A stretch of DNA of 64,000 nucleotides from Chryseobacterium aquaeductus (GTDB lineage Bacteria; Bacteroidota; Bacteroidia; Flavobacteriales; Weeksellaceae), in contig NZ_CAJIMS010000001.1 of assembly GCF_905175375.1 (NCBI RefSeq), positions 1,860,001 through 1,924,000 on the forward strand, read 5' to 3'. The translations under genes were made by a program, and so were the position numbers. Positions 1 through 64,000 of the stretch are shown here, in pieces. Under the pieces are notes generated by a model. It was not told the origin of the DNA. It saw only the letters and a program-made list of their open reading frames with translations, and ran no database searches. Position 1 is the stretch's first letter; each line of letters begins with the position of its first letter.

Positions 1-529
1 GCAAATATACAAAAGCTTTATAACTTTCCTGATATAGTTCGACCCAGCCACATAAAACCTTTTCAGCTTTCCCTGATTGCAGAATCTGTGCCGCGTATGA
101 ATTCAAAAATTTTTCATCAAACTGATCCAGAACGAAAAAAGCGTTTTCAGTCTGCATTTTATGCTTAATGCTGATTTCGCCAACGCAAATGTTGGGTAAA
201 GTGTACACAAAAACGGCAGGACTTGGGAAATAATTTTCCTTAGAATTGATGCTTTCCTGATATTTGAAATCCGTGTCAAGGCTTGAAGATCTGTTAGCGA
301 AAACCAAAGCTGTTTGGCTATGGTCATCGTTTTTTAGAATCATTTCGGAAGCGAGAAACGCAAGTTTGCTCAAATTATCCATTTTATGAAATTTCGGATA
401 ATTCAGTTCTAAACTTTTATAAGCTTCTTTTGCAAAATCTGAGAAATTTTCAGTTTTGCTTTCAAAAATAACTTGTTTGTTTACGGTTATTTTTGAGTGT
501 TCTATGGTGCAAATGTCTGTTTTATTCAT
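1..529 (-). CDS. Beta-ketoacyl synthase-like protein (flexirubin locus), partial at left edge
   Basis: The minus-strand frame opens with ATG at 527-529 and stays open to the window edge, giving about 176 residues with the C-terminus outside. The translation begins [18 protein letters not shown] and contains the segment [17 protein letters not shown]. That resembles the nucleophile-region strand of small ketosynthase-like proteins found in flexirubin and aryl-polyene clusters. The start lies 10 bp downstream of the KAS-II-type gene stop at 540, so the two are probably co-transcribed and may act together. No complete Cys-His-His set can be judged because the gene is cut. The family assignment rests on context and this short motif. 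Confidence 0.7.
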
Positions 530-539
530 CGTTTTCACT

Positions 540-1688
540 TTAACATTTCTCCAAAACTATCGCCGCATTACACCCGCCAAAACCAGAAGCCGTTTTCAGA
601 ATGTATTTAATTTCTGCTGATTGGTTTTCTTTAATGATATTCAAATCCTGGGAAATGCCCATTTCTTCAAAGTTTTTGGATTGAATTAAAGTATTGTGCA
701 AAGCAGATTCCATAGAAATAATGCTTTCCAGCAAACCAGATGCGCCTAAACAGTGTCCGTAATAACCTTTCATGCTATTTAGAGGAACATTCTGCAAATT
801 CATTCTGTTGAAAGCGATGGCTTCCATTTCATCGTTGTACGGCGTTGCTGTTCCGTGAGCGGAAATAAAATCGATTTGTTCTGATGAAACATTTGCTTCT
901 TTCATTGCATTTTGGACACTTGCAAACAATCCGTCACCTGTTCTTGATGGTCCGGAAATATGATTGGCATCGTTAATTGCTGAATCACCTAAAACTTTAA
1001 ACTTAAATCTTTCATTCTCTGATGGAGTAGAAGTTATGAATGCACTTGCTGTGGCTTCACCCAGATTAATTCCGTTGCGGTTTTTATCGTAAGGTTTGCA
1101 AGGTTCGCTTCCAATCGCCTGAAAAGAATTGAAACCCGAAATCACAAATTCAGAAATTTCATCTCCGGCAACCACAAAAGCATCTTTATATTTTCCTGCG
1201 TTAATCATATTTTTTGCCACAGAAATCGCCATCACTCCCGAAACACAAGCATTGGAAACGACAATTGGTTTGCTTTTAAAGCCAAAAAAATCAGCTAATT
1301 TTTGAGCTAAATTTGAAAGATAAACGCCTTCAGGTAAGGTGCTTTCGTTTTTTAATAAACTGATATTTCCTTTCGTTGTTGAAAGAATAAAAGCGGTTTT
1401 GTCTGAAATCTGATGTCTAACCACCAAAGGTTTCAGACTTAATAAAAACATTTTTTCAAGTCTTGTGAAATTTTCCGTGGTACTCTGAGCGGAGCCGAAA
1501 AGTTTTTTAAATTCTTCTTCTAATTTTTCATCATCAATTTTAGAAACAAAAAAAGCGTCGTGATTATCAATAACCTGATGTAAAGCCACGCCAGATTTTC
1601 CTTCCAGAAGCGCTTTCCAGTTTGATTCCACATCAAAACCCAAAGGTGTGACGCAATTGTAATCTGTAATGTAAATTTCTTTGTTCAT
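540..1688 (-). CDS. Beta-ketoacyl-ACP synthase II-type enzyme (flexirubin biosynthesis)
   Basis: A 382-residue FabF/KAS-II-like condensing enzyme. The full catalytic triad is visible: Cys148 in SNACVSG, His278 in [12 protein letters not shown] and His312 in [12 protein letters not shown]. It should perform decarboxylative Claisen condensation on ACP-bound acyl chains in the cytoplasm. Here that most likely means extending the polyene or alkyl chains of flexirubin. It is slightly short for FabF (about 410 residues) but has all core motifs. It sits 67 bp after the thioesterase gene and 10 bp before a second, KAS-like gene. The enzyme class is clear; the precise chain built is inferred from the cluster. 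Confidence 0.9.
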
Positions 1689-1755
1689 TAATTACCGAAA
1701 TTTTCTATTCATATTTTGAAAAGCCAAAAGCCAGAAGCCAACTGCTACAAGCCAA

Positions 1756-2175
1756 TTAAAATCCCATTTTGTTTTTCCAGTTTTGAAAAAACTCCGGATT
1801 GTACAGGCATAAATTATTGTCAGAATCCAGAAAAACCTGAATGGTTTCACCGCTGCAAACGAGTTGATTATTTTGATTGAAAATCTCATATTTATAAATC
1901 AATTTCGCCGAAATCGAATTCACGAAAGTTGTTACAATATTAAATGTTTCGCCATATTTTAGAGGCAGAAAATGTTCGCAAGTGCTTTTCACAATCGGCG
2001 TTACAAATCCTGCTTTTTGAATGTCTAGATAGGTCAAGCCGTGCTGTCTTCCGAAAGCTTCTCTTCCGTCTTCAAAATAGACGATGTAATGCCCGTGCCA
2101 AACGATTCCCAGCGGGTCTGTCTCATTGAAACGTACGCGTACTTCCTCGGTACAAGTTAAATTTTTAGACTGCAT
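1756..2175 (-). CDS. Acyl-CoA/ACP thioesterase, YbgC/4HBT hotdog family
   Basis: About 139 residues, single hotdog fold of the 4-hydroxybenzoyl-CoA thioesterase type. The N-terminal signature RVRFNETDPLGIVWHGHY carries the Asp-Pro-Leu-Gly-Ile-Val-Trp-His-Gly pattern, including the catalytic Asp seen in YbgC-like enzymes. I chose the internal ATG at 2175 (MQSKNLTC...). The longer frame back to 2229 adds an unlikely Lys-rich leader that runs into the repeat-containing spacer. Within the flexirubin locus such thioesterases are thought to release or load acyl intermediates. The substrate cannot be read from sequence. Confidence 0.85.
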   Translation of the reverse strand: MQSKNLTCTEEVRVRFNETDPLGIVWHGHYIVYFEDGREAFGRQHGLTYLDIQKAGFVTPIVKSTCEHFLPLKYGETFNIVTTFVNSISAKLIYKYEIFNQNNQLVCSGETIQVFLDSDNNLCLYNPEFFQNWKNKMGF

Positions 2176-2492
2176 TTTTTTTCTTTTTTTAACTACAATT
2201 GGCGCAAAGTTTTTCACAAAGGTTACCAATTATGATCAAATATATTTTGTTGGTTAATTCATTTAATTCAACTTTAGCAAAGTTCTGACTCTGGATAGGG
2301 TTGACGAAACGTGAATTTAACACGAAATCCCTAGCCCTGATGGGAACGGCATCCTTTTTTGTCATTGCGATTGCTGACAAGTTCAATAGATTGCTACGGC
2401 TCGTTCGCAATGACAAAAAAGATATAGCCCCTTCGACAGGCTCAGGATAAATTACCAGCAGGTTCCCGGCTCCAAAATCTTTGCTGAATAGT
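2176..2492. other. 317-bp spacer inside the flexirubin operon
   Basis: This non-coding gap separates two same-strand cluster genes that are otherwise tightly packed. It holds a dispersed palindromic repeat (2331-2450) and no credible gene; the 103-codon frame over it is repeat sequence. Confidence 0.75.
2331..2450. repeat. Dispersed palindromic repeat, copy 1 (CTAGCCC...GATATAG family)
   Basis: It begins CTAGCCCTGAT, followed by CGGCATCCTTTTTT. A perfect 16-bp inverted repeat follows, with TTTTTTGTCATTGCGA at 2355-2370 and its complement at 2405-2420. It ends with AAAAAAGATATAGCCCC and a CTTCGACAGGCTCAGG tail. A second copy with the same outer modules but different loop content lies at 58235-58336. 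Confidence 0.8.
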
Positions 2493-3758
2493 TTAAACAC
2501 TATTCTGTTTTCTTTCGTAAAATAAGGAAATAGTGACCATCATTATATAAAATAAAAACAGAAAACAAAGTTCTGGTGCAATTTCGGCAATACCACTGTT
2601 CCTCAAAATAATGTCATAATAAGCATTCAGACCCCAGTTCATAGGCGATAAATTGGCGATTTTCTGCATAAATTCCGGCATCAGAAATACAGGAACCCAA
2701 ATTCCGCCAATCGCTGCTAAAACTACTACAGAAGTCGCTCCAAAAGGGGCTGACTGTTCCTGTGTATTGGCGACAGTTCCCAATAGAATTCCAAATCCAA
2801 TCGCCGCCAAACCGGCAAAAAGTGTTACTATAATAAGATGGAACATTTTTCCGGAAACATCAAATTGCGGTAAATCCATATACGGGAATAACCAAATTCC
2901 TACTGCAACCATCAGCAAAAACTGAATGATGCAGATGATGAGATAAGTAAACGTCTTCCCTAAAATATGAATATAATAAGGCGTTGGGCTCACACGAACT
3001 CTCACGCTCGTTCCCTGACTTTTTTCTTTCACTAAATTTATGGAAAGCGGCACCACAATAAAGAAAATCGCAAACAATGCCCAAGCCGGGACGTTGTGTT
3101 GCACAGAATTGGGTATTATTTCCTTGTCGCCTTTGGTGGGTTTGATTTCTTTGAAACTGATAAGATTTTTGCTCTCTTCAAGATTATCTTCCGTCCCCAG
3201 TTGATCTTGGAAAGCTTTGTATATTTTCTTGTTTTCTATCTGAAAAACCATTTTGCTCACAGCATTCATCACCGAGTTTTTGAAGCTGGTATTGGTTGCG
3301 GGATCAAAATACAGGTGAATGTCTTTGGTTTTCGCTGAAATAGTTTTTACAGCAGTAGAATCGGTTTCTAACCCAAACGAACTTACAATCGTCTGAACTT
3401 TAGCATCTATGTTGGAATTAAGATCTTTGGTTAAATTTTCCGGAATCACAATTGCCATTTGATAATCGCCCGCAAATACTGCTTTTTCAGCATCTTTTTC
3501 TTTAAAATTAGTGATTAGCTCAAAGGTTTTGCTGTTTTCAAATTCAGATTTAATGCTTTTCGAAATATCTGATCCGTCATTATCCACAAATAAGATAGGA
3601 ATTTTTGAACCCTCCAGATTTTTAAACGTAGAATCCTGAATTAATGTGATGGTAATAATCAGCAGCAAAGGCATCAGGAAAATAATGACAATTCCCCCGG
3701 AATCTCTCTTCAGCAACTGAATTTCTTTGATGAAACTTCTCCACAATTTATACAACAT
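2493..3758 (-). CDS. ABC-2 type transporter permease (flexirubin locus)
   Basis: A 421-residue membrane subunit. One transmembrane helix lies near residues 20-40 (GGIVIIFLMPLLLIITITLI), then a large extracytoplasmic domain of about 180 residues, then five to six helices in the C-terminal half. This is the DrrB/YhfQ-like ABC-2 layout. Its start overlaps the ATPase stop by 11 bp, so the pair is translationally coupled and forms one transporter. In flexirubin clusters this pair is presumed to move pigment or its precursors toward the outer membrane. The substrate is inferred from location only. Confidence 0.88.
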   Translation of the reverse strand: MLYKLWRSFIKEIQLLKRDSGGIVIIFLMPLLLIITITLIQDSTFKNLEGSKIPILFVDNDGSDISKSIKSEFENSKTFELITNFKEKDAEKAVFAGDYQMAIVIPENLTKDLNSNIDAKVQTIVSSFGLETDSTAVKTISAKTKDIHLYFDPATNTSFKNSVMNAVSKMVFQIENKKIYKAFQDQLGTEDNLEESKNLISFKEIKPTKGDKEIIPNSVQHNVPAWALFAIFFIVVPLSINLVKEKSQGTSVRVRVSPTPYYIHILGKTFTYLIICIIQFLLMVAVGIWLFPYMDLPQFDVSGKMFHLIIVTLFAGLAAIGFGILLGTVANTQEQSAPFGATSVVVLAAIGGIWVPVFLMPEFMQKIANLSPMNWGLNAYYDIILRNSGIAEIAPELCFLFLFYIMMVTISLFYERKQNSV

Positions 3759-4500
3759 CTCGCAATTCTTTTCCGGTTAATGAAATGAAAACATCCTCCA
3801 GGTTTTCGGCACTGGCCACTTTTTGCACCAATTCTTCCGGCGTTCCAGTTGCGTGGATTTTTCCGTGGTCGATGATGGCGATTTTTGTACAGAACTCCTC
3901 CGCTTCTGAAAGGTGATGCGAGGTGTAAATGATGCACGTTCCTTTTTTATTTAAATCTAAAAGATAATCAATAATTGCTTTTTTCGACTGAACATCTACG
4001 CCAACCGTAGGCTCGTCCAGAAACAAAACTTTCGGGTTGTGAAGCGTTCCTGCAATCAGGTTGCAACGGCGTTTCATTCCACCCGAAAACTGGTCAATTT
4101 TTTTATCTGCAAATTTCGTCAAACCCATCAATTCCAGCGCTTCATCGATAGTTTTGTGAAGATAAGCTTGTTTCAAACCATACAAACTTCCGAAGAATAA
4201 AAGATTTTCCTTCGCCGTCAAAGTTGGGTAGAGCGCATATTCCTGCGGAACGACGCCAATAAGTTGTTTGATTTTTGAACTGTCTTTTTTAGGCGACAAT
4301 CCGTTGATGGTGAAACTTCCTGAGGTTGGTTTAATCAAACCTGAAAGCATAGAAATCAACGTTGTTTTCCCCGCTCCGTTGGGACCAAGAATTCCGTAGA
4401 TTTCGTTTTTATCAATATTCAAAGAAATATCATTAACCGAAAAGTCTTCCGAATTTTTGTATTTCTTGTAGAGGTTTTTTATTTCGATGATATTTTCCAA
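3748..4500 (-). CDS. ABC transporter ATP-binding protein (flexirubin locus)
   Basis: A 250-residue ATPase with Walker A GPNGAGKTTL, signature FSGGMKRR, Walker B VLFLDEPTVG and an H-loop in TSHHLSEAE. The DrrA/CcmA-like arrangement matches the ABC-2 permease that follows with an 11-bp overlap. The stop of the upstream BtrH-like gene lies one base away, so all three belong to one operon. It powers export; what is exported is inferred to be a pigment-pathway lipid. Confidence 0.92.
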   Translation of the reverse strand: MENIIEIKNLYKKYKNSEDFSVNDISLNIDKNEIYGILGPNGAGKTTLISMLSGLIKPTSGSFTINGLSPKKDSSKIKQLIGVVPQEYALYPTLTAKENLLFFGSLYGLKQAYLHKTIDEALELMGLTKFADKKIDQFSGGMKRRCNLIAGTLHNPKVLFLDEPTVGVDVQSKKAIIDYLLDLNKKGTCIIYTSHHLSEAEEFCTKIAIIDHGKIHATGTPEELVQKVASAENLEDVFISLTGKELRDVV

Positions 4501-4501
4501 C

Positions 4502-5497
4502 TTATATCGCTTTTCTCAATTTCTTATAAAAAGCCTCCTCCAAATCAGCAATATGAAGCATTGATTTTGAAAGCTGATTGTAAATGTCGCTCTTGGAATT
4601 TCTGTTTTTGTAAACTCTTGCAATGTCCACGGCAAAATCTCTCCAAAGATCACCGATTGCAGTAATTTCTTTAGATAATTCTTTCAATTCTTCATTTTTA
4701 AGGATCACAGCCGCTTCTTGTAAAAAAGCACCATAAATAAACCTGAATCCGCCACCGCCGGTTCCGATTTCTTCCTGCATTCTGATGAGTTGTCCGAGAT
4801 AGTGATTGGTCGTTTTTGTTCCTTTTTTCTCAGCCCATTTCGGGATGCTTTTGGCTACCCAACGCATTGCTTTCACACCAATGATCGGAACGGGAGCCAG
4901 CATATTTTTGCAGGTGTCTTTAATTCCTTTTTTAATAGCTTCTTCCAAATTTACATTCTCAGGAATATGTGTCGGGAAATACATATGACCTTTCGGAGCG
5001 AGTGCGCCTTTTGCATAACGAACTTTTTCCAATTCTGCTTCAGTTAAAGTTGTTGCGAAATCCATTACAGGATCACTGATGAGGAATTTTCCGTCTTCTT
5101 TTCCGTAAACTACAAGATTGTGGGCGTTGAAATGAAATTTATATTCTTCAGGAAAATAGGTCAGGTTGAAAACGCCAACCTGCAAACCTGTCGGGATATT
5201 TTGTTCTAAATTTTTCTCCAAAGCAGCCTGAGCTTCTTTAGGGTTTGAAAATTTAATTCTTTTGATTTTTATGCCCAACCTTTTTGCCGCTTTGCTGAAA
5301 ATAGCACCAGGCATCGGACGATAACTGAAACCCGGAGCGAAATTGACTTTCAGGAAAGGTAAATACACGAAAAATAATCCGGAACCGATTCCGAAAATCA
5401 TTGGTTCGCTAAGTTTTAAACCTCTGTTGAGAAGTAAATTGGAGGCAACACCGTTTTCGCAATGGGCTGTCTGATGGTGTTCAAAATTCAATTTCAT
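4502..5497 (-). CDS. BtrH N-terminal domain-like protein (flexirubin locus)
   Basis: 331 residues. The N-terminus (HHQTAHCENGVASNLL, Cys near residue 13) resembles the BtrH N-terminal domain, a papain-like fold used in butirosin biosynthesis to transfer an acyl group from a carrier protein. The C-terminal half is helical, as in the DUF4872 partner region. The ATG overlaps the upstream stop by one base (TAATG), so it is coupled to the 134-residue gene. A plausible role is acyl transfer between ACP-bound pigment intermediates. The family call is fairly good; the reaction is inference. Confidence 0.75.
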   Translation of the reverse strand: MKLNFEHHQTAHCENGVASNLLLNRGLKLSEPMIFGIGSGLFFVYLPFLKVNFAPGFSYRPMPGAIFSKAAKRLGIKIKRIKFSNPKEAQAALEKNLEQNIPTGLQVGVFNLTYFPEEYKFHFNAHNLVVYGKEDGKFLISDPVMDFATTLTEAELEKVRYAKGALAPKGHMYFPTHIPENVNLEEAIKKGIKDTCKNMLAPVPIIGVKAMRWVAKSIPKWAEKKGTKTTNHYLGQLIRMQEEIGTGGGGFRFIYGAFLQEAAVILKNEELKELSKEITAIGDLWRDFAVDIARVYKNRNSKSDIYNQLSKSMLHIADLEEAFYKKLRKAI

Positions 5498-5901
5498 TAT
5501 TTACCGTCGAAGTTTTTTAATTCATCTACCGAAATCCCGAATGTGTCGGCATATTTTTTTAAAGTAGAATCGCTTAGTTTTTTAAATGTTTTCGGTTTTG
5601 CGTGTCGTTTAACCGTCCATTGCCACTTTCCGACGTATGCTGCTAGAACCTGTAAATCCATTTTATTCAATTCCATAAAATAAATGATGGGACTTACGAT
5701 ATTATTGGCAACGTTTTGTTTTGCTTCTTCAATTCTTTCGTTGATGAGCGCCATTGATTCATCAAGAGCAGCTTTTTTAGCTCCCCAGCCGATGCTTTGA
5801 GCGGTGGTGTAATTGTTATTTTCATCAGTCACATATAACATTTCGGTCATATTTGCTGATTGAAGATTGCTTTCGTCCTGTGGAATGTCTTGTTTTTTCA
5901 T
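5497..5901 (-). CDS. Small protein with HTH-like C-terminus (flexirubin locus)
   Basis: 134 residues with no signal peptide. The C-terminal 60 residues (LQVLAAYVGKWQWTVKRH ... FGISVDELKNF) have the spacing and closing ISVDEL pattern of XRE-type helix-turn-helix domains. The N-terminal half looks helical. It is the first gene of the left flexirubin block and overlaps the BtrH-like gene by one base. It could be a local regulator or a scaffold. I do not recognise a named family. Confidence 0.6.
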   Translation of the reverse strand: MKKQDIPQDESNLQSANMTEMLYVTDENNNYTTAQSIGWGAKKAALDESMALINERIEEAKQNVANNIVSPIIYFMELNKMDLQVLAAYVGKWQWTVKRHAKPKTFKKLSDSTLKKYADTFGISVDELKNFDGK

Positions 5902-5992
5902 TTGAAAATTTGCTGTTTCAATGAGTTCGCTAAATTAGTGAAAATGAAGGGATAATTTTAGGAAAACTTCAGCTATAAAAACGAAATGTGGT

Positions 5993-6379
5993 TTACATAA
6001 TAAATATATTAAATTTATGTCCGTCAGGATCTGAAAATACAAAGCCGTAATAGTTGTCACCAAACTCTTTCGGTTCAGACTCAATTTTTCCTCCTGCTTT
6101 TCTCACAGATTCTGCCCATTGATCAACTTCATCTTTAGTTTCTGCCAACATAGAAAAAATAATTTCATTGGAATTTTGATTATTTGAAAATGAAAGGTTT
6201 GTATTTTTCTCCAATGCATCTTTCAGGAAAAAATGAATGACGAACTCGTTTTCTCCAAAGAAAAAACTGGTCAATTCATCAGATCTTCCATTTGATTTAA
6301 ATCCCAACGAACTGTAAAAATCGGTGGTTCGATCAAGATTATCTACGGCAAAATTTGCCCAGATCATTTTCGTTTTCAT
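5993..6379 (-). CDS. VOC (glyoxalase/bleomycin-resistance) superfamily protein
   Basis: About 128 residues from the ATG at 6379 (MKTKMIWANFAVDNLDRTTDFY). A longer frame to 6418 adds an unconvincing leader. Two beta-alpha-beta-beta-beta modules are visible: WANFAVDNLDRTTDFYSSLGF, and a closing module ending FSDPDGHKFNIF. The closing module carries the typical DPDGH...N pattern. Members bind divalent metals and act as lyases, dioxygenases or drug-binding proteins; the specific activity is not readable. It lies apart from the flexirubin blocks and is probably a single-gene unit. Confidence 0.82.
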   Translation of the reverse strand: MKTKMIWANFAVDNLDRTTDFYSSLGFKSNGRSDELTSFFFGENEFVIHFFLKDALEKNTNLSFSNNQNSNEIIFSMLAETKDEVDQWAESVRKAGGKIESEPKEFGDNYYGFVFSDPDGHKFNIFIM

Positions 6380-6534
6380 ATTTAATTTTTTAAGGGATTG
6401 ATGACTTATAGCTTGCAAATCTCATTCCTCATGATTAAAAAATAATATTTAAGCAATCATTTATTAAATCTGTAACAAAAGGTATTCATTCTTACACTAA
6501 TCATTTTACTTAATATGATTAAATCAATTCAACT

Positions 6535-9447
6535 ATGAAGAAAGTTTTTATTTCTCTATCACTCTTTTTCGTAATCAATGCAATGGCGCAGAAATTCGAT
6601 ACGCAGACGGTGACCGATGGTCAGGGTTATACGTACGAAACTGTAAAAAATGATCTGGCAGGCGTAAGAGTCTATACCTTAAAAAACGGATTGAAAGTTT
6701 ATCTGGCAAAGAACGACGATGCTCCGAGAATTCAGACCTATGTGCCTGTAAGAACAGGTTCAAATAATGATCCTGGTGATAACACAGGTCTCGCGCATTA
6801 CCTTGAGCACATGGTTTTCAAGGGAACTTCTCATTTGGGAACTCAGGATTGGGCAAAAGAAAAAGTTTTGTTGCAGCAGATTTCTGATCTTTACGAACAG
6901 CACAAAGCTGAAAAAGATCCTGAAAAGAAAAAATTACTTTACAAAAAAATCGATGAGGTTTCTCAGGAAGCTTCAAAATATGCGATTGCAAACGAATATG
7001 ACAAAGCAATTTCATCTTTGGGAGCAACGGGGACCAACGCTCATACTTGGCTTGACGAGACGGTTTACAAAAATAATATTCCTGCTAATGAGCTTGAAAA
7101 ATGGTTGAAAATAGAAAAAGAACGTTTTTCAGAATTGGTTCTTCGTCTTTTCCATACTGAATTGGAGGCAGTTTATGAAGAATTCAACAGAGCTCAGGAT
7201 AACGACAGCCGTTTGGTAAGTTATGCTTTAATGGAAGCTCTTTTTCCTAAACATCCGAATGGTCAGCAGACAACAATTGGTACTTCAGAACATTTGAAGA
7301 GCCCTTCAATGGTTGCAATTCATAAGTATTTTGATACCTACTATGTGCCTAATAATATGGCAGTAGTTTTGGTTGGAGATTTAGATTTCGACAAAACGAT
7401 AAAATTAGTTGATCAATATTTCGGGACGTTCAAATACAAAGAACTTCCGATGAAGAAAATGGTTTCTGAGGAGCCAATGACGCAGATTGTGACGAGAACA
7501 GTGAAAAGTCCGTCTGCACCGAGAATGACGATGGCATGGAGGTCTGATTCTTACGGAACAAAAGATGCAAGATTGGCAAGCATGGTTGGTGAAATTTTAA
7601 GCAACAGCGGTGATGCAGGTTTAATAGATTTAAATATCAGCCAAAAGCAAAAAGTCTTGAGCGCAGGAGCTTATGAGTCTCCTTATAAAACTTACGGAGC
7701 ATTTACATTATACGTTGTTCCAAAAGATGGACAGAGCTTTGATGAGGCGAAAAAATTATTGCTGGAGCAGTTAGATTTAATCAAAAAAGGTCAGTTTCCG
7801 GATTGGATGATGAAAGCAATCGTCAATGATATGAAAGTACAGCGTATGAAAGGTTGGGAAACTGCTGATGGTTTAGCAACTACTTTGTACAACGCGTACA
7901 TCAACGAAAGAACCTGGCAACAGGAATTAGACGAAATTAACGATTATGAAAAAATCACAAAGGCAGATATTGTAAAATTTGCGAACGAGTTTTTCAAAGA
8001 TAATTATGTGGTCGTTTATAAAGAAAAAGGAGTGAATGACAAATTGGTACGTGTGCAAAATCCTGCCATTACACCAATCAAGCTCAACAGAGAAGCTCAG
8101 TCGCCTTTCCTGAAAGATATTTTGGCGACCAAAGCGGGAGACATCAAACCTCAGTTTATAGATTACAAAACGGCGATCGCTACTTCCGAAATCAAAGATA
8201 AAAAGGTAAGTTTCGTTCAGAATAAATACAACAAAGTCGCTCAGGTCAATTATATTTTTCCTTTCGGGTCAGATCATGACAAAGAATTGAGTCTTGGTGT
8301 AAGCGTTCTACAATATCTTGGAACCGATAAATACACTCCGGAACAGCTGAAAGAAGAGTTCTACAAACTAGGAATCTCAAACAGCTTCAGAACTTCAAAC
8401 GACCAGACCATCATCACTTTGAGCGGATTGGAAGAAAACATGAAGAAAGGAGTAGAGCTGATGAATCACTGGATGACCAACGTAAAAGCCGACAAAGCAA
8501 TTTATGACCAGACTGTAAAAACGATTTTGGAATCCAGAGAAGTTGCCAAAAAAGACAAAGGCAGAATAATGGCAGCACTTTCCAACTATGCGAAATACGG
8601 GAAAGAATCCAGAATGACCGATATTATTTCTAAACAACGTTTGGAAAGCATCAACGTCAATGAATTGATGTCTAAGATTAAAACTTTAAACCAATATCCT
8701 TACGAGATTTTCATCTACGGTGAAGATCAAAAAGGTTTGGAAAAAGCCATAAAACCTTTCGTTGAGAATACCAAACTGCAGCCTGCAAAAGCAAAAGTAT
8801 ACGCAGAGCCTTCTACTGAAGGTAAAGTATATTTCACTGCTTACGATATGGTGCAGATGGAAATGGCTAAAGTTGCCAAAGGCAGCAATGTCAACCTTTC
8901 AAACTTCGGAAAAGCCAATGTATTTAATGAATACTTCGGGCGCGGTTTGTCGTCTATCGTTTTCCAGGAGATCAGAGAAAGTAAGTCACTGGCGTATTCT
9001 GCGTATGTTTCTTACGCTACAGCTTCTGAAAAAAATCACCCGAATTATGTAACGAATTACATCGGAACTCAGGCTAACAAATTGCCTCTTGCCGTAAGCG
9101 CAATGAATGATTTGATGGCAGATTTCCCACAAGTTCCGGCACAGTTTGAAAATTCTAAAGGTTCAGCCTTGAAGCAGATCGCCTCAAACAGAATCAACAG
9201 AACCAGTATTTTCTATAATCAATTGGCACTAAAAAAATTGGGCGTTGATTATGATATCAGAAAAGATATTTACGCAGAGATTCAGAATTTAAGTTTGCCT
9301 CAATTGACAAGCTTTTATAATTCAGACATCAAACCTTTGAAATACAACACCGCCATTATCGGGAAAAAAGAGAACCTGAATATGGAATCAATCAACAAAA
9401 TGGGTGAATTCAAAGAAGTTACCCTTGAAGAGATTTTTGGATATTAA
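6535..9447 (+). CDS. M16 family zinc metallopeptidase, two-domain, secreted
   Basis: 970 residues. A signal peptide (MKKVFISLSLFFVINAMAQ) precedes the mature chain. The inverted zinc motif HxxEH is His88-Tyr-Leu-Glu91-His92 in GLAHYLEHMVFKGT. A distal Glu ligand is likely in the ELEAVYEEFNRAQ stretch. The length fits a full pitrilysin-like protein with an active N-terminal half and a second, non-catalytic M16 half. It probably degrades peptides in the periplasm. It is a monocistronic gene closed by the hairpin terminator at 9472. It interrupts the flexirubin blocks and has no evident link to pigment synthesis. Confidence 0.93.
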   Translation: MKKVFISLSLFFVINAMAQKFDTQTVTDGQGYTYETVKNDLAGVRVYTLKNGLKVYLAKNDDAPRIQTYVPVRTGSNNDPGDNTGLAHYLEHMVFKGTSHLGTQDWAKEKVLLQQISDLYEQHKAEKDPEKKKLLYKKIDEVSQEASKYAIANEYDKAISSLGATGTNAHTWLDETVYKNNIPANELEKWLKIEKERFSELVLRLFHTELEAVYEEFNRAQDNDSRLVSYALMEALFPKHPNGQQTTIGTSEHLKSPSMVAIHKYFDTYYVPNNMAVVLVGDLDFDKTIKLVDQYFGTFKYKELPMKKMVSEEPMTQIVTRTVKSPSAPRMTMAWRSDSYGTKDARLASMVGEILSNSGDAGLIDLNISQKQKVLSAGAYESPYKTYGAFTLYVVPKDGQSFDEAKKLLLEQLDLIKKGQFPDWMMKAIVNDMKVQRMKGWETADGLATTLYNAYINERTWQQELDEINDYEKITKADIVKFANEFFKDNYVVVYKEKGVNDKLVRVQNPAITPIKLNREAQSPFLKDILATKAGDIKPQFIDYKTAIATSEIKDKKVSFVQNKYNKVAQVNYIFPFGSDHDKELSLGVSVLQYLGTDKYTPEQLKEEFYKLGISNSFRTSNDQTIITLSGLEENMKKGVELMNHWMTNVKADKAIYDQTVKTILESREVAKKDKGRIMAALSNYAKYGKESRMTDIISKQRLESINVNELMSKIKTLNQYPYEIFIYGEDQKGLEKAIKPFVENTKLQPAKAKVYAEPSTEGKVYFTAYDMVQMEMAKVAKGSNVNLSNFGKANVFNEYFGRGLSSIVFQEIRESKSLAYSAYVSYATASEKNHPNYVTNYIGTQANKLPLAVSAMNDLMADFPQVPAQFENSKGSALKQIASNRINRTSIFYNQLALKKLGVDYDIRKDIYAEIQNLSLPQLTSFYNSDIKPLKYNTAIIGKKENLNMESINKMGEFKEVTLEEIFGY

Positions 9448-9471
9448 TTTTTCATTAATATAAATTGTTTG

Positions 9472-9500
9472 AAGTGGGGCAGAAATGTCTCACTTTTTTT
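9472..9500 (+). terminator. Rho-independent terminator after the M16 peptidase gene
   Basis: A 10-bp stem (AAGTGGGGCA with TGTCTCACTT, including G-U pairs) closes a GAAA tetraloop. Seven or more T residues follow directly. Confidence 0.9.
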
Positions 9501-9660
9501 GTGGGATTGTTTGATTGGAAAGTTTGTAACATGGAGAATTATTATCATTCTATCCAATGACTACATTGAATATTAATTGAGAAAATGAACTGAGATATGA
9601 TAAAATTTCCATTATGATATCAAAGCTCAATTGAAAAAAAATCACGAACTTGCAAGGCAA

Positions 9661-10893
9661 ATGGGCAAAAAGTATTCAGACATAAAAGACAAACTAAAAT
9701 TAGAGATTACCAAGACGGAAAATAACGACTTGGCTCATTTGACGCACTTTTTTCAGAACCATAAAAATGGTGTCTCTCAATATTATAGACCGACTGCAAC
9801 TACTTATTTAACGGAATTACATAATAAACTCAGTATTGTTGAAGAACCTGATTTTCAGTATTATTTGCCAATAAAATGGGATGTTCCATTTCCGCCACCC
9901 ACGACGCCAAAATTCAGATTTATTGATTTGTTTGCTGGAATTGGAGGAATAAGAATGGCATTTCAGAACATTGGCGGAAAATGTGTTTTTACTAGCGAGT
10001 GGGATACTTATTCAAAGAGGACTTATGATGCTAATTTTGGAGAAGTTCCATTTGGTGATATTACCAAAATTCCAGAAGGCGAAATTCCCGACCACGACAT
10101 TTTGTTGGGTGGATTTCCTTGTCAACCGTTTTCTATTGCGGGAGTTTCGAAAAAAAATGCCTTGGGTAAAGCTCACGGATTTTTAGACGAAACTCAAGGG
10201 ACATTATTTTTTGACGTCGCAAGAATTATAAAACATAAAATGCCAAAGGCGTTTATGTTGGAAAACGTAAAAAATCTTGTTTCTCATGACAAAGGAAAAA
10301 CTTTTACAATAATAAAAGAAACTCTAAAAAAATTAGGCTACTCAATTCATTTCAAAGTTTTAGATGGTCAACATTTTGTGCCACAACATAGAGAAAGAAT
10401 TATAATTGTAGGCTTTAACAACAATGTTTTTAACGGAGAAGAAACTTTTGAATTTCCAAAAATGGGAAATACAAAGTTTGCTATCAGAGATATTTTAGAA
10501 GATGAAGTTGATCCGAAGTATACTTTGTCGGATAAACTTTGGAACTACTTACAAGAGTACGCAAAAAAGCATAAAGCTAAAGGAAATGGCTTTGGTTTCG
10601 GATTGGCTAATTTAGACGGTATTTCGAGAACAATGAGTGCAAGGTATTACAAAGATGGAGCGGAAATTTTAATACCACAAGAAGGTTTAAACCCAAGACG
10701 TTTAACTCCAAGAGAATGTGCAAGACTTCAAGGATTTCCGGATAGTTTTATCATTCCTGTTTCGGACAATCAAGCATATAAACAATTTGGCAATTCAGTT
10801 GTAACACCTTTAATTCAAGCAGTTGGAAAGAATATGCTAAAAGAAATTTTGAAAATCAATGAACCTACAAAATCTAAAGTCGCTGTTCATTGA
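9661..10893 (+). CDS. DNA (cytosine-5)-methyltransferase of a type II R-M system
   Basis: About 410 residues with the ordered C5-methyltransferase motifs. Motif I is [15 protein letters not shown], motif [11 protein letters not shown] carries the catalytic Cys, and motif VI is ENVKNL. Motif VIII is QHRERI and motif X is QFGNSVV. A target-recognition region lies between VIII and X. It transfers methyl from SAM to cytosine C5 to protect host DNA. I take ATG 9661. An in-frame TTG at 9631 would add ten residues and cannot be excluded. The nuclease gene overlaps the 3' end by 35 bp, so the two are coupled. Confidence 0.93.
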
Positions 10894-12166
10894 TAACGGT
10901 TGTACGAAAATTTACATCAAGAAACTTTCGCCAAACGATAATTCAAAAAATCAAGTTTACTTCGGTGGTAGCTTTGAAATTTTAAACATTTTACCAATTT
11001 CTGAAATCAAAAATGAAGAGGCAGGTGAGTGGAATAAAGAACGTTTTAAAGCATCTATAAATTTCTCTTGGATTGCAGAAGATGGAAATTTGTTTCCTGC
11101 ACCAAATGCACAACTTATTCTTTATCCTAAATATCCAGAAGTCAGGTTTTCAGGTTTTTTACAAAAGTGCCAAAATCCACCATCCGCATTAATGACACAA
11201 AGGCTTGCTGACAGGCTTTTATTCTTTTCAGTTGCCAAAAACGGAAGCATTTTAGGTTACGTAGCAGACCCAAATTCTGAAATCGCAAATGAATTTGCAA
11301 ACCAACAAAACATTACAGAACACGGAGTTTTTAAACTAATTGAATTACCACAAGTTGCAAACAATAGAGCCGACTTAATTAATGAATTGCTTCGCATTCA
11401 TCAATTGGGTTGGATAAAATCAAAACGACTTGATAGACTTGGAAATCTTATGGCTTGTGAAGCACCAAATTGTGGCGGCTACACTTTAGAAGCTGAATTA
11501 GGAATCACACCAAATGGATATTCAGAACCTGACTTTTTAGGTTGGGAAGTAAAACAATTTGGCGTTGCTAATTTTGCAAGAGTAAACTCTGCAATTATAA
11601 CTTTAATGACACCCGAACCTACTGACGGAATTTATCGAACCGATGGAGCAGAAGCGTTTTTAAGGCAATATGGTTATGCCGACAGAACTGGAAGAGAAGA
11701 CCGAATAAATTTTGGTGGAGTTCATAAAATGGGTGTTAGACATCCGTTGACAAATTTAGAAATGCAATTAATCGGTTTTGACGCAGAAAGTGGAAAAATC
11801 AGAAATACAAACGGACGAATTTCATTAGTTGACATTAACGGAAATGAAACAGCATCTTGGAGTTTTGCGTCTATGCTTTTGCATTGGAATAGGAAACATA
11901 ATCAAGCGTGTTATGTTCCTTCACTGTCTGAAACTTCAAACGAAAGACAATACAAATACGGAAATAACATAATTTTAGGAACAGGAACTGATTTTCAGCT
12001 TTTTCTCGGACAGATGGCGAATGGAAATATTTACTATGACCCAGGAATTAAAATGGAAAATGCCTCCACAAAACCGAAGATTAAGAAACGTAGTCAATTC
12101 AGAATTAAGTCGCAGAATTTACCATATTTATACAAGGTAAATGAAGTTTTAGATATATCAAAATAG
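10859..12166 (+). CDS. Type II restriction endonuclease, MvaI/BcnI-like
   Basis: 435 residues. The central segment ([20 protein letters not shown], then [20 protein letters not shown]) resembles the catalytic region of the MvaI/BcnI nuclease family. Candidate metal residues are Asp225, Glu230 and Lys232, in D-x4-E-x-K order. The start lies inside the methyltransferase gene in another frame, the usual overlapping R-M layout. These enzymes act as monomers on short sites such as CCWGG or CCSGG; the site here cannot be derived. No terminator is obvious before the long AT-rich spacer. Confidence 0.82.
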
Positions 12167-12592
12167 CAAATTAAACTTCACTAATCAAGAGACACTATTA
12201 GCAAATATTTTTCAATGTTGTAGGGTAGCAAAAATTCAAAAATTATATTCCTATTTTACATTATATTGAAAGAATATTTACTTCAACTTCGTCCCTGCTA
12301 CGCACTCATTCACTTATCATTTAAACCAAATTTTATTCTTTAGACATATGCGTTTACGTTTTATGCGTACTTTTAAATGCTTTACACAGATAAATTTCTA
12401 TTTTATACGTTAAACAATATATCTAAAACTTCATCAAATCAATTTTAAACATAGAAAAATCATTCTAAAACGTAGAAATATATTTGTTAAACTATAAACG
12501 ATGTATTTAAAACGTAATCTTTGAGGTTTTAAACGGATAATGTTCTCTGGTGTGTGTATTTTTATTACTTTTATCAATAAAATTTAACACAA
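12167..12592. other. 426-bp AT-rich spacer with a phased repeat array
   Basis: No gene is visible. The distal 210 bp consist of ten degenerate 21-bp units (listed separately). The proximal part shows no clear signal. Confidence 0.8.
12339..12548 (+). repeat. Ten tandem 21-bp degenerate units upstream of an HTH gene
   Basis: Starting at 12339, every 21 bp begins with a variant of TTTAAACGTA followed by an A/T-rich half. T2, A4 and C7 are identical in all ten units; the C positions run 12345, 12366, 12387 and so on to 12534. A possible eleventh unit (TTTAAACC) precedes with 19-bp spacing. 21 bp is two helical turns, so all units face the same side of the DNA. The array ends 44 bp before the ATG of the HTH gene, so an operator array for that protein is the simplest reading. 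Confidence 0.85.
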
Positions 12593-12955
12593 ATGAGTTT
12601 AAGAAAGTATCAGGAGAAAACTGCGTCTCCACATCCGCATATTGGTGCGATGGTTCGTAAAGTGATGATTAATAAAGCAGTTTCGCAGGCAGAATTGGCG
12701 AGGAGACTGCAGATCAGTTCGTCTTCAATGGCACAATATTTCCGAAATTCGTCACTGCAATTTGGGATATTATGGAATTTGGGGATTGCTTTGGAGCACG
12801 ATTTTTTAACGGAATTGAGCAATTATTATCCGGTTAACATTTCTTTCAACGAGAAATCAAAGCTGGTTTCCGAGTTGAGGGAGAAAACTGAAAAAATAAA
12901 TGATTTGGAAAAGGAAATTAAAATTTATAAAGCAGCTTTAGGTATTAAAGATTAG
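12593..12955 (+). CDS. XRE-type HTH regulator with C-terminal coiled coil
   Basis: 120 residues. An N-terminal helix-turn-helix (VSQAELARRLQISSSSMAQY) is followed by a hydrophobic dimer-like segment. A charged heptad-patterned tail (LVSELREKTEKINDLEKEI) is probably a coiled coil. It is a soluble DNA-binding protein, likely binding the 21-bp array immediately upstream and so regulating itself. It stands next to an R-M pair, but at 120 residues with a coiled coil it is larger than usual R-M controller proteins. A terminator follows. Target and role beyond autoregulation are inference. Confidence 0.8.
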   Translation: MSLRKYQEKTASPHPHIGAMVRKVMINKAVSQAELARRLQISSSSMAQYFRNSSLQFGILWNLGIALEHDFLTELSNYYPVNISFNEKSKLVSELREKTEKINDLEKEIKIYKAALGIKD

Positions 12956-13003
12956 TTTAATAATTTACTGAAGAACAATCAATACACATTTTTCGGAATA
13001 CAG

Positions 13004-13029
13004 GCTGCTCAGTTTGAGCAGCTTTATTC
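13004..13029 (+). terminator. Hairpin terminator after the HTH gene
   Basis: GCTGCTCA and TGAGCAGC form a perfect 8-bp stem around GTT, followed by a short T-rich tract. Confidence 0.75.
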
Positions 13030-13053
13030 TTAATTTGGAATTTTAAGTAGCAA

Positions 13054-13323
13054 TTACTTTCTCCTCTTATACTTTAAATGCACCAACAAATACACCTCAT
13101 CTTTTTCTATGTCTTTGCACCAGGTACGCTCGGTTACCAACGCGTTTTCATACAAGTAAAGATCTTCCATATTGTTGACGTATTCTAATCTTTCGGATGT
13201 TTTGTATTTGAAAAACGAAATCAGATTGACCTCATCACCTACTGCAGGCGCAACAGGAAATTCCACAGAGTTTTCAAACTCAAATTCTATATCGTAGGAA
13301 TAAAATCTTATTTTAACGCTCAT
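13054..13323 (-). CDS. Conserved-looking small soluble protein, function unknown
   Basis: 89 residues beginning MSVKIRFYSYDIEFEFEN, with alternating strand-like segments. A basic tail (LLVHLKYKRRK) closes it. There is no signal peptide or membrane segment. The composition and tidy start and stop look like a real gene. It converges on the HTH gene across the terminator at 13004. I do not recognise the family. Confidence 0.6.
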   Translation of the reverse strand: MSVKIRFYSYDIEFEFENSVEFPVAPAVGDEVNLISFFKYKTSERLEYVNNMEDLYLYENALVTERTWCKDIEKDEVYLLVHLKYKRRK

Positions 13324-13444
13324 ACTTTTATTTTCATCAAATATATCGAAAATAAAGGGTTTTGCGGTGTTAATATGAAATCTAAGGTCTGAAATTCTTT
13401 ACCACTTTAATTGATGATAAACTTGATTATTATTGCGGTCGCAC

Positions 13445-13558
13445 TGTCAATTCGAGTGTTTTTCGAAAAAAAAAATGTATCGAGAATGAGTGAGCTAAAG
13501 ACTACAAGTTATACGATCAGAAACTTCTCGATACGCTTTTTTCAAAATCGAACTGACG
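13445..13558. repeat. Palindromic dispersed repeat, copy X
   Basis: The outer arms GTCAATTCGAG and its near-complement ending TCGAACTGAC enclose inner arms TGTATCGAGAA and TTCTCGATACG. The arms are separated by about 40 bp. A related copy lies at 14113-14206. Confidence 0.75.
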
Positions 13559-13581
13559 GTGCAGGATAAATGTAATTTAAC

Positions 13582-13608
13582 AAAAAAGCCGACTCAAAAA
13601 GTCAGCTT
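13582..13608 (-). terminator. Rho-independent terminator of the right flexirubin block
   Basis: Read on the minus strand, AAGCTGACT and AGTCGGCTT form a 9-bp stem (one U-G pair) around a 5-nt loop, followed by six T residues. It closes the transcript that begins near the MMPL gene. Confidence 0.85.
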
Positions 13609-13630
13609 ATATATTTTAAACAAAATCGTT

Positions 13631-14074
13631 TTACGATTTCAATTCCTGAATAAACAAACTGATCTCCGTGCGGATCAGCAGTTGTTCTCCTAAAAATGTT
13701 TCGCAGAAAATATTACAAATGTTTTCGTATTGAGAAATTAATGATGCTTTAGAAATAATTTTATCACCAACTTTTGGCAAACCAAAAATCTCAATCTTTT
13801 TTATATTGGTGATAAAACCTATCACTTTAGTATTTGATTCAGGATTTGCAAAAAAACTTTGTCCGAGAATAGAAGATGAGGTTTGTGCAGAGTGTTCGAT
13901 AAGACCAGCTTCTACAAATTGATCGTTCTGAACGAAGATATTATCTGAAGTAATCACAAAAGAAGTAATCACGTTTTCCGGAGTAAGCTCAAGAATATAA
14001 TCAGCCATTAGCATCGGCTCACGATGAGGTAAAAAATGGTGAATGTTGATGATATTGTCTTCTTTTAACTCCAT
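13631..14074 (-). CDS. 3-hydroxyacyl-ACP dehydratase-like hotdog protein (flexirubin)
   Basis: 147 residues. It has a FabZ/ApeP-like hotdog signature, FLPHREPMLMADYI, with the catalytic-type His retained. The central helix GLIEHSAQTSS carries the Glu region. It should dehydrate 3-hydroxyacyl-ACP intermediates to enoyl forms, the step that builds conjugated polyenes. It is the last gene of the right flexirubin block, 153 bp after a paralogous hotdog gene. It is flanked on both sides by copies of the same palindromic repeat. The substrate is inferred from the cluster. Confidence 0.83.
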   Translation of the reverse strand: MELKEDNIINIHHFLPHREPMLMADYILELTPENVITSFVITSDNIFVQNDQFVEAGLIEHSAQTSSSILGQSFFANPESNTKVIGFITNIKKIEIFGLPKVGDKIISKASLISQYENICNIFCETFLGEQLLIRTEISLFIQELKS

Positions 14075-14112
14075 TTAAATTTTTCTGCTAAAAATTACAG
14101 TTATATCATTTC

Positions 14113-14206
14113 GCCAATTCGAGTAGATTTTGAAAAAATTATAATATGAGGTTTATTTGCTAAAGCTCTCGATACAAATTCTCGCACAATTTTACTCGAA
14201 CTGACG
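14113..14206. repeat. Palindromic dispersed repeat, copy Y
   Basis: CCAATTCGAGTA at the left and TTACTCGAACTGACG at the right form the outer arms, with an internal CTCTCGATAC. The termini match copy X (13445-13558), so the two bracket the dehydratase gene. Confidence 0.7.
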
Positions 14207-14227
14207 AATCGTTTAATTGTTTTAGAT

Positions 14228-14659
14228 CTATTTGACTACCGTTTTCATCTGCGATTTTGCAATGACGGTATCGTTTATCTTCGTGATGATTTCTACCAAA
14301 GTTACGCCCAACATTTCATTCAGAATGGTAGCTTCGGTGACAAGTTGATCGCCAACTTTTGGCAATGATTCGGCTTCGAAAGATTTGATCGCTCCGATAT
14401 AACCAGTCGGAGATTCTTTTCCTAAAAGAAAATATTTGTAACCTGTATGTAAAGCAACACTTTGAGCCTGATGCTCGATCAGTCCTGAAGCCTGAAAAAC
14501 ACCTTCACTCACAAAAATATTATCTTCTTTGATGGTAAAACCTGAGATGACGTGATTTTCAGAATATTCTGATACTTCATCCACCATCACAAAAGGAAAT
14601 TTCTGCGGAATAAGACTTTCTACAAAATCTTTATCAGCATTTGGTAAGGTAATTTCCAT
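14228..14659 (-). CDS. Hotdog dehydratase-like protein lacking the usual His (flexirubin)
   Basis: 143 residues from ATG 14659, which overlaps the DarB stop by one base (TAATG). A longer frame to 14683 would overlap DarB needlessly. The FabZ-like motif reads LIPQKFPFVMVDEV, so Gln replaces the His of the typical PHRxPF. The second motif, GLIEHQAQS, is kept. It is paralogous to the next gene downstream. It may be a non-catalytic partner in a heteromeric dehydratase, or use an altered mechanism. Membership in the pigment pathway is supported by the coupling to DarB. Confidence 0.8.
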   Translation of the reverse strand: MEITLPNADKDFVESLIPQKFPFVMVDEVSEYSENHVISGFTIKEDNIFVSEGVFQASGLIEHQAQSVALHTGYKYFLLGKESPTGYIGAIKSFEAESLPKVGDQLVTEATILNEMLGVTLVEIITKINDTVIAKSQMKTVVK

Positions 14660-15798
14660 TAGCAAACTGTTAATAATGCACAAGAATAAGCAAATCTTCC
14701 ACTTTCTGGTACACAGAGAAGAATTCTTTCTCCTTTTTTAAGATTTCCTGAATTCATCAATTGCTCAACGGCGATAAAGATTGATCCTGCTCCTACATTT
14801 CCAACTTCTGATAGATTATAAAACCATTTTTCCCACGGGAAATCCAGACCCACATTGGCAAACTCCTCTTTCAAACCTTCTTTAAAATATCCTGAAGAAA
14901 TATGCGCCAAAACGTGATCAATAGAATCTGGATCAAGTTCGTGCTTGTCGAATGATGTTCTTAAACTTTCGGCACCTTTTACCAGAATATATTTATCTAA
15001 AATTTTAGTGTCTTGTTTTAAAGCAAAAATCGATTGGTTCAGCCATTCTTCAGCAGGATATTCTGCCCAGGATTTTAAGCTTCCGTCTTCCTGCTTTTCA
15101 CAACCGGAATACATACAAGCTTCAATTTCATGAGCGTAAGAATAAAAATCAATCCAGTCTATTCTTAGTGAAATTTCATTCTCTCTTGGTTTTGGTTCCA
15201 ATAAAAATGCAGAAGCACCGTCAGAAAGCATCCATCTCAAAAATTCTCTTTTGAAAGCGATTATAGGTCTTTCTTCCAGAAGTTTTAGGTTTTCAGCTTC
15301 GTGGTTGAATTTATCTGCAGTCATCCACGCAGACATTCTTTCCGAACCTACGCAAACGGCGTTATCTTTAATTCCTGCTTTAATGTTTAGAAAACCATAG
15401 TTCAATGCATTCATTCCTGAATTACAAAGTCCTGTTGAGGTATTGATTTCTACAGATTTACCGATATTCAGCTCACCATGCACCATTGATGAATGAGATG
15501 GCTGTATTTGATCTGCAGAAGAAGTTCCGCAAGAGAGAAGTTGCATATCTTCCTTTTTGAATTGATCATCAAAAAGACCTTCTACAGCTTTTGCGGTAAT
15601 TTGGGCATTGGTATGTGTAGACTTTCCGTTTTTATCTAAAGCGAAATATCTTGTTTTTATTTTATTGTTCCTTAGAATTAAAGCTCTCGCTTTCGAAGGT
15701 GTATCATTTACCAAGCCAAGGTAGCTTTCCATTTCGTCATTAGAAACGGGTTCATTTGGCAAGTATGTTGAAGCTTTTGTTATGAATACGTCGTACAT
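14659..15798 (-). CDS. darB: DarB-type ketosynthase III (dialkylresorcinol / flexirubin)
   Basis: 379 residues, FabH-like thiolase fold. The active-site set is Cys125 in STGLCNSGMN, His299 in VLAHISSGYF and Asn334 in EVGNVGAGS. DarB enzymes join two beta-ketoacyl chains and cyclise them to the precursor of the dialkylresorcinol that forms the alcohol part of flexirubins. It lies 2 bp after darA and overlaps the following dehydratase-like gene by one base, in the order expected for the locus. Identification rests on family motifs plus the adjacent DarA homologue. Confidence 0.88.
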   Translation of the reverse strand: MYDVFITKASTYLPNEPVSNDEMESYLGLVNDTPSKARALILRNNKIKTRYFALDKNGKSTHTNAQITAKAVEGLFDDQFKKEDMQLLSCGTSSADQIQPSHSSMVHGELNIGKSVEINTSTGLCNSGMNALNYGFLNIKAGIKDNAVCVGSERMSAWMTADKFNHEAENLKLLEERPIIAFKREFLRWMLSDGASAFLLEPKPRENEISLRIDWIDFYSYAHEIEACMYSGCEKQEDGSLKSWAEYPAEEWLNQSIFALKQDTKILDKYILVKGAESLRTSFDKHELDPDSIDHVLAHISSGYFKEGLKEEFANVGLDFPWEKWFYNLSEVGNVGAGSIFIAVEQLMNSGNLKKGERILLCVPESGRFAYSCALLTVC

Positions 15799-15800
15799 TT

Positions 15801-16715
15801 CTATTTTAAATTAAGTCCTTGTAAATATTTTTTCTGTTTTTGTCTTTTAGACCATAAAACAGGCGCTAATAATATATGAAAAACCAAAACAATTGGTGAA
15901 ATAATCCAAATTGCTGCCATCAAATATACCTTAAAGAATTTAATCAGCAAAGGTCGTTTTTCTTTTTTCTTGATAATCAGATTACTCCATACTGTAAAGA
16001 TTTTGTTTCCTACTTTCTCAACTCTCACTAGAAAAGGTCTGATTTCTACAGCACCGTTTTTCACCAAATCAGGCTGTAGATTTGCAAAGTCATTGTTGTC
16101 AAAATGATTTTCGATTATTTTTCCGTATTTCCCTGCACCATTGATTTCTTCATCAGAAACTCCTGCAGCAGGCAGCATTCCGGATTTTTGTTTTTCTCCG
16201 GTTGTTAACCAACGCAGAATCGTCAATACGCTTGTATAATTGTCATGTCTGTCTACCAAAGCGATGTTTCCAATCAGTTTGGCGTTCATGTTTTTTAGAT
16301 AAACTTTTAGTTTTTCCTGAGAAAGCATCCACATATTTCTGGTTGCAGAAACTGTGACAATAGGAGTGTCTTTCAATAAAGCCTCTGCAAAACCACTTTT
16401 CAGAAAAGAAATAATAGGGATGGATGGTGTAAGATACCAAACCTGATAGCCGAAAAGGATGAGGTCATATTTTTTATTCAATACATCTTCCGGTGGAGGA
16501 ATAATTTCACTTGGAATTTGCAAATAAGACTCTGGGAAAGTATTAAAAAAGACATCGCTTGACCAAGGAAAAGGAAAATCTTTTTTAAGCTGAATTTGGT
16601 AATAAGTCACTTTGTATTCGTCTATTTTATCTTCAAAAGGTTGGGCGATATTTTTCATAATATCTCCCAGTTGTCCTGTTTGAGTATAATATATAACAAG
16701 TACGTTTTTCTGCAT
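15801..16715 (-). CDS. darA: DarA, dialkylresorcinol aromatase-type enzyme
   Basis: 304 residues. An N-terminal flavodoxin-like fold starts with the phosphate-binding loop in NVLVIYYTQTGQLGDI and continues through FGYQVWYLTPSIPI. The C-terminus has a hydrophobic hairpin (IKFFKVYLMAAIWIISPIVL) that probably attaches it to the membrane. DarA acts after DarB to aromatise the cyclised product to a dialkylresorcinol. The two genes are 2 bp apart. The MMPL exporter gene precedes it by 39 bp. Confidence 0.87.
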   Translation of the reverse strand: MQKNVLVIYYTQTGQLGDIMKNIAQPFEDKIDEYKVTYYQIQLKKDFPFPWSSDVFFNTFPESYLQIPSEIIPPPEDVLNKKYDLILFGYQVWYLTPSIPIISFLKSGFAEALLKDTPIVTVSATRNMWMLSQEKLKVYLKNMNAKLIGNIALVDRHDNYTSVLTILRWLTTGEKQKSGMLPAAGVSDEEINGAGKYGKIIENHFDNNDFANLQPDLVKNGAVEIRPFLVRVEKVGNKIFTVWSNLIIKKKEKRPLLIKFFKVYLMAAIWIISPIVLVFHILLAPVLWSKRQKQKKYLQGLNLK

Positions 16716-16754
16716 TAGAATTTTTTATGGTTTACAAAAATATGCTTTTAAGAT

Positions 16755-19700
16755 TTATTTTTCACTTCCGAATACTTTTATAGATTCGGAAGTAAGCACT
16801 AAGTTAAAAGACGGGTCGTCGAAAACTGTATTTTTTGTGTTTACAAAGATAATAGTTTTGGGAAGATTGGTGATTTCATTTAAATTAAAGTTTGAATCTG
16901 AAATCACAAGAACATCGATGTCTTTGGTAACTTCAGATATATTTTTAATATAATTCAATTTTCTTGTTTTCACAATATAATTGTTGGCAGCAATCTGCCT
17001 TTTTTCTTCGTTCTGAATTAAACTGAAAACCCTTCTTCCGGCTTGCTGAAGTGTTAAAAGAATGTCTTTTTGCCCGAAATCGTCTGCAATGTGTAAAACG
17101 TTTGCGTCTTTTGCGATGTGTTTGTTTAGTTCAAAATATACAGATCTGTTTTCTTTGAAATCTTGTTTGACTTCTTTTACAACATCTGTTTCTTTGTAAA
17201 GAAAACTTAAAAATAGTTTCTTTTTAAAATAATTTTCGTCTTCAATTTGGTTTCTCAACTTAGAAAATTCGTTTCTGAAATAAGCGTTGATGTTCTTCGC
17301 CCTTTCTTTGTAAGTCGTCCCGAATGACAAATCTTCTTTACTGATCCTTTCGCCAACTTTTACAATGATATTTCCGTCGTAAATAATGAAATCACCTTTT
17401 GGCAAAACTTCAGAATTGCCGTTAATGTAAAGCGGTAAAATATCCAAACCAAATTGTTCAGCGAGATAAAAAGCACCTTTGTGGAAACGTTTTACATCAT
17501 TATTATAAGATCGTTCTGCTTCCGGAAATACAACTAAAGAATATCCTTGATCAATTTTTTCCTTCAATTTTTCCTTCCCATTTTCTATTCCTTGAGAAAC
17601 GGGATAAAATCCTAAAGCCTTCACCAATTTCCCAAAAACAGGCGAATCATAAACCCAATCATTCACCAGATAAACGATTTTATGTGTAGCCATTGCAATT
17701 GCCAGTGTATCCAAAAAAGAAGTATGATTGGCGATGATGATTGCAGGTCTGCTGAAATCTTCATGAGGATTGGTGATAACTTTTTTCTTAACAAAAGGAT
17801 TTCCGTGCAACACAGACGATAAAAATTTAGCTAAAATCAATTTGATTAAGTCTAAAGTTTTGCCTTTGGAATTTTTCACGAAAACACTTCCAATTACTGA
17901 AAAGATCAATCCACCCAAACCATAATAGATAAAGAGAATCACCGAGTGTAAGAACAATTTGAATGTGATTGGTGAAAGTCCTTTTTTCGTTCGGTTGATA
18001 ATTAAAAACTTGAACCAGAACGGATATAAAGTCGAAGTGATAATGATCACAGAAAGCATTCCGATTAAGGCTACCAACGCCAACGAATGCAACGCCGGAT
18101 GTTTTGCAAAAATCAAAGAGCCAATGGAAAGTATTGTAGTGAAAACTGCTAAAATAATAGAAATTCTGTAGGTTGGGAGTTCGTTTTTCCCTGTCGTATG
18201 TTCCTTCTGCATGGCTTTCGTAAGGAAAATACTAAAATCATCACCAACCCCAAAAACCAATGTACAGACAACGGTGCTGAAAATATTGAGTTCCAGTCCT
18301 AAAAAATATAAAAGTCCTGCCGTCACAACTCCCGTCAAAACAATCGGAAACATGGTGAGGAGCGTTAATTCAAAATTTCGAAAGAAAATAATAATTGTGA
18401 AAAGAATTGCCAATAATGAATAATTAATCAATGTATTAAAATCTCTTTTTAGCAGACCTAAAAAGTTCTCGTTCATTTGCTGACGGTCGATTGCGATGGC
18501 ATCGTGTTTCTTTTCAACATCTTTTATGAAAGCGTCTCTTTTCTTTTCGTTTACTTTTACAACATTCGAAACGGTATAAAAACCATTTTCTTCACTGAGA
18601 AATTCTGAAATCTGAAGAGCTTTTATTGCCGAGTAATCTTTTATGCTTAAAGTAGAATATTCTTTGTTTAAATTTTCATTAAACTGATTGAAAGCCGTAG
18701 AATTAAAACCAAATTTGTTACCGTTATTGACCAATTCAGAAATAGTCTGATTCTTTTTATTTTCGTCCCAGAATTTTCTCCAGATTTCAACTTTTTTCTG
18801 CTGGTCTTTTTCTGATAAAACGACATTTCCAACTGAATTATAACTCAAGATTTTCCCTTCCTTTTTTTCTTTCTCCAAAAATTGGCTCAAATCTGAATTT
18901 CTCGCCAAAGCTTCTTCCTCAGAATTTCCGTACGAAATCGTGTAAATTGATTTTGAAGTTATGTCTGAAAGCTTTTCCAATTTGGCTTCGCTTATTTTTA
19001 AATCTTTCGGAATGTAATTGAGATCGCCAATATCATTGTTAAAACCAACGTGTCTGAAACCAAATAAACATGCAATAATAACAAGCGAACAGCCAATAAT
19101 CAAAGGCTTGTTTTTCTCGTAGGGATAATGCCCGATTTTATCGATAAAATTTGTGTTTACTTTTCCCGATTTTTCTTTCGGATGATACAATTGCGGAACA
19201 ATTATTAATGCCAAAACTGACGAAAACAAAACCGTAATCGAAGCGAAAAGTCCCAAATCTTTCAGAGCTTCAGAACGGACAAATACGAGACACAAAAACG
19301 AAACTGCGGTTGTCACACTGCTTAAAATTATCGGTTGCGTAATTTCTTTGTAAAGCTCTTCAATATTGTTGTTGTGCTTGTAGTGTGTGAGAATATGAAG
19401 TGCATAATCGATAGTAATTCCAATCAAAATGGCACCTACACTGAGTGAAATGGCAGAAATTTTATCTTTAATAAAGTACAAAACCAGCAATGCCAGCAAA
19501 ACCGAAAATAATGTCGGCAGGAAAATGATAATCGGTGTGAAAAAACTTCTAAAATAATAGATCAGCAAACTCATAAGCACCGTCATCGAAATAATAACCG
19601 TATTCTGAATGTCTTTTTTGATTTGTTGCGCATTCGCCACCGCAATTACAGGCGAGCCAAAATAACTTAACTCTGTTTTTCCTTTAAAATGTTTGTTAAG

Positions 19701-20411
19701 GTTGCTTTTTATTTCATTGAGTTGATTGACGAAATTTTCATTGTTTTTGGTGTCGTTGCTTTTGTTTTTTGGCTCTATAAAAAGCAGAAGATTTTTTCCG
19801 TCTTTTGTAACAATGTAATTGTCTTCGAGTTTAAAATCTTTGCTTATGTTTAAAGCATTCAGCTTTTTGATTCCTAAAAAAGTAATTCCGAGGGGATCTT
19901 TTTTGATGAATTCCTTTGTCACTAAACTTGTTGGCGAAACCAAAGAAATATAATTGTTCTCAACCTGCTTTGCAATGCTGTCTTTGCTGAGTTTTCTTTC
20001 AATTTCAAGGTAATCATTTTCGTCTAAAAATAAAGGCAGATTCTGATTCACGAAATCGAATGTTTCGGAAATTTCATTATCATTTACTTTTCCCTGAATC
20101 GAAACGATGTATTTTTGAAGTGGTTTTGTTTTTTCTAAAAAATGGTCAGCAGTTTCTGATAACTGAAAATTGTCGTCATTTGATTTTTTTTCGATGATAA
20201 CGATGATTTTATCTGAAAAGTTGAGCTGCTTCAAAACTTTTGCGGTGAGATCAGACTTTTCGCTTTTCGGAATAATCTGATTGATGTCTTCTTCAAAATT
20301 GATTTTAGATGCAAAAAACAAACACAGAAAAGCAATTCCCAAAGCAGTTGCTACGGAAAGAATTCTGTTTTTGGCGATCAGATAATATAAAAAAATGAAA
20401 AAGCGATGCAT
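16755..20411 (-). CDS. MMPL/RND-family exporter fused to PlsC-type acyltransferase
   Basis: 1218 residues. The first 820 form an RND/MMPL lipid exporter: one N-terminal helix, a periplasmic domain, five to six helices, then the pattern repeated. From about residue 890 there is a glycerolipid acyltransferase (PlsC) domain with NHTSFLD (the HX4D box, His near 895) and FPEAERS (near 960). About 150 further residues have a Rossmann-like strand pattern (VLHIADDFGQKDIL). The fusion could acylate a lipid-like pigment precursor and export it. It is the first gene of the right flexirubin block. Confidence 0.9.
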   Translation of the reverse strand: MHRFFIFLYYLIAKNRILSVATALGIAFLCLFFASKINFEEDINQIIPKSEKSDLTAKVLKQLNFSDKIIVIIEKKSNDDNFQLSETADHFLEKTKPLQKYIVSIQGKVNDNEISETFDFVNQNLPLFLDENDYLEIERKLSKDSIAKQVENNYISLVSPTSLVTKEFIKKDPLGITFLGIKKLNALNISKDFKLEDNYIVTKDGKNLLLFIEPKNKSNDTKNNENFVNQLNEIKSNLNKHFKGKTELSYFGSPVIAVANAQQIKKDIQNTVIISMTVLMSLLIYYFRSFFTPIIIFLPTLFSVLLALLVLYFIKDKISAISLSVGAILIGITIDYALHILTHYKHNNNIEELYKEITQPIILSSVTTAVSFLCLVFVRSEALKDLGLFASITVLFSSVLALIIVPQLYHPKEKSGKVNTNFIDKIGHYPYEKNKPLIIGCSLVIIACLFGFRHVGFNNDIGDLNYIPKDLKISEAKLEKLSDITSKSIYTISYGNSEEEALARNSDLSQFLEKEKKEGKILSYNSVGNVVLSEKDQQKKVEIWRKFWDENKKNQTISELVNNGNKFGFNSTAFNQFNENLNKEYSTLSIKDYSAIKALQISEFLSEENGFYTVSNVVKVNEKKRDAFIKDVEKKHDAIAIDRQQMNENFLGLLKRDFNTLINYSLLAILFTIIIFFRNFELTLLTMFPIVLTGVVTAGLLYFLGLELNIFSTVVCTLVFGVGDDFSIFLTKAMQKEHTTGKNELPTYRISIILAVFTTILSIGSLIFAKHPALHSLALVALIGMLSVIIITSTLYPFWFKFLIINRTKKGLSPITFKLFLHSVILFIYYGLGGLIFSVIGSVFVKNSKGKTLDLIKLILAKFLSSVLHGNPFVKKKVITNPHEDFSRPAIIIANHTSFLDTLAIAMATHKIVYLVNDWVYDSPVFGKLVKALGFYPVSQGIENGKEKLKEKIDQGYSLVVFPEAERSYNNDVKRFHKGAFYLAEQFGLDILPLYINGNSEVLPKGDFIIYDGNIIVKVGERISKEDLSFGTTYKERAKNINAYFRNEFSKLRNQIEDENYFKKKLFLSFLYKETDVVKEVKQDFKENRSVYFELNKHIAKDANVLHIADDFGQKDILLTLQQAGRRVFSLIQNEEKRQIAANNYIVKTRKLNYIKNISEVTKDIDVLVISDSNFNLNEITNLPKTIIFVNTKNTVFDDPSFNLVLTSESIKVFGSEK

Positions 20412-20600
20412 GAGATTTTCAAATCAAGTTTGCAAATTTAATTTTTTATAAAGTAGTTTAAAACATTTGTGAGAGAAGTTTTCGCTGAAAATCAATAAAA
20501 TATTCCATTTAAAATGAAAAAATCTTTTACTTTTGCAGAAGTTCCCTTTTTTGCAACTTTATAAAAACACGAAATTATTCTAAATTGAGGAACTCATTGT

Positions 20601-21602
20601 ATGTTAAGAATTTTTGATGAAAAATTAAACGGATTCCTGTTTGTAGTAATTTTCCCATTTCTGCTGTTTTTCATGTCTTATTATGGCTTCGAATCTTCCT
20701 ATGTGAAACTAAAATCTATGGAGAAAGCTCCGAATTTTATGTTTTCTTCTGTATATGCATACCGTGTGATTCCTAATTTTTTGATGGTGCACGTAACAGA
20801 TATGCTAGATTTTGTAGTGAATAATTACTTGCATTCTTTAAAAAGTTTTCTGCTAAAAAACGGAACGATATTCTATCACAGTATCTTTTTGATCAATAGT
20901 TTCTTTTTTGTCCTGGCGTCGATTATTTTAAATTTAATTCTAAAACTGAAACCGACCGAAATTTTACTGAATGCAAAAATCAGAAGTATGGTACACCTTT
21001 TGGCAGTTTTTTTTATGATAATTGTGCAGTATGTACCTACAAATTGCGACTCTATTGCAGTTTTCTTTTATGTGCTCGGCATCTTGTTTACTTTAAAATA
21101 TTATGATCAAAGAAGAACCGCAGATTTTATCTTTCTCTGCATCACCATTTTTATTTCAACTTTTGTAAGAGAAACAGCATGTCTGAATATTTCTTTTTTT
21201 GCTGCGATTTTTATAAATTTTAAAAGAATTAAAACCGGAAATTTTAAATATTTAAAAGAAATTACCTTTTTAGTTTTGTCTTTTGTATTACCATACATAG
21301 GTCTTAAGCTAATGATTACGCAAGATACATCGTTCTTTGAAGGCATTTATATTAAGAAAAACTTTACAAGTCCGTTTAATCTGGCAGGTCTGTTTTTTGG
21401 TTTTCTGGGTTTATATTTTACTTTCAGGCTTTGTGATGATGACGGGAAATCTATTCTGAAAAAATATTTATTTTTCTCATTACCTTATTTGGGAATGATT
21501 ACTTTAGTTGGTCTTTTTTGGGAAGCCAGACTTTTTCTACCGCTGATTCTTTCTGGGGTGATTGTGGCTTTCCATCAATTTAAAAACATGTATACCGTTT
21601 AA
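20601..21602 (+). CDS. Polytopic membrane protein, probably surface-glycan related
   Basis: 333 residues with about eight to nine hydrophobic helices spread along the chain and short loops. There is no recognisable catalytic motif. It is followed after 2 bp by an EpsG-like gene, so the two form an operon. The layout resembles small membrane proteins of exopolysaccharide loci, such as polymerases, flippases or lipid-linked sugar transferases. I cannot name the family. A TACTTTTG promoter-like -7 element lies at 20528-20535. Confidence 0.7.
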   Translation: MLRIFDEKLNGFLFVVIFPFLLFFMSYYGFESSYVKLKSMEKAPNFMFSSVYAYRVIPNFLMVHVTDMLDFVVNNYLHSLKSFLLKNGTIFYHSIFLINSFFFVLASIILNLILKLKPTEILLNAKIRSMVHLLAVFFMIIVQYVPTNCDSIAVFFYVLGILFTLKYYDQRRTADFIFLCITIFISTFVRETACLNISFFAAIFINFKRIKTGNFKYLKEITFLVLSFVLPYIGLKLMITQDTSFFEGIYIKKNFTSPFNLAGLFFGFLGLYFTFRLCDDDGKSILKKYLFFSLPYLGMITLVGLFWEARLFLPLILSGVIVAFHQFKNMYTV

Positions 21603-21604
21603 AA

Positions 21605-22744
21605 ATGAGTTTATTACATCCATATTATATTATTGCCCTTATTTTTATTGTCATTTTCAGTTTTCAGGAAGTGTACGGTAGGAAAATAGAGAAGAAATGG
21701 CTTTGGTTTTTGGGTGGTTATCTTATTGTTTTGGCGGGACTTCGTAATCAGGTAGGTCCGGATTATGGGAGTTATATCGGCATTTACAATTATTCTGATA
21801 CTAAAGATTATATAAGCATTATTTTAAAGGCATTTTATCTCGATGGTCTGCAACCTGTAGAGCTCGAGTGGTTGTTTGTCTTGATCAACAAGCTATTACT
21901 CAATATTTTTAATGCGCCTTTTTACATGCTTACTTTGGTGATTGCCACAATTACCATCATTCTAAAAATAGAGTATATCGATGACAATACGTTTTACCCT
22001 TTTACTTTCATTCTTTTTATGTTTATTCCCGGTTTTTTTATCGGCGAAAGCGGGCAAATACGACAATGTTTAGGATCTTTTATTGTGTATTACGGAATTA
22101 GATATATCAAAGAGGATAATTTGCTGATGTATCTGCTGTGTATTTATTTAGGTGCGGGAATTCACAATGTATGTTATGTGTTTTTACCAATGTATTGGGT
22201 AGTGCGTATTCCATTGAATAAAGCCTGGATGCTTATTGCAATCATAGCATCAGTTTTTGCGTCACCTTTTGAAGTGTATAGGGTTTTTGGGGACTTTATC
22301 AGCGGGATTGCCAGCGATAATATGCTCGTGGAAGGATTTAACGGATATATTGATGAGACGGCAGAACGTTTGAATGGTGGGATAGGTATTCCCGAAGTGA
22401 TGATGGCAATTCTTACGTTTTTCCTGTTCTTTTTTGATACTCAGATGAAAGAAAAATATCCTTATTATGAATACCACCGAAATTATGCCGTTTTAGGAAT
22501 CTGTTTTTATTTTATTTTCAGAAATAATCCTGTTTTCTCTTCAAGATTGGCAGGTGCTTTCATCGGTTTTTCCTACATCATTATTCCAAATGCAATGTAT
22601 GTGGTTTCGCTTGGTACAAAAAAACTTATACATACCTTCATTATAGCACTTTTTGTCTTCAATTTCATTGTTTTTGCAAGCTTTAGAAATATTGTAAATG
22701 GTAATTTTACAATAGATAGTTATCATAATTACTTGCTACCATAA
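21605..22744 (+). CDS. EpsG family membrane protein
   Basis: 379 residues with ten or more predicted helices. The N-terminal stretch GLRNQVGPDYGSYIGIY matches the LR-x-VG-x-D-Y-x-x-Y motif of EpsG/Wzy-like proteins, which polymerise or translocate polysaccharide repeat units. A second conserved area is GESGQIRQCLGSFIVYYGIRY. It is coupled to the preceding membrane protein. A role in surface polysaccharide assembly is likely. No glycosyltransferases adjoin it, so the glycan is unknown. Confidence 0.83.
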   Translation: MSLLHPYYIIALIFIVIFSFQEVYGRKIEKKWLWFLGGYLIVLAGLRNQVGPDYGSYIGIYNYSDTKDYISIILKAFYLDGLQPVELEWLFVLINKLLLNIFNAPFYMLTLVIATITIILKIEYIDDNTFYPFTFILFMFIPGFFIGESGQIRQCLGSFIVYYGIRYIKEDNLLMYLLCIYLGAGIHNVCYVFLPMYWVVRIPLNKAWMLIAIIASVFASPFEVYRVFGDFISGIASDNMLVEGFNGYIDETAERLNGGIGIPEVMMAILTFFLFFFDTQMKEKYPYYEYHRNYAVLGICFYFIFRNNPVFSSRLAGAFIGFSYIIIPNAMYVVSLGTKKLIHTFIIALFVFNFIVFASFRNIVNGNFTIDSYHNYLLP

Positions 22745-23019
22745 CTTACATTTGACGCTTTCTACCGTTACTTTCGTGTGGTATCTCAATTTTTTTTAAC
22801 ATTAATAAAAATTGTTATCTGTTCTATCTTAATTATTCATAGAATTTTGTAATTTTGTCTTCAAGTCACAAAAACGATATTACTGTTAAATTTTCAAATT
22901 TTATATAATTTTTGATAGTTTAATTATTTATTATTTACAATTAATGTAGATAAATCAACTTTATTTTGTTTTGTGATCAAGCCAAGTTATTTAATTTTTC
23001 ACCAAACATCAATATTAAT

Positions 23020-26000
23020 ATGAACAGTAAAATAGGAAAGAATCTAATAGCTATATTTTGCTTAGTTTCTTTGAACGTGTATTCTAAAACAGATTTAGAA
23101 AAAGTAAAAGTTTTTGTCAAAACAAGCCAACAAAAAGAGAGCATAAAGGTAGAAGATACTTTAGCTAAGCTTTCTTCACCAACTGCTGAAATTATTGGCA
23201 AAGATTCTCGAGCAGCACTTCCTCCAGACTGGAAGAAAGCCCCCAACAGTTACATCTTTGATCCTGCACAACATGGTGAGGGTTTATTTATTCCCGTAAA
23301 AAAAGCTTACGAAATGTGGCGTGGGTACAAATACTTGTCAAGTGCCGGACCAATTAAAGGAACAGTAAGTGCAGATGTACTTTGGGAAGATGTGCATGGT
23401 CTTATAAAAACAGGTCCTAATTATAGCTTGGAAATTTCAGATTCCGGCGAAACTGCAAAAATAAAAGTATTGATAAACAAAGCCAAAAAAGGAAATGCCG
23501 TAGTCGCTTTCAGACTAAATGGCGAAATTTTCTGGTCGTGGCATATCTGGGTAACCGACGATCCTACCAATGGCTCTTCGTACAAAAGTTTTACCGGTAT
23601 TAAAAGAGAATTAAAAGACCGTACAACAGAAAATATTCCAGATACCGATTGGAAGTGGATGGACAGAAATCTGGGAGCCATCTCCAGCAGCAATACTGGT
23701 GAAGAATGGAACAGAAGTGGAGGTTTGCTTTATCAATGGGGTAGAAAAGATCCTATTCCGCCATTGGTGTTGAAGGGTAACGACTTTTATGAAGTTTCCG
23801 GCTCCATAGGAAGAGTAAGACACAGAGGAGCAAAGAATTTCAATAATGCTGTGAATTTTGATGTGCTTAGAAAGTTTGTTCTCTTTTCAAATGCTACTTT
23901 AGACTATAATATCCAGTTTTCTGTGAAAAATCCTTTGAGCTTAATTTATGTAAATAAAGACGATAACACGGGACCTGCTTATTACAATAATAATACAAAT
24001 TTAATGGTCAATTGGTTCGGTAGATCATCCGCTTATCAAGACCATAAACTGACGGAGCTCAATTTATGGTCTGATAATTCAAAAGGAATTTTGTCGACAG
24101 ATTACAATAATGACAATAGTGCGGCACCTTACCGAGACAAATCTCCCTTCGATCCTTGCCCGAACGGCTGGAGAATACCATCTATGTTGGTGGCAAATCA
24201 GGCATCTGGTACTTATGTAGATGATGTAAGAATAGATTATTCGCCTTTTGGGGTTAGAACCAATTTAGGGAAAAATACTTTTGAAGCCAATGGCTACCAT
24301 ATCATAAAACCTAATGATGCAAACGTTCCTGTGTTTATGACTGGTTTCAAAGTGTATCCGAATATTGGCTTTGATTTATCAAATGCAGGCGGAAATAATA
24401 TGGGTATTTTCCCTGGTACAGGACAGTTGGCAATCAATTCTCAGGCCGGGCAATACACCGATCAGCACCACACCGGGCTTTGGACGGCAACAATGACTAG
24501 ATTTTTTGACACCACTCCTGCAGTGGTTGCCAGAGCTTTGTTTATGGTTCCGGACAAATATCAGACAGACACTCCGGATCCTTCAAATCCCACTGTGAAA
24601 GGCAGATATTGGTATATGCCGACTTCAAGTGCTAAAACATCAGATGCAAACGCATGCAGATGTGTGAAAGATCCTTTGTATCAAGTGAATGGATATGATT
24701 TTGCAACACAATATTTTAATATTAATGCCGAATATACCGAAGGTTTAAACAATCCAAATACTTATCAGGTTGTAAAAAGTGCAACATTGTCAACGGTAGA
24801 AATTCCGGTTTCGAAAGCATTTTCTGTGCAAAGTCAACTATTGAATAATCCTTCAATTTTAAATCCTTCAAGTTTTAATAATCTAAAAGCCAATGTTTTA
24901 TGGACGACCAATACAGGTTTAATTAATACGGTTACCGTCTCAAATCCTTCTCCGGGTTCTGTGTCTGGTCTTCTCAATTCTAAGATTATCGTCAGTCTAA
25001 ATCCCAATCAAAGTGGAAATGCTGTTGTAACTCTGCACAACGGAAGTATTACCAATCCTGTGTATTGGTCATGGCACATTTGGGTGACGGATACGGCGAT
25101 CGGTTCTTACCATTACACAACCGAGACACCCAATGCGTCAGCAACCAATTATGTAAATTATGTTCCAAAAGGTGACGTGTTAAAAACAGAATTTATGGAT
25201 CGAAATCTTGGTGCTACCGATGCTTTCCCGATTGTCGCCAATCCGTTAACGCCTACTGCGGCTGAATATGCAAAAATAAGAGCATCTACAGGTTTGCAAT
25301 ATCAATGGGGAAGAAAAGATCCGATTCCTTCATTTCAACATGCAGATACAAGAGCTTCTTACAATATATTTTTAGGAAACGTAAATGCAAATGGCGGTGT
25401 TGCTTACACTACACTTACTTTGGGTGCTTACAACAGCCTGCCGGGAAATTACATTATTCCATATGACACGTATACGAATGGATCTAATGCCAATGTTTTA
25501 GCAACTGATAAAATATCAGATAAAATAGCAAAAGTGCTGTCTTATTCAGTTAAAAATCCTTTGGTGTACATGATTCCAAGTGCTTTTGCTCCATACAACA
25601 GTGCAGTTCCCAATTATACAAACGGAACCGACTGGCTTTTAAATGAACCCAACGTTGCCGCTGACAGATGGGGAAGAGGTGGCGGAAAATCACCATTCGA
25701 TCCTTGCCCGGAAGGGTGGAGAATTCCGGATCTTACGGGGGTGGCAATCATCAGCAATCGTGATTTTGGAATTTCACCTTGGTATAAAAAAGATAAAAAA
25801 GTAGCAACCGCATATAGTGTAATTAATGATTATGCCGGAGTTAGGGTAAGAAATACCACTACAACCACTATTGGTTATATGTTTAATGATGTAAGCTACT
25901 CTGTGGGCAATTATCCTAATTCAGGATCGCGAGGTTTCAGAAGTGTGACGGGCAATCAGACAGCAACAGGAACTTTTACGGTTAATAATTTTCAATATCC

Positions 26001-26487
26001 CGGAGTTTGGACGGCAGCTTTGAATTCAAACTATATCGGCAGACCCATCAATATTCTCTTTGATGCTGCTTCGAGCGCAAACCGTTTGATTGCTTTTCAT
26101 GATAATAATGATCCTTACTTCGGAATGAATTGCCGTTGTGTAAAAGTTAAGTATGATCAAAACGGAAACGAGCAAGGTCCTATTCCTGCAATTCCAGTTA
26201 CTGCAGGAGCTTCGGTAAAAGCATCTAATATTTTCAGTAAAAATGAAATTGCCGAAATTACCAAAGAAAATAAGATCACATTATTCCCAAATCCTGTGAA
26301 AGATGTTTTGTACATTAAAGCAACAGACAGCAAAGATTATCATTATCAAATCTACAATGCTTCAGGTCAGATGGTAAAATCAGGTAAGTTTGAAAATACA
26401 CAGACTGATGTTTCTTCGCTCGTGCAGGGAGTTTATCTGGTGAGAATCAATAATTCTGAGACAATAGTAAAGATTATGAAAAAGTAA
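23020..26487 (+). CDS. Large T9SS-secreted protein with two Fib_succ_major-like modules
   Basis: About 1155 residues from ATG 23020, where a signal peptide begins (MNSKIGKNLIAIFCLVSLNV); a longer frame from 22966 lacks one. Two homologous modules repeat the same ordered motifs: WSWHIWVTD, MDRNLGA, LxYQWGRKDPIP and FDPCPxGWRIP. A C-terminal type A T9SS sorting domain (LFPNPVKDVLYIKA, then VYLVRINN) closes the protein. It is therefore expected on the cell surface or outside. The paired Cys residues in the FDPCP and CRC segments suggest disulfides. The function is probably binding or structural; no catalytic motif is seen. Confidence 0.87.
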   Translation: MNSKIGKNLIAIFCLVSLNVYSKTDLEKVKVFVKTSQQKESIKVEDTLAKLSSPTAEIIGKDSRAALPPDWKKAPNSYIFDPAQHGEGLFIPVKKAYEMWRGYKYLSSAGPIKGTVSADVLWEDVHGLIKTGPNYSLEISDSGETAKIKVLINKAKKGNAVVAFRLNGEIFWSWHIWVTDDPTNGSSYKSFTGIKRELKDRTTENIPDTDWKWMDRNLGAISSSNTGEEWNRSGGLLYQWGRKDPIPPLVLKGNDFYEVSGSIGRVRHRGAKNFNNAVNFDVLRKFVLFSNATLDYNIQFSVKNPLSLIYVNKDDNTGPAYYNNNTNLMVNWFGRSSAYQDHKLTELNLWSDNSKGILSTDYNNDNSAAPYRDKSPFDPCPNGWRIPSMLVANQASGTYVDDVRIDYSPFGVRTNLGKNTFEANGYHIIKPNDANVPVFMTGFKVYPNIGFDLSNAGGNNMGIFPGTGQLAINSQAGQYTDQHHTGLWTATMTRFFDTTPAVVARALFMVPDKYQTDTPDPSNPTVKGRYWYMPTSSAKTSDANACRCVKDPLYQVNGYDFATQYFNINAEYTEGLNNPNTYQVVKSATLSTVEIPVSKAFSVQSQLLNNPSILNPSSFNNLKANVLWTTNTGLINTVTVSNPSPGSVSGLLNSKIIVSLNPNQSGNAVVTLHNGSITNPVYWSWHIWVTDTAIGSYHYTTETPNASATNYVNYVPKGDVLKTEFMDRNLGATDAFPIVANPLTPTAAEYAKIRASTGLQYQWGRKDPIPSFQHADTRASYNIFLGNVNANGGVAYTTLTLGAYNSLPGNYIIPYDTYTNGSNANVLATDKISDKIAKVLSYSVKNPLVYMIPSAFAPYNSAVPNYTNGTDWLLNEPNVAADRWGRGGGKSPFDPCPEGWRIPDLTGVAIISNRDFGISPWYKKDKKVATAYSVINDYAGVRVRNTTTTTIGYMFNDVSYSVGNYPNSGSRGFRSVTGNQTATGTFTVNNFQYPGVWTAALNSNYIGRPINILFDAASSANRLIAFHDNNDPYFGMNCRCVKVKYDQNGNEQGPIPAIPVTAGASVKASNIFSKNEIAEITKENKITLFPNPVKDVLYIKATDSKDYHYQIYNASGQMVKSGKFENTQTDVSSLVQGVYLVRINNSETIVKIMKK

Positions 26488-26517
26488 GAAAGAAAAAAAT
26501 CTGCAATTCTTATATTA

Positions 26518-26624
26518 AAAAGAAACAAAATAGTGCTTAGCTATTCGTAAATTCCTATTTTTGATTTTACAAAATCAACGGATTTACAGAATATTTTAAG
26601 AGCTGTTTTGTTTCTCTTTTTTTA
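26518..26624 (+). terminator. Long quasi-palindrome with T-tract after the T9SS cargo gene
   Basis: Outer arms (26521-26533 and 26603-26615) pair over 13 bp with one G-U. Middle arms (ATTCGTAAATTC with GATTTACAGAAT) pair imperfectly, and an inner TTGATTTT/AAAATCAA stem is perfect. Seven T residues follow at 26617-26623. It is far longer than a usual terminator. Confidence 0.65.
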
Positions 26625-26645
26625 TTTGTGTACATCTGAAAACTT

Positions 26646-27800
26646 ATGATGAACCGCAACAAAATTTTATCTTTTTTAAATATTAAGGTCTTTATTTATG
26701 TTCTGATTGTCGCAACAGCCTTGTTTGCGCTTACTTTTACGTATCTGCACAATGCAAAATCAGACGGATATATTTTAGGAGATTGGTTGATCAATTATCA
26801 GGATGGCGGCTTCAAAAGAAGAGGTCTTTCCGGAAGTTTCTTTTTTCTTTTGCAGGATCTTACAGGAATTAAGCTCAATTTATTAGTCTACTTTTTTCAA
26901 GTAATGATTATTGCAGGCTTTTTTTATTTTTATTTTAAATTGATTCAATACAAAAAAACTACCTTTCTTTATCTCTCACTTTTACTTTCATCCATAGGCT
27001 TTATAGGGCTTTTCAACTGTGTAGATTATGTGGGAAAAAAAGAATTTATCGTCTTTTTTTTGTTTGCGTATTTTGTTTATTATTTAAATAAAAATTCGCT
27101 TTCAAAATCAAAAGAATATTGGGTTTGTCTTGGACTTTTCGTTGCGATGTTTTTTCATGAAATTACCTTGTTTTTCATTCCGTATTTTCTGATCGCATTG
27201 TATTTGAAGACTGGAAAATTTGAGTTTAAAAGATATTTTAAATACCTCATAGCGGTTTTTATTCCTACAGTTTTCATGGCTCTTTTAGGCAAAGAAATAA
27301 ATGAAGGACAATCTTTACAAATCCTTCAGGATCGCGGAGTAATTTTAACGAAAGGTATTTTCTTTTGGAATATTGATGAAAGGCAATACATTAAAGATCA
27401 CATACAGGAATATAGATTGTACCTAGTAAGTTTCTTGATCTCACTTTTTCATTTGGGATTCTATTTAAAGTATCAAACAGATAAAAAGATGACATCTATT
27501 TTATTGCTGGGTGCATTTCTTTTCTCGTTACCATTATTTTACTTAGCAATTGATTGGGGAAGATGGATGTATATTCACATGATCTTCATGATTGTACTTT
27601 TTGCCATGCAGTTGAAGGACAGTAGAGATACCACAATATTGGAAGTTTTAAAATTTGAAAAAAAATTTTACATCACATTATTCATTATTATTCTGTCCTT
27701 ACTATATCGTGTAGAAATGTCAGGAAGAGGCTTTACTTTTGAAGGTTTTTTCTACAGAATCTTTATTGCACCGTTAGAATTATTGAATAAAATGGTGTGA
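26646..27800 (+). CDS. Polytopic membrane protein of surface-glycan type
   Basis: 384 residues with about ten predicted helices; a second ATG follows at 26649. The loop after helix 1 contains GDWLINYQDGGFKRRGLSGS. A W-x-x-NY-x-GG-x-x-RRGL pattern of this kind recurs in membrane proteins of Bacteroidota polysaccharide loci. No enzymatic motif is evident. The neighbours suggest a relation to the EpsG-like pair upstream, but a large secreted protein gene intervenes. Function unknown. Confidence 0.7.
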   Translation: MMNRNKILSFLNIKVFIYVLIVATALFALTFTYLHNAKSDGYILGDWLINYQDGGFKRRGLSGSFFFLLQDLTGIKLNLLVYFFQVMIIAGFFYFYFKLIQYKKTTFLYLSLLLSSIGFIGLFNCVDYVGKKEFIVFFLFAYFVYYLNKNSLSKSKEYWVCLGLFVAMFFHEITLFFIPYFLIALYLKTGKFEFKRYFKYLIAVFIPTVFMALLGKEINEGQSLQILQDRGVILTKGIFFWNIDERQYIKDHIQEYRLYLVSFLISLFHLGFYLKYQTDKKMTSILLLGAFLFSLPLFYLAIDWGRWMYIHMIFMIVLFAMQLKDSRDTTILEVLKFEKKFYITLFIIILSLLYRVEMSGRGFTFEGFFYRIFIAPLELLNKMV

Positions 27801-27826
27801 GTAAAAATTCATCTAATAAAAAAGCT

Positions 27827-27834
27827 TTACTTTT
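27827..27834 (+). promoter_or_regulatory. Bacteroidota-type -7 element for topA
   Basis: TACTTTTG matches TAnnTTTG exactly and lies 16 bp before the topA ATG, implying a leader of about 10 nt. No good -33 TTTG is seen. Confidence 0.55.
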
Positions 27835-27849
27835 GCAAAAATTTAGAGG

Positions 27850-30420
27850 ATGTCGAAAAATTTAGTAATCGTCGAGTCTCCGGCAAAAGCAAAAACTATT
27901 CAGAAATATTTAGGGAAGGATTTCGAAGTCAAATCGAGCTTCGGACACATTCGTGATCTTCCAAAAAAAGGAATGGGAATTGACCTTGCCACCTTCAGTC
28001 CGGATTACGAAGTTTCTGCCGATAAAAAGAAATTGGTAACAGAATTAAAGTCTGCCGTAAAGAAAGCCGAAATGGTTTGGCTCGCTTCCGATGAGGATCG
28101 TGAAGGTGAAGCGATCGCTTGGCATTTGGCAGATGAATTAAAACTGAAACCCGAAAACAGAAAAAGAATCGTCTTTCACGAGATTACCAAAAATGCAATT
28201 CTTAAAGCAATTGAAAATCCGAGAGATATTGATCAGAATTTAGTCAACGCTCAACAGGCGAGAAGAGTTCTCGACAGAATCGTAGGTTTCGAAATGTCTC
28301 CCGTACTTTGGAAAAAAGTAAAACCAGGATTGTCTGCAGGAAGAGTGCAGTCGGTTGCAGTAAGATTGGTTGTAGAAAGAGAAAAAGAAATTCGACAGTT
28401 TACTCCAAAAGCAAGTTTCAAGCTTGACGGTATTTTCTTAAATAAATCTGAGCAGGAAATCGCTGCCAAACTTAAAAAAGATTTCGATAAAGAAGAAGAC
28501 GCAGAAAAATTCTTAGAATTAGCAAGAACAACTGAATTTAAAGTTTTGAATGTGGAAACCAAACCAGGTACACGTTCAGCTTCTGCACCGTTTACAACTT
28601 CAACTTTACAACAGGAAGCTTCTTCAAGATTAGGATATAATGTTACCAACACAATGCGTCTTGCACAGAGATTATACGAAGAAGGTTTCATTACTTATAT
28701 GAGAACCGACTCGGTAAATCTTTCTCAGGAAGCCATTGAAGGTGCAAAAAATCAAATTACATCAGAATATGGAGCAGAATATTCTGCACCCAGAAAATAT
28801 ACTACCAAATCAGCTTCAGCGCAGGAAGCTCACGAGGCGATCCGTCCGACAGATTTTTCTGTGAAATCAATTGGTGATGTTCAGTTGAGCAAATTGTATC
28901 AATTAATTTACAGAAGAACATTGGCTTCTCAGATGGCGAATGCTAAAATTGAGAAAACCGTTATCGAAATCGGAAATCCAAAACTTCCGCAGCATTTTGA
29001 AGCGCAGGGTGAAGTGATCATTTTCGACGGTTTCCTGAAAGCGTACGGAATCATAAAAACTGAAGACGAAGACGAAGAAAGCAACGAAAAACTATTACCG
29101 AAAGTTACCGTAGGTGAAGTTTTAGACTATAAAAAAATTACCGCTACAGAAAAATTCACAAGACCGGCAGCAAGATTTACCGAAGCAATGTTGGTGAAAA
29201 AACTGGAAGAATTGGGAATTGGTCGTCCGTCAACGTATGCGCCGACAATCCAGACCATTCAGAATCGTGAATATGTAGATAAAAGAGAGCTTGAACCGCA
29301 GACCCGTGAAGTGGTAAAAATCTCTTTGGCAAAAGATAAAATCAACAAAGAAGTTCTTGAAGATAGATTCGGGGGCGATAAGAATAAATTTATTCCTACC
29401 GATATTGGTGAAGTGGTGAATGACTTTTTAACCAACAATTTCGCTGAAATCTTAGATTACGGTTTCACGGCAAGAGTGGAAGAAAGCTTTGACGAAATTG
29501 CCAACGGCGAACAAAAGTGGAAAGAAATGATGACCGATTTCTACTCAAAATTCCATCCGAGAATTGAAGATGTAGAAGAAAATGCAGACCGTGCCAACGG
29601 AGAACGTCTTTTGGGTGTTGACCCGAAATCCGGAAAGAATATTTACGCAAGAATCGGAAGATTCGGACCGATGATTCAGATTGGTGAGCAGGATGATGAA
29701 GAAAAGCCAATTTTCGCATCATTGATGTCCGGACAAAATATTGCGACCATCGCATTAGAGGATGCTTTAGAATTGTTTAAATTACCATTTGAATTAAATG
29801 ATTTCGAAGATCAGTCGGTAACGATCGGTGTAGGAAGATTCGGGCCTTATGTGAAATGGGGCGAAACATATATCAGTATTCCGAAAGGTGAAGATCCGCT
29901 TTCTGTAGATCAAAAGCGTGCAGAAGAAATCATTGCTGAAAAGAAATTAGCCGATGCGCCGATTGCAACCTTCAAAGGTGAACCAATCACTAAAGGAACC
30001 GGTAGATTTGGTCCTTTCATCAAATATCAGAGCATCTTTATCAATGTTCCGAAGCGATATGATTTCGACAATCTTTCTCAAAGCGACATCAACGAATTGG
30101 TGGAAGCTAAATTAGAGAAAGAAGCCAACCGATACATCCAACAGTGGGAAAAGGAGAAAATCTCCCTTGAAAACGGAAGATGGGGACCTTTCATCAAATT
30201 TGGAAAAGCCATGTTCAAAATTCCAAAGAAGAAAGATGATACTAAATATGAAGCTGATGATTTGAAGGAAGTCACTCTCGATGAGGTTAAAAAATGGATT
30301 ACCGCACAAGATCCTAAAGCTTTTGTCGAGAAAAAGAAACCTGCAGCGAAAAAACCAGCCGCAAAAAAGGCTACGACAACGAAGAAAGCTCCGGCTAAAA
30401 AGCCTGCTGCTAAGAAATAA
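27850..30420 (+). CDS. topA: DNA topoisomerase I (type IA)
   Basis: 856 residues. The Toprim domain opens the protein (NLVIVESPAKAKTIQKYLG, with ASDEDREGEAIAWHL). The active-site Tyr283 lies in EGFITYMRTDS. Several C-terminal topoisomerase repeats (GRFGPFIK, GRWGPFIKF) follow, as is typical of Bacteroidota enzymes that use these instead of zinc fingers. The last 30 residues are a Lys/Ala/Pro-rich, histone-like tail. It relaxes negative supercoils in the nucleoid. A strong terminator ends the transcript. Confidence 0.97.
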   Translation: MSKNLVIVESPAKAKTIQKYLGKDFEVKSSFGHIRDLPKKGMGIDLATFSPDYEVSADKKKLVTELKSAVKKAEMVWLASDEDREGEAIAWHLADELKLKPENRKRIVFHEITKNAILKAIENPRDIDQNLVNAQQARRVLDRIVGFEMSPVLWKKVKPGLSAGRVQSVAVRLVVEREKEIRQFTPKASFKLDGIFLNKSEQEIAAKLKKDFDKEEDAEKFLELARTTEFKVLNVETKPGTRSASAPFTTSTLQQEASSRLGYNVTNTMRLAQRLYEEGFITYMRTDSVNLSQEAIEGAKNQITSEYGAEYSAPRKYTTKSASAQEAHEAIRPTDFSVKSIGDVQLSKLYQLIYRRTLASQMANAKIEKTVIEIGNPKLPQHFEAQGEVIIFDGFLKAYGIIKTEDEDEESNEKLLPKVTVGEVLDYKKITATEKFTRPAARFTEAMLVKKLEELGIGRPSTYAPTIQTIQNREYVDKRELEPQTREVVKISLAKDKINKEVLEDRFGGDKNKFIPTDIGEVVNDFLTNNFAEILDYGFTARVEESFDEIANGEQKWKEMMTDFYSKFHPRIEDVEENADRANGERLLGVDPKSGKNIYARIGRFGPMIQIGEQDDEEKPIFASLMSGQNIATIALEDALELFKLPFELNDFEDQSVTIGVGRFGPYVKWGETYISIPKGEDPLSVDQKRAEEIIAEKKLADAPIATFKGEPITKGTGRFGPFIKYQSIFINVPKRYDFDNLSQSDINELVEAKLEKEANRYIQQWEKEKISLENGRWGPFIKFGKAMFKIPKKKDDTKYEADDLKEVTLDEVKKWITAQDPKAFVEKKKPAAKKPAAKKATTTKKAPAKKPAAKK

Positions 30421-30440
30421 TTAGTTTTAAACTTAAATAT

Positions 30441-30474
30441 AAACCCCTTTTGATGATCTCAAAAGGGGTTTTGT
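30441..30474 (+). terminator. Rho-independent terminator after topA
   Basis: AAACCCCTTTTGA and TCAAAAGGGGTTT form a perfect 13-bp stem around TGATC, with T residues after it. Confidence 0.93.
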
Positions 30475-30496
30475 TTGGGTATTTCTAATTTACGCT

Positions 30497-30521
30497 GGCG
30501 CGCGAGCGTCTCACTCGTGTC
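30497..30521. repeat. REP-like hairpin (GCGCGAG...CTCGTGT)
   Basis: GCGCGAG and CTCGTGT form a 7-bp stem (with G-U pairs) around a CGTCTCA loop. The GTCTCACTC core also occurs beside the REP copy at 31391, so it may be a relative of the REP family further right. Confidence 0.55.
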
Positions 30522-30533
30522 GACAATGAGTTT

Positions 30534-31316
30534 TTATGAGTAAATTTTGTTTATAATTTCCATTGCTTCATTTTTGGCAGATTCAGTATTCTCAAACTTC
30601 CGCGAATAAAAGTAAAACAATGCTATTCCAAACTTTGGTAGTTCTAAAAATATATAATCATTTAATTGATGGAAAAAGTAAAAGTTTTCATTCTTTGTTT
30701 TAAATATTACCAGAGAATTTTCGTTACCGTTTTTAGATTTTTCAGTCACTCTTTTCTGCGAAGTTCTTATTTGAGTTAATGCTTTAGTTGGCGAATAATC
30801 AATATTTGCTCTCATTATCGAAACAGGAATATCTCTTAAATATTCGATAAATTGAGAGGATTTTGATTTAATAAATTTTCTCCGAATTTCTAATAATTGA
30901 AATTTATATTCAATAATTTCTAACCAACGAATTATGTTGTCTAGTTGCTCATTAGTAAAATAAGATTTTGATAAATCGGTTTCTTTAAAAATAGAAATAA
31001 TATAGCTTTCAATACTTGCTAATAAATTGTTGTTACAGTTTGCGCAAACTGGGACTGTTGTTTTGTTATAAGTTTGTTCACTACCATTTATATCAGTAAT
31101 AAAGAATTTTTTAGTGCAGTTTTCGAACGTCCATTTTGGTAAAACATGTTCTTTTGTCAATTTATCATTACTTGCGCAAAAAACACAAATGTCATTTTTT
31201 AAATTATTTTTTAAACTAATTCTCGAGACATGCCTTTCCACAACATCATCTATAATTTCTTTAGAATTCTTTCTTAATTTTACTCGAAGATTCCTTAGCT
31301 TAATATCAATTTCCAT
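30534..31316 (-). CDS. HNH-endonuclease-like zinc protein, accessory
   Basis: 260 residues. A zinc-binding pair CVFCAS ... VCANCNNN brackets the segment LTKEHVLPKW, whose Glu-His fits the beta-hairpin of HNH/McrA-like nucleases. The C-terminal 170 residues have no motif I recognise. Such proteins occur in defence and mobile-element neighbourhoods. The next elements are a RAYT and a HEPN-like gene. The final catalytic His is not obvious, so nuclease activity is uncertain. Low GC and the position between REP-like hairpins suggest acquisition. Confidence 0.65.
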   Translation of the reverse strand: MEIDIKLRNLRVKLRKNSKEIIDDVVERHVSRISLKNNLKNDICVFCASNDKLTKEHVLPKWTFENCTKKFFITDINGSEQTYNKTTVPVCANCNNNLLASIESYIISIFKETDLSKSYFTNEQLDNIIRWLEIIEYKFQLLEIRRKFIKSKSSQFIEYLRDIPVSIMRANIDYSPTKALTQIRTSQKRVTEKSKNGNENSLVIFKTKNENFYFFHQLNDYIFLELPKFGIALFYFYSRKFENTESAKNEAMEIINKIYS

Positions 31317-31353
31317 AAGATATTTTGTGTATTAAACGTTTTTGAAATTTACC

Positions 31354-31402
31354 AAACCCCCGCTGCGCAAAGTCTCCCGACTTTGAGCAAGTCTCACTCA
31401 TC
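31354..31402. repeat. REP element A
   Basis: GCGCAAAGTC and GACTTTGAGC form the hairpin around TCCC, preceded by AACCCCCGCT. It overlaps the 3' end of the RAYT gene. The first 35 nt are identical to REP C. Confidence 0.85.
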
Positions 31403-31999
31403 ATAATTATTATAATTCCAAAATTCATTTCTTTTTGTAACATCAATGATCGGGTTATCTGCCAATTCAACTTCTAATAATCCTTTTCCTGTCACATAGT
31501 TGCTTGCCGAAGAGTATATGTAGTGTTGCGCTTTTTCCACAATTCCTGCCCTTATTGGATTGAGGTGGATGTAGTTGAGTTTGGCCCACATAAAATGTAA
31601 AGTGTATATTTCTTCTGCGTGATTTCCGTACTGCCAGAACTGGTAATTCTTATTTCTGCTGTGGCTTTCTGTGGCTTTTTTAAACAAATCCAGCATCCAT
31701 GCTTTTCTGCTTTCGGGTTCTGTCTGTATCGCTTCTACAATATTTTTGCTGGTAAACTTTTTAAAATCTCTTATCAAATCGGATAATCTGCCATCTTTGG
31801 ACTGCACTATCAAATGAATGTGGTTGCTCATAATGACATAGCCATACAAAAGCATTCCTTTCTCTTTGATACAATAATCCAATGAAGAAATCACAATGTC
31901 TCTATAAACCTTTCTTGTGAAAATATCTACCCAATCTACTGCTGTGCAAGTTATAAAGTGTGGTCTTTCCTGGTCTTTTACCGTGTAGCCTTCTTTCAT
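31394..31999 (-). CDS. REP-associated tyrosine transposase (RAYT, Y1/HUH family)
   Basis: 201 residues, IS200-like Y1 transposase fold. The HUH motif is His60-Ile-His62 in GYVIMSNHIHLIVQ. The N-terminal FITCTAVDWVDIFTR and later WAKLNYIHLNPIRAGIV are typical of this family. RAYTs nick single-stranded REP hairpins and are domesticated or slow-moving relatives of IS200. Hairpins of one sequence family lie directly at both ends (31354-31402, 32025-32092), as expected for its substrate. Confidence 0.9.
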   Translation of the reverse strand: MKEGYTVKDQERPHFITCTAVDWVDIFTRKVYRDIVISSLDYCIKEKGMLLYGYVIMSNHIHLIVQSKDGRLSDLIRDFKKFTSKNIVEAIQTEPESRKAWMLDLFKKATESHSRNKNYQFWQYGNHAEEIYTLHFMWAKLNYIHLNPIRAGIVEKAQHYIYSSASNYVTGKGLLEVELADNPIIDVTKRNEFWNYNNYDE

Positions 32000-32024
32000 T
32001 TGTTTTGTGTTTTTATTTTATGTG

Positions 32025-32092
32025 TTGTTGCTCAAGTCAGGAGACTTGGATGGTGGTTGCTCAAAGTCAGGAGACTTTGCGCAGCGGATGGA
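32025..32092. repeat. REP element B, two hairpins in inverse orientation
   Basis: Two stems with the same AGGA loop stand in tandem: CAAGTC/GACTTG at 32033-32048 and CAAAGTC/GACTTTG at 32062-32079. The second is the reverse complement of REP A and C through GCGCAGCGG. It lies between the RAYT start and the HEPN-like gene stop. Confidence 0.85.
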
Positions 32093-32100
32093 ATGTAATC

Positions 32101-33042
32101 CTATTTTAGTGGTAGTGTTAGGTTTTCATACTCATTTTGAGTTTCTACAATTAAATTTATTATTGCCCCTGTCGAATAAAGCATATACTTCGCGAGGCTA
32201 TCTGGAATTATTTTTTTTTCTACACCTTGTCCATGCCCACTATTTTTATTTCGTATGGTCGGGATATTAGCACTTAATATCTGTTTAAAAGAATTCAAAT
32301 AGCTTTCATGATATGCTTTAAAAAAATTGTTACTAATAAGATGATTAATAAGAGTTGAGGAAGTGTCTCTTTCTTTATCATAATTCCATGAATTTTTGTA
32401 ACATATTATTTTCATAGTTGTTTCAAATGCCTTTAAACATTCATTTAAACATTCAATATTTCTTTTTTGTTTAAAATGTTCGTGAGCTTTTAAATATTCT
32501 TCGTTTGCATTCTGATAATCGACATTATTAATAAGGTTAAAAGTACTAGAAACGGTTTCTTCGTGCAGAAATTGATTGTCTACTCGTAGAATTTTCGAAT
32601 TTTCGAAAATATAACCTATTCCGTTTTCTCTAAATCTCGTATTTAAGTCATTCTTTGCTTCTTTAGAAGTATAATACAAATCAATAAAATAATTGTGTTT
32701 TAACCAATCATCAACAAACTCGATTTTTGTAAATATAATATGGATTATATCTAATAAGATTTCAATATCTGTATTTTCTTGAATAAATTTTTCTAATTGA
32801 TTTTTTTCATCAGGACAAAATAATCCATTGGAATATAAATTATCCAAACCAAACTCTCTACAAGCAATATTAAAAATTTGACTTATTGTAAGTTCACTAA
32901 TTTCCAGAGGGAATTTCTTGTGTTCAAAAAAATCTTTCCAAATAAAATTTATTTGATTCTTAACTTTAGAATCTAAAGTGTCATAAATGAAGGATTGCGG
33001 ATCTCCTTTTGTTTCTTTTGAATATGTTTTAAAAGTAGCCAT
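32101..33042 (-). CDS. HEPN-like abortive-infection family protein
   Basis: 313 residues from ATG 33042; the longer frame to 33138 runs through REP C and is rejected. The C-terminal domain contains PTIRNKNSGHGQG followed by DSLAKYML. This resembles the C-terminal domain of Abi proteins of the STM4504/AbiJ kind. Arg264 and His270 form an RX5H motif, the RNase signature of HEPN domains. The N-terminal 200 residues are helical. Such proteins cut RNA on phage infection. It is bracketed by REP B and REP C. Family likely; defence activity inferred. Confidence 0.65.
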   Translation of the reverse strand: MATFKTYSKETKGDPQSFIYDTLDSKVKNQINFIWKDFFEHKKFPLEISELTISQIFNIACREFGLDNLYSNGLFCPDEKNQLEKFIQENTDIEILLDIIHIIFTKIEFVDDWLKHNYFIDLYYTSKEAKNDLNTRFRENGIGYIFENSKILRVDNQFLHEETVSSTFNLINNVDYQNANEEYLKAHEHFKQKRNIECLNECLKAFETTMKIICYKNSWNYDKERDTSSTLINHLISNNFFKAYHESYLNSFKQILSANIPTIRNKNSGHGQGVEKKIIPDSLAKYMLYSTGAIINLIVETQNEYENLTLPLK

Positions 33043-33092
33043 TGATGTAATTTTTTTTATTTCTATTAATAACAAACCTAGTAACGTAAATT

Positions 33093-33131
33093 TAAACCCC
33101 CGCTGCGCAAAGTCTCCCGACTTTGAGCGAG
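33093..33131. repeat. REP element C
   Basis: Identical over 35 nt to REP A (33094-33128 versus 31354-31388) and in the same orientation, 1740 bp away. It lies just upstream of the HEPN-like gene. Confidence 0.85.
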
Positions 33132-33195
33132 ATATCACTCATCATTAGTATTAATTAATAACCCAAATATACCCACATTTCCCAATCCACCCAAA

Positions 33196-33381
33196 AACTC
33201 TCATCATCCACTCTTTTACGTCATCATTCACTCTCAAAGACTCATCATCGACTCTTTAATACTAGAAAACGAGTCTTCAACAATCGTTTTTGAGTGTTTT
33301 ATATTCATCGGAGAGTCTTTAAGAATGAAAAACGACTCTTTGATACTGGTTGTTGAGTGTCAAAGAGTCGTTGGTGAGTTT
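33196..33381. repeat. Clustered GACTC/GAGTC palindromes
   Basis: Five ACTC words spaced about 10-20 bp apart on the left are answered by GAGTC/GAGTG words on the right. The strongest pair is AACGACTCTTTGA (33331-33343) and its perfect complement (33360-33372), a 13-bp stem around 16 nt. Confidence 0.7.
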
Positions 33382-33421
33382 TAGAAGAAGTTTTTCTTCG
33401 ATTTAATTAGGTCACAAAATC

Positions 33422-33901
33422 TTATTCTTTTTTAGCTGCTGGTTTAAATCCTCTTCTTACAAATCTCTGGCTGAGATCATCGTAAATAGGTTTTGCGGTC
33501 GTTACACCTTTGTCAGCTGCTTCTTTTGCAGTTCCATAGTAAAGTAGGGCAGACATCAGAGCTTCACTTCCTGTTATAGTTAGGGTATCCTCAATGTCGG
33601 AAGCGAGTTGCGTGGCGAGATTCCCAATTGGGGTAAGCGACGAAACGACTGCTTCGTCTTTTAGAAATTCAGTTTTGTCCATGTACGCCGGGATAAATTC
33701 AGGGTTGGTCTCCATGTAGCTCTTCACTTTTTGTACAGTCGCCACTGTTTTATCGCCCATTTTGAAGAGAGCTTTTCTTTCTTCGGTCGTTAAGCCTTGA
33801 AGATAAGGTGCAAGTAAAGTTTTGCACTGCTGTAATTTTTGATTGACCTCTTCAATGATATTTGAAGGAATTTCTACACTGATTTGATTTTTTGTACTCA
33901 T
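33422..33901 (-). CDS. Conserved-looking soluble protein, function unknown
   Basis: 159 residues, mostly helical, no signal peptide. The N-terminus (EIPSNIIEEVNQKLQQCKTL) and middle (TTEERKALFKMGDKTVATVQ) look like helical packing units. A small-residue-rich C-terminal part ends in basic RRGFKPAAKKE. The base composition matches the core genome. I do not recognise a family. It is monocistronic, with the palindrome field just downstream. Confidence 0.7.
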   Translation of the reverse strand: MSTKNQISVEIPSNIIEEVNQKLQQCKTLLAPYLQGLTTEERKALFKMGDKTVATVQKVKSYMETNPEFIPAYMDKTEFLKDEAVVSSLTPIGNLATQLASDIEDTLTITGSEALMSALLYYGTAKEAADKGVTTAKPIYDDLSQRFVRRGFKPAAKKE

Positions 33902-34146
33902 CGTTTGTGAATTTAATTTGTTATTCAGTCAAAAATAATAAATTTTAATTGATAATCGATCTGTTTGTGTTGAAATTTTAAATTTATTGAGATTGTATAA
34001 GTTTTATAAAAGCAAAAAGCTTAAAAAGCAAAAACTATTTAAAAATCGACTGCTGACAATGGTTTTTTTTAGTATTACTAATGACCTTCGATGTCCGATA
34101 AAAACTAATCTTACATTTAAGTCGTATGTTGTTTTAAACCATAACT

Positions 34147-35295
34147 ATGATTCGTTTCATTCTCATCATTATCCTCTTCATCCTTTCTCTTGTGAATTTC
34201 TTTCCTGTACCAAGTCAGAGTACGTGGTACGTTGGTATTGCGGTTCCCGAATTTCCTTGGGTATTCATGTTGGTTTCTATTGCATTAATGATTTGGAGCT
34301 GGTATTCTAAAAAACTGAGAATGGCTTCATTGATTGTAAGCGTAATAACTTTTGTGATACTGACATCACCAATTGTACGTGCATACAACGTTGGAAGCCA
34401 TTTGAGTGAAGATCTTGAAAATTCGTTTGGAGTGAAAGATGATGATATGAAAGGCTTTCATCAGGAAAAGCCTTTTAGTTTTCTCCAAATGTTTACAGGA
34501 AATGGAGCGAAAGATATTCCATTTAAAACCTATCATTTTGCAAAACCTGCCGGGGTTGATCTTACTTTGAATTTTACTCCTTCAGCAATTCCCGGTGTTC
34601 GTCCGTGTTTAATTGTAGTTCATGGCGGTTCATGGAAACGCGGTGATAACAGTGAAATTGCTGCAGCCAATAATTATTTTGCCAATGCCGGTTATCAGGT
34701 GGCAACCATCAATTACAGATTGGCTCCGAAATTCCCAAGTCCGGCGCAACAGGAAGATTTGCACTCTGCAATGAAGTGGCTTCGCCAAAATGCTAAAGAA
34801 TTAAAAATTGATACGACCAATTTTGTTCTGATGGGAAGATCAGCAGGTGCATCGATTGTTTTAACGATGGCTTATACCGGAAAAGAAAGTGGTGTAAAAG
34901 GTGTCGCCGCTTTTTATGGAGCGATCAATATGCCGTGGAGTTATAAAAATCCCGACAATCCTTTAATCATGGATTCCAGAGAAGTACAGCGAGATTTTCT
35001 CGGTGGCACACCAGAAGAAGTTCCTGAAAGATATATTGCAGAATCACCGTTGTTTCATATCAATTCAAAGACGACTTCGACGTTGCTTGCTCATGGTTGT
35101 CTTGATGCACACGTCTGGCATATTCAAAGTGAAATGATGAAAAAAGAATTAGACAAACATCATGTGAAAAATTATCTGCTCACTATTCCGTGGGGAACAC
35201 ATGGTTTTGAGTATAATTTGAATGGTCCTGCCGGACAATTATCGATGTATTCGGTAGAACGATTTTTTTATTCTGTGACGCAGATGAAAAAGTAA
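34147..35295 (+). CDS. Alpha/beta hydrolase (HSL/esterase type), membrane-anchored
   Basis: 382 residues. Three hydrophobic segments in the first 90 residues anchor it in the membrane. The hydrolase domain has the oxyanion motif HGGSWKRGD and the nucleophile Ser232 in MGRSAGAS. Asp320 (HGCLDAHVW) and His352 (GTHGFEY) complete the triad. The HGG box places it with hormone-sensitive-lipase-like carboxylesterases acting on small esters. It is an isolated plus-strand gene convergent with the Fic gene, with only 3 bp between their ends. Confidence 0.88.
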   Translation: MIRFILIIILFILSLVNFFPVPSQSTWYVGIAVPEFPWVFMLVSIALMIWSWYSKKLRMASLIVSVITFVILTSPIVRAYNVGSHLSEDLENSFGVKDDDMKGFHQEKPFSFLQMFTGNGAKDIPFKTYHFAKPAGVDLTLNFTPSAIPGVRPCLIVVHGGSWKRGDNSEIAAANNYFANAGYQVATINYRLAPKFPSPAQQEDLHSAMKWLRQNAKELKIDTTNFVLMGRSAGASIVLTMAYTGKESGVKGVAAFYGAINMPWSYKNPDNPLIMDSREVQRDFLGGTPEEVPERYIAESPLFHINSKTTSTLLAHGCLDAHVWHIQSEMMKKELDKHHVKNYLLTIPWGTHGFEYNLNGPAGQLSMYSVERFFYSVTQMKK

Positions 35296-35298
35296 TGA

Positions 35299-35853
35299 TT
35301 ATTCGTCGTTATCTTTCTCATAACCTTCATAATAGTATGACTGCTCGATTCCTTTAAAAATAATTTCTCTGTTGTCTACTTCGTCGGTGAGATTTTCTTT
35401 CAATAATGTTCTTAATTCTAAATCATTGATAGGACTTCTTTCCATCGACTGTAAATAGAGTGTTTTGTCGACGAATTGCCAATTGACAACTTTTTTAATT
35501 TTTTTTTTCAAAATCATATCCAGCCATATTCTCATCGATCTGCCGTTTCCTTCCATGAATGGATGAGCAATATTCATCTCGACATATTTTGCAATAATTT
35601 CTTCAAAATTATTTTCTGGCATTTGCTCAATCTTTACTAAAATTTCATTGAGATATAACGCATTCGCAAATCTAAAACCGCCTTTTGAAATATTAAGTTT
35701 TCTTACTTCTCCCGCAAAGTCATACAGACCACCAAATAAATAACGGTGAATTTCCTGAAGACCTTTGCTAGTAACAATTTCTATTGTCTCAATATCCTTC
35801 GATTCAAATAATCGGTATGCGTTTTCTAAACTGTTTTTGTCAATGTTTTTCAT
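35299..35853 (-). CDS. Fic-domain AMP transferase, class III-like with C-terminal inhibitory motif
   Basis: 184 residues. The Fic core motif is His97-PFMEGNGR105. The C-terminus carries Ser172-Tyr-Tyr-Tyr-Glu176-Gly177, matching the autoinhibitory (S/T)xxxE(G/N) motif. In class III enzymes such as Neisseria NmFic that motif sits in the last helix. The total length is also close to NmFic (about 190). Fic enzymes transfer AMP to protein hydroxyls; class III members have been shown to modify DNA gyrase. No antitoxin gene adjoins, consistent with built-in inhibition. The target is inferred, not shown. Confidence 0.88.
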
Positions 35854-36083
35854 GGGAATTTATAGCAAATTAAGTCTGTAGCAAAAATACTCAAAATGAG
35901 TGAAATTGTGTTTTAATTATTATGTTTTATGATGTTCGTTTATGATATTATTCCCTTTAAATCGGGTAAGTTATTATAAACAATGGAAATTTTATTTGAT
36001 CGTCTAAATTTTTAAACTTAAACCCTAAAGCGCAGGATACTCAATCTATCAGCAACGCATAATTTAGCTGTAAATGAGAACCT

Positions 36084-37172
36084 ATGAGCCAATCTGACAA
36101 CTTAACACGAAAAGATTTTTTAAAAATTTCAGGTTTAGGAATGATGGGGGTCGTTTTAGGCTCATCGTTTACAAATACATTAGATTTTTCAGACAAACCT
36201 TATTTCAATTTAAAACCAATCGGAAGGTCATTAGAACTGGATGGTTACTTCATTTGGTGCTCGTCTCCGATCTGGGGAGAAGACGGCAAAGTTCATCTCT
36301 TTTATTCGCGTTGGAAAAAAGAAAAAGGAATGGGTGGATGGCTCAACGGTTCTGAAATTTGCCGTGCAGAAGCAAATTCACCTTTTGACGAATTTCAGCA
36401 TAAAGAAATTATTTTGGCTCCGAGGGGAGGAGAGTTTTGGGATGCAACGACTTGTCACAATCCGTTAATCAAAAAAGTAGATGATCAATATTATCTATTC
36501 TTTATGGGAAATTCCAACGGAAAGACCAATACCAAAAGAATCGGACTGGCAACTTCAAAAAGTTTAACCGGAGAATGGACAAGACCTGAAAAACCATTAC
36601 TTCTTCCCGGAGAAAAAGGTGCGTGGGACGATCATTGTACTACTAACCCAGCTTTTGTAAAAGGAAACGACGGCAAATACTGGCTGTTTTATAAATCATG
36701 GAATACGAATGAATACGAAACCCAAAAAGGGGCAATACGAGGCAACCGAAAATACGGATTGGCAAAAGCAGATTCTCCAATGGGACCTTACCAAAAAGTT
36801 TCTGAAAATCCGGTGATTGATTTTTCTTCTTTACCGAACAATGCCCAGTTGGAAGATGCATTTATCTGGATGCAGAATGCGAAATTTCACATGATTGCCC
36901 GCGATATGGGATTTTATAATCATGAATATGGTTTGCATTTAACGACAAAAGACGGCGTAAAATGGACGAAACCTGAAATCGCTTATCTCAATATGCAACA
37001 TTACATCAAAGAACCAACTCCTCCGAAGCATTTAAAAAGATTCGGAAGACTGGAACGTCCGATGATTCTGATGAGCAAAGATGGGAAAAGACCTCAGTTT
37101 TTATTCGGAGCCACGCAGGGAGGTAAATTTGAAACTTCTACGGCTTTTGTTTTTGAGATTTTGAAAGGGTAA
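36084..37172 (+). CDS. Glycosidase-fold protein (five-bladed propeller), Tat-type signal
   Basis: 362 residues. The N-terminus TRKDFLKISGLGMMGVVLGS resembles a Tat or lipoprotein-like sorting signal, with RKDFLK followed by a hydrophobic stretch. The remainder has repeated blade motifs (VHLFYSRW, YYLFFMGNS, YWLFYKSW). It also has acidic residues typical of GH43/GH32-like five-bladed propellers (WDATTCHNP, WDDHCTTNP, QLEDAFIW). It is probably a glycan hydrolase or binding protein of the cell envelope. The substrate is unknown. Confidence 0.8.
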   Translation: MSQSDNLTRKDFLKISGLGMMGVVLGSSFTNTLDFSDKPYFNLKPIGRSLELDGYFIWCSSPIWGEDGKVHLFYSRWKKEKGMGGWLNGSEICRAEANSPFDEFQHKEIILAPRGGEFWDATTCHNPLIKKVDDQYYLFFMGNSNGKTNTKRIGLATSKSLTGEWTRPEKPLLLPGEKGAWDDHCTTNPAFVKGNDGKYWLFYKSWNTNEYETQKGAIRGNRKYGLAKADSPMGPYQKVSENPVIDFSSLPNNAQLEDAFIWMQNAKFHMIARDMGFYNHEYGLHLTTKDGVKWTKPEIAYLNMQHYIKEPTPPKHLKRFGRLERPMILMSKDGKRPQFLFGATQGGKFETSTAFVFEILKG

Positions 37173-37193
37173 CTTAAATTAGATACTTAAAAA

Positions 37194-37226
37194 AACCTTG
37201 TCAAAGTTTAAAACTTTGACAAGGTT
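37194..37226. terminator. Perfect palindrome, probable bidirectional terminator
   Basis: AACCTTGTCAAAGTTT and its complement are separated by one base. A run of T residues follows on the minus strand and a weaker GAATTTT on the plus strand. It follows the glycosidase-fold gene. Confidence 0.75.
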
Positions 37227-37305
37227 GAATTTTCACAAAGGAATTGAAAACCCAATTCAATTTTAAAATCTGATTTCAAAACTCTGCTTCCTCATTTAAT
37301 TTTAA

Positions 37306-37313
37306 TATTTTTG
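37306..37313 (+). promoter_or_regulatory. Bacteroidota-type -7 element
   Basis: TATTTTTG fits TAnnTTTG and lies 23 bp before the arginase-fold gene. No clear -33 match. Confidence 0.45.
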
Positions 37314-37336
37314 GGCTCTAATAAGTATTTGAGAAC

Positions 37337-38407
37337 ATGGATTTTGAAGATTTTATCATTTCACCAAGAAATTTCAAGACAGAAAACTGGCAGATTGGCA
37401 ACAAAATCACCAAAGAAATAAAAGAAGACAGTATTGTCTTGCTTTTCGTTTCAGATTACAGAGGTGCCAATGGCGATGCAGAAGTGCAGGATTTTACGGC
37501 AATCAGAAAAGAATTTTACAAACTTTCAAAGCTCGATTTTGAAATTCCGGTAGTGGATTTGGGAGATCTGGTTTCCGGGAAGTCGGTGCAGGATACGCAT
37601 TACATTTTGCAGGAAGTTTTGTCTGCTTGTCATTCTAAGAGAGCAATTCCGGTGATTATCGGCGGCTCAAATGACTTTGCATTTTCTTTATTTTCGGGAT
37701 TAAATTTTCATCAGCAGAATATTAATTATACCCAAATCAGCAACGTCATTTCGCTTAAAAATGAGGAAGAAATCAATGAGCATACTTTCTTGAGCAAGAT
37801 TTTAGGTTCAAAAAATTTCTCTATCAAAAATTATCATCATCTAGGCTATCAGAAACATTTGAACGAAGCAGATTCTGTTAAATTGATAAAAGAAGTTGAG
37901 TTTGACATCGTCCGTTTGGCTGAAATGATGAATTCTACTGAGAAAACAGAGCCTTACTTCAGAAAAGCTGATTTGGTGACGGTAAATTGTGACGCGATAG
38001 AAAGTTTTAGCGATGCTTTTTCAATGACTCCGCAGGTGAATGGTTTGAACAGAAGAGAAATATGTGCTTACATGAAAGAAATAGGGTTGAGCGAAAATCT
38101 GAAATCTGTAGGAATATTTAATTATAATATTTATTCTGAAAATCAGCTTAATCATCAGCTTTTAGCACAAATGATCTGGTATCTGATCGAAGGAATAAAT
38201 ATTCAGCAGTCTCATCCTAAAGAGAGACAATATGAAATGTTTTATGTTTTGATTGAAGACCGACAATATGCTTTCAAGCGTGATACATTCAGCAATCTTT
38301 GGTATTTTGGGGATGATGAAAATATAGAAAACTGTATTCCCTGTTCAAGAAAAGATTTTGATGAAGCTAAAAAAGGCTGGCTGAGTGCAAGATTTACAAA
38401 AAACTAA
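37337..38407 (+). CDS. Arginase/formimidoylglutamase-fold protein without metal ligands
   Basis: 356 residues with the ureohydrolase fold order. The expected metal motifs are altered. GGDHS reads GGSNDFAF, the DAHxD strand reads ISLKNEEE, and DxD reads VNCDAIESF. Without these Asp and His residues a binuclear Mn site cannot form as usual. The protein may be a structural or regulatory pseudoenzyme. It is followed after 3 bp by a glycosyltransferase gene, hence co-transcribed. The name formimidoylglutamase would be misleading for function. Confidence 0.75.
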   Translation: MDFEDFIISPRNFKTENWQIGNKITKEIKEDSIVLLFVSDYRGANGDAEVQDFTAIRKEFYKLSKLDFEIPVVDLGDLVSGKSVQDTHYILQEVLSACHSKRAIPVIIGGSNDFAFSLFSGLNFHQQNINYTQISNVISLKNEEEINEHTFLSKILGSKNFSIKNYHHLGYQKHLNEADSVKLIKEVEFDIVRLAEMMNSTEKTEPYFRKADLVTVNCDAIESFSDAFSMTPQVNGLNRREICAYMKEIGLSENLKSVGIFNYNIYSENQLNHQLLAQMIWYLIEGINIQQSHPKERQYEMFYVLIEDRQYAFKRDTFSNLWYFGDDENIENCIPCSRKDFDEAKKGWLSARFTKN

Positions 38408-38410
38408 GCT

Positions 38411-39412
38411 ATGATGAGCGTTCCCTCAAAAATTTCTATCATCGTTCCGGTTTATAATGTAGAAAATTATTTGGCTAAATGTCTCGATTCTTTGGTAAAC
38501 CAAACCTATCAGAATATTGAAATTTTGGTAGTGAATGATGGAAGTAAAGATGGTTCTGAAAGAATAATTCAAGATTATGCCCGAATATTTCCAGAAAAAA
38601 TCAAAGCCTTTAACAAAGAAAATGGTGGCTTGAGTGATGCCAGAAACTTTGGAATTGATCACGCAACCGGAGATTATTTGGGATTTGTAGACAGTGACGA
38701 TTTTGTAACGGAAACAATGTTTGAGGAAATGATTGATCTCGCAGAGAAGCATCACGCCGAAATTGTAATTTGCAATATTCAGAAAGTAAACGAACATGGA
38801 AATTTAACTCAAAAACTGACTCAAATTCCCAATATGCCCGAGAAAATTGATTTAGAAGAGAATTTTTCTGTCTTTTCGGATTTGAGTTATTTTGCTTGTA
38901 ATAAACTTTTTAAAAAAGAACTTTTTAAGAAAAAAAGATTTAAAAAAGGTGTTCATTTTGAAGATATTCAGTTGATTCCCCAGTTGTTGTTAGAGTGCAA
39001 AACACTGGCGCAGACACAGAATTTTCATTATCAATATCTTGAACGCACAGATTCTATCTCAAAAAGCCATACAGAAAAAGGTCTCGATATACTGAAAGCA
39101 GTGGAGGATGTTGAAATTTATTTTAAAAGTTCGTCATATTCTGAAAAGTTGAAGGAGCTAAAAAACTTTCAGATTTTGGAAGGTGTTTACACTTTTTTAG
39201 CCTATTTAGCTTTTGTAAAAGATGATGATATTTTTTACAAAATGTCTCGCAATTTGGATGTTTTTATGAAAGAACGAAATATAAATTTCAAAGATATATT
39301 GATTTACAGTCGTTTTGGTAAGAATTATATTTTATCTTTGCCCCTGAAAAAAAAGATTTTTTATTTGCTGTACTTTGCCCGACAGAAAAAACTGATAAGA
39401 AAGCTTATGTAA
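38411..39412 (+). CDS. Family 2 glycosyltransferase
   Basis: 333 residues (a second ATG follows one codon later). The GT-A signature is clear: ISIIVPVYNVENYLAKCLDS, then VVNDGSKDGS, then the metal-binding GFVDSDD. The C-terminal part is less conserved and basic, ending KKLIRKLM, which may touch the membrane. It adds a sugar from a nucleotide donor to a lipid-linked glycan or similar acceptor. It heads the polysaccharide export set that follows; donor and acceptor are unknown. Confidence 0.9.
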   Translation: MMSVPSKISIIVPVYNVENYLAKCLDSLVNQTYQNIEILVVNDGSKDGSERIIQDYARIFPEKIKAFNKENGGLSDARNFGIDHATGDYLGFVDSDDFVTETMFEEMIDLAEKHHAEIVICNIQKVNEHGNLTQKLTQIPNMPEKIDLEENFSVFSDLSYFACNKLFKKELFKKKRFKKGVHFEDIQLIPQLLLECKTLAQTQNFHYQYLERTDSISKSHTEKGLDILKAVEDVEIYFKSSSYSEKLKELKNFQILEGVYTFLAYLAFVKDDDIFYKMSRNLDVFMKERNINFKDILIYSRFGKNYILSLPLKKKIFYLLYFARQKKLIRKLM

Positions 39413-39515
39413 ACACAAATGAATTGATAGTTTGTCTGATAAATAGCAACCGACAAACAATTAGATAAGGCTTTATGATCACCTAAGTTCATAAAGTACT
39501 TAAAAAGGAAAAAAA

Positions 39516-40649
39516 ATGAAGAATTTTGAATTGTTCTTGTATAATTATGGAATTTCTATTTTTTATGTGAAAATAGGTCTCGGCTTTCTATCTTCCTTCC
39601 TAATCACATTTTTCTCTATCCCCACAATTATTAAAATCTCCAGAAGAAAAAATCTGATGGATGAGCCAAGTGTGAGAAGTTCACATTTACGAAAAATCCC
39701 CAATCTGGGCGGTATCGCAATTTTTTACTCAATTGGTATTTGTACATCAGTTTTTGCATACGAAATTTTTGATCTGTATAAATTTCTTTTTGCCTCATTG
39801 ATTGTATTACTCTACGTGGGTGTGATGGACGATATTGTGGTCATGAGAGCATACAAAAAACTAGTAGCTCAGATTGCCGTTTCTGCGTTTATTGTCATAG
39901 GTTCTGATATCAGAATCAGAAGTTTGTTTGGCATTTGTGGAATTTTTGAGATAAACTATTATCTGAGCGTTATATTTACAATTATTACTTTTATTATTTT
40001 AATTAATGCATTTAATCTGATAGACGGAATAGATGGTTTGGCAGGCGGCTATTCTGTGATTTGTTCTGCGCTATTTGGAATCAGCTACTATCGTTTAGGA
40101 GAGTATAATTATCCTTTGGTGGTATTGTCTGTAGTGATCATAGGTTCTGTGCTGGCATTTTTATATTATAATTTATCGAATTACAGAGCTACAAAAATAT
40201 TTATGGGAGATACAGGCTCTATGTTATTGGGGTTTTTGTTGGCATTCACTTGTATATGTTTTATTGATATTTTTATAGACAGAAAACTTCCAAATGTACC
40301 TCGTTATCATTTAAAGTCGGCTCCTGTAATTGCAGTGGCTATATTGATTTTGCCGATTGTAGATACTTTAAATGTAATTTTAGTAAGGCTTTGGAATAAA
40401 AAATCTCCTTTCGAGGCAGATAAAAATCATATCCATCACAAACTTTTAAAGCTTGAATTAACGCATAGAAGATCAAGTTTTTATATCATAGTATATTATC
40501 TTTTGATTGTTTTGGTAGCGTATGCTTTCAGACATTCTAACGTTAATTTATTATTAGTCATCATTTTGGGATTGGGATTCATTGGAGCGTACTTACCTGA
40601 TATTATTTACAGGATGAGAAATCGGAACACAATAAAAACTAATAATTAA
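39516..40649 (+). CDS. Undecaprenyl-phosphate sugar-1-phosphate transferase (WecA/MraY family)
   Basis: 377 residues, about ten helices. The family motifs are DEPSVRSSHLRKIPNLGG, the catalytic loop AFNLIDGIDGLAGGYS, and FMGDTGSMLLG with the Mg-binding Asp. A histidine-rich loop (DKNHIHHKLL) follows. WecA-type members start glycan synthesis by placing a HexNAc phosphate on undecaprenyl phosphate. The next genes encode Wza- and Wzc-like export proteins, so it is probably the initiating enzyme of an exopolysaccharide. The sugar is not readable. Confidence 0.92.
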   Translation: MKNFELFLYNYGISIFYVKIGLGFLSSFLITFFSIPTIIKISRRKNLMDEPSVRSSHLRKIPNLGGIAIFYSIGICTSVFAYEIFDLYKFLFASLIVLLYVGVMDDIVVMRAYKKLVAQIAVSAFIVIGSDIRIRSLFGICGIFEINYYLSVIFTIITFIILINAFNLIDGIDGLAGGYSVICSALFGISYYRLGEYNYPLVVLSVVIIGSVLAFLYYNLSNYRATKIFMGDTGSMLLGFLLAFTCICFIDIFIDRKLPNVPRYHLKSAPVIAVAILILPIVDTLNVILVRLWNKKSPFEADKNHIHHKLLKLELTHRRSSFYIIVYYLLIVLVAYAFRHSNVNLLLVIILGLGFIGAYLPDIIYRMRNRNTIKTNN

Positions 40650-40654
40650 ATTTC

Positions 40655-40662
40655 TATTTTTG
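40655..40662 (+). promoter_or_regulatory. Bacteroidota-type -7 element upstream of the export genes
   Basis: TATTTTTG fits TAnnTTTG, 19 bp before the Wza-like ATG. It suggests an internal promoter for the export pair. Confidence 0.5.
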
Positions 40663-40681
40663 CAAACTACATTCAATTACG

Positions 40682-41515
40682 ATGAAAATCTATAAGTATT
40701 TACTCTTTTTAATTTTACCATTTTTGGTAACTTCTTGCATTACTTCAAAGGATGTGAAGTATATGCAGCCCAGTGAAAGCCTTGTGATCAACGAAGAAGG
40801 GCTTATTCCATATAATATTCCGGTGTATAGAGTCACGAAAAATGACATTTTGAAACTTGACATCGTGACAACACCAAAAGGTGATGCCGCACAATTTTAT
40901 TCTACACTCAATACTCCAAACGCAGGAGGAACTATTTCTGTCGTAGGAGCAGGTGGAATTGGTGGTAATGCGATGGTTTATTTTACAGGATTAAAAGTAG
41001 ATTCTAAAGGGGATATTAATATTTTCGGCATAGGATTTATAAAAGCAGAAGGAAGAACAATAGAAGAGATAAGCGTAGATATACAACAGAAAGTAAACGA
41101 AAATTTTCAGGAAGGCAAATCTGAAGTACGTCTGAATACTGCGGGAATTACCTACTACATTCTCGGAGATATAGAAACCACAGGGATGACAGGAGAAAAA
41201 ACAGCTCTCAAAAACACTCTTACACTGACGGAAGCAATCTCTATCAATGGAGGTTTGAATAGAACGATAGATCGTAAAAATGTTGTAATTTACAGGAAGT
41301 TACCGGAAGGTATTAAAAAAGCCACATTGGATCTTACGCGTGAAGATATTATGAATTCTCCTTATTATTATGTGCAAAACGGTGACGAAATTTTTCTTAC
41401 TACACAAAAACGTAGCCTGAATGGTTTTGGAAAAGATCCTGTACAAACTATTGTTAGTGGAGTTTCTGTAATCACAACAGCATTGTCAATTTATCTACTT
41501 CTTAAAAACCTTTAA
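40682..41515 (+). CDS. Polysaccharide export lipoprotein (Wza-like)
   Basis: 277 residues. A lipoprotein signal with lipobox FLVTSC puts the mature Cys near residue 19. A poly-export domain (YRVTKNDILKLDIV) and an SLBB-like ligand region (GDIETTGMTG) follow. A hydrophobic C-terminal helix (TIVSGVSVITTALSIYLLL) would span the outer membrane. It forms the outer-membrane channel for exopolysaccharide. The Wzc-like kinase gene begins 2 bp downstream. Confidence 0.92.
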   Translation: MKIYKYLLFLILPFLVTSCITSKDVKYMQPSESLVINEEGLIPYNIPVYRVTKNDILKLDIVTTPKGDAAQFYSTLNTPNAGGTISVVGAGGIGGNAMVYFTGLKVDSKGDINIFGIGFIKAEGRTIEEISVDIQQKVNENFQEGKSEVRLNTAGITYYILGDIETTGMTGEKTALKNTLTLTEAISINGGLNRTIDRKNVVIYRKLPEGIKKATLDLTREDIMNSPYYYVQNGDEIFLTTQKRSLNGFGKDPVQTIVSGVSVITTALSIYLLLKNL

Positions 41516-41517
41516 TT

Positions 41518-44016
41518 ATGATCCCAGAAAAAGTAGCTTCAGTAGATAGAAATGCAGTGCAGAAAGAAAAGTACGGATCTTTCGCTTTATTTGATGTGGA
41601 ACATTTTTTAAGAAAACTTTTAAAAAATTGGTACTGGTTTATCTTTATGCTGATCTTAGGATATGGTATATCTTGGTTTTACGGTAAATATTATGCGCAG
41701 AGCGTATATTCATCTAGCCTTTCGCTAAGTATTTCAAATAGTAATGCAAGCTATTTTACACCTACTCAGTCGATCAACTTTATCTGGGGACAAGGTGGTA
41801 ATCAGGACGGTGTGTATCTGAAAAAAATGCTTTTGTCCAGATCTCACAATGAATATTTGGTAAAAGAACTTAATTATTTTGTGAATTACCAAACAAAAGG
41901 TCTTATAAAATCTACTTATCTTGACAAAGATGATTCTCCCGTTTTCTTGGAAGTAGATAAAAAACATCTGCAACAAGTAAATTATCCTATCACAATTATT
42001 CCTAAAGGTGGAAACAAATATGAAATAGTATTACCCGAAGAAGGAGAATCTACTAATCTCTATTCTTACGATGTTGAAGGTTTCCAGAGTATTAACAGTT
42101 TCGCAAGACCTGCAAATAAAGTAATTGCAGTAAATGAATGGTATACTTCTCCTAATTTAAGATTCAGGCTGATACCCAATCCTGTCACTACCAAAATTAA
42201 TTTGGAGAATATCATTGTAAACCTTACAACAGTAAATGATGCTGTAAATGGAATTATAAGCACAGTTGGGGTAGATTTTGATAAAGAAATCAACACCATT
42301 ATGATTATTTCTAAAACAGGATATAATCTTAATAGTACTGTAAATTTTCTTAATAAATCTGTAGAAGTGTTGCAGAAAAAAAGGTTTAATGATAAAATAA
42401 AAGTTGATCTAAATACGGAATTATATCTGAAAGAAAGTCTTGAGACTATACGAAAAAAATTAGATTCGAGCGGTGCTGTTCTTAATTATCTGAAGACTTC
42501 AGAAAAGCTTTACGACATAACTGACAGGGACGAGAAATCTCTTCAAAAAATAAAAGAATTGGATGCTAAAAAAGCTGATATTCTAAGTAAAATGTCTTCT
42601 CTCAGTAATATTAGAAGTTCTGTCGAGACTCAAGGTTTTGATAAAATGATCAGTCCGTCTGCGGCTGGTTTTGATGATGGAATGTTTACCGCTTCTGTTT
42701 CGGAGCTGAAAGCTTTGTATCTGAAAAAAAGAGAGCTTTCCACTATTTACACTCCCAATTCTGAACCGATAAAAGAAGTGAACCGATTGATTGCTGAGGC
42801 AAAGCAAAATTCTTCAGGTTCTTTGAGAAATGTCTATAATGTTTACACTGAGCAGCTTTCTAAAATCGATCAGCAGGTAGCGGAAGCAAATTCAGATTTG
42901 CTTACTTATCCCGAAAAGCAACGAAAATATCTGGACGCAGAGAGAGGTTACAATATGATTGAGGCAACTTACAACAGTTTGCTTACCAGACAAAACGACA
43001 GCAAGATGAGATTGGCAACCAACCAATCTGATATGAGCGTAATCGACCCCGCAAAGAATTTGGGACAAGGCCCAATAGGTCCTAATGTAAAGGGTACAAA
43101 AATGGGTATTATAGGAGGATTATTAGCGCTGCCATTTGCAATCATCTTAATAGGCGGTCTTTTAGATAGTAAAATAAGAAATATCAAAGAACTTGTAAGT
43201 GCTACTAAAATTCCAATGCTAGGAGTAATTGGAAATAATAGTAACGATAATATGCTTACTGTATTAGAACATCCAAAGTCTTCAGTATCAGAAGCATTCA
43301 GAGGTATCAGAGCCAACATGAGATTTTTGGCGAGTGAAGATGGTAATAGTAAAGTGATCTTGGTAACTTCTTCCGTTGGAGGTGAAGGTAAAACTTATGT
43401 TTCTATCAATTTAGCATCAGTTTTAGGACTTAGTGATAAAAAGACGATCCTTTTAGGGATGGATCTTAGAAAACCAAAAATATTTGGTGATTTTAATATT
43501 GATAATAAAAACGGAATTTCAAATTATCTTACAGGTGAGGTAAATGTTGATCAAATCATCAATAAAACGAAAATTCCCAATCTGGATGTTGCAACTTCAG
43601 GTCCTATTCCTCCCAATCCATCTGAACTTTTGATGAGCGACCGAAACGTGAAATTGATAGAAGAACTGAAAACAAGATATGATTTTATTATCATAGATTC
43701 TCCACCTGTAGGCTTGGTAGCAGATTCTTACGAACTGATGAAACATTCTGATGCCAATTTGTATGTTGTACGTCATGAATATACCGAAAAGTATATGCTT
43801 AAAATGATAACGGAAAAATATCACAATGATGAGATCAAACACTTAGGATTTGTGTATAATGACTACGTTGTAAAACAAGGTTATGGCTATGGTTACGGAT
43901 ATGGTTATGGATATGGTTACGGCTATGGATATTTTGATGAAGATAAAAATTATAAAGAGCCCGTGATCATAAAAATAAGAAACTTTGTAAAAGCTTATTT
44001 AGATAGAAAAAAATAG
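41518..44016 (+). CDS. Wzc-like chain-length regulator and bacterial tyrosine kinase
   Basis: 832 residues. A Wzz domain lies between two transmembrane segments (near 40-60 and 530-550), with a long periplasmic coiled coil. The cytoplasmic BY-kinase has Walker A SSVGGEGKTYVS, Walker A' LLGMDLRKPK and Walker B FIIIDSPPVG. Near the C-terminus nine consecutive Gly-Tyr pairs (codons 43879-43932) form the tyrosine cluster that such kinases autophosphorylate. It controls polymerisation and export with the Wza-like protein encoded just upstream. Confidence 0.94.
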   Translation: MIPEKVASVDRNAVQKEKYGSFALFDVEHFLRKLLKNWYWFIFMLILGYGISWFYGKYYAQSVYSSSLSLSISNSNASYFTPTQSINFIWGQGGNQDGVYLKKMLLSRSHNEYLVKELNYFVNYQTKGLIKSTYLDKDDSPVFLEVDKKHLQQVNYPITIIPKGGNKYEIVLPEEGESTNLYSYDVEGFQSINSFARPANKVIAVNEWYTSPNLRFRLIPNPVTTKINLENIIVNLTTVNDAVNGIISTVGVDFDKEINTIMIISKTGYNLNSTVNFLNKSVEVLQKKRFNDKIKVDLNTELYLKESLETIRKKLDSSGAVLNYLKTSEKLYDITDRDEKSLQKIKELDAKKADILSKMSSLSNIRSSVETQGFDKMISPSAAGFDDGMFTASVSELKALYLKKRELSTIYTPNSEPIKEVNRLIAEAKQNSSGSLRNVYNVYTEQLSKIDQQVAEANSDLLTYPEKQRKYLDAERGYNMIEATYNSLLTRQNDSKMRLATNQSDMSVIDPAKNLGQGPIGPNVKGTKMGIIGGLLALPFAIILIGGLLDSKIRNIKELVSATKIPMLGVIGNNSNDNMLTVLEHPKSSVSEAFRGIRANMRFLASEDGNSKVILVTSSVGGEGKTYVSINLASVLGLSDKKTILLGMDLRKPKIFGDFNIDNKNGISNYLTGEVNVDQIINKTKIPNLDVATSGPIPPNPSELLMSDRNVKLIEELKTRYDFIIIDSPPVGLVADSYELMKHSDANLYVVRHEYTEKYMLKMITEKYHNDEIKHLGFVYNDYVVKQGYGYGYGYGYGYGYGYGYFDEDKNYKEPVIIKIRNFVKAYLDRKK

Positions 44017-44178
44017 AGAATCCAAGCCCTCATAATATGGGGGGTTATTGGTTTTGGAGAAACTGAATCTGATAAAAAAAGAATAATTTTGCCAGTTTGT
44101 CGTTTACTTTATAACAAATTATGTTTTTTTGTTTATTTTTAACGAAACATTAAGGTTATCATTAATATAAAAATGTTT

Positions 44179-44186
44179 TATATTTG
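44179..44186 (+). promoter_or_regulatory. Bacteroidota-type -7 element for the envelope cluster
   Basis: TATATTTG matches TAnnTTTG, 42 bp before the ATG of the DUF6089-like gene. The -33 region is not a clear match. Confidence 0.55.
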
Positions 44187-44228
44187 CAAAAATTAATTTT
44201 TAAAATAACCATAAATCCATATTCTTCT

Positions 44229-45122
44229 ATGAATAAAAAATTATTGTTTAGCTTCCTTACCCTTATAGGTACAATGGTAAGTGTAAATGCACAAAGAAAT
44301 GAATTGGGAATTCGTCTTGGGATGAGTAATTTAGTAGGTGATATAGGGAAAACCAATTATATTCTGCAGCAGCCATTGGATTTGGACAGAGCGTCAGAAT
44401 GGGGAGTTCCTTTTTATGGTGGTTTGTTATATAGATTCAATTTTAACCCTCATCAGACTGTAAGATTAGATTTAGGATATAATCAGGTACAGTTTAGTGA
44501 TAAAGCGGCTAAAGAAGAATATAGAAGAAACAGGAATTCATTTGGTAAGAATAATGTTTACGAAGCAAGTGTAGTGTTTGAGTATAATTTATTTCCGGTG
44601 AATAATGAGCAGCTAAGTATGGTAAGTCCATATATTTTTGCGGGTTTCGGAGGTTTGATGTTTGATGCTCCCAAAGCAACTTTAAGTCATGACTTCAGAA
44701 GAAATGCAGACGGTGTGGCACAAGCTCCAATTGACGAATTAGACTTTACAACTACCACAGAATATACAATGGGTAGAAAAGTTGTTGGCCACATTCCTTT
44801 CGGAGTTGGTTTGAAATATAAATTCAATCATGGTTGGGCGATCTTTGCAGAAGCTACTTTTAGATATGCCCTTACAGATCAGTTAGATCACAGTAAAATA
44901 CTAGGTGAAGATCTTATTTCAAACTATAATGCAGATATTTTAAACCCTTCTACTGGAGGTTCTCTTTTACAGACAGGTGATTACTTTATTGTATCTAAAG
45001 AAAGAGAGGCTGAATTTTTAGGTAGGAGAGCAGTGGGAGACACAGAATCAAGAGATTGGATGAATACCTTTAGTTTAGGATTGACCTATTCTTTTGGAAG
45101 ACCACCATGTTATTGTGATTAA
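44229..45122 (+). CDS. Outer-membrane beta-barrel protein, DUF6089-like
   Basis: 297 residues from ATG 44229, where a signal peptide begins (MNKKLLFSFLTLIGTMVSVNAQ); the longer frame is not needed. Alternating aromatic/polar strands and a final Tyr/Phe-rich strand (FSLGLTYSFGRPP) suggest a small barrel. In Flavobacteriia a protein of this type commonly precedes uppS and bamA, as here (6 bp spacing). A role in envelope biogenesis is likely but unproven. Confidence 0.8.
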   Translation: MNKKLLFSFLTLIGTMVSVNAQRNELGIRLGMSNLVGDIGKTNYILQQPLDLDRASEWGVPFYGGLLYRFNFNPHQTVRLDLGYNQVQFSDKAAKEEYRRNRNSFGKNNVYEASVVFEYNLFPVNNEQLSMVSPYIFAGFGGLMFDAPKATLSHDFRRNADGVAQAPIDELDFTTTTEYTMGRKVVGHIPFGVGLKYKFNHGWAIFAEATFRYALTDQLDHSKILGEDLISNYNADILNPSTGGSLLQTGDYFIVSKEREAEFLGRRAVGDTESRDWMNTFSLGLTYSFGRPPCYCD

Positions 45123-45128
45123 TTAATT

Positions 45129-45878
45129 ATGTCGTTGATTAAAGAAAAAATAGATACCGAGAATCTACCGCAGCATGTAGCTATCATTATGGATGGTAAT
45201 GGAAGATGGGCAAAATCTCGTGGTGAAGAAAGAACATTTGGTCACAAAAATGCAATTAATGCAGTAAGAAATGCAATTAATGCGTGTAATGAGATCAATA
45301 TCCCTTATCTTACCCTCTACACATTTTCCTCAGAAAATTGGAAACGTCCCACTTATGAAGTAAATACATTGATGAGCTTGCTCACCGAGACCTTACTTTT
45401 GGAAGCAGAAGAAATCTTCAGCAAAGGATTGAGAATGCATGTGATTGGAAATTTAGAGAAATTACCTCCTATGGTAAGAGAGCAACTTTTAAAAGTTGTA
45501 GATCTCACAAAAGAAAACACAAAAGGAAATTTAGTTTTGGCAATCAGCTATGGTTCGCAAAACGAAATCCTGAATGCCGTAAAAAATATCAGCTCAGACG
45601 TAAAAGAAGGAAAAGTTGATATAGAAAATATTGATGAAAAGTTATTTGAAAATTATCTTTATACAAAAGATTTTCCACCTGTAGATTTGTTGATAAGAAC
45701 CAGTGGCGAAATTAGAGTAAGCAATTTTCTGCTCTGGCAGATTGCGTATGCAGAATTGCAGTTTCTCAATGTTTTGTGGCCGGATTTCTCAAAAGATATT
45801 TTTTTCCAATGTATTGTAGATTATCAAAACAAGGAAAGAAGATATGGCCTTACAGGCGAGCAGATACAAATCCAGTAA
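45129..45878 (+). CDS. uppS: Isoprenyl transferase (undecaprenyl diphosphate synthase)
   Basis: 249 residues. The diagnostic motifs of cis-prenyltransferases are present: IIMDGNGRWAKSRG with the catalytic Asp, FSSENWKRP, and LLIRTSGEIRVSNFLLWQ. It condenses farnesyl diphosphate with isopentenyl diphosphates to make the carrier lipid for peptidoglycan and surface glycans, in the cytoplasm at the membrane. It is co-transcribed with bamA 27 bp downstream. Confidence 0.96.
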   Translation: MSLIKEKIDTENLPQHVAIIMDGNGRWAKSRGEERTFGHKNAINAVRNAINACNEINIPYLTLYTFSSENWKRPTYEVNTLMSLLTETLLLEAEEIFSKGLRMHVIGNLEKLPPMVREQLLKVVDLTKENTKGNLVLAISYGSQNEILNAVKNISSDVKEGKVDIENIDEKLFENYLYTKDFPPVDLLIRTSGEIRVSNFLLWQIAYAELQFLNVLWPDFSKDIFFQCIVDYQNKERRYGLTGEQIQIQ

Positions 45879-45905
45879 ATTTAAGAAAAGAAAGATTACG
45901 ATAAA

Positions 45906-48446
45906 ATGAAGTTTAGACTATTACCCATCATTATGTTTGCCGCTTCTGCACATTTTTATGGACAGGTGACACCACAAGACAGCACACAGGTAAATACTAC
46001 ATCTGTTCTTGCGGAAAATCAAACAGGAACTTACACTCTGAAAGACATTGTTGTTGATGGGGTAAAAAAATATACACCGGCTCAGATCTTAAGGTTTACA
46101 GGTCTTACCAAAGGCGAAGATGTAGACATCCCCGGGCAAAAAATTAGTAACGCTATCAAAAAACTTTGGGATACACAATCTTTTTCGGAAGTGGAAGTGT
46201 ACATTCAAAGTATTGAAGGTAAAACCGTTGTTTTAAAATTTTATCTTGAAGATTTAAAAGATCTTGGTGAAGTAAAATTTACAGGTAAAGGTATTGGTAA
46301 GTCTAAAAATGAAAAGTTAGCTAAAGATAATAATCTTAAACCAGGTACGAAGATTACTGAAAATCTTATTTCCAGCCTCAAAACAAATATTCCAAAGGAT
46401 TATGTAAAAAAAGGTTTTGCAGATGCTAAAATCAGTATTGAAGACAAAGTAAATGCAGGTGATCCTAATCTGGTTGATTGGACGATCAATGTAGAGAAAG
46501 GCAAAAGAGTAAAAATCAGCCACATTGAGTTTGAAGGAAACGAGAGTGTAACTGATGCTAAACTTCGTAAAAAAGCTTTTAAAGAAACCAAACAGAAAAG
46601 ATTTGGAATTGGTGGTATTTTAAAATCTTCAAAATTTATTGAAGAAAAATATCAGGAAGACAAAGAAAGTCTTATCAATTATTATAATTCTTTAGGATAC
46701 AGAGACGCGCAGATTGTTTCGGATTCTGTATGGAGAAACAAAAAAAATAATTACGAAATAAACGTAAAACTGAGCGAAGGTAAAAAATATTACATCGGTG
46801 ATATTACCTTTACAGGGAATACGGTTTATTCTACAGAATATCTTCAGAGAATCTTAGGATACAAAAAAGGAGATATTTATGATGCAGTAGGATTCAACAA
46901 AAAAGTAGGTGAAGACGGAGGTAAAGAAGACGATTCTGATATAAAATCGATATACATGAATAACGGATACCTTTTCTCAAACGTTACACCAGTAGAAAAA
47001 TCGGTTTCGGGAGATAACATCAATTTAGAAATCAGAATAAACGAAGGTGAGCAGGCAACCTGGAATCGTGTAACTTGGGAAGGAAATACCACAACTCATG
47101 ACCACGTTATTCTAAGAGCTCTAAGAACAAAGCCGGGAGAATTATTCAAGAAAACTGAAATCAAAAGAACTTATTTTGACTTAGCAGGTATGTCTTTCTT
47201 CGATCCGCAACAAATAGGACAAGATATTCAGCCAAATCAGCAAGATAATACAGTAGATATTGGTTGGAAATTGGTAGAAAAAGGTTCTTCTCAGGTTCAG
47301 TTGCAGGCAGGTTACGGTGGTAACAGCTTCATCGGAACTCTTGGATTGACGTTTAATAATTTCTCTTTAAGGAATTTCCTGAAATTTAAAGACTTCAGAC
47401 CTGTTCCTCAAGGGGATGGACAAACTTTATCAATAACTGCACAAGCTGGGCAGTACTTCCAGAATTATGGTGTTTCATTTGTTGAGCCATGGTTATTTGG
47501 TACAAAACCAACTGCACTTTCTGTAAGTTTAAATAACTCGAGAGTAAATTACAGCCAGGTTTCTGGTCCGGATCAGAGATTGAATATTTTCTCTGCCACG
47601 GTTGGTTTAAACAGATTGTTAAAATGGCCAGATGATTATTTCTCATTATATACAGGAATTCAGTTTCAGAAATATAACTTTAGTAATTATCCTTTCGAAT
47701 TTGGTGATACTACCGAATTATACGGAAATGCGAACAACTTAAGTTTAAATATCGGTTTAAGCAGAAACTCCGCAGGTATTGATCCAATATTCCCTACAGT
47801 AGGTTCAAATATTGAATTATCAGGGAAGTTTACGCCACCATATTCATTGTTTAGTAACAAAGATTATTCTACAATGGCTCCTACGGATAAATATAAGTGG
47901 ATGGAATTTTATAAAATCAAATTCAAAGCTGATGTTTACAACGAAGTGATTGGTAAATTGGTTTTAAGATCATCTGCCGAAATGGGCTTTATGGATGGAT
48001 ACAACAAAGAGTTGGGTGCTCCGCCATTTGAAAGATTCTATGTAGGTGGTACAGGACTTTTCGGAGGTAGATTCGATGGTAGAGAATTGATTCCTTTGAG
48101 AGGTTATGAAAATGCTTCTACATACGGTGGAGAATTAGATGATATTACACAAAGAGGTGGAGGTACTATTTATAACAGATTTACGTTAGAACTAAGATAT
48201 CCGATTTCATTAAACCAAACAGCCAAAATTTATGCTTTAACTTTTGCTGAAGGTGGTAACGTTTGGAACTCTTGGAGCAAGTACAATCCTTTTCAACTAA
48301 AAAGATCAGTTGGTGTGGGTGTGAGAGTTTACATGGGAGCATTTGGTTTAATTGGATTTGATTTTGCTTACGGTTTCGATAAAACTATCTTAGGAACAGA
48401 ACCGTCAGGAACGAAGACCCACTTCTTAATGAACCAATCTTTATAA
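45906..48446 (+). CDS. bamA: Outer membrane protein assembly factor BamA
   Basis: 846 residues. A signal peptide precedes POTRA repeats over roughly residues 35-440 (TLKDIVVDGVKKYTPAQILR, VKISHIEFEGNESVTDAKLR). The C-terminal 16-strand Omp85 barrel contains the loop-6 segment LIPLRGYENAST, the VRGF/Y-type motif. It inserts barrel proteins into the outer membrane. It is followed after 5 bp by the first of two Skp-like chaperone genes, a common Bacteroidota arrangement. Confidence 0.95.
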   Translation: MKFRLLPIIMFAASAHFYGQVTPQDSTQVNTTSVLAENQTGTYTLKDIVVDGVKKYTPAQILRFTGLTKGEDVDIPGQKISNAIKKLWDTQSFSEVEVYIQSIEGKTVVLKFYLEDLKDLGEVKFTGKGIGKSKNEKLAKDNNLKPGTKITENLISSLKTNIPKDYVKKGFADAKISIEDKVNAGDPNLVDWTINVEKGKRVKISHIEFEGNESVTDAKLRKKAFKETKQKRFGIGGILKSSKFIEEKYQEDKESLINYYNSLGYRDAQIVSDSVWRNKKNNYEINVKLSEGKKYYIGDITFTGNTVYSTEYLQRILGYKKGDIYDAVGFNKKVGEDGGKEDDSDIKSIYMNNGYLFSNVTPVEKSVSGDNINLEIRINEGEQATWNRVTWEGNTTTHDHVILRALRTKPGELFKKTEIKRTYFDLAGMSFFDPQQIGQDIQPNQQDNTVDIGWKLVEKGSSQVQLQAGYGGNSFIGTLGLTFNNFSLRNFLKFKDFRPVPQGDGQTLSITAQAGQYFQNYGVSFVEPWLFGTKPTALSVSLNNSRVNYSQVSGPDQRLNIFSATVGLNRLLKWPDDYFSLYTGIQFQKYNFSNYPFEFGDTTELYGNANNLSLNIGLSRNSAGIDPIFPTVGSNIELSGKFTPPYSLFSNKDYSTMAPTDKYKWMEFYKIKFKADVYNEVIGKLVLRSSAEMGFMDGYNKELGAPPFERFYVGGTGLFGGRFDGRELIPLRGYENASTYGGELDDITQRGGGTIYNRFTLELRYPISLNQTAKIYALTFAEGGNVWNSWSKYNPFQLKRSVGVGVRVYMGAFGLIGFDFAYGFDKTILGTEPSGTKTHFLMNQSL

Positions 48447-48451
48447 TAAAA

Positions 48452-49000
48452 ATGAAGAATTTTAAAATACTTTTCACCACTTTTGCACTTTTGCTTTTCA
48501 GTATTAGCAATGCCCAGAAAATTGGCATCGTAGACACCAATTATATTTTGGATATGATGCCTCAGTATAAAGAAGCAGAGGCAAGACTCAATTCTCAGAT
48601 TGATACATGGGAACAAGAACTCCAAACCATGCAAGCTGAATTTGATAAGAAGAGATCAGCTTTTGAAAACGAAAAAGTTTTGTTGGTAGGAGATCAGCTG
48701 AAGTTGAGAGAAAAGGAAGTGATGGATTTAGATAAAAACATTAAAACCACTACAAGTTTAAGATTCGGAAAAACCGGTGAGATCAGCCAGCTGAGAGCAA
48801 ATTTGGTAGAGCCATTTCAAGATCAGATTTGGACGGCTATAAAAACAATGTCGGAAAAAAACGGTCTGGGCATCGTTTTTGATAAAAGTAATGACGTCAA
48901 TGTGATTTTCCTTCAAAAAAGATATGACTATACAGACAAAGTACTAGATATTTTACTCAAAGGAACCGAAGGAAAAGAAAAAAAATCAAATAAAAAATAG
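48452..49000 (+). CDS. Periplasmic chaperone, OmpH/Skp family (first copy)
   Basis: 182 residues. Signal peptide (MKNFKILFTTFALLLFSISN), then the Skp core: KIGIVDTNYILDMMPQYKEA, a long charged coiled-coil hairpin, and the returning strand GLGIVFDKSNDVNVIF. Skp trimers carry unfolded outer-membrane proteins to BamA. The gene directly follows bamA. A paralogue lies 75 bp downstream. Confidence 0.93.
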   Translation: MKNFKILFTTFALLLFSISNAQKIGIVDTNYILDMMPQYKEAEARLNSQIDTWEQELQTMQAEFDKKRSAFENEKVLLVGDQLKLREKEVMDLDKNIKTTTSLRFGKTGEISQLRANLVEPFQDQIWTAIKTMSEKNGLGIVFDKSNDVNVIFLQKRYDYTDKVLDILLKGTEGKEKKSNKK

Positions 49001-49075
49001 TAAAATATATTCTTCGGAATTAACTTTTACACAAAATTTAAATCTAAAAACAAATTAATTATTTATTACCCCGTT

Positions 49076-49576
49076 ATGAAAAAATTAAGTGTATTATTTG
49101 CAGCAGCGATGATGGTTGTATCTGTAGGTATGGCAAAAGCTCAAAAAATTGCTACTCTAGATGTCGCAGGTATTCTTAATGCAATGCCAGAAAAGAAGAA
49201 AGCTGATACAGAATTGACAACCTTTGTGAATGCAAAACAAGCCGAAATAAAGAAAAAAGCTGAAGCTGCACAAAGTAAGTATGCTCTTTATCAAAAAGAA
49301 GCTCCTACAAAAACAGAAGCTGAAAACAAAGTAAGAGGTGAGGAAATGCAAAAGTTGCAAGAAGAAATGGCTCAGATGGAAGACAAAATGAGAAAAGATG
49401 CTACTGCAAAGCAGGATCTACTTTTCGAACCTATCGAGAAAAAACTGATGGATATTGTGACTAAAGTTGCTAAAGCAAACGGTTATGATTATATCATGGA
49501 TGCCAATTCTACAGGATTAGTTTACAAAGCTGGTCCGGATGCTACAGCAGCTGTGAAAAAAGAATTAGGTCTTTAA
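49076..49576 (+). CDS. Periplasmic chaperone, OmpH/Skp family (second copy)
   Basis: 166 residues with a signal peptide (MKKLSVLFAAAMMVVSVGMA), then KIATLDVAGILNAMPEKKKA. A Lys/Glu-rich coiled coil and the closing GYDYIMDANSTGLVYK follow. It is a paralogue of the preceding gene, more alanine-rich and shorter. The two may form mixed trimers. A terminator at 49608 ends the bamA transcript. Confidence 0.93.
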   Translation: MKKLSVLFAAAMMVVSVGMAKAQKIATLDVAGILNAMPEKKKADTELTTFVNAKQAEIKKKAEAAQSKYALYQKEAPTKTEAENKVRGEEMQKLQEEMAQMEDKMRKDATAKQDLLFEPIEKKLMDIVTKVAKANGYDYIMDANSTGLVYKAGPDATAAVKKELGL

Positions 49577-49607
49577 TATTATATATTTACAAAGATTTAT
49601 AAAAACT

Positions 49608-49634
49608 ACCATCTCTATTAGAGGTGGTTTTTTT
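49608..49634 (+). terminator. Rho-independent terminator of the bamA-skp transcript
   Basis: ACCATCTCT and AGAGGTGGT form a 9-bp stem (one U-G) with an ATT loop, followed by seven T residues. The T-run merges into the promoter of the next gene. Confidence 0.88.
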
Positions 49635-49641
49635 ATTTTTG
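49634..49641 (+). promoter_or_regulatory. -7 element five bases before a start codon
   Basis: TATTTTTG fits TAnnTTTG and ends 4 nt before ATG 49646, so the transcript would have almost no leader. It overlaps the last T of the upstream terminator. Confidence 0.5.
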
Positions 49642-49645
49642 CGCT

Positions 49646-50131
49646 ATGGAAAAAGAAGTATCAACAACGGTGAAAATAAGATTCAACGACTGCGATCCTA
49701 TCGGACATTTAAATAATGTAAAATATTTAGATTATATGTTCAATGCCAGAGAAGATCATGTAGAAGAGTATTACGGTTTTACTTATGAAGAATACACCAA
49801 GAAAACCGGATGTACATGGATTGCTATTCAAAACGAAATCGCTTATCTGCGAGAAGTAAGATATAATACTTCGGTTGTTATCAGCAGCAAAACGATAGAA
49901 ATTCAAGACCGAACCGCAAAGGTGGAAATCCTGATGAAGAGTCTCGACGAGAAAACTGTATATGCTGTTTTGTGGGTTACCGTTATTTATTTTAATATTA
50001 AAACCAGAAAATCTGAGGTTCATCCTGAAGACATAAAAGATACTTTTCACAAATTCTTTGTAGATTTAGACCAAAAAGATTTCCAGTCAAGAGTAAAATT
50101 TTTAAGATCACAGAACGCCAAAAATTCATAA
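49646..50131 (+). CDS. Acyl-CoA thioesterase, 4HBT family
   Basis: 161 residues, hotdog fold. The signature KIRFNDCDPIGHLNNVKYLDY is that of 4-hydroxybenzoyl-CoA-thioesterase-like enzymes, with the Asp-Pro-x-Gly-His-x-Asn loop. It hydrolyses acyl thioesters in the cytoplasm; chain preference is unknown. The dTDP-rhamnose reductase gene starts 2 bp after it. It is distinct from the thioesterase at 1756. Confidence 0.88.
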   Translation: MEKEVSTTVKIRFNDCDPIGHLNNVKYLDYMFNAREDHVEEYYGFTYEEYTKKTGCTWIAIQNEIAYLREVRYNTSVVISSKTIEIQDRTAKVEILMKSLDEKTVYAVLWVTVIYFNIKTRKSEVHPEDIKDTFHKFFVDLDQKDFQSRVKFLRSQNAKNS

Positions 50132-50133
50132 AC

Positions 50134-50994
50134 ATGAAAAAAATAGTAGTAGTAGGAAGCAACGGTCAGTTAGGAAACTGTATTAGAAAAATTGCGCCAG
50201 GTTTTGAATTAGATTATGAATTTATTTTCACAGATTCCAAATCTTTAGATATCACAAACAAAGATCAGATTAAAGAATTTTTTTCAGAACATCAACCTGA
50301 ATTTTGCATCAATGCATCAGCATACACTGCGGTAGATCTTGCCGAGCAGGAAAAAGACAAAGCATTTTCTGTAAACGCTTTTGGTGTAGAAAATGTTGCA
50401 AAAGCCTGTGCAGAATACAAAACGATTTTTATACATGTTTCTACTGATTACGTTTTTGACGGGGAAACCAATCTAGATTATTCCGAAGACGATTTCACCA
50501 GTCCGATTGGTGTATATGGTGAATCAAAAAGAGCAGGCGAGGAATTAGCTTTGGAAGCAAACCCTCAAACTATAATTTTAAGAACATCCTGGTTATATTC
50601 AGAATTCAACAAAAATTTTGTAAAAACCATGCTGCATTTGTTTTCTGTGAAAGAAGAGCTCGGTATTGTAGGTGATCAGTTTGGTCAGCCTACCAATGCA
50701 AACGATTTGGCAGAAGCCATTATGCAGATTATTGAAACTCAAGAAAAGAAATTTGGGATTTTCCACTTTTCAAATTATCCGGAAACTACTTGGTTTGAAT
50801 TTGCAAAGAAGATTGCAGATCTGTCTAAGTCTTCGGTGAAACTAAATTCTTTAACAACCGAGCAATATCCGACTCCGGCAAAAAGACCAAAAAGAAGCAC
50901 AATGTGTTTAGACAAAATTGAAGAAGTCTATAAAATAGATCCTAAACATTGGGAAAATAGCTTGGAAGAATGTGTAAAAATTTTATCCAAATAA
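50134..50994 (+). CDS. rfbD: dTDP-4-dehydrorhamnose reductase
   Basis: 286 residues, extended SDR fold. The NADPH-binding loop is VVVGSNGQLGN, then VSTDYVFDGET and the catalytic YGESKRAGE (Tyr-x-x-x-Lys). The C-terminal domain contains TPAKRPKRSTM, a substrate-binding feature of RmlD. It makes dTDP-L-rhamnose, the last step of that pathway. The other rml genes are not in this window. The product would feed surface polysaccharide synthesis. Confidence 0.94.
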   Translation: MKKIVVVGSNGQLGNCIRKIAPGFELDYEFIFTDSKSLDITNKDQIKEFFSEHQPEFCINASAYTAVDLAEQEKDKAFSVNAFGVENVAKACAEYKTIFIHVSTDYVFDGETNLDYSEDDFTSPIGVYGESKRAGEELALEANPQTIILRTSWLYSEFNKNFVKTMLHLFSVKEELGIVGDQFGQPTNANDLAEAIMQIIETQEKKFGIFHFSNYPETTWFEFAKKIADLSKSSVKLNSLTTEQYPTPAKRPKRSTMCLDKIEEVYKIDPKHWENSLEECVKILSK

Positions 50995-51001
50995 TTATAG
51001 T

Positions 51002-51676
51002 ATGAAAAACCTAATCATTGCAATCTTAGTTTTCATCGTACAAATCGTAAGTGCACAAAATGTTTATCTCACAAAGGTTGAAAAAACCAATAGCAATGCA
51101 GATAAATTTTTATATTTTATCGAAGAAGTGAAAGATGCAGAATATCTTGGCGAAATAGAAGTTCAGGGATTTTCTAATGACGACGCAACAGTTTTTTCAC
51201 AAATTTATAAAAAGGCAAAAGAGATTGGTGCTAATGCATATTCTTTGAAGCTTGTAGAAACCATAGATAATATTTCGAACCAATTTGATCCTTCTCATTA
51301 CAAACTATTGCTTTACTATCTTTCTTCAGAAAAAATACCAAAAGAAAAGGGCGATGTTTATCTTTTGGCAACATCATCAAAAGATCAAAAAATAAGTATC
51401 AACAAAAAAGATTACATTCTTTCGCCACGTACATATATTACTTTGTCTATGATGACTGGAGAAATTTACACGATTTCAACGAAGAAATTGTTGGGTTCCA
51501 CGATAAAAATTCAGAAAAATGCTAAAAATTCAGATCAGTATTATCAAATTTCCTCAGCCCGTCTAGGAAGTAGCAGCCAGAATGATGGCACTTTGCATTT
51601 AAAATCTGGAGATATAACAGGTGTAGATAAATCCTTTGCCCAATTTTTGACTATGATCTATCAGAAAAGCAAATAG
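51002..51676 (+). CDS. Secreted protein of unknown function
   Basis: 224 residues with a signal peptide (MKNLIIAILVFIVQIVSAQ). The body is rich in Lys, Ser and Tyr with mixed strands; no cysteines or enzyme motifs are seen. The repeated phrase KKAKEIGANAYSLKLV suggests a small alpha/beta module. It follows the reductase gene by 7 bp and ends at a clear terminator. Family not recognised. Confidence 0.75.
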   Translation: MKNLIIAILVFIVQIVSAQNVYLTKVEKTNSNADKFLYFIEEVKDAEYLGEIEVQGFSNDDATVFSQIYKKAKEIGANAYSLKLVETIDNISNQFDPSHYKLLLYYLSSEKIPKEKGDVYLLATSSKDQKISINKKDYILSPRTYITLSMMTGEIYTISTKKLLGSTIKIQKNAKNSDQYYQISSARLGSSSQNDGTLHLKSGDITGVDKSFAQFLTMIYQKSK

Positions 51677-51707
51677 CAAGATTTGTAATTATATAAAAAC
51701 ATATTGT

Positions 51708-51732
51708 ACCTCTGGAATTCCAGAGGTTTTTG
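51708..51732 (+). terminator. Rho-independent terminator before the rRNA operon
   Basis: ACCTCTGG and CCAGAGGT form a perfect 8-bp stem around AATT, followed by TTTTT. Confidence 0.9.
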
Positions 51733-51985
51733 TATATATAATATAGTATAAAATATTTTTTCCTTAGCAGCTAATCATATTAAGATTTTAACAAGTGAAG
51801 TTAATACTGTATTTTCCCAACTCCCAGACTCCCACGCACCAATTCCCAAACTATCCATTCACCCCCAAGCTTTCCCCCAAACACCTTTCAAAACCCAATC
51901 ATAATCCCGATCAAAATTTTTTGCTTCAGTGTTTCAGTGAATTAGGATTAAATATGAATTAAAGATCAATTTTATGTTAAATTAG

Positions 51986-52017
51986 TTTGGTGTGTTGGGT
52001 GAAAGTTTCTATCTTTG
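51986..52017 (+). promoter_or_regulatory. rRNA operon promoter P1
   Basis: TTTG at 51986, 20 bp, TATCTTTG at 52010-52017: a full Bacteroidota consensus match. Confidence 0.85.
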
Positions 52018-52133
52018 CCCCACTGAAAACGAGAGTATTTTGGTAGCGCAGGAGAGCCTTAGGGCGTTAGTTTATGTTACTTTAGAAGAGGTATTTAAAT
52101 CGAAAAAAACTTTTACATTTTTGCGAGATAAAA

Positions 52134-52164
52134 TTTGTGAGATTAAAAAAGATTTGTATCTTTG
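52134..52164 (+). promoter_or_regulatory. rRNA operon promoter P2
   Basis: TTTG at 52134, 19 bp, TATCTTTG at 52157-52164. As after P1, the word AGCGCAGGAG occurs downstream. Confidence 0.85.
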
Positions 52165-52261
52165 CAATCCCAATACGGGGAGCGCAGGAGTAGGAGATTA
52201 GGTGTTTGAAAAAAGGGTGTTTAGGGTTACTTAAAAAACTTTAAAATTTCTTCAAAAAACA

Positions 52262-52293
52262 TTTGGTCATAACAGAATAAATTATTACTTTTG
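52262..52293 (+). promoter_or_regulatory. rRNA operon promoter P3
   Basis: TTTG at 52262, 20 bp, TACTTTTG at 52286-52293, about 140 bp before the 16S 5' end. Confidence 0.85.
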
Positions 52294-52369
52294 CACACGC
52301 AAATACGGCAACGTCCAACGACAGAAAAGGGCAGCTGGGGAAGCGAGAGAGGAGAGATCATTGAAAAAT

Positions 52370-52404
52370 AGATATAACAACCAAGTAAGGAAAAGACTAG
52401 AACG
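52370..52404 (+). other. 16S precursor processing stem, 5' arm
   Basis: It pairs with 54017-54050: GATATAACAACC and GACTAGAACGT have near-perfect complements after the 16S gene. This is the usual RNase III-type stem around 16S. Confidence 0.7.
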
Positions 52405-52435
52405 TTAATAACTTTGAGTGAGTGCGGACAAACAT

Positions 52436-53952
<1,517 letters not shown>

Positions 53953-54171
53953 TAGAGCGTCATTAGACGTTAAACAAACAAAAGGTACTTAAAAGTATCA
54001 TGTGCTTACTTAAAGAGACGTTTTAGTTTTTTACTCGGTTGCTTATATTATAAAAATACAAAACCCACTAGAAATTAGTATCAGAGGGAGAGAGATTTTA
54101 GATTATAAATGATAGATTTTAGATTTGAAAATTAATTTAAAATTCAAAATTTAAAATTTAAAATTAAATGA

Positions 54172-54245
54172 AGTCTCGTAGCTCAGCTGGTTAGAGCGCT
54201 ACACTGATAATGTAGAGGTCGGCAGTTCGAGCCTGCCCGAGACTA
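54172..54245 (+). tRNA. tRNA-Ile (anticodon GAT)
   Basis: 74 nt. Acceptor AGTCTCG/CGAGACT, anticodon stem CTACA/TGTAG with loop CTGATAA, T stem GGCAG/CTGCC and discriminator A. CCA is not encoded. It lies in the 16S-23S spacer as usual. Confidence 0.97.
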
Positions 54246-54326
54246 CTAATTATAGTTGATGGTTGATAGCTAATAGTTGATGGTGAAAACCGACAACTGA
54301 AAACCAACAACCAACAACCACTAGAG

Positions 54327-54400
54327 GGGGAATTAGCTCAGCTGGCTAGAGCGCCTGCCTTGCACGCAGGAGGTCAAGGGTTCGACTCCCTTATTCTCCA
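54327..54400 (+). tRNA. tRNA-Ala (anticodon TGC)
   Basis: 74 nt. Acceptor GGGGAAT/ATTCTCC, anticodon stem CCTGC/GCAGG with loop CTTGCAC, T stem AAGGG/CCCTT and discriminator A. CCA is not encoded. Confidence 0.97.
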
Positions 54401-54508
54401 CAGTTTTGCGAGTTTGATTTAAAAGTAGAATGGATAGAGCCAAAACAAATATCCATTATCAGACGAGCAGAAAGAAATTAAAGATCATTGACATTAACGG
54501 TAAAAATA

Positions 54509-54539
54509 TCACAAAGAGAAAACCGAGCGCAATTAAGCG
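54509..54539 (+). other. 23S precursor processing stem, 5' arm
   Basis: TCACAAAGAGA (54509) and GCGCAATTAAGCG (54527) are each perfectly complementary to 57401-57411 and 57377-57389 beyond the 23S gene. Confidence 0.85.
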
Positions 54540-54607
54540 TTTGAGTTTACAAAATAGCTTGGTAGTAATACTGAGCAAAAAATACTGAACTAATTAATAA
54601 TTAGGAA

Positions 54608-57361
<2,754 letters not shown>

Positions 57362-57510
57362 TGCCTAATTGGCAACCGCTTAATTGCGCAATCAAGGTTC
57401 TCTCTTTGTGAACATTTTTATCGATAAAACAGGTAGCAGATGTTAGTTATCAGGTCGTAGGTTTTCCCTGCTACCTCTTACCAATAATCTGTCACCTTAT
57501 ATAACGCCTT

Positions 57511-57617
<107 letters not shown>

Positions 57618-57624
57618 TTTTTTT

Positions 57625-57661
57625 AAAAGCTCCTCAATCGAAAGATTTAGGAGCTTTTTTT
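57625..57661 (+). terminator. rRNA operon terminator T1
   Basis: AAAAGCTCCT and AGGAGCTTTT pair with a further AATC/GATT stem inside and a GAAA loop; T-run after. Confidence 0.93.
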
Positions 57662-57669
57662 ATGCATAT

Positions 57670-57704
57670 AAGTCTCATACATCAAAAGTGTATGAGACTT
57701 TTTT
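57670..57704 (+). terminator. rRNA operon terminator T2
   Basis: AAGTCTCATACA and TGTATGAGACTT form a perfect 12-bp stem around a 7-nt loop, followed by T residues. It backs up T1, 8 bp away. Confidence 0.92.
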
Positions 57705-57705
57705 G

Positions 57706-58369
57706 TTTTAATACTCGTATTTGCTACCCTTAAACAACAGAAAAAGCTATCTTATAGTATGATAATGGATGCGACTGAAATATCTGTAATAAAGAAAGAG
57801 AAGAGATCAGTTATAAATTAAAAGTTTTATAACTGATGCTGAATTTTTACGATGCAAAGGTGTGAACTGATATAAGATTAAATAATAGGAATTCATTCAA
57901 ATTATAATTCTCAGAGCGTTATTCAAGGTTTAAATGAGTTTGATCAACTTTTTAATATCTTTCCTACCTTATGTTCCTCGTAGCATTCATTTGTCAAGAA
58001 TAGATACAAAGCCTTTCAAACCAGTAATGTTCTCTTATCATTTAAAACTTAAAACTTTTTTTATCCAAAAAGCCAAAGCACCGGATGATTTAGAAAAAAC
58101 GAAAAAAACGGAATAAGAATAATTGAGTTGCAAGCATACACATTACACATCACCCATAAACGTTATGAAGTTAAGTTCAAAATTTTGAAAAACTAATTGA
58201 TGTTTAGATGAATATTGTAAACAAAATGCCTAATCTAGCCCAGATCGCAACGGCATCCTTTTTTACGTAGCCTGAGCCTAGCCGAAGGAAACGTGAAAAA
58301 GATATAGTGGAGAGCTGGATGAAGCTCTTGAAGATTAATATTTAAACGGAGAGATAACTCGCATTAAAT
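57706..58369. other. 664-bp spacer between the rRNA operon and the Omp85-type gene
   Basis: No convincing gene; a 60-codon frame at 57934-58116 lacks support. It holds repeat copy 2 (58235-58336). Confidence 0.75.
58235..58336. repeat. Dispersed palindromic repeat, copy 2 (CTAGCCC...GATATAG family)
   Basis: CTAGCCCAGAT, CGGCATCCTTTTTT and AAAAAGATATAG match copy 1 at 2331. The inner arms are CTTTTTTACGT and ACGTGAAAAAG. A tail GTGGAGAGCTGGATGAAGC follows. Confidence 0.8.
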
Positions 58370-59974
58370 TTAAAATCTACTTAAAATTCCCCAATGGATT
58401 TTAATATCATTGAATTTGAAAGGGTTTCCAAACTCATTACCATTTGACAACTGGAAACTCATTAAGCCAATCGGTATAAAGAAATTAAATCCCAGCCCAA
58501 CGCTATATAATTTAGGCTTTACATTAAGAGATTTGTTATTCAGCTGTCCGTACTGTCCAAAAACGTCAAAAAATGCCTGATTTCCTATAAGATAACGATA
58601 CTCTAAGCCTCCATAATAGTAAAAATCTGCTGCAAGAGAGCTTTCATTAAATCCACGCATAGAATTCCAGCCTCCAAAACGGTAGAGTTCGTTGGCAGAA
58701 AACTCTATTTTAGAATCCATCATTGCACCTTCGGCTTTGATGTTGAGAAAGTGATTTCCATTGATGTTATAATTGTGTTCTCCAAAAAAGTAAAATTGAT
58801 TTTGCGGAGCTTTAATATTGTCTTTTGTATAAGTTGTTGAAAGGTAATCGTATCCTCCGGTGATTTTCGTTTTATAGAGAAAAAGATCAATGTCAGTTGG
58901 TTCTATCATTTCAAACCAAATTCCTATCCCTTTTTTGTTATAATCTTTTCCTTGTACATAGAACGTGTCGATGATTGTAGAATTTTCGAAAGTGCCCCGG
59001 AGGCCAATTTTATTTCGGCTATTCAAATGATAATATAGAGCGGGGAGCGCTTTTACATTGGCAAAAGTAGAATCTTGTCTGAAGATATTTACTTTCATAT
59101 TTAAGCCCACATTTGATTTAAAAAGATAGGGAATGTCAGTCTGCAAATCAAAATTTTGACCTTTATCAGGATTTCTTTGCCAATATAGATTCACAGTTTC
59201 AAAACCATTGAACATATTTCTGAAATTAACATTCAGTGTTCCGTTTAAGGTGAATTTTTCTGTCTTGTCGTTTCCAAAACCAATGACACCATCAAAACTA
59301 TTGGTCTTTTTCTTTTCCATAAAAAGATAAATCTGGGTAGAATCTTTTGTGAAAAGTGTTTGTGGTGGCCGTTCTAAACTTACAAAAGCATGACTTTGAA
59401 AATTTTTATTAATAGAAATCAAATTTTTATCATCATAAGTTTTGCCTTTGAATTCCTTTTCCAGATTTTTCATAAATCTTTTGGGAACTCGTGAATAACC
59501 TTTCACTACAAAACCGTCGATGGTTCGTTTATCATTTTTATTGATGTCAAGTTCTACTATAGGATAACCGTTTTTTTGACCTTTATATTTAGATTTAATC
59601 CTGCTGAAGGCAAAACCTTCATCAATGTATTTTTTGTTAATGACTTTCTTGGTTGAATCTAAATTTTTAGTGAAAAAATCTCTTTCCAGTGTATGTTTTT
59701 TTATGATGGAATCTGATAACGTAACAAATGTTTCATTGAAATTTTTCCCCTTGTCATAAAAAATTTCTGTGCTGTCCCCACTTATTTTCACGTTCTTTAA
59801 TTCTGTGAAAAAGTAATTGCTTTGCGCTAATGAATCAAGGAATTTCACTGCGGAAGAGGAATCTTTTACTTTTTTCTTGACTTTAGTTTCAGCATCTATT
59901 AGAAAATAATGCTTCTTCTGCGCTTGTACAAAAACGCAGGACAGAATCAATAATATGTTTAAAAATAACTTCAA
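58370..59974 (-). CDS. Omp85/TamA-like outer membrane protein
   Basis: 534 residues with a signal peptide (MKLFLNILLILSCVFVQAQ). The N-terminal 200 residues contain a POTRA-like unit (TIDGFVVKGYSRVPKRFM). The C-terminal barrel ends in Phe and holds WNSMRGFNE, the loop-6 RGF motif of Omp85 proteins. It is smaller than BamA, with fewer POTRA domains. It may assist insertion or secretion of specific surface proteins or lipids. Monocistronic on the minus strand. Confidence 0.85.
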   Translation of the reverse strand: MKLFLNILLILSCVFVQAQKKHYFLIDAETKVKKKVKDSSSAVKFLDSLAQSNYFFTELKNVKISGDSTEIFYDKGKNFNETFVTLSDSIIKKHTLERDFFTKNLDSTKKVINKKYIDEGFAFSRIKSKYKGQKNGYPIVELDINKNDKRTIDGFVVKGYSRVPKRFMKNLEKEFKGKTYDDKNLISINKNFQSHAFVSLERPPQTLFTKDSTQIYLFMEKKKTNSFDGVIGFGNDKTEKFTLNGTLNVNFRNMFNGFETVNLYWQRNPDKGQNFDLQTDIPYLFKSNVGLNMKVNIFRQDSTFANVKALPALYYHLNSRNKIGLRGTFENSTIIDTFYVQGKDYNKKGIGIWFEMIEPTDIDLFLYKTKITGGYDYLSTTYTKDNIKAPQNQFYFFGEHNYNINGNHFLNIKAEGAMMDSKIEFSANELYRFGGWNSMRGFNESSLAADFYYYGGLEYRYLIGNQAFFDVFGQYGQLNNKSLNVKPKLYSVGLGFNFFIPIGLMSFQLSNGNEFGNPFKFNDIKIHWGILSRF

Positions 59975-60056
59975 TTTTTTAGGTTAGAACCTTTAAGATA
60001 TAATATCTGAATTTCTTACAGGCTCAACAACACTTAATTTGTTTTAATAACTGAAT

Positions 60057-60851
60057 CTACGACAGTTTATTATACTTTTTCATTAAATTCTCATAAGTTC
60101 CCTGAGGTAAAATCCATTTCAAAGGAACTCCGATTTTCTGCCCGAATTTACCGAAATAATAATGAGCTTTCCACTTATTTTTAGTTAAAAGTTGATCAAC
60201 ATATTCTGCCACTTCCAGAGGTTCGGTTCCTTCGCCAACGTGAGAATTCATCAAGGCATACACTTTTTCAAAAACGTTTTTGTAAGGCTCAGAAACTTTC
60301 GTCTTGACTCTGTTTTCTGCAATATTTGTTTTGATGTCGCCCAAATGCAGCGAACAAACATCAATATTCCAAAGATAAACTTCGTATCTCATTGCTTCAG
60401 TAACTTTATCCAAAGCAGATTTCGAAGCCGAATAAAATCCACGGAAAGGTAATCCCATCTCACTTCCGATGCTTGAAACATTGATGATTTTCCCGAATTT
60501 ATTCTCTCTCATTTTAGGTAAAACAGCACTCATCATTTGAACAGCACCCACCAAATTCAGATTAAATAATTGTAGAATGTCTTCTTTTGTAGAATCTTCC
60601 ACAGAACCCACCATTCCCATTCCGGCGTTGTTAATCAAAACATCGATTCTTGTTTCTGTTTTTAAAACTTCAGAAATGGCATTCTGAACTGCATCGTTAT
60701 CAGTAATATCTGTTGGGATCGACTTGAAATACTGACTTTCCGTAAACTTGCGGCTTAAACCATAGACCTTATGACCTTTTTTTCCGAAATATTCTGCTAA
60801 CACGAAACCGATTCCTGAGGAAGTTCCTGTGATGATAATTGTTTGTGTCAT
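60057..60851 (-). CDS. Short-chain dehydrogenase/reductase
   Basis: 264 residues, classical SDR. The NAD(P)-binding TGTSSGIG, NNAGMGMVG and catalytic YSASKSALDK (Tyr-x-x-x-Lys) with the preceding Ser in NVSSIGSE are all present. The substrate is unknown. Its ATG directly abuts the stop of the upstream 220-residue gene, so it is the last gene of the mazG-aroA operon. Confidence 0.92.
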   Translation of the reverse strand: MTQTIIITGTSSGIGFVLAEYFGKKGHKVYGLSRKFTESQYFKSIPTDITDNDAVQNAISEVLKTETRIDVLINNAGMGMVGSVEDSTKEDILQLFNLNLVGAVQMMSAVLPKMRENKFGKIINVSSIGSEMGLPFRGFYSASKSALDKVTEAMRYEVYLWNIDVCSLHLGDIKTNIAENRVKTKVSEPYKNVFEKVYALMNSHVGEGTEPLEVAEYVDQLLTKNKWKAHYYFGKFGQKIGVPLKWILPQGTYENLMKKYNKLS

Positions 60852-61514
60852 TTAGTAATAGAAATAATTATTTGAATTTGGAATTTTGAATTTATTTTCA
60901 CCGAGTCTAAAACCGTTCATTTTTATAAGTGTGGTAAATTTATGAATAAACTCTTTATGATAATCTTTTGGTATATCTGTTTTTTCATCATCACAACTTA
61001 AATATTGTTCATCAACGATCCATTTTGCGGTTGAGAAATTGGCTTCATATGTGAAGTTATAATCACAAGTGTCATCCAATTGATAAAGTGCACCAATAAG
61101 ATAAAAATCACCATTTTGAAATCGAAAAGTATATTTTGATGTATCAGAATGTCTGGAATTGGTGAAAAAGAGTTGAGAAATAATGATGCAATTATTTTTT
61201 ATTCTGACATCAAGTTTATTTTCTGTCGGATAAAATCCGTATTTGCTGTCAATAATTACTGATGAATTTTCTTTCCAGATTTTTACATTTCCGTTAACGT
61301 TTTTCAGAATATAAAATATTCGTTCCACACCTTCAGATTTTGTTTTTAAGTTAGTATTAAAAACAATGACGGTTTCCTCCTTTCCGTCTTTATCTAAATC
61401 ACCTTTTATTTCCAGAGTTTTTTCGTAGTCTTTTGGGATAACAAAGTTTTTTAGTTCTTGTGAAAAAGAAATTGTAAAGAGAAAAATCGTAATTAAAGAA
61501 AAGAAATTCTTCAT
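60852..61514 (-). CDS. Secreted protein of unknown function
   Basis: 220 residues with a signal peptide (MKNFFSLITIFLFTISFSQ). The segment KGDLDKDGKEETVIVFN has the Asp-rich pattern of VCBS/FG-GAP-type calcium-binding loops. The remainder is strand-rich with few cysteines (CDYNF, LSCDDE). It directly abuts aroA and the SDR gene in an operon. Family not recognised. Confidence 0.7.
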   Translation of the reverse strand: MKNFFSLITIFLFTISFSQELKNFVIPKDYEKTLEIKGDLDKDGKEETVIVFNTNLKTKSEGVERIFYILKNVNGNVKIWKENSSVIIDSKYGFYPTENKLDVRIKNNCIIISQLFFTNSRHSDTSKYTFRFQNGDFYLIGALYQLDDTCDYNFTYEANFSTAKWIVDEQYLSCDDEKTDIPKDYHKEFIHKFTTLIKMNGFRLGENKFKIPNSNNYFYY

Positions 61515-62735
61515 TTAATTTGAATTTAAAATCTCTTCCAAATCTTTCCAAAACATAGGATAAGATTTCTCCACCACATTTTCATCTTCAATATTCAATT
61601 CTTTAATCAGACAAAATGGCGCAAAGCTCATTGCCATTCTGTGATCCTGATATGTTTTGATGGAAATATTTTCTTCTGTTTCTTTAAATGCTATAGATTT
61701 TATTGTTAAATCTGTAATTTCCGTTTCAGTTCCTAATTTTTTCAATTCGTTATGTAAAGCTAATAGTCGATCAGTTTCTTTCACTTTTAAAGTTCCTAAA
61801 CCTGAAATTTCAAAAGGAATTTTTAAAGCTGCGGCTGTAACACAAAGCGTTTGAGCGATGTCGGGACAATTATTCATGTCCAAAACTATTTTCTCAGGAA
61901 GTTGAAAATCTTCAATTGGTTGAAGAGTCAACTTGCGGTCGTCTTCAGTAAAAATGGTTTTAATACCGAAAAAATTTTCATATATATCTGCAATTGCGGA
62001 ATCTCCTTGAGTAGATTTTTTATAAAAACTTTTAAGATGAATTGTTTTTCTACCGATAGCTGCGAACGAATAAAAGTACGATGCAGAACTCCAATCGCTT
62101 TCCACTTCGTAGTTAATGATTGATGATTGATTGATGATTGATTCAACTTTGATTGTATTTTCTGTAAATAAATTTTTAATTCCGAATTTTGTAAGAATAT
62201 CCAAAGTCATTGCAATGTATGATCGTGATGTGATTTCTCCAACCAAATTAATTTCCAAACCGTTTTCTAATTTTCCTGCAATCAGTAGTAGAGAAGTGAT
62301 AAACTGACTAGAAATATTTGCGGGAACATCTACTTTTTTCTGTGTGATTTTCCTTCCCGTAATTTTCAGAGGTGGGAAACCTTCATTTTCTAAATATTCG
62401 ATTTCTACTCCCAAATTCTGTAAAGCATTGACCAAGTTTTTGATCGGTCGTTCTTTCATCCTTCCGGAACCTGTAAGAATAGTAGTTTTTCCTTCTTGAA
62501 TCGAATAATATGATGTAAGAAAACGCATTGCCGTTCCTGCGTGGTGAATATCAACTGTGTCAGTTTCTGTTGATAATGCTTTTTTGAGGAGTTGTGTGTC
62601 CTGAGAATTAGACAAATTCACAATTTTTATATTTGAAAATAAACTTTCCAAAATCAACAAACGATTCGAAATACTTTTCGAACCGCTGATCTGTATGGTT
62701 TTATTTCCTATTAATTTTGATTTTTCAAGCTTCAT
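61515..62735 (-). CDS. aroA: 3-phosphoshikimate 1-carboxyvinyltransferase (EPSP synthase)
   Basis: 406 residues, slightly short for the family (about 427). The PEP/shikimate-binding motifs are SGSKSISNRLL, HAGTAMRFLTSY, GSGRMKERP and, near the end, KETDRL and DHRMAMSFAP. It joins shikimate-3-phosphate and phosphoenolpyruvate in the aromatic amino acid pathway. A TGAT-rich microsatellite within the gene encodes SIINQSSIINYE. The gene abuts the secreted-protein gene. Confidence 0.95.
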   Translation of the reverse strand: MKLEKSKLIGNKTIQISGSKSISNRLLILESLFSNIKIVNLSNSQDTQLLKKALSTETDTVDIHHAGTAMRFLTSYYSIQEGKTTILTGSGRMKERPIKNLVNALQNLGVEIEYLENEGFPPLKITGRKITQKKVDVPANISSQFITSLLLIAGKLENGLEINLVGEITSRSYIAMTLDILTKFGIKNLFTENTIKVESIINQSSIINYEVESDWSSASYFYSFAAIGRKTIHLKSFYKKSTQGDSAIADIYENFFGIKTIFTEDDRKLTLQPIEDFQLPEKIVLDMNNCPDIAQTLCVTAAALKIPFEISGLGTLKVKETDRLLALHNELKKLGTETEITDLTIKSIAFKETEENISIKTYQDHRMAMSFAPFCLIKELNIEDENVVEKSYPMFWKDLEEILNSN

Positions 62736-62788
62736 TATTTCTTCTTTTTAGAGTTTAAATACAGTATATTAAAACTAATATCTAAATT

Positions 62789-63115
62789 CTATCTCAACTT
62801 CTCATTATTCTGATGTCGATCTTTATCGCGATCTGTTTTTACTTTCATTTTTTTGTCGAAAGCTTCCTGCAGATTGGTTCCTGTTTGGTTGGCTAAACAT
62901 AAAGTGACGAATAAAACATCGGCTAACTCTTCTCCTAAATCCTTAGTTTTGTCATTTTCCTTTTCGCTCTGTTCGCCGTATCGTCTGGCAATAATTCTTG
63001 CCACTTCACCCACTTCTTCAGTTAACATTGCCATGTTGGTAAGTTCATTAAAATAACGAACGCCAATGGTTTTGATCCATTCGTCGACTTGCTGCTGCAG
63101 ATTCGTGATTTCCAT
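62789..63115 (-). CDS. MazG-like nucleotide pyrophosphohydrolase
   Basis: 108 residues. The metal-binding helices carry EEVGEVARIIARR and LGEELADVLFVTLCLAN, the EExxE ... ExxD pattern of the all-alpha NTP pyrophosphatase fold. It is a short single-domain form, probably hydrolysing non-canonical dNTPs. It lies 53 bp upstream of aroA and may head the operon. Confidence 0.88.
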   Translation of the reverse strand: MEITNLQQQVDEWIKTIGVRYFNELTNMAMLTEEVGEVARIIARRYGEQSEKENDKTKDLGEELADVLFVTLCLANQTGTNLQEAFDKKMKVKTDRDKDRHQNNEKLR

Positions 63116-63170
63116 TTTTTGAAAGAGACAAATTAAAAGTTTAAAGAAATAATCTAATTTAAGTAATCAT

Positions 63171-64000
63171 TTATTGATAAGCTCCCAAAGTAGGATTTGC
63201 AGTTCTTGTAACACCAACAATATCAGTAGGAACTGTTGCTGCAATTACAGTGGCACCTTTATTTCTTGCCGGTGAATCTGCTTTTACACGAAGATTCATC
63301 TGCGCTGCAAAATAATTAACAAACTTCGGATCTTCGTTTTTAATGCTTTGAATTACATTCATAGGATTGTTGTCAAATGTAAATCCTGCACCCGAAGCTC
63401 CAGCATATTTTATTGACGAATTCTGAATCAGAAACTGAAACTGCTGTCCGGGAGTTTGCTCAAAGTTGACCGAATTATCTCTGTCTGAGTAGACAATACT
63501 ATTGAGAATATTAAGATTTTGTAAAGCTCCTTGTTCGATTTGTCCGTTCTCATTTTCCCACTCATTGGTCGCAAAAATTCCCATTCGGTTGAGAGAACCC
63601 ATCGTTGCAGAATAGTTGGCAATGGTTGCATGAGTATAGGTATGGTTTCCACCTTTGAAAATTCCAATTGCCGATTCTCCGCAGTTGTTCATTACCAAAT
63701 TGCTAGCATTCACTGTAGAAGCGACTGCGTAGATTCCATATTCCTGAAAAGTGTGGATGAAAGAATTTTTAATCGTTGCATTGGTTTGTTTCATATCCAA
63801 ACCTCTGGTTCCTCCAAAAAGTCTGGTGTGATTCATATTGAGAATAGATGCGGGTTCCATTTTGATAGAATTCCAGTTTTTTGGAATAGTGTCGTAGTAG
63901 GTATCATTTCTATCGCCGCGAATAATAACTTGCTCGGTCTGCGTTCCGTTCATATTTAAGGTGGCTCCGGCTGCAATTTTCATTCCGCTGTTTTTATGAA
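63171..64000 (-). CDS. Parallel beta-helix secreted protein, partial at right edge
   Basis: At least 276 residues; the frame is open through the window edge (HKNSG precedes the first internal Met at 63983), so the N-terminus is missing. Rungs such as GTRGLDMKQTNATIKNSF and GIYAVASTVNASNLVMNN show the Asn-rich repeats of right-handed parallel beta-helices. It ends PTLGAYQ, a common terminus of such Bacteroidota surface proteins. There is no T9SS sorting domain. Function unknown. Confidence 0.82.
   Translation of the reverse strand, partial: HKNSGMKIAAGATLNMNGTQTEQVIIRGDRNDTYYDTIPKNWNSIKMEPASILNMNHTRLFGGTRGLDMKQTNATIKNSFIHTFQEYGIYAVASTVNASNLVMNNCGESAIGIFKGGNHTYTHATIANYSATMGSLNRMGIFATNEWENENGQIEQGALQNLNILNSIVYSDRDNSVNFEQTPGQQFQFLIQNSSIKYAGASGAGFTFDNNPMNVIQSIKNEDPKFVNYFAAQMNLRVKADSPARNKGATVIAATVPTDIVGVTRTANPTLGAYQ

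Follow-up and report, generated by a model that had tools for sequence, protein, structure and literature searches.

The stretch of DNA analysed here, hereafter the window, comprises 64,000 nucleotides and corresponds to positions 1,860,001-1,924,000 of a 3.46-Mb chromosomal contig of Chryseobacterium aquaeductus. It encodes a small helix-turn-helix (HTH) protein whose gene is preceded by an imperfect array of 21-bp units, and the array is situated between this gene and a restriction gene of the MvaI/BcnI family (10859-12166). A second 21-bp array in the same window follows a gene of another protein family, referred to here as protein A. The features are collected in the table.

Features of the window, with coordinates counted from its first nucleotide
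Feature	Position	Strand	Basis
Imperfect 21-bp array, ten units	12339..12548	.	z 12.3, 0/2000 shuffles; six frames closed
Candidate promoter -7 box within the array (TATATTTG, matching TAnnTTTG)	12479..12486	+	Same offset in C. aahli
Leader, 44 bp, from unit 10 to the start codon	12549..12592	+	39/44 bases identical to C. aahli
Gene of the small HTH protein (120 aa; Xre/HTH_26-like domain, C-terminal helix)	12593..12955	+	ORF; weak HTH_26 match; AlphaFold2 model
Part of the gene encoding the predicted C-terminal helix (residues 90-116), a candidate coiled coil	12860..12940	+	AlphaFold2; profile match
Second 21-bp array, 8 units, 3' of the protein A gene	33220..33387	-	z 7.9, 0/2000 shuffles; scan z 12.7
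Protein A family gene, 159 aa	33422..33901	-	Profile match E 1.1e-28 at G000:C1:1893437-1893901; ORF

The original prediction described ten units at exact 21-bp spacing, the last of them ending 44 bp ahead of the HTH start codon, and held the array to be too regular for chance. All of this is borne out, the alternative best fit being one of 11 units (12328-12558). The significance of period 21 is upheld against shuffled sequence, as none of 2000 dinucleotide shuffles has a column information as high as that of the array. The lag-21 identity is 0.52 compared with 0.32 in the shuffles, and the best lag (8 to 59) of every one of 2000 shuffles falls below it. Three columns are invariant (T2, A4 and C7), the maximum in 2000 shuffles being one. 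The invariance claimed for these bases holds in the window genome and does not extend to Chryseobacterium aahli, in which C7 differs in four and A4 in two of the ten units. Since the units are just about 50% alike, Tandem Repeats Finder detects only the middle of the array (12436-12492, scores 56 and 58). A scan of the 64 kb for signals with z above 6 has revealed the two 21-bp arrays, one 30-bp signal and nothing else. No second copy of the unit has been found in its own genome, either by blastn, where 40 of 85 candidates were scored and the next E-value was 0.018, or with a covariance model of doublets (five, from the window array), where 150 of 2470 candidates were scored and the next E-value was 0.35. 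A dyad is not detectable in the window array by column permutations (p 0.48).

The AlphaFold2 model of the HTH protein, built with 57 sequences (pLDDT 89.2), has five Xre-type helices (residues 17-27, 32-39, 43-51, 57-67 and 71-76), the five-helix fold that characterises the Cro/C1 (Xre) superfamily, followed by a sixth helix. HTH_26 is the only Pfam family assigned, and that under the Pfam cut-off. Foldseek returned Xre regulators, with C.BclI first, ClgR scoring alike (best E 0.005) and chains of C.Esp1396I thereafter, and SinR and HipB have been matched in a search with the family profile. For positions 89-113 of this profile, the PDB yields a coiled-coil peptide (E 0.007), and the predicted last helix fits a coiled-coil assembly without demonstrating it. 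The isoelectric point is above 9 in 42 of 49 HTH proteins. The fold class is an ordinary one, and it is the array that is unusual.

C. aahli is the nearest named relative at this locus, with an HTH protein that is 92% identical and the same flanking genes. The dN/dS ratio of 0.08 between the two HTH genes indicates purifying selection in this pair. Over the 330 bp upstream of the gene, aligned positions of the two species are 78% alike and units within an array 46% alike; the array is judged to be old because the identity between species exceeds that between units, and its spacing persists nonetheless. One unit of the C. aahli array has lost a base. Substitutions between the two arrays do not avoid the conserved columns (p 0.44, leave-one-out).

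Five orthologues from the genus with 57-63% HTH identity (L007 and L009-L012) have different neighbour genes, and every one is immediately preceded by a 21-bp array of its own (z 5.5-12.4, 0/1000 shuffles for each). Three broken or truncated HTH genes (L013, L014 and L015) have no array upstream of the matched piece. The intact gene of L008 also has no array above chance (z 1.1), which counts against a link between array and HTH gene. A further intact gene (L063) lacks a clear array though its protein is almost identical to that of the array-bearing L062.

Genomes with matches to the HTH protein number 4 of 59 among the relatives, 36 of 173 in the genus (E 1e-3), 120 of 320 in the family (E 1e-5), 28 of 296 in the order (E 1e-5) and 63 of 395 in the class (E 1e-8), tallies that include many members of the wider HTH family without an array. 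The 137 distinct proteins pooled from these searches are a sample, since listed matches without a locus were fetched in part (40 stretches and some others), and two of them had too little upstream sequence. An array was accepted when the best period lay within one of 21, 22 or 41-44, z was at least 4 and at most 1 of 300 shuffles was as high. By this rule arrays are found upstream of 49 of the 54 genes encoding glutamine at the residue equivalent to position 56 of the window protein, of one of the 61 encoding aspartate or glutamate and of six of the 20 testable others. On a quick tree, 47 of the 52 rows on one side of a single branch (SH-aLRT 92) have arrays as against 9 of 83 on the other side. 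The Q/D difference arose once on this tree, so that these counts are not independent and the glutamine serves as a clade marker. Among control genes of the fetched stretches, two of 160 pass the array rule with 200 shuffles (L121, in a strongly repeated stretch, and L172); for another, in L138, z is elevated at 21 although 18 is the best-fitting period. This comparison of sequences shows that, throughout the class, the array belongs with a single clade of genes for small Xre-type HTH/coiled-coil proteins. The array of the window is real, old and part of a class-wide pattern, of which no description was found in the literature searched. The original prediction looked to homologous loci for the same periodicity, and they do have 21-bp or 22-bp arrays, even with different unit letters.

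The spacing of the arrays has a narrow distribution. The best periods in the 52 upstream regions with z of at least 5 are 21 (39 regions), 22 (8), 44 (2), 42 (1) and 41 (2), with no other value in the range 15-45, and all of them are close to two or four turns of B-DNA; one of the five regions with z 4-5 has a period of 30. Two HTH relatives (L098 and L101) have a strong 41-bp array, about four turns, instead of one of 21 bp. The comparison of loci shows that spacing has been held to two turns. Fitted arrays hold 5-12 units.

The sequence of the unit varies greatly from locus to locus. The more alike two HTH proteins are, the more alike their units tend to be (Mantel r 0.43, 50 arrays, 0/2000 permutations), with a mean similarity of 0.61 under 30% protein identity, where the null mean is 0.60, and of 0.87 above 90%. 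Most paralogues within a genome have unlike units, with 8 of 30 pairs clearly exceeding 0.69, the 95% point of the null. The pair most alike (L061 and L129, 0.99) has proteins that are 96% identical. Covariation of the recognition helix with the unit letters is weak (partial r 0.16). As seen in these alignments, the letters drift together with the HTH protein. By column permutations, 23 of 57 fitted arrays have a significant dyad (p below 0.05), for example L092, L093, L141 and L144, and in three of four species pairs the unit columns are constrained (leave-one-out, p 2.7e-5, 0.012 and 0.031). The idea of a multi-copy operator put forward in the original prediction is well supported by comparison, while the window array itself shows neither the dyad nor the column constraint.

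Protein A, of about 160 residues, is encoded directly upstream of the array and on the same strand at 17 HTH loci where the upstream sequence sufficed, with an ORF gap of 162-500 bp; in one of the 17 (L089) it is a shorter frame. It is acidic (pI 4.4-4.9 in 15 of 17) and predicted to be all-helical, and no known family or fold has been assigned to it in the searches made. Protein A and the HTH protein diverge in step (Mantel r 0.81, 16 pairs, 0/5000). The family occurs in 26 of the 296 genomes of a phylum sample and is present in three copies in the window genome. The association of arrays with this second protein family, including the second array of the window, is absent from the original prediction.

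The loci of protein A were also considered in their own right. Of the 43 matches listed, 22 were examined, at 21 loci (20 fetched and the window), and an array of period 21, 42 or 43 lies within about 500 bp of protein A in 15 of them, on the 3' side in 13. The loci without an array by that rule are L199, L205, L208, L209, L211 and L218, of which L211 passed a laxer rule. None of the 15 arrays has a window-type HTH gene next to it; at L200 a distant Xre gene lies on the side of A opposite to the array. Similarly, no HTH of the window family is present in the 7 kb scanned around the protein A gene of the window. The units of the second window array are unlike those of the first (similarity 0.59, below the 95% null point of 0.64), and four arrays compared within the window genome all have unlike units. 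One copy in the same genome (L199, C1:3053076) is a shortened protein A gene that misses the usual C-terminal end and has no array, a situation similar to that of the broken HTH genes, which likewise lack arrays. Another genome (G444) has, within L128, two cassettes of protein A, array and HTH gene separated by about 15 kb, and its HTH genes of the window type number four. The array with its HTH gene is one form of a wider protein A - array - HTH cassette in which one gene is often missing.

We consider it probable, with roughly two chances in three, that the array is a private multi-copy operator of the adjacent HTH protein, whose dimers bind it cooperatively and most likely for autorepression; the binding, the cooperativity, any filament formation and the repression are what we infer from the patterns described above. 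HTH dimers would occupy successive units, one dimer per two turns, and the two-turn distance from unit to unit would place all of them on the same face of the helix. The C-terminal helix may let the dimers help each other to bind. Occupancy would most likely repress the HTH gene itself, as the array extends into the sequence immediately ahead of the start codon, and self-control could be graded or switch-like. At four loci (L045, L088, L091 and L143) the array comes within 4 bp of the start codon, and arrays so placed favour self-control by occlusion. The array of the window also contains a match to TAnnTTTG, which we take to be the -7 box of Bacteroidota. Of 50 array loci, 18 have this motif no more than 130 bp from the start, compared with a shuffle mean of 4.3 and 0/200 shuffles as high, a count inflated wherever a unit holds the motif, since the shuffles break the repeats.

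The arrays that accompany protein A alone leave room for a broader role, for example a lattice with A as a partner. We put forward tentatively, as a possibility short of even odds, an undescribed cassette of A, phased array and HTH gene in which each HTH protein polymerises on its private array into a nucleoprotein lattice and the acidic protein A is a regulator or a cargo adaptor. The letters of paralogues would then diverge freely to give mutually blind copies in one cell, and the two-turn spacing would be kept across the class as the lattice geometry is what is selected.

A related and rather unlikely explanation is a structural or partition-like site, at which a solitary coiled-coil DNA-binding protein forms a lattice for the positioning or silencing of DNA, as KfrA does, self-repression being a by-product. 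The 5-12 fitted units exceed the needs of simple repression, the unlike units of paralogues would suit mutually compatible centromeres, and the joint divergence of protein A and the HTH protein also speaks for such a site. According to a report on RA3 KfrA (PMC7783346), that protein has a repeated operator for both autoregulation and plasmid maintenance. Against such a site, the HTH protein of L126 and protein A have no match in plasmid and phage collections, nor has the window HTH protein in plasmids, and no partition ATPase was noticed by eye among the flanks listed. The cassette is absent from most genomes searched, which makes an essential partition role unlikely.

An improbable alternative is that the array acts as transcribed RNA, forming hairpins in tandem within the HTH gene leader or the gene A trailer. 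On the sense strand 33 of 50 arrays fold more stably than shuffles (z below -2; mean z -3.9), but the antisense strand folds about as well (30 of 50, mean z -3.75), as DNA dyads would cause. The window array is without a folding signal (z -0.98), and the restriction of periods to near two or four DNA turns would be left unexplained.

The original prediction placed the array beside a restriction-modification (R-M) system, and the HTH protein might be taken as the controller (C) protein of that system, with the array as its operator. The R-M genes lie just upstream, the C5-methylase and MvaI/BcnI-type endonuclease pair (9631-12166) adjoining the edge of the array, and C proteins head the Foldseek matches, though with an E-value of just 0.005 and with ClgR and other Xre regulators scoring alike. 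The tie does not hold at the same locus of C. aahli (L005), where the order is M16 peptidase, array and HTH gene with no R-M genes between; the sequence upstream of the HTH gene in L006 is the same. As this species is without the pair there and the two sequences are alignable from the upstream edge of the array onward, the R-M pair looks like an insertion in the lineage of the window, and by this comparison its neighbourhood is incidental to the array and the HTH gene. Inspection by eye of the flanks listed for other homologues revealed no R-M gene. Lacking a conserved R-M linkage, this reading is largely refuted and is given very little credence.

A passive repeat without a specific binder (an old tandem duplication, coding heptads or curved DNA) is suggested by the window pair without column constraint, by arrays that occur without a window-type HTH and by curvature predicted from wedge angles, which leans above that of arrays with permuted columns (z averaging -0.73, with 9 of the 50 under -2 and none over 2; -1.6 in the window), but it is scarcely tenable given the closed reading frames of the window array, the 22-bp arrays that cannot be heptads, the spacing kept in an old array, the column constraint in the other three species pairs and the strong tie to one HTH clade.

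The private operator of our preferred reading can be compared with known systems. The C proteins of R-M systems and Xre regulators of the SinR, HipB and HigA type use one or a few operators. C.Esp1396I, C.BclI and the latter regulators share the five-helix fold class of the window protein; they are not known to have long phased arrays, and the window protein lacks the R-M link. Plasmid iterons are direct repeats at about two helical turns and thus resemble the window array in spacing. Unlike iterons, the window array is on a chromosomal contig with no plasmid match, and no Rep protein has been detected by Pfam among the six genes tested around it.

KfrA of RA3 and R751 (PMC7783346) has an N-terminal HTH, a self-associating alpha-helical tail and several repeats at its own promoter, where it is autoregulated. 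Repeats upstream of the protein's own gene are the shared feature. KfrA is plasmid-borne, with a tail spanning residues 54-355 and five 9-bp repeats, whereas the protein described here is chromosomal and has 120 residues, a single predicted helix of 27 residues in place of a coiled-coil tail of about 300, 5-12 units of 21 or 22 bp and an acidic partner at many loci. BldC is a small protein that forms a cooperative filament on variable numbers of direct repeats (PMC5859096). It is a MerR-like winged-HTH pleiotropic regulator binding head to tail at sites of about 9 bp, in contrast to the Xre fold, the 21/22-bp spacing, the dyad units of many arrays and the one private array per protein found here. 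By analogy, the system may work in the manner of KfrA with its repeated operators (PMC7783346) or of BldC with its filaments (PMC5859096), but by the features tested it falls in neither family.

These observations suggest that every one of these proteins coats a stretch of DNA that is private to it. If this is true, the arrays would provide dozens of natural pairs of a small HTH protein and its cognate site, with drifting specificity and some ten registered sites each. They would be a clean system for the co-change of a DNA-binding domain and its site, a way to see cooperativity and helical phase selected apart from sequence, and an entry point to two protein families not yet characterised.

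Twenty 20-kb stretches of the window's own genome (400 kb) have revealed four further period-21 signals. One is within an ORF of 770 residues (L228), one is a 7-bp microsatellite (L236) and one is of ambiguous status (L223). The remaining one (L237:6520-6740) is a true intergenic 21-bp array between two convergent genes that adjoins neither protein A nor a window-type HTH gene. From this survey, period-21 arrays are rare but not confined to these two families.

The gene next to the second window array (32101-33138) matches AbiJ_NTD4 and DUF7014, and a short inverted repeat was seen by eye at about 33100-33125, near the start of this AbiJ-domain ORF. An IS200-like (Y1) transposase, perhaps of the REP-associated kind, is encoded at 31394-31999. 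The local cumulative GC skew switches from falling to rising around position 22000 of the window.
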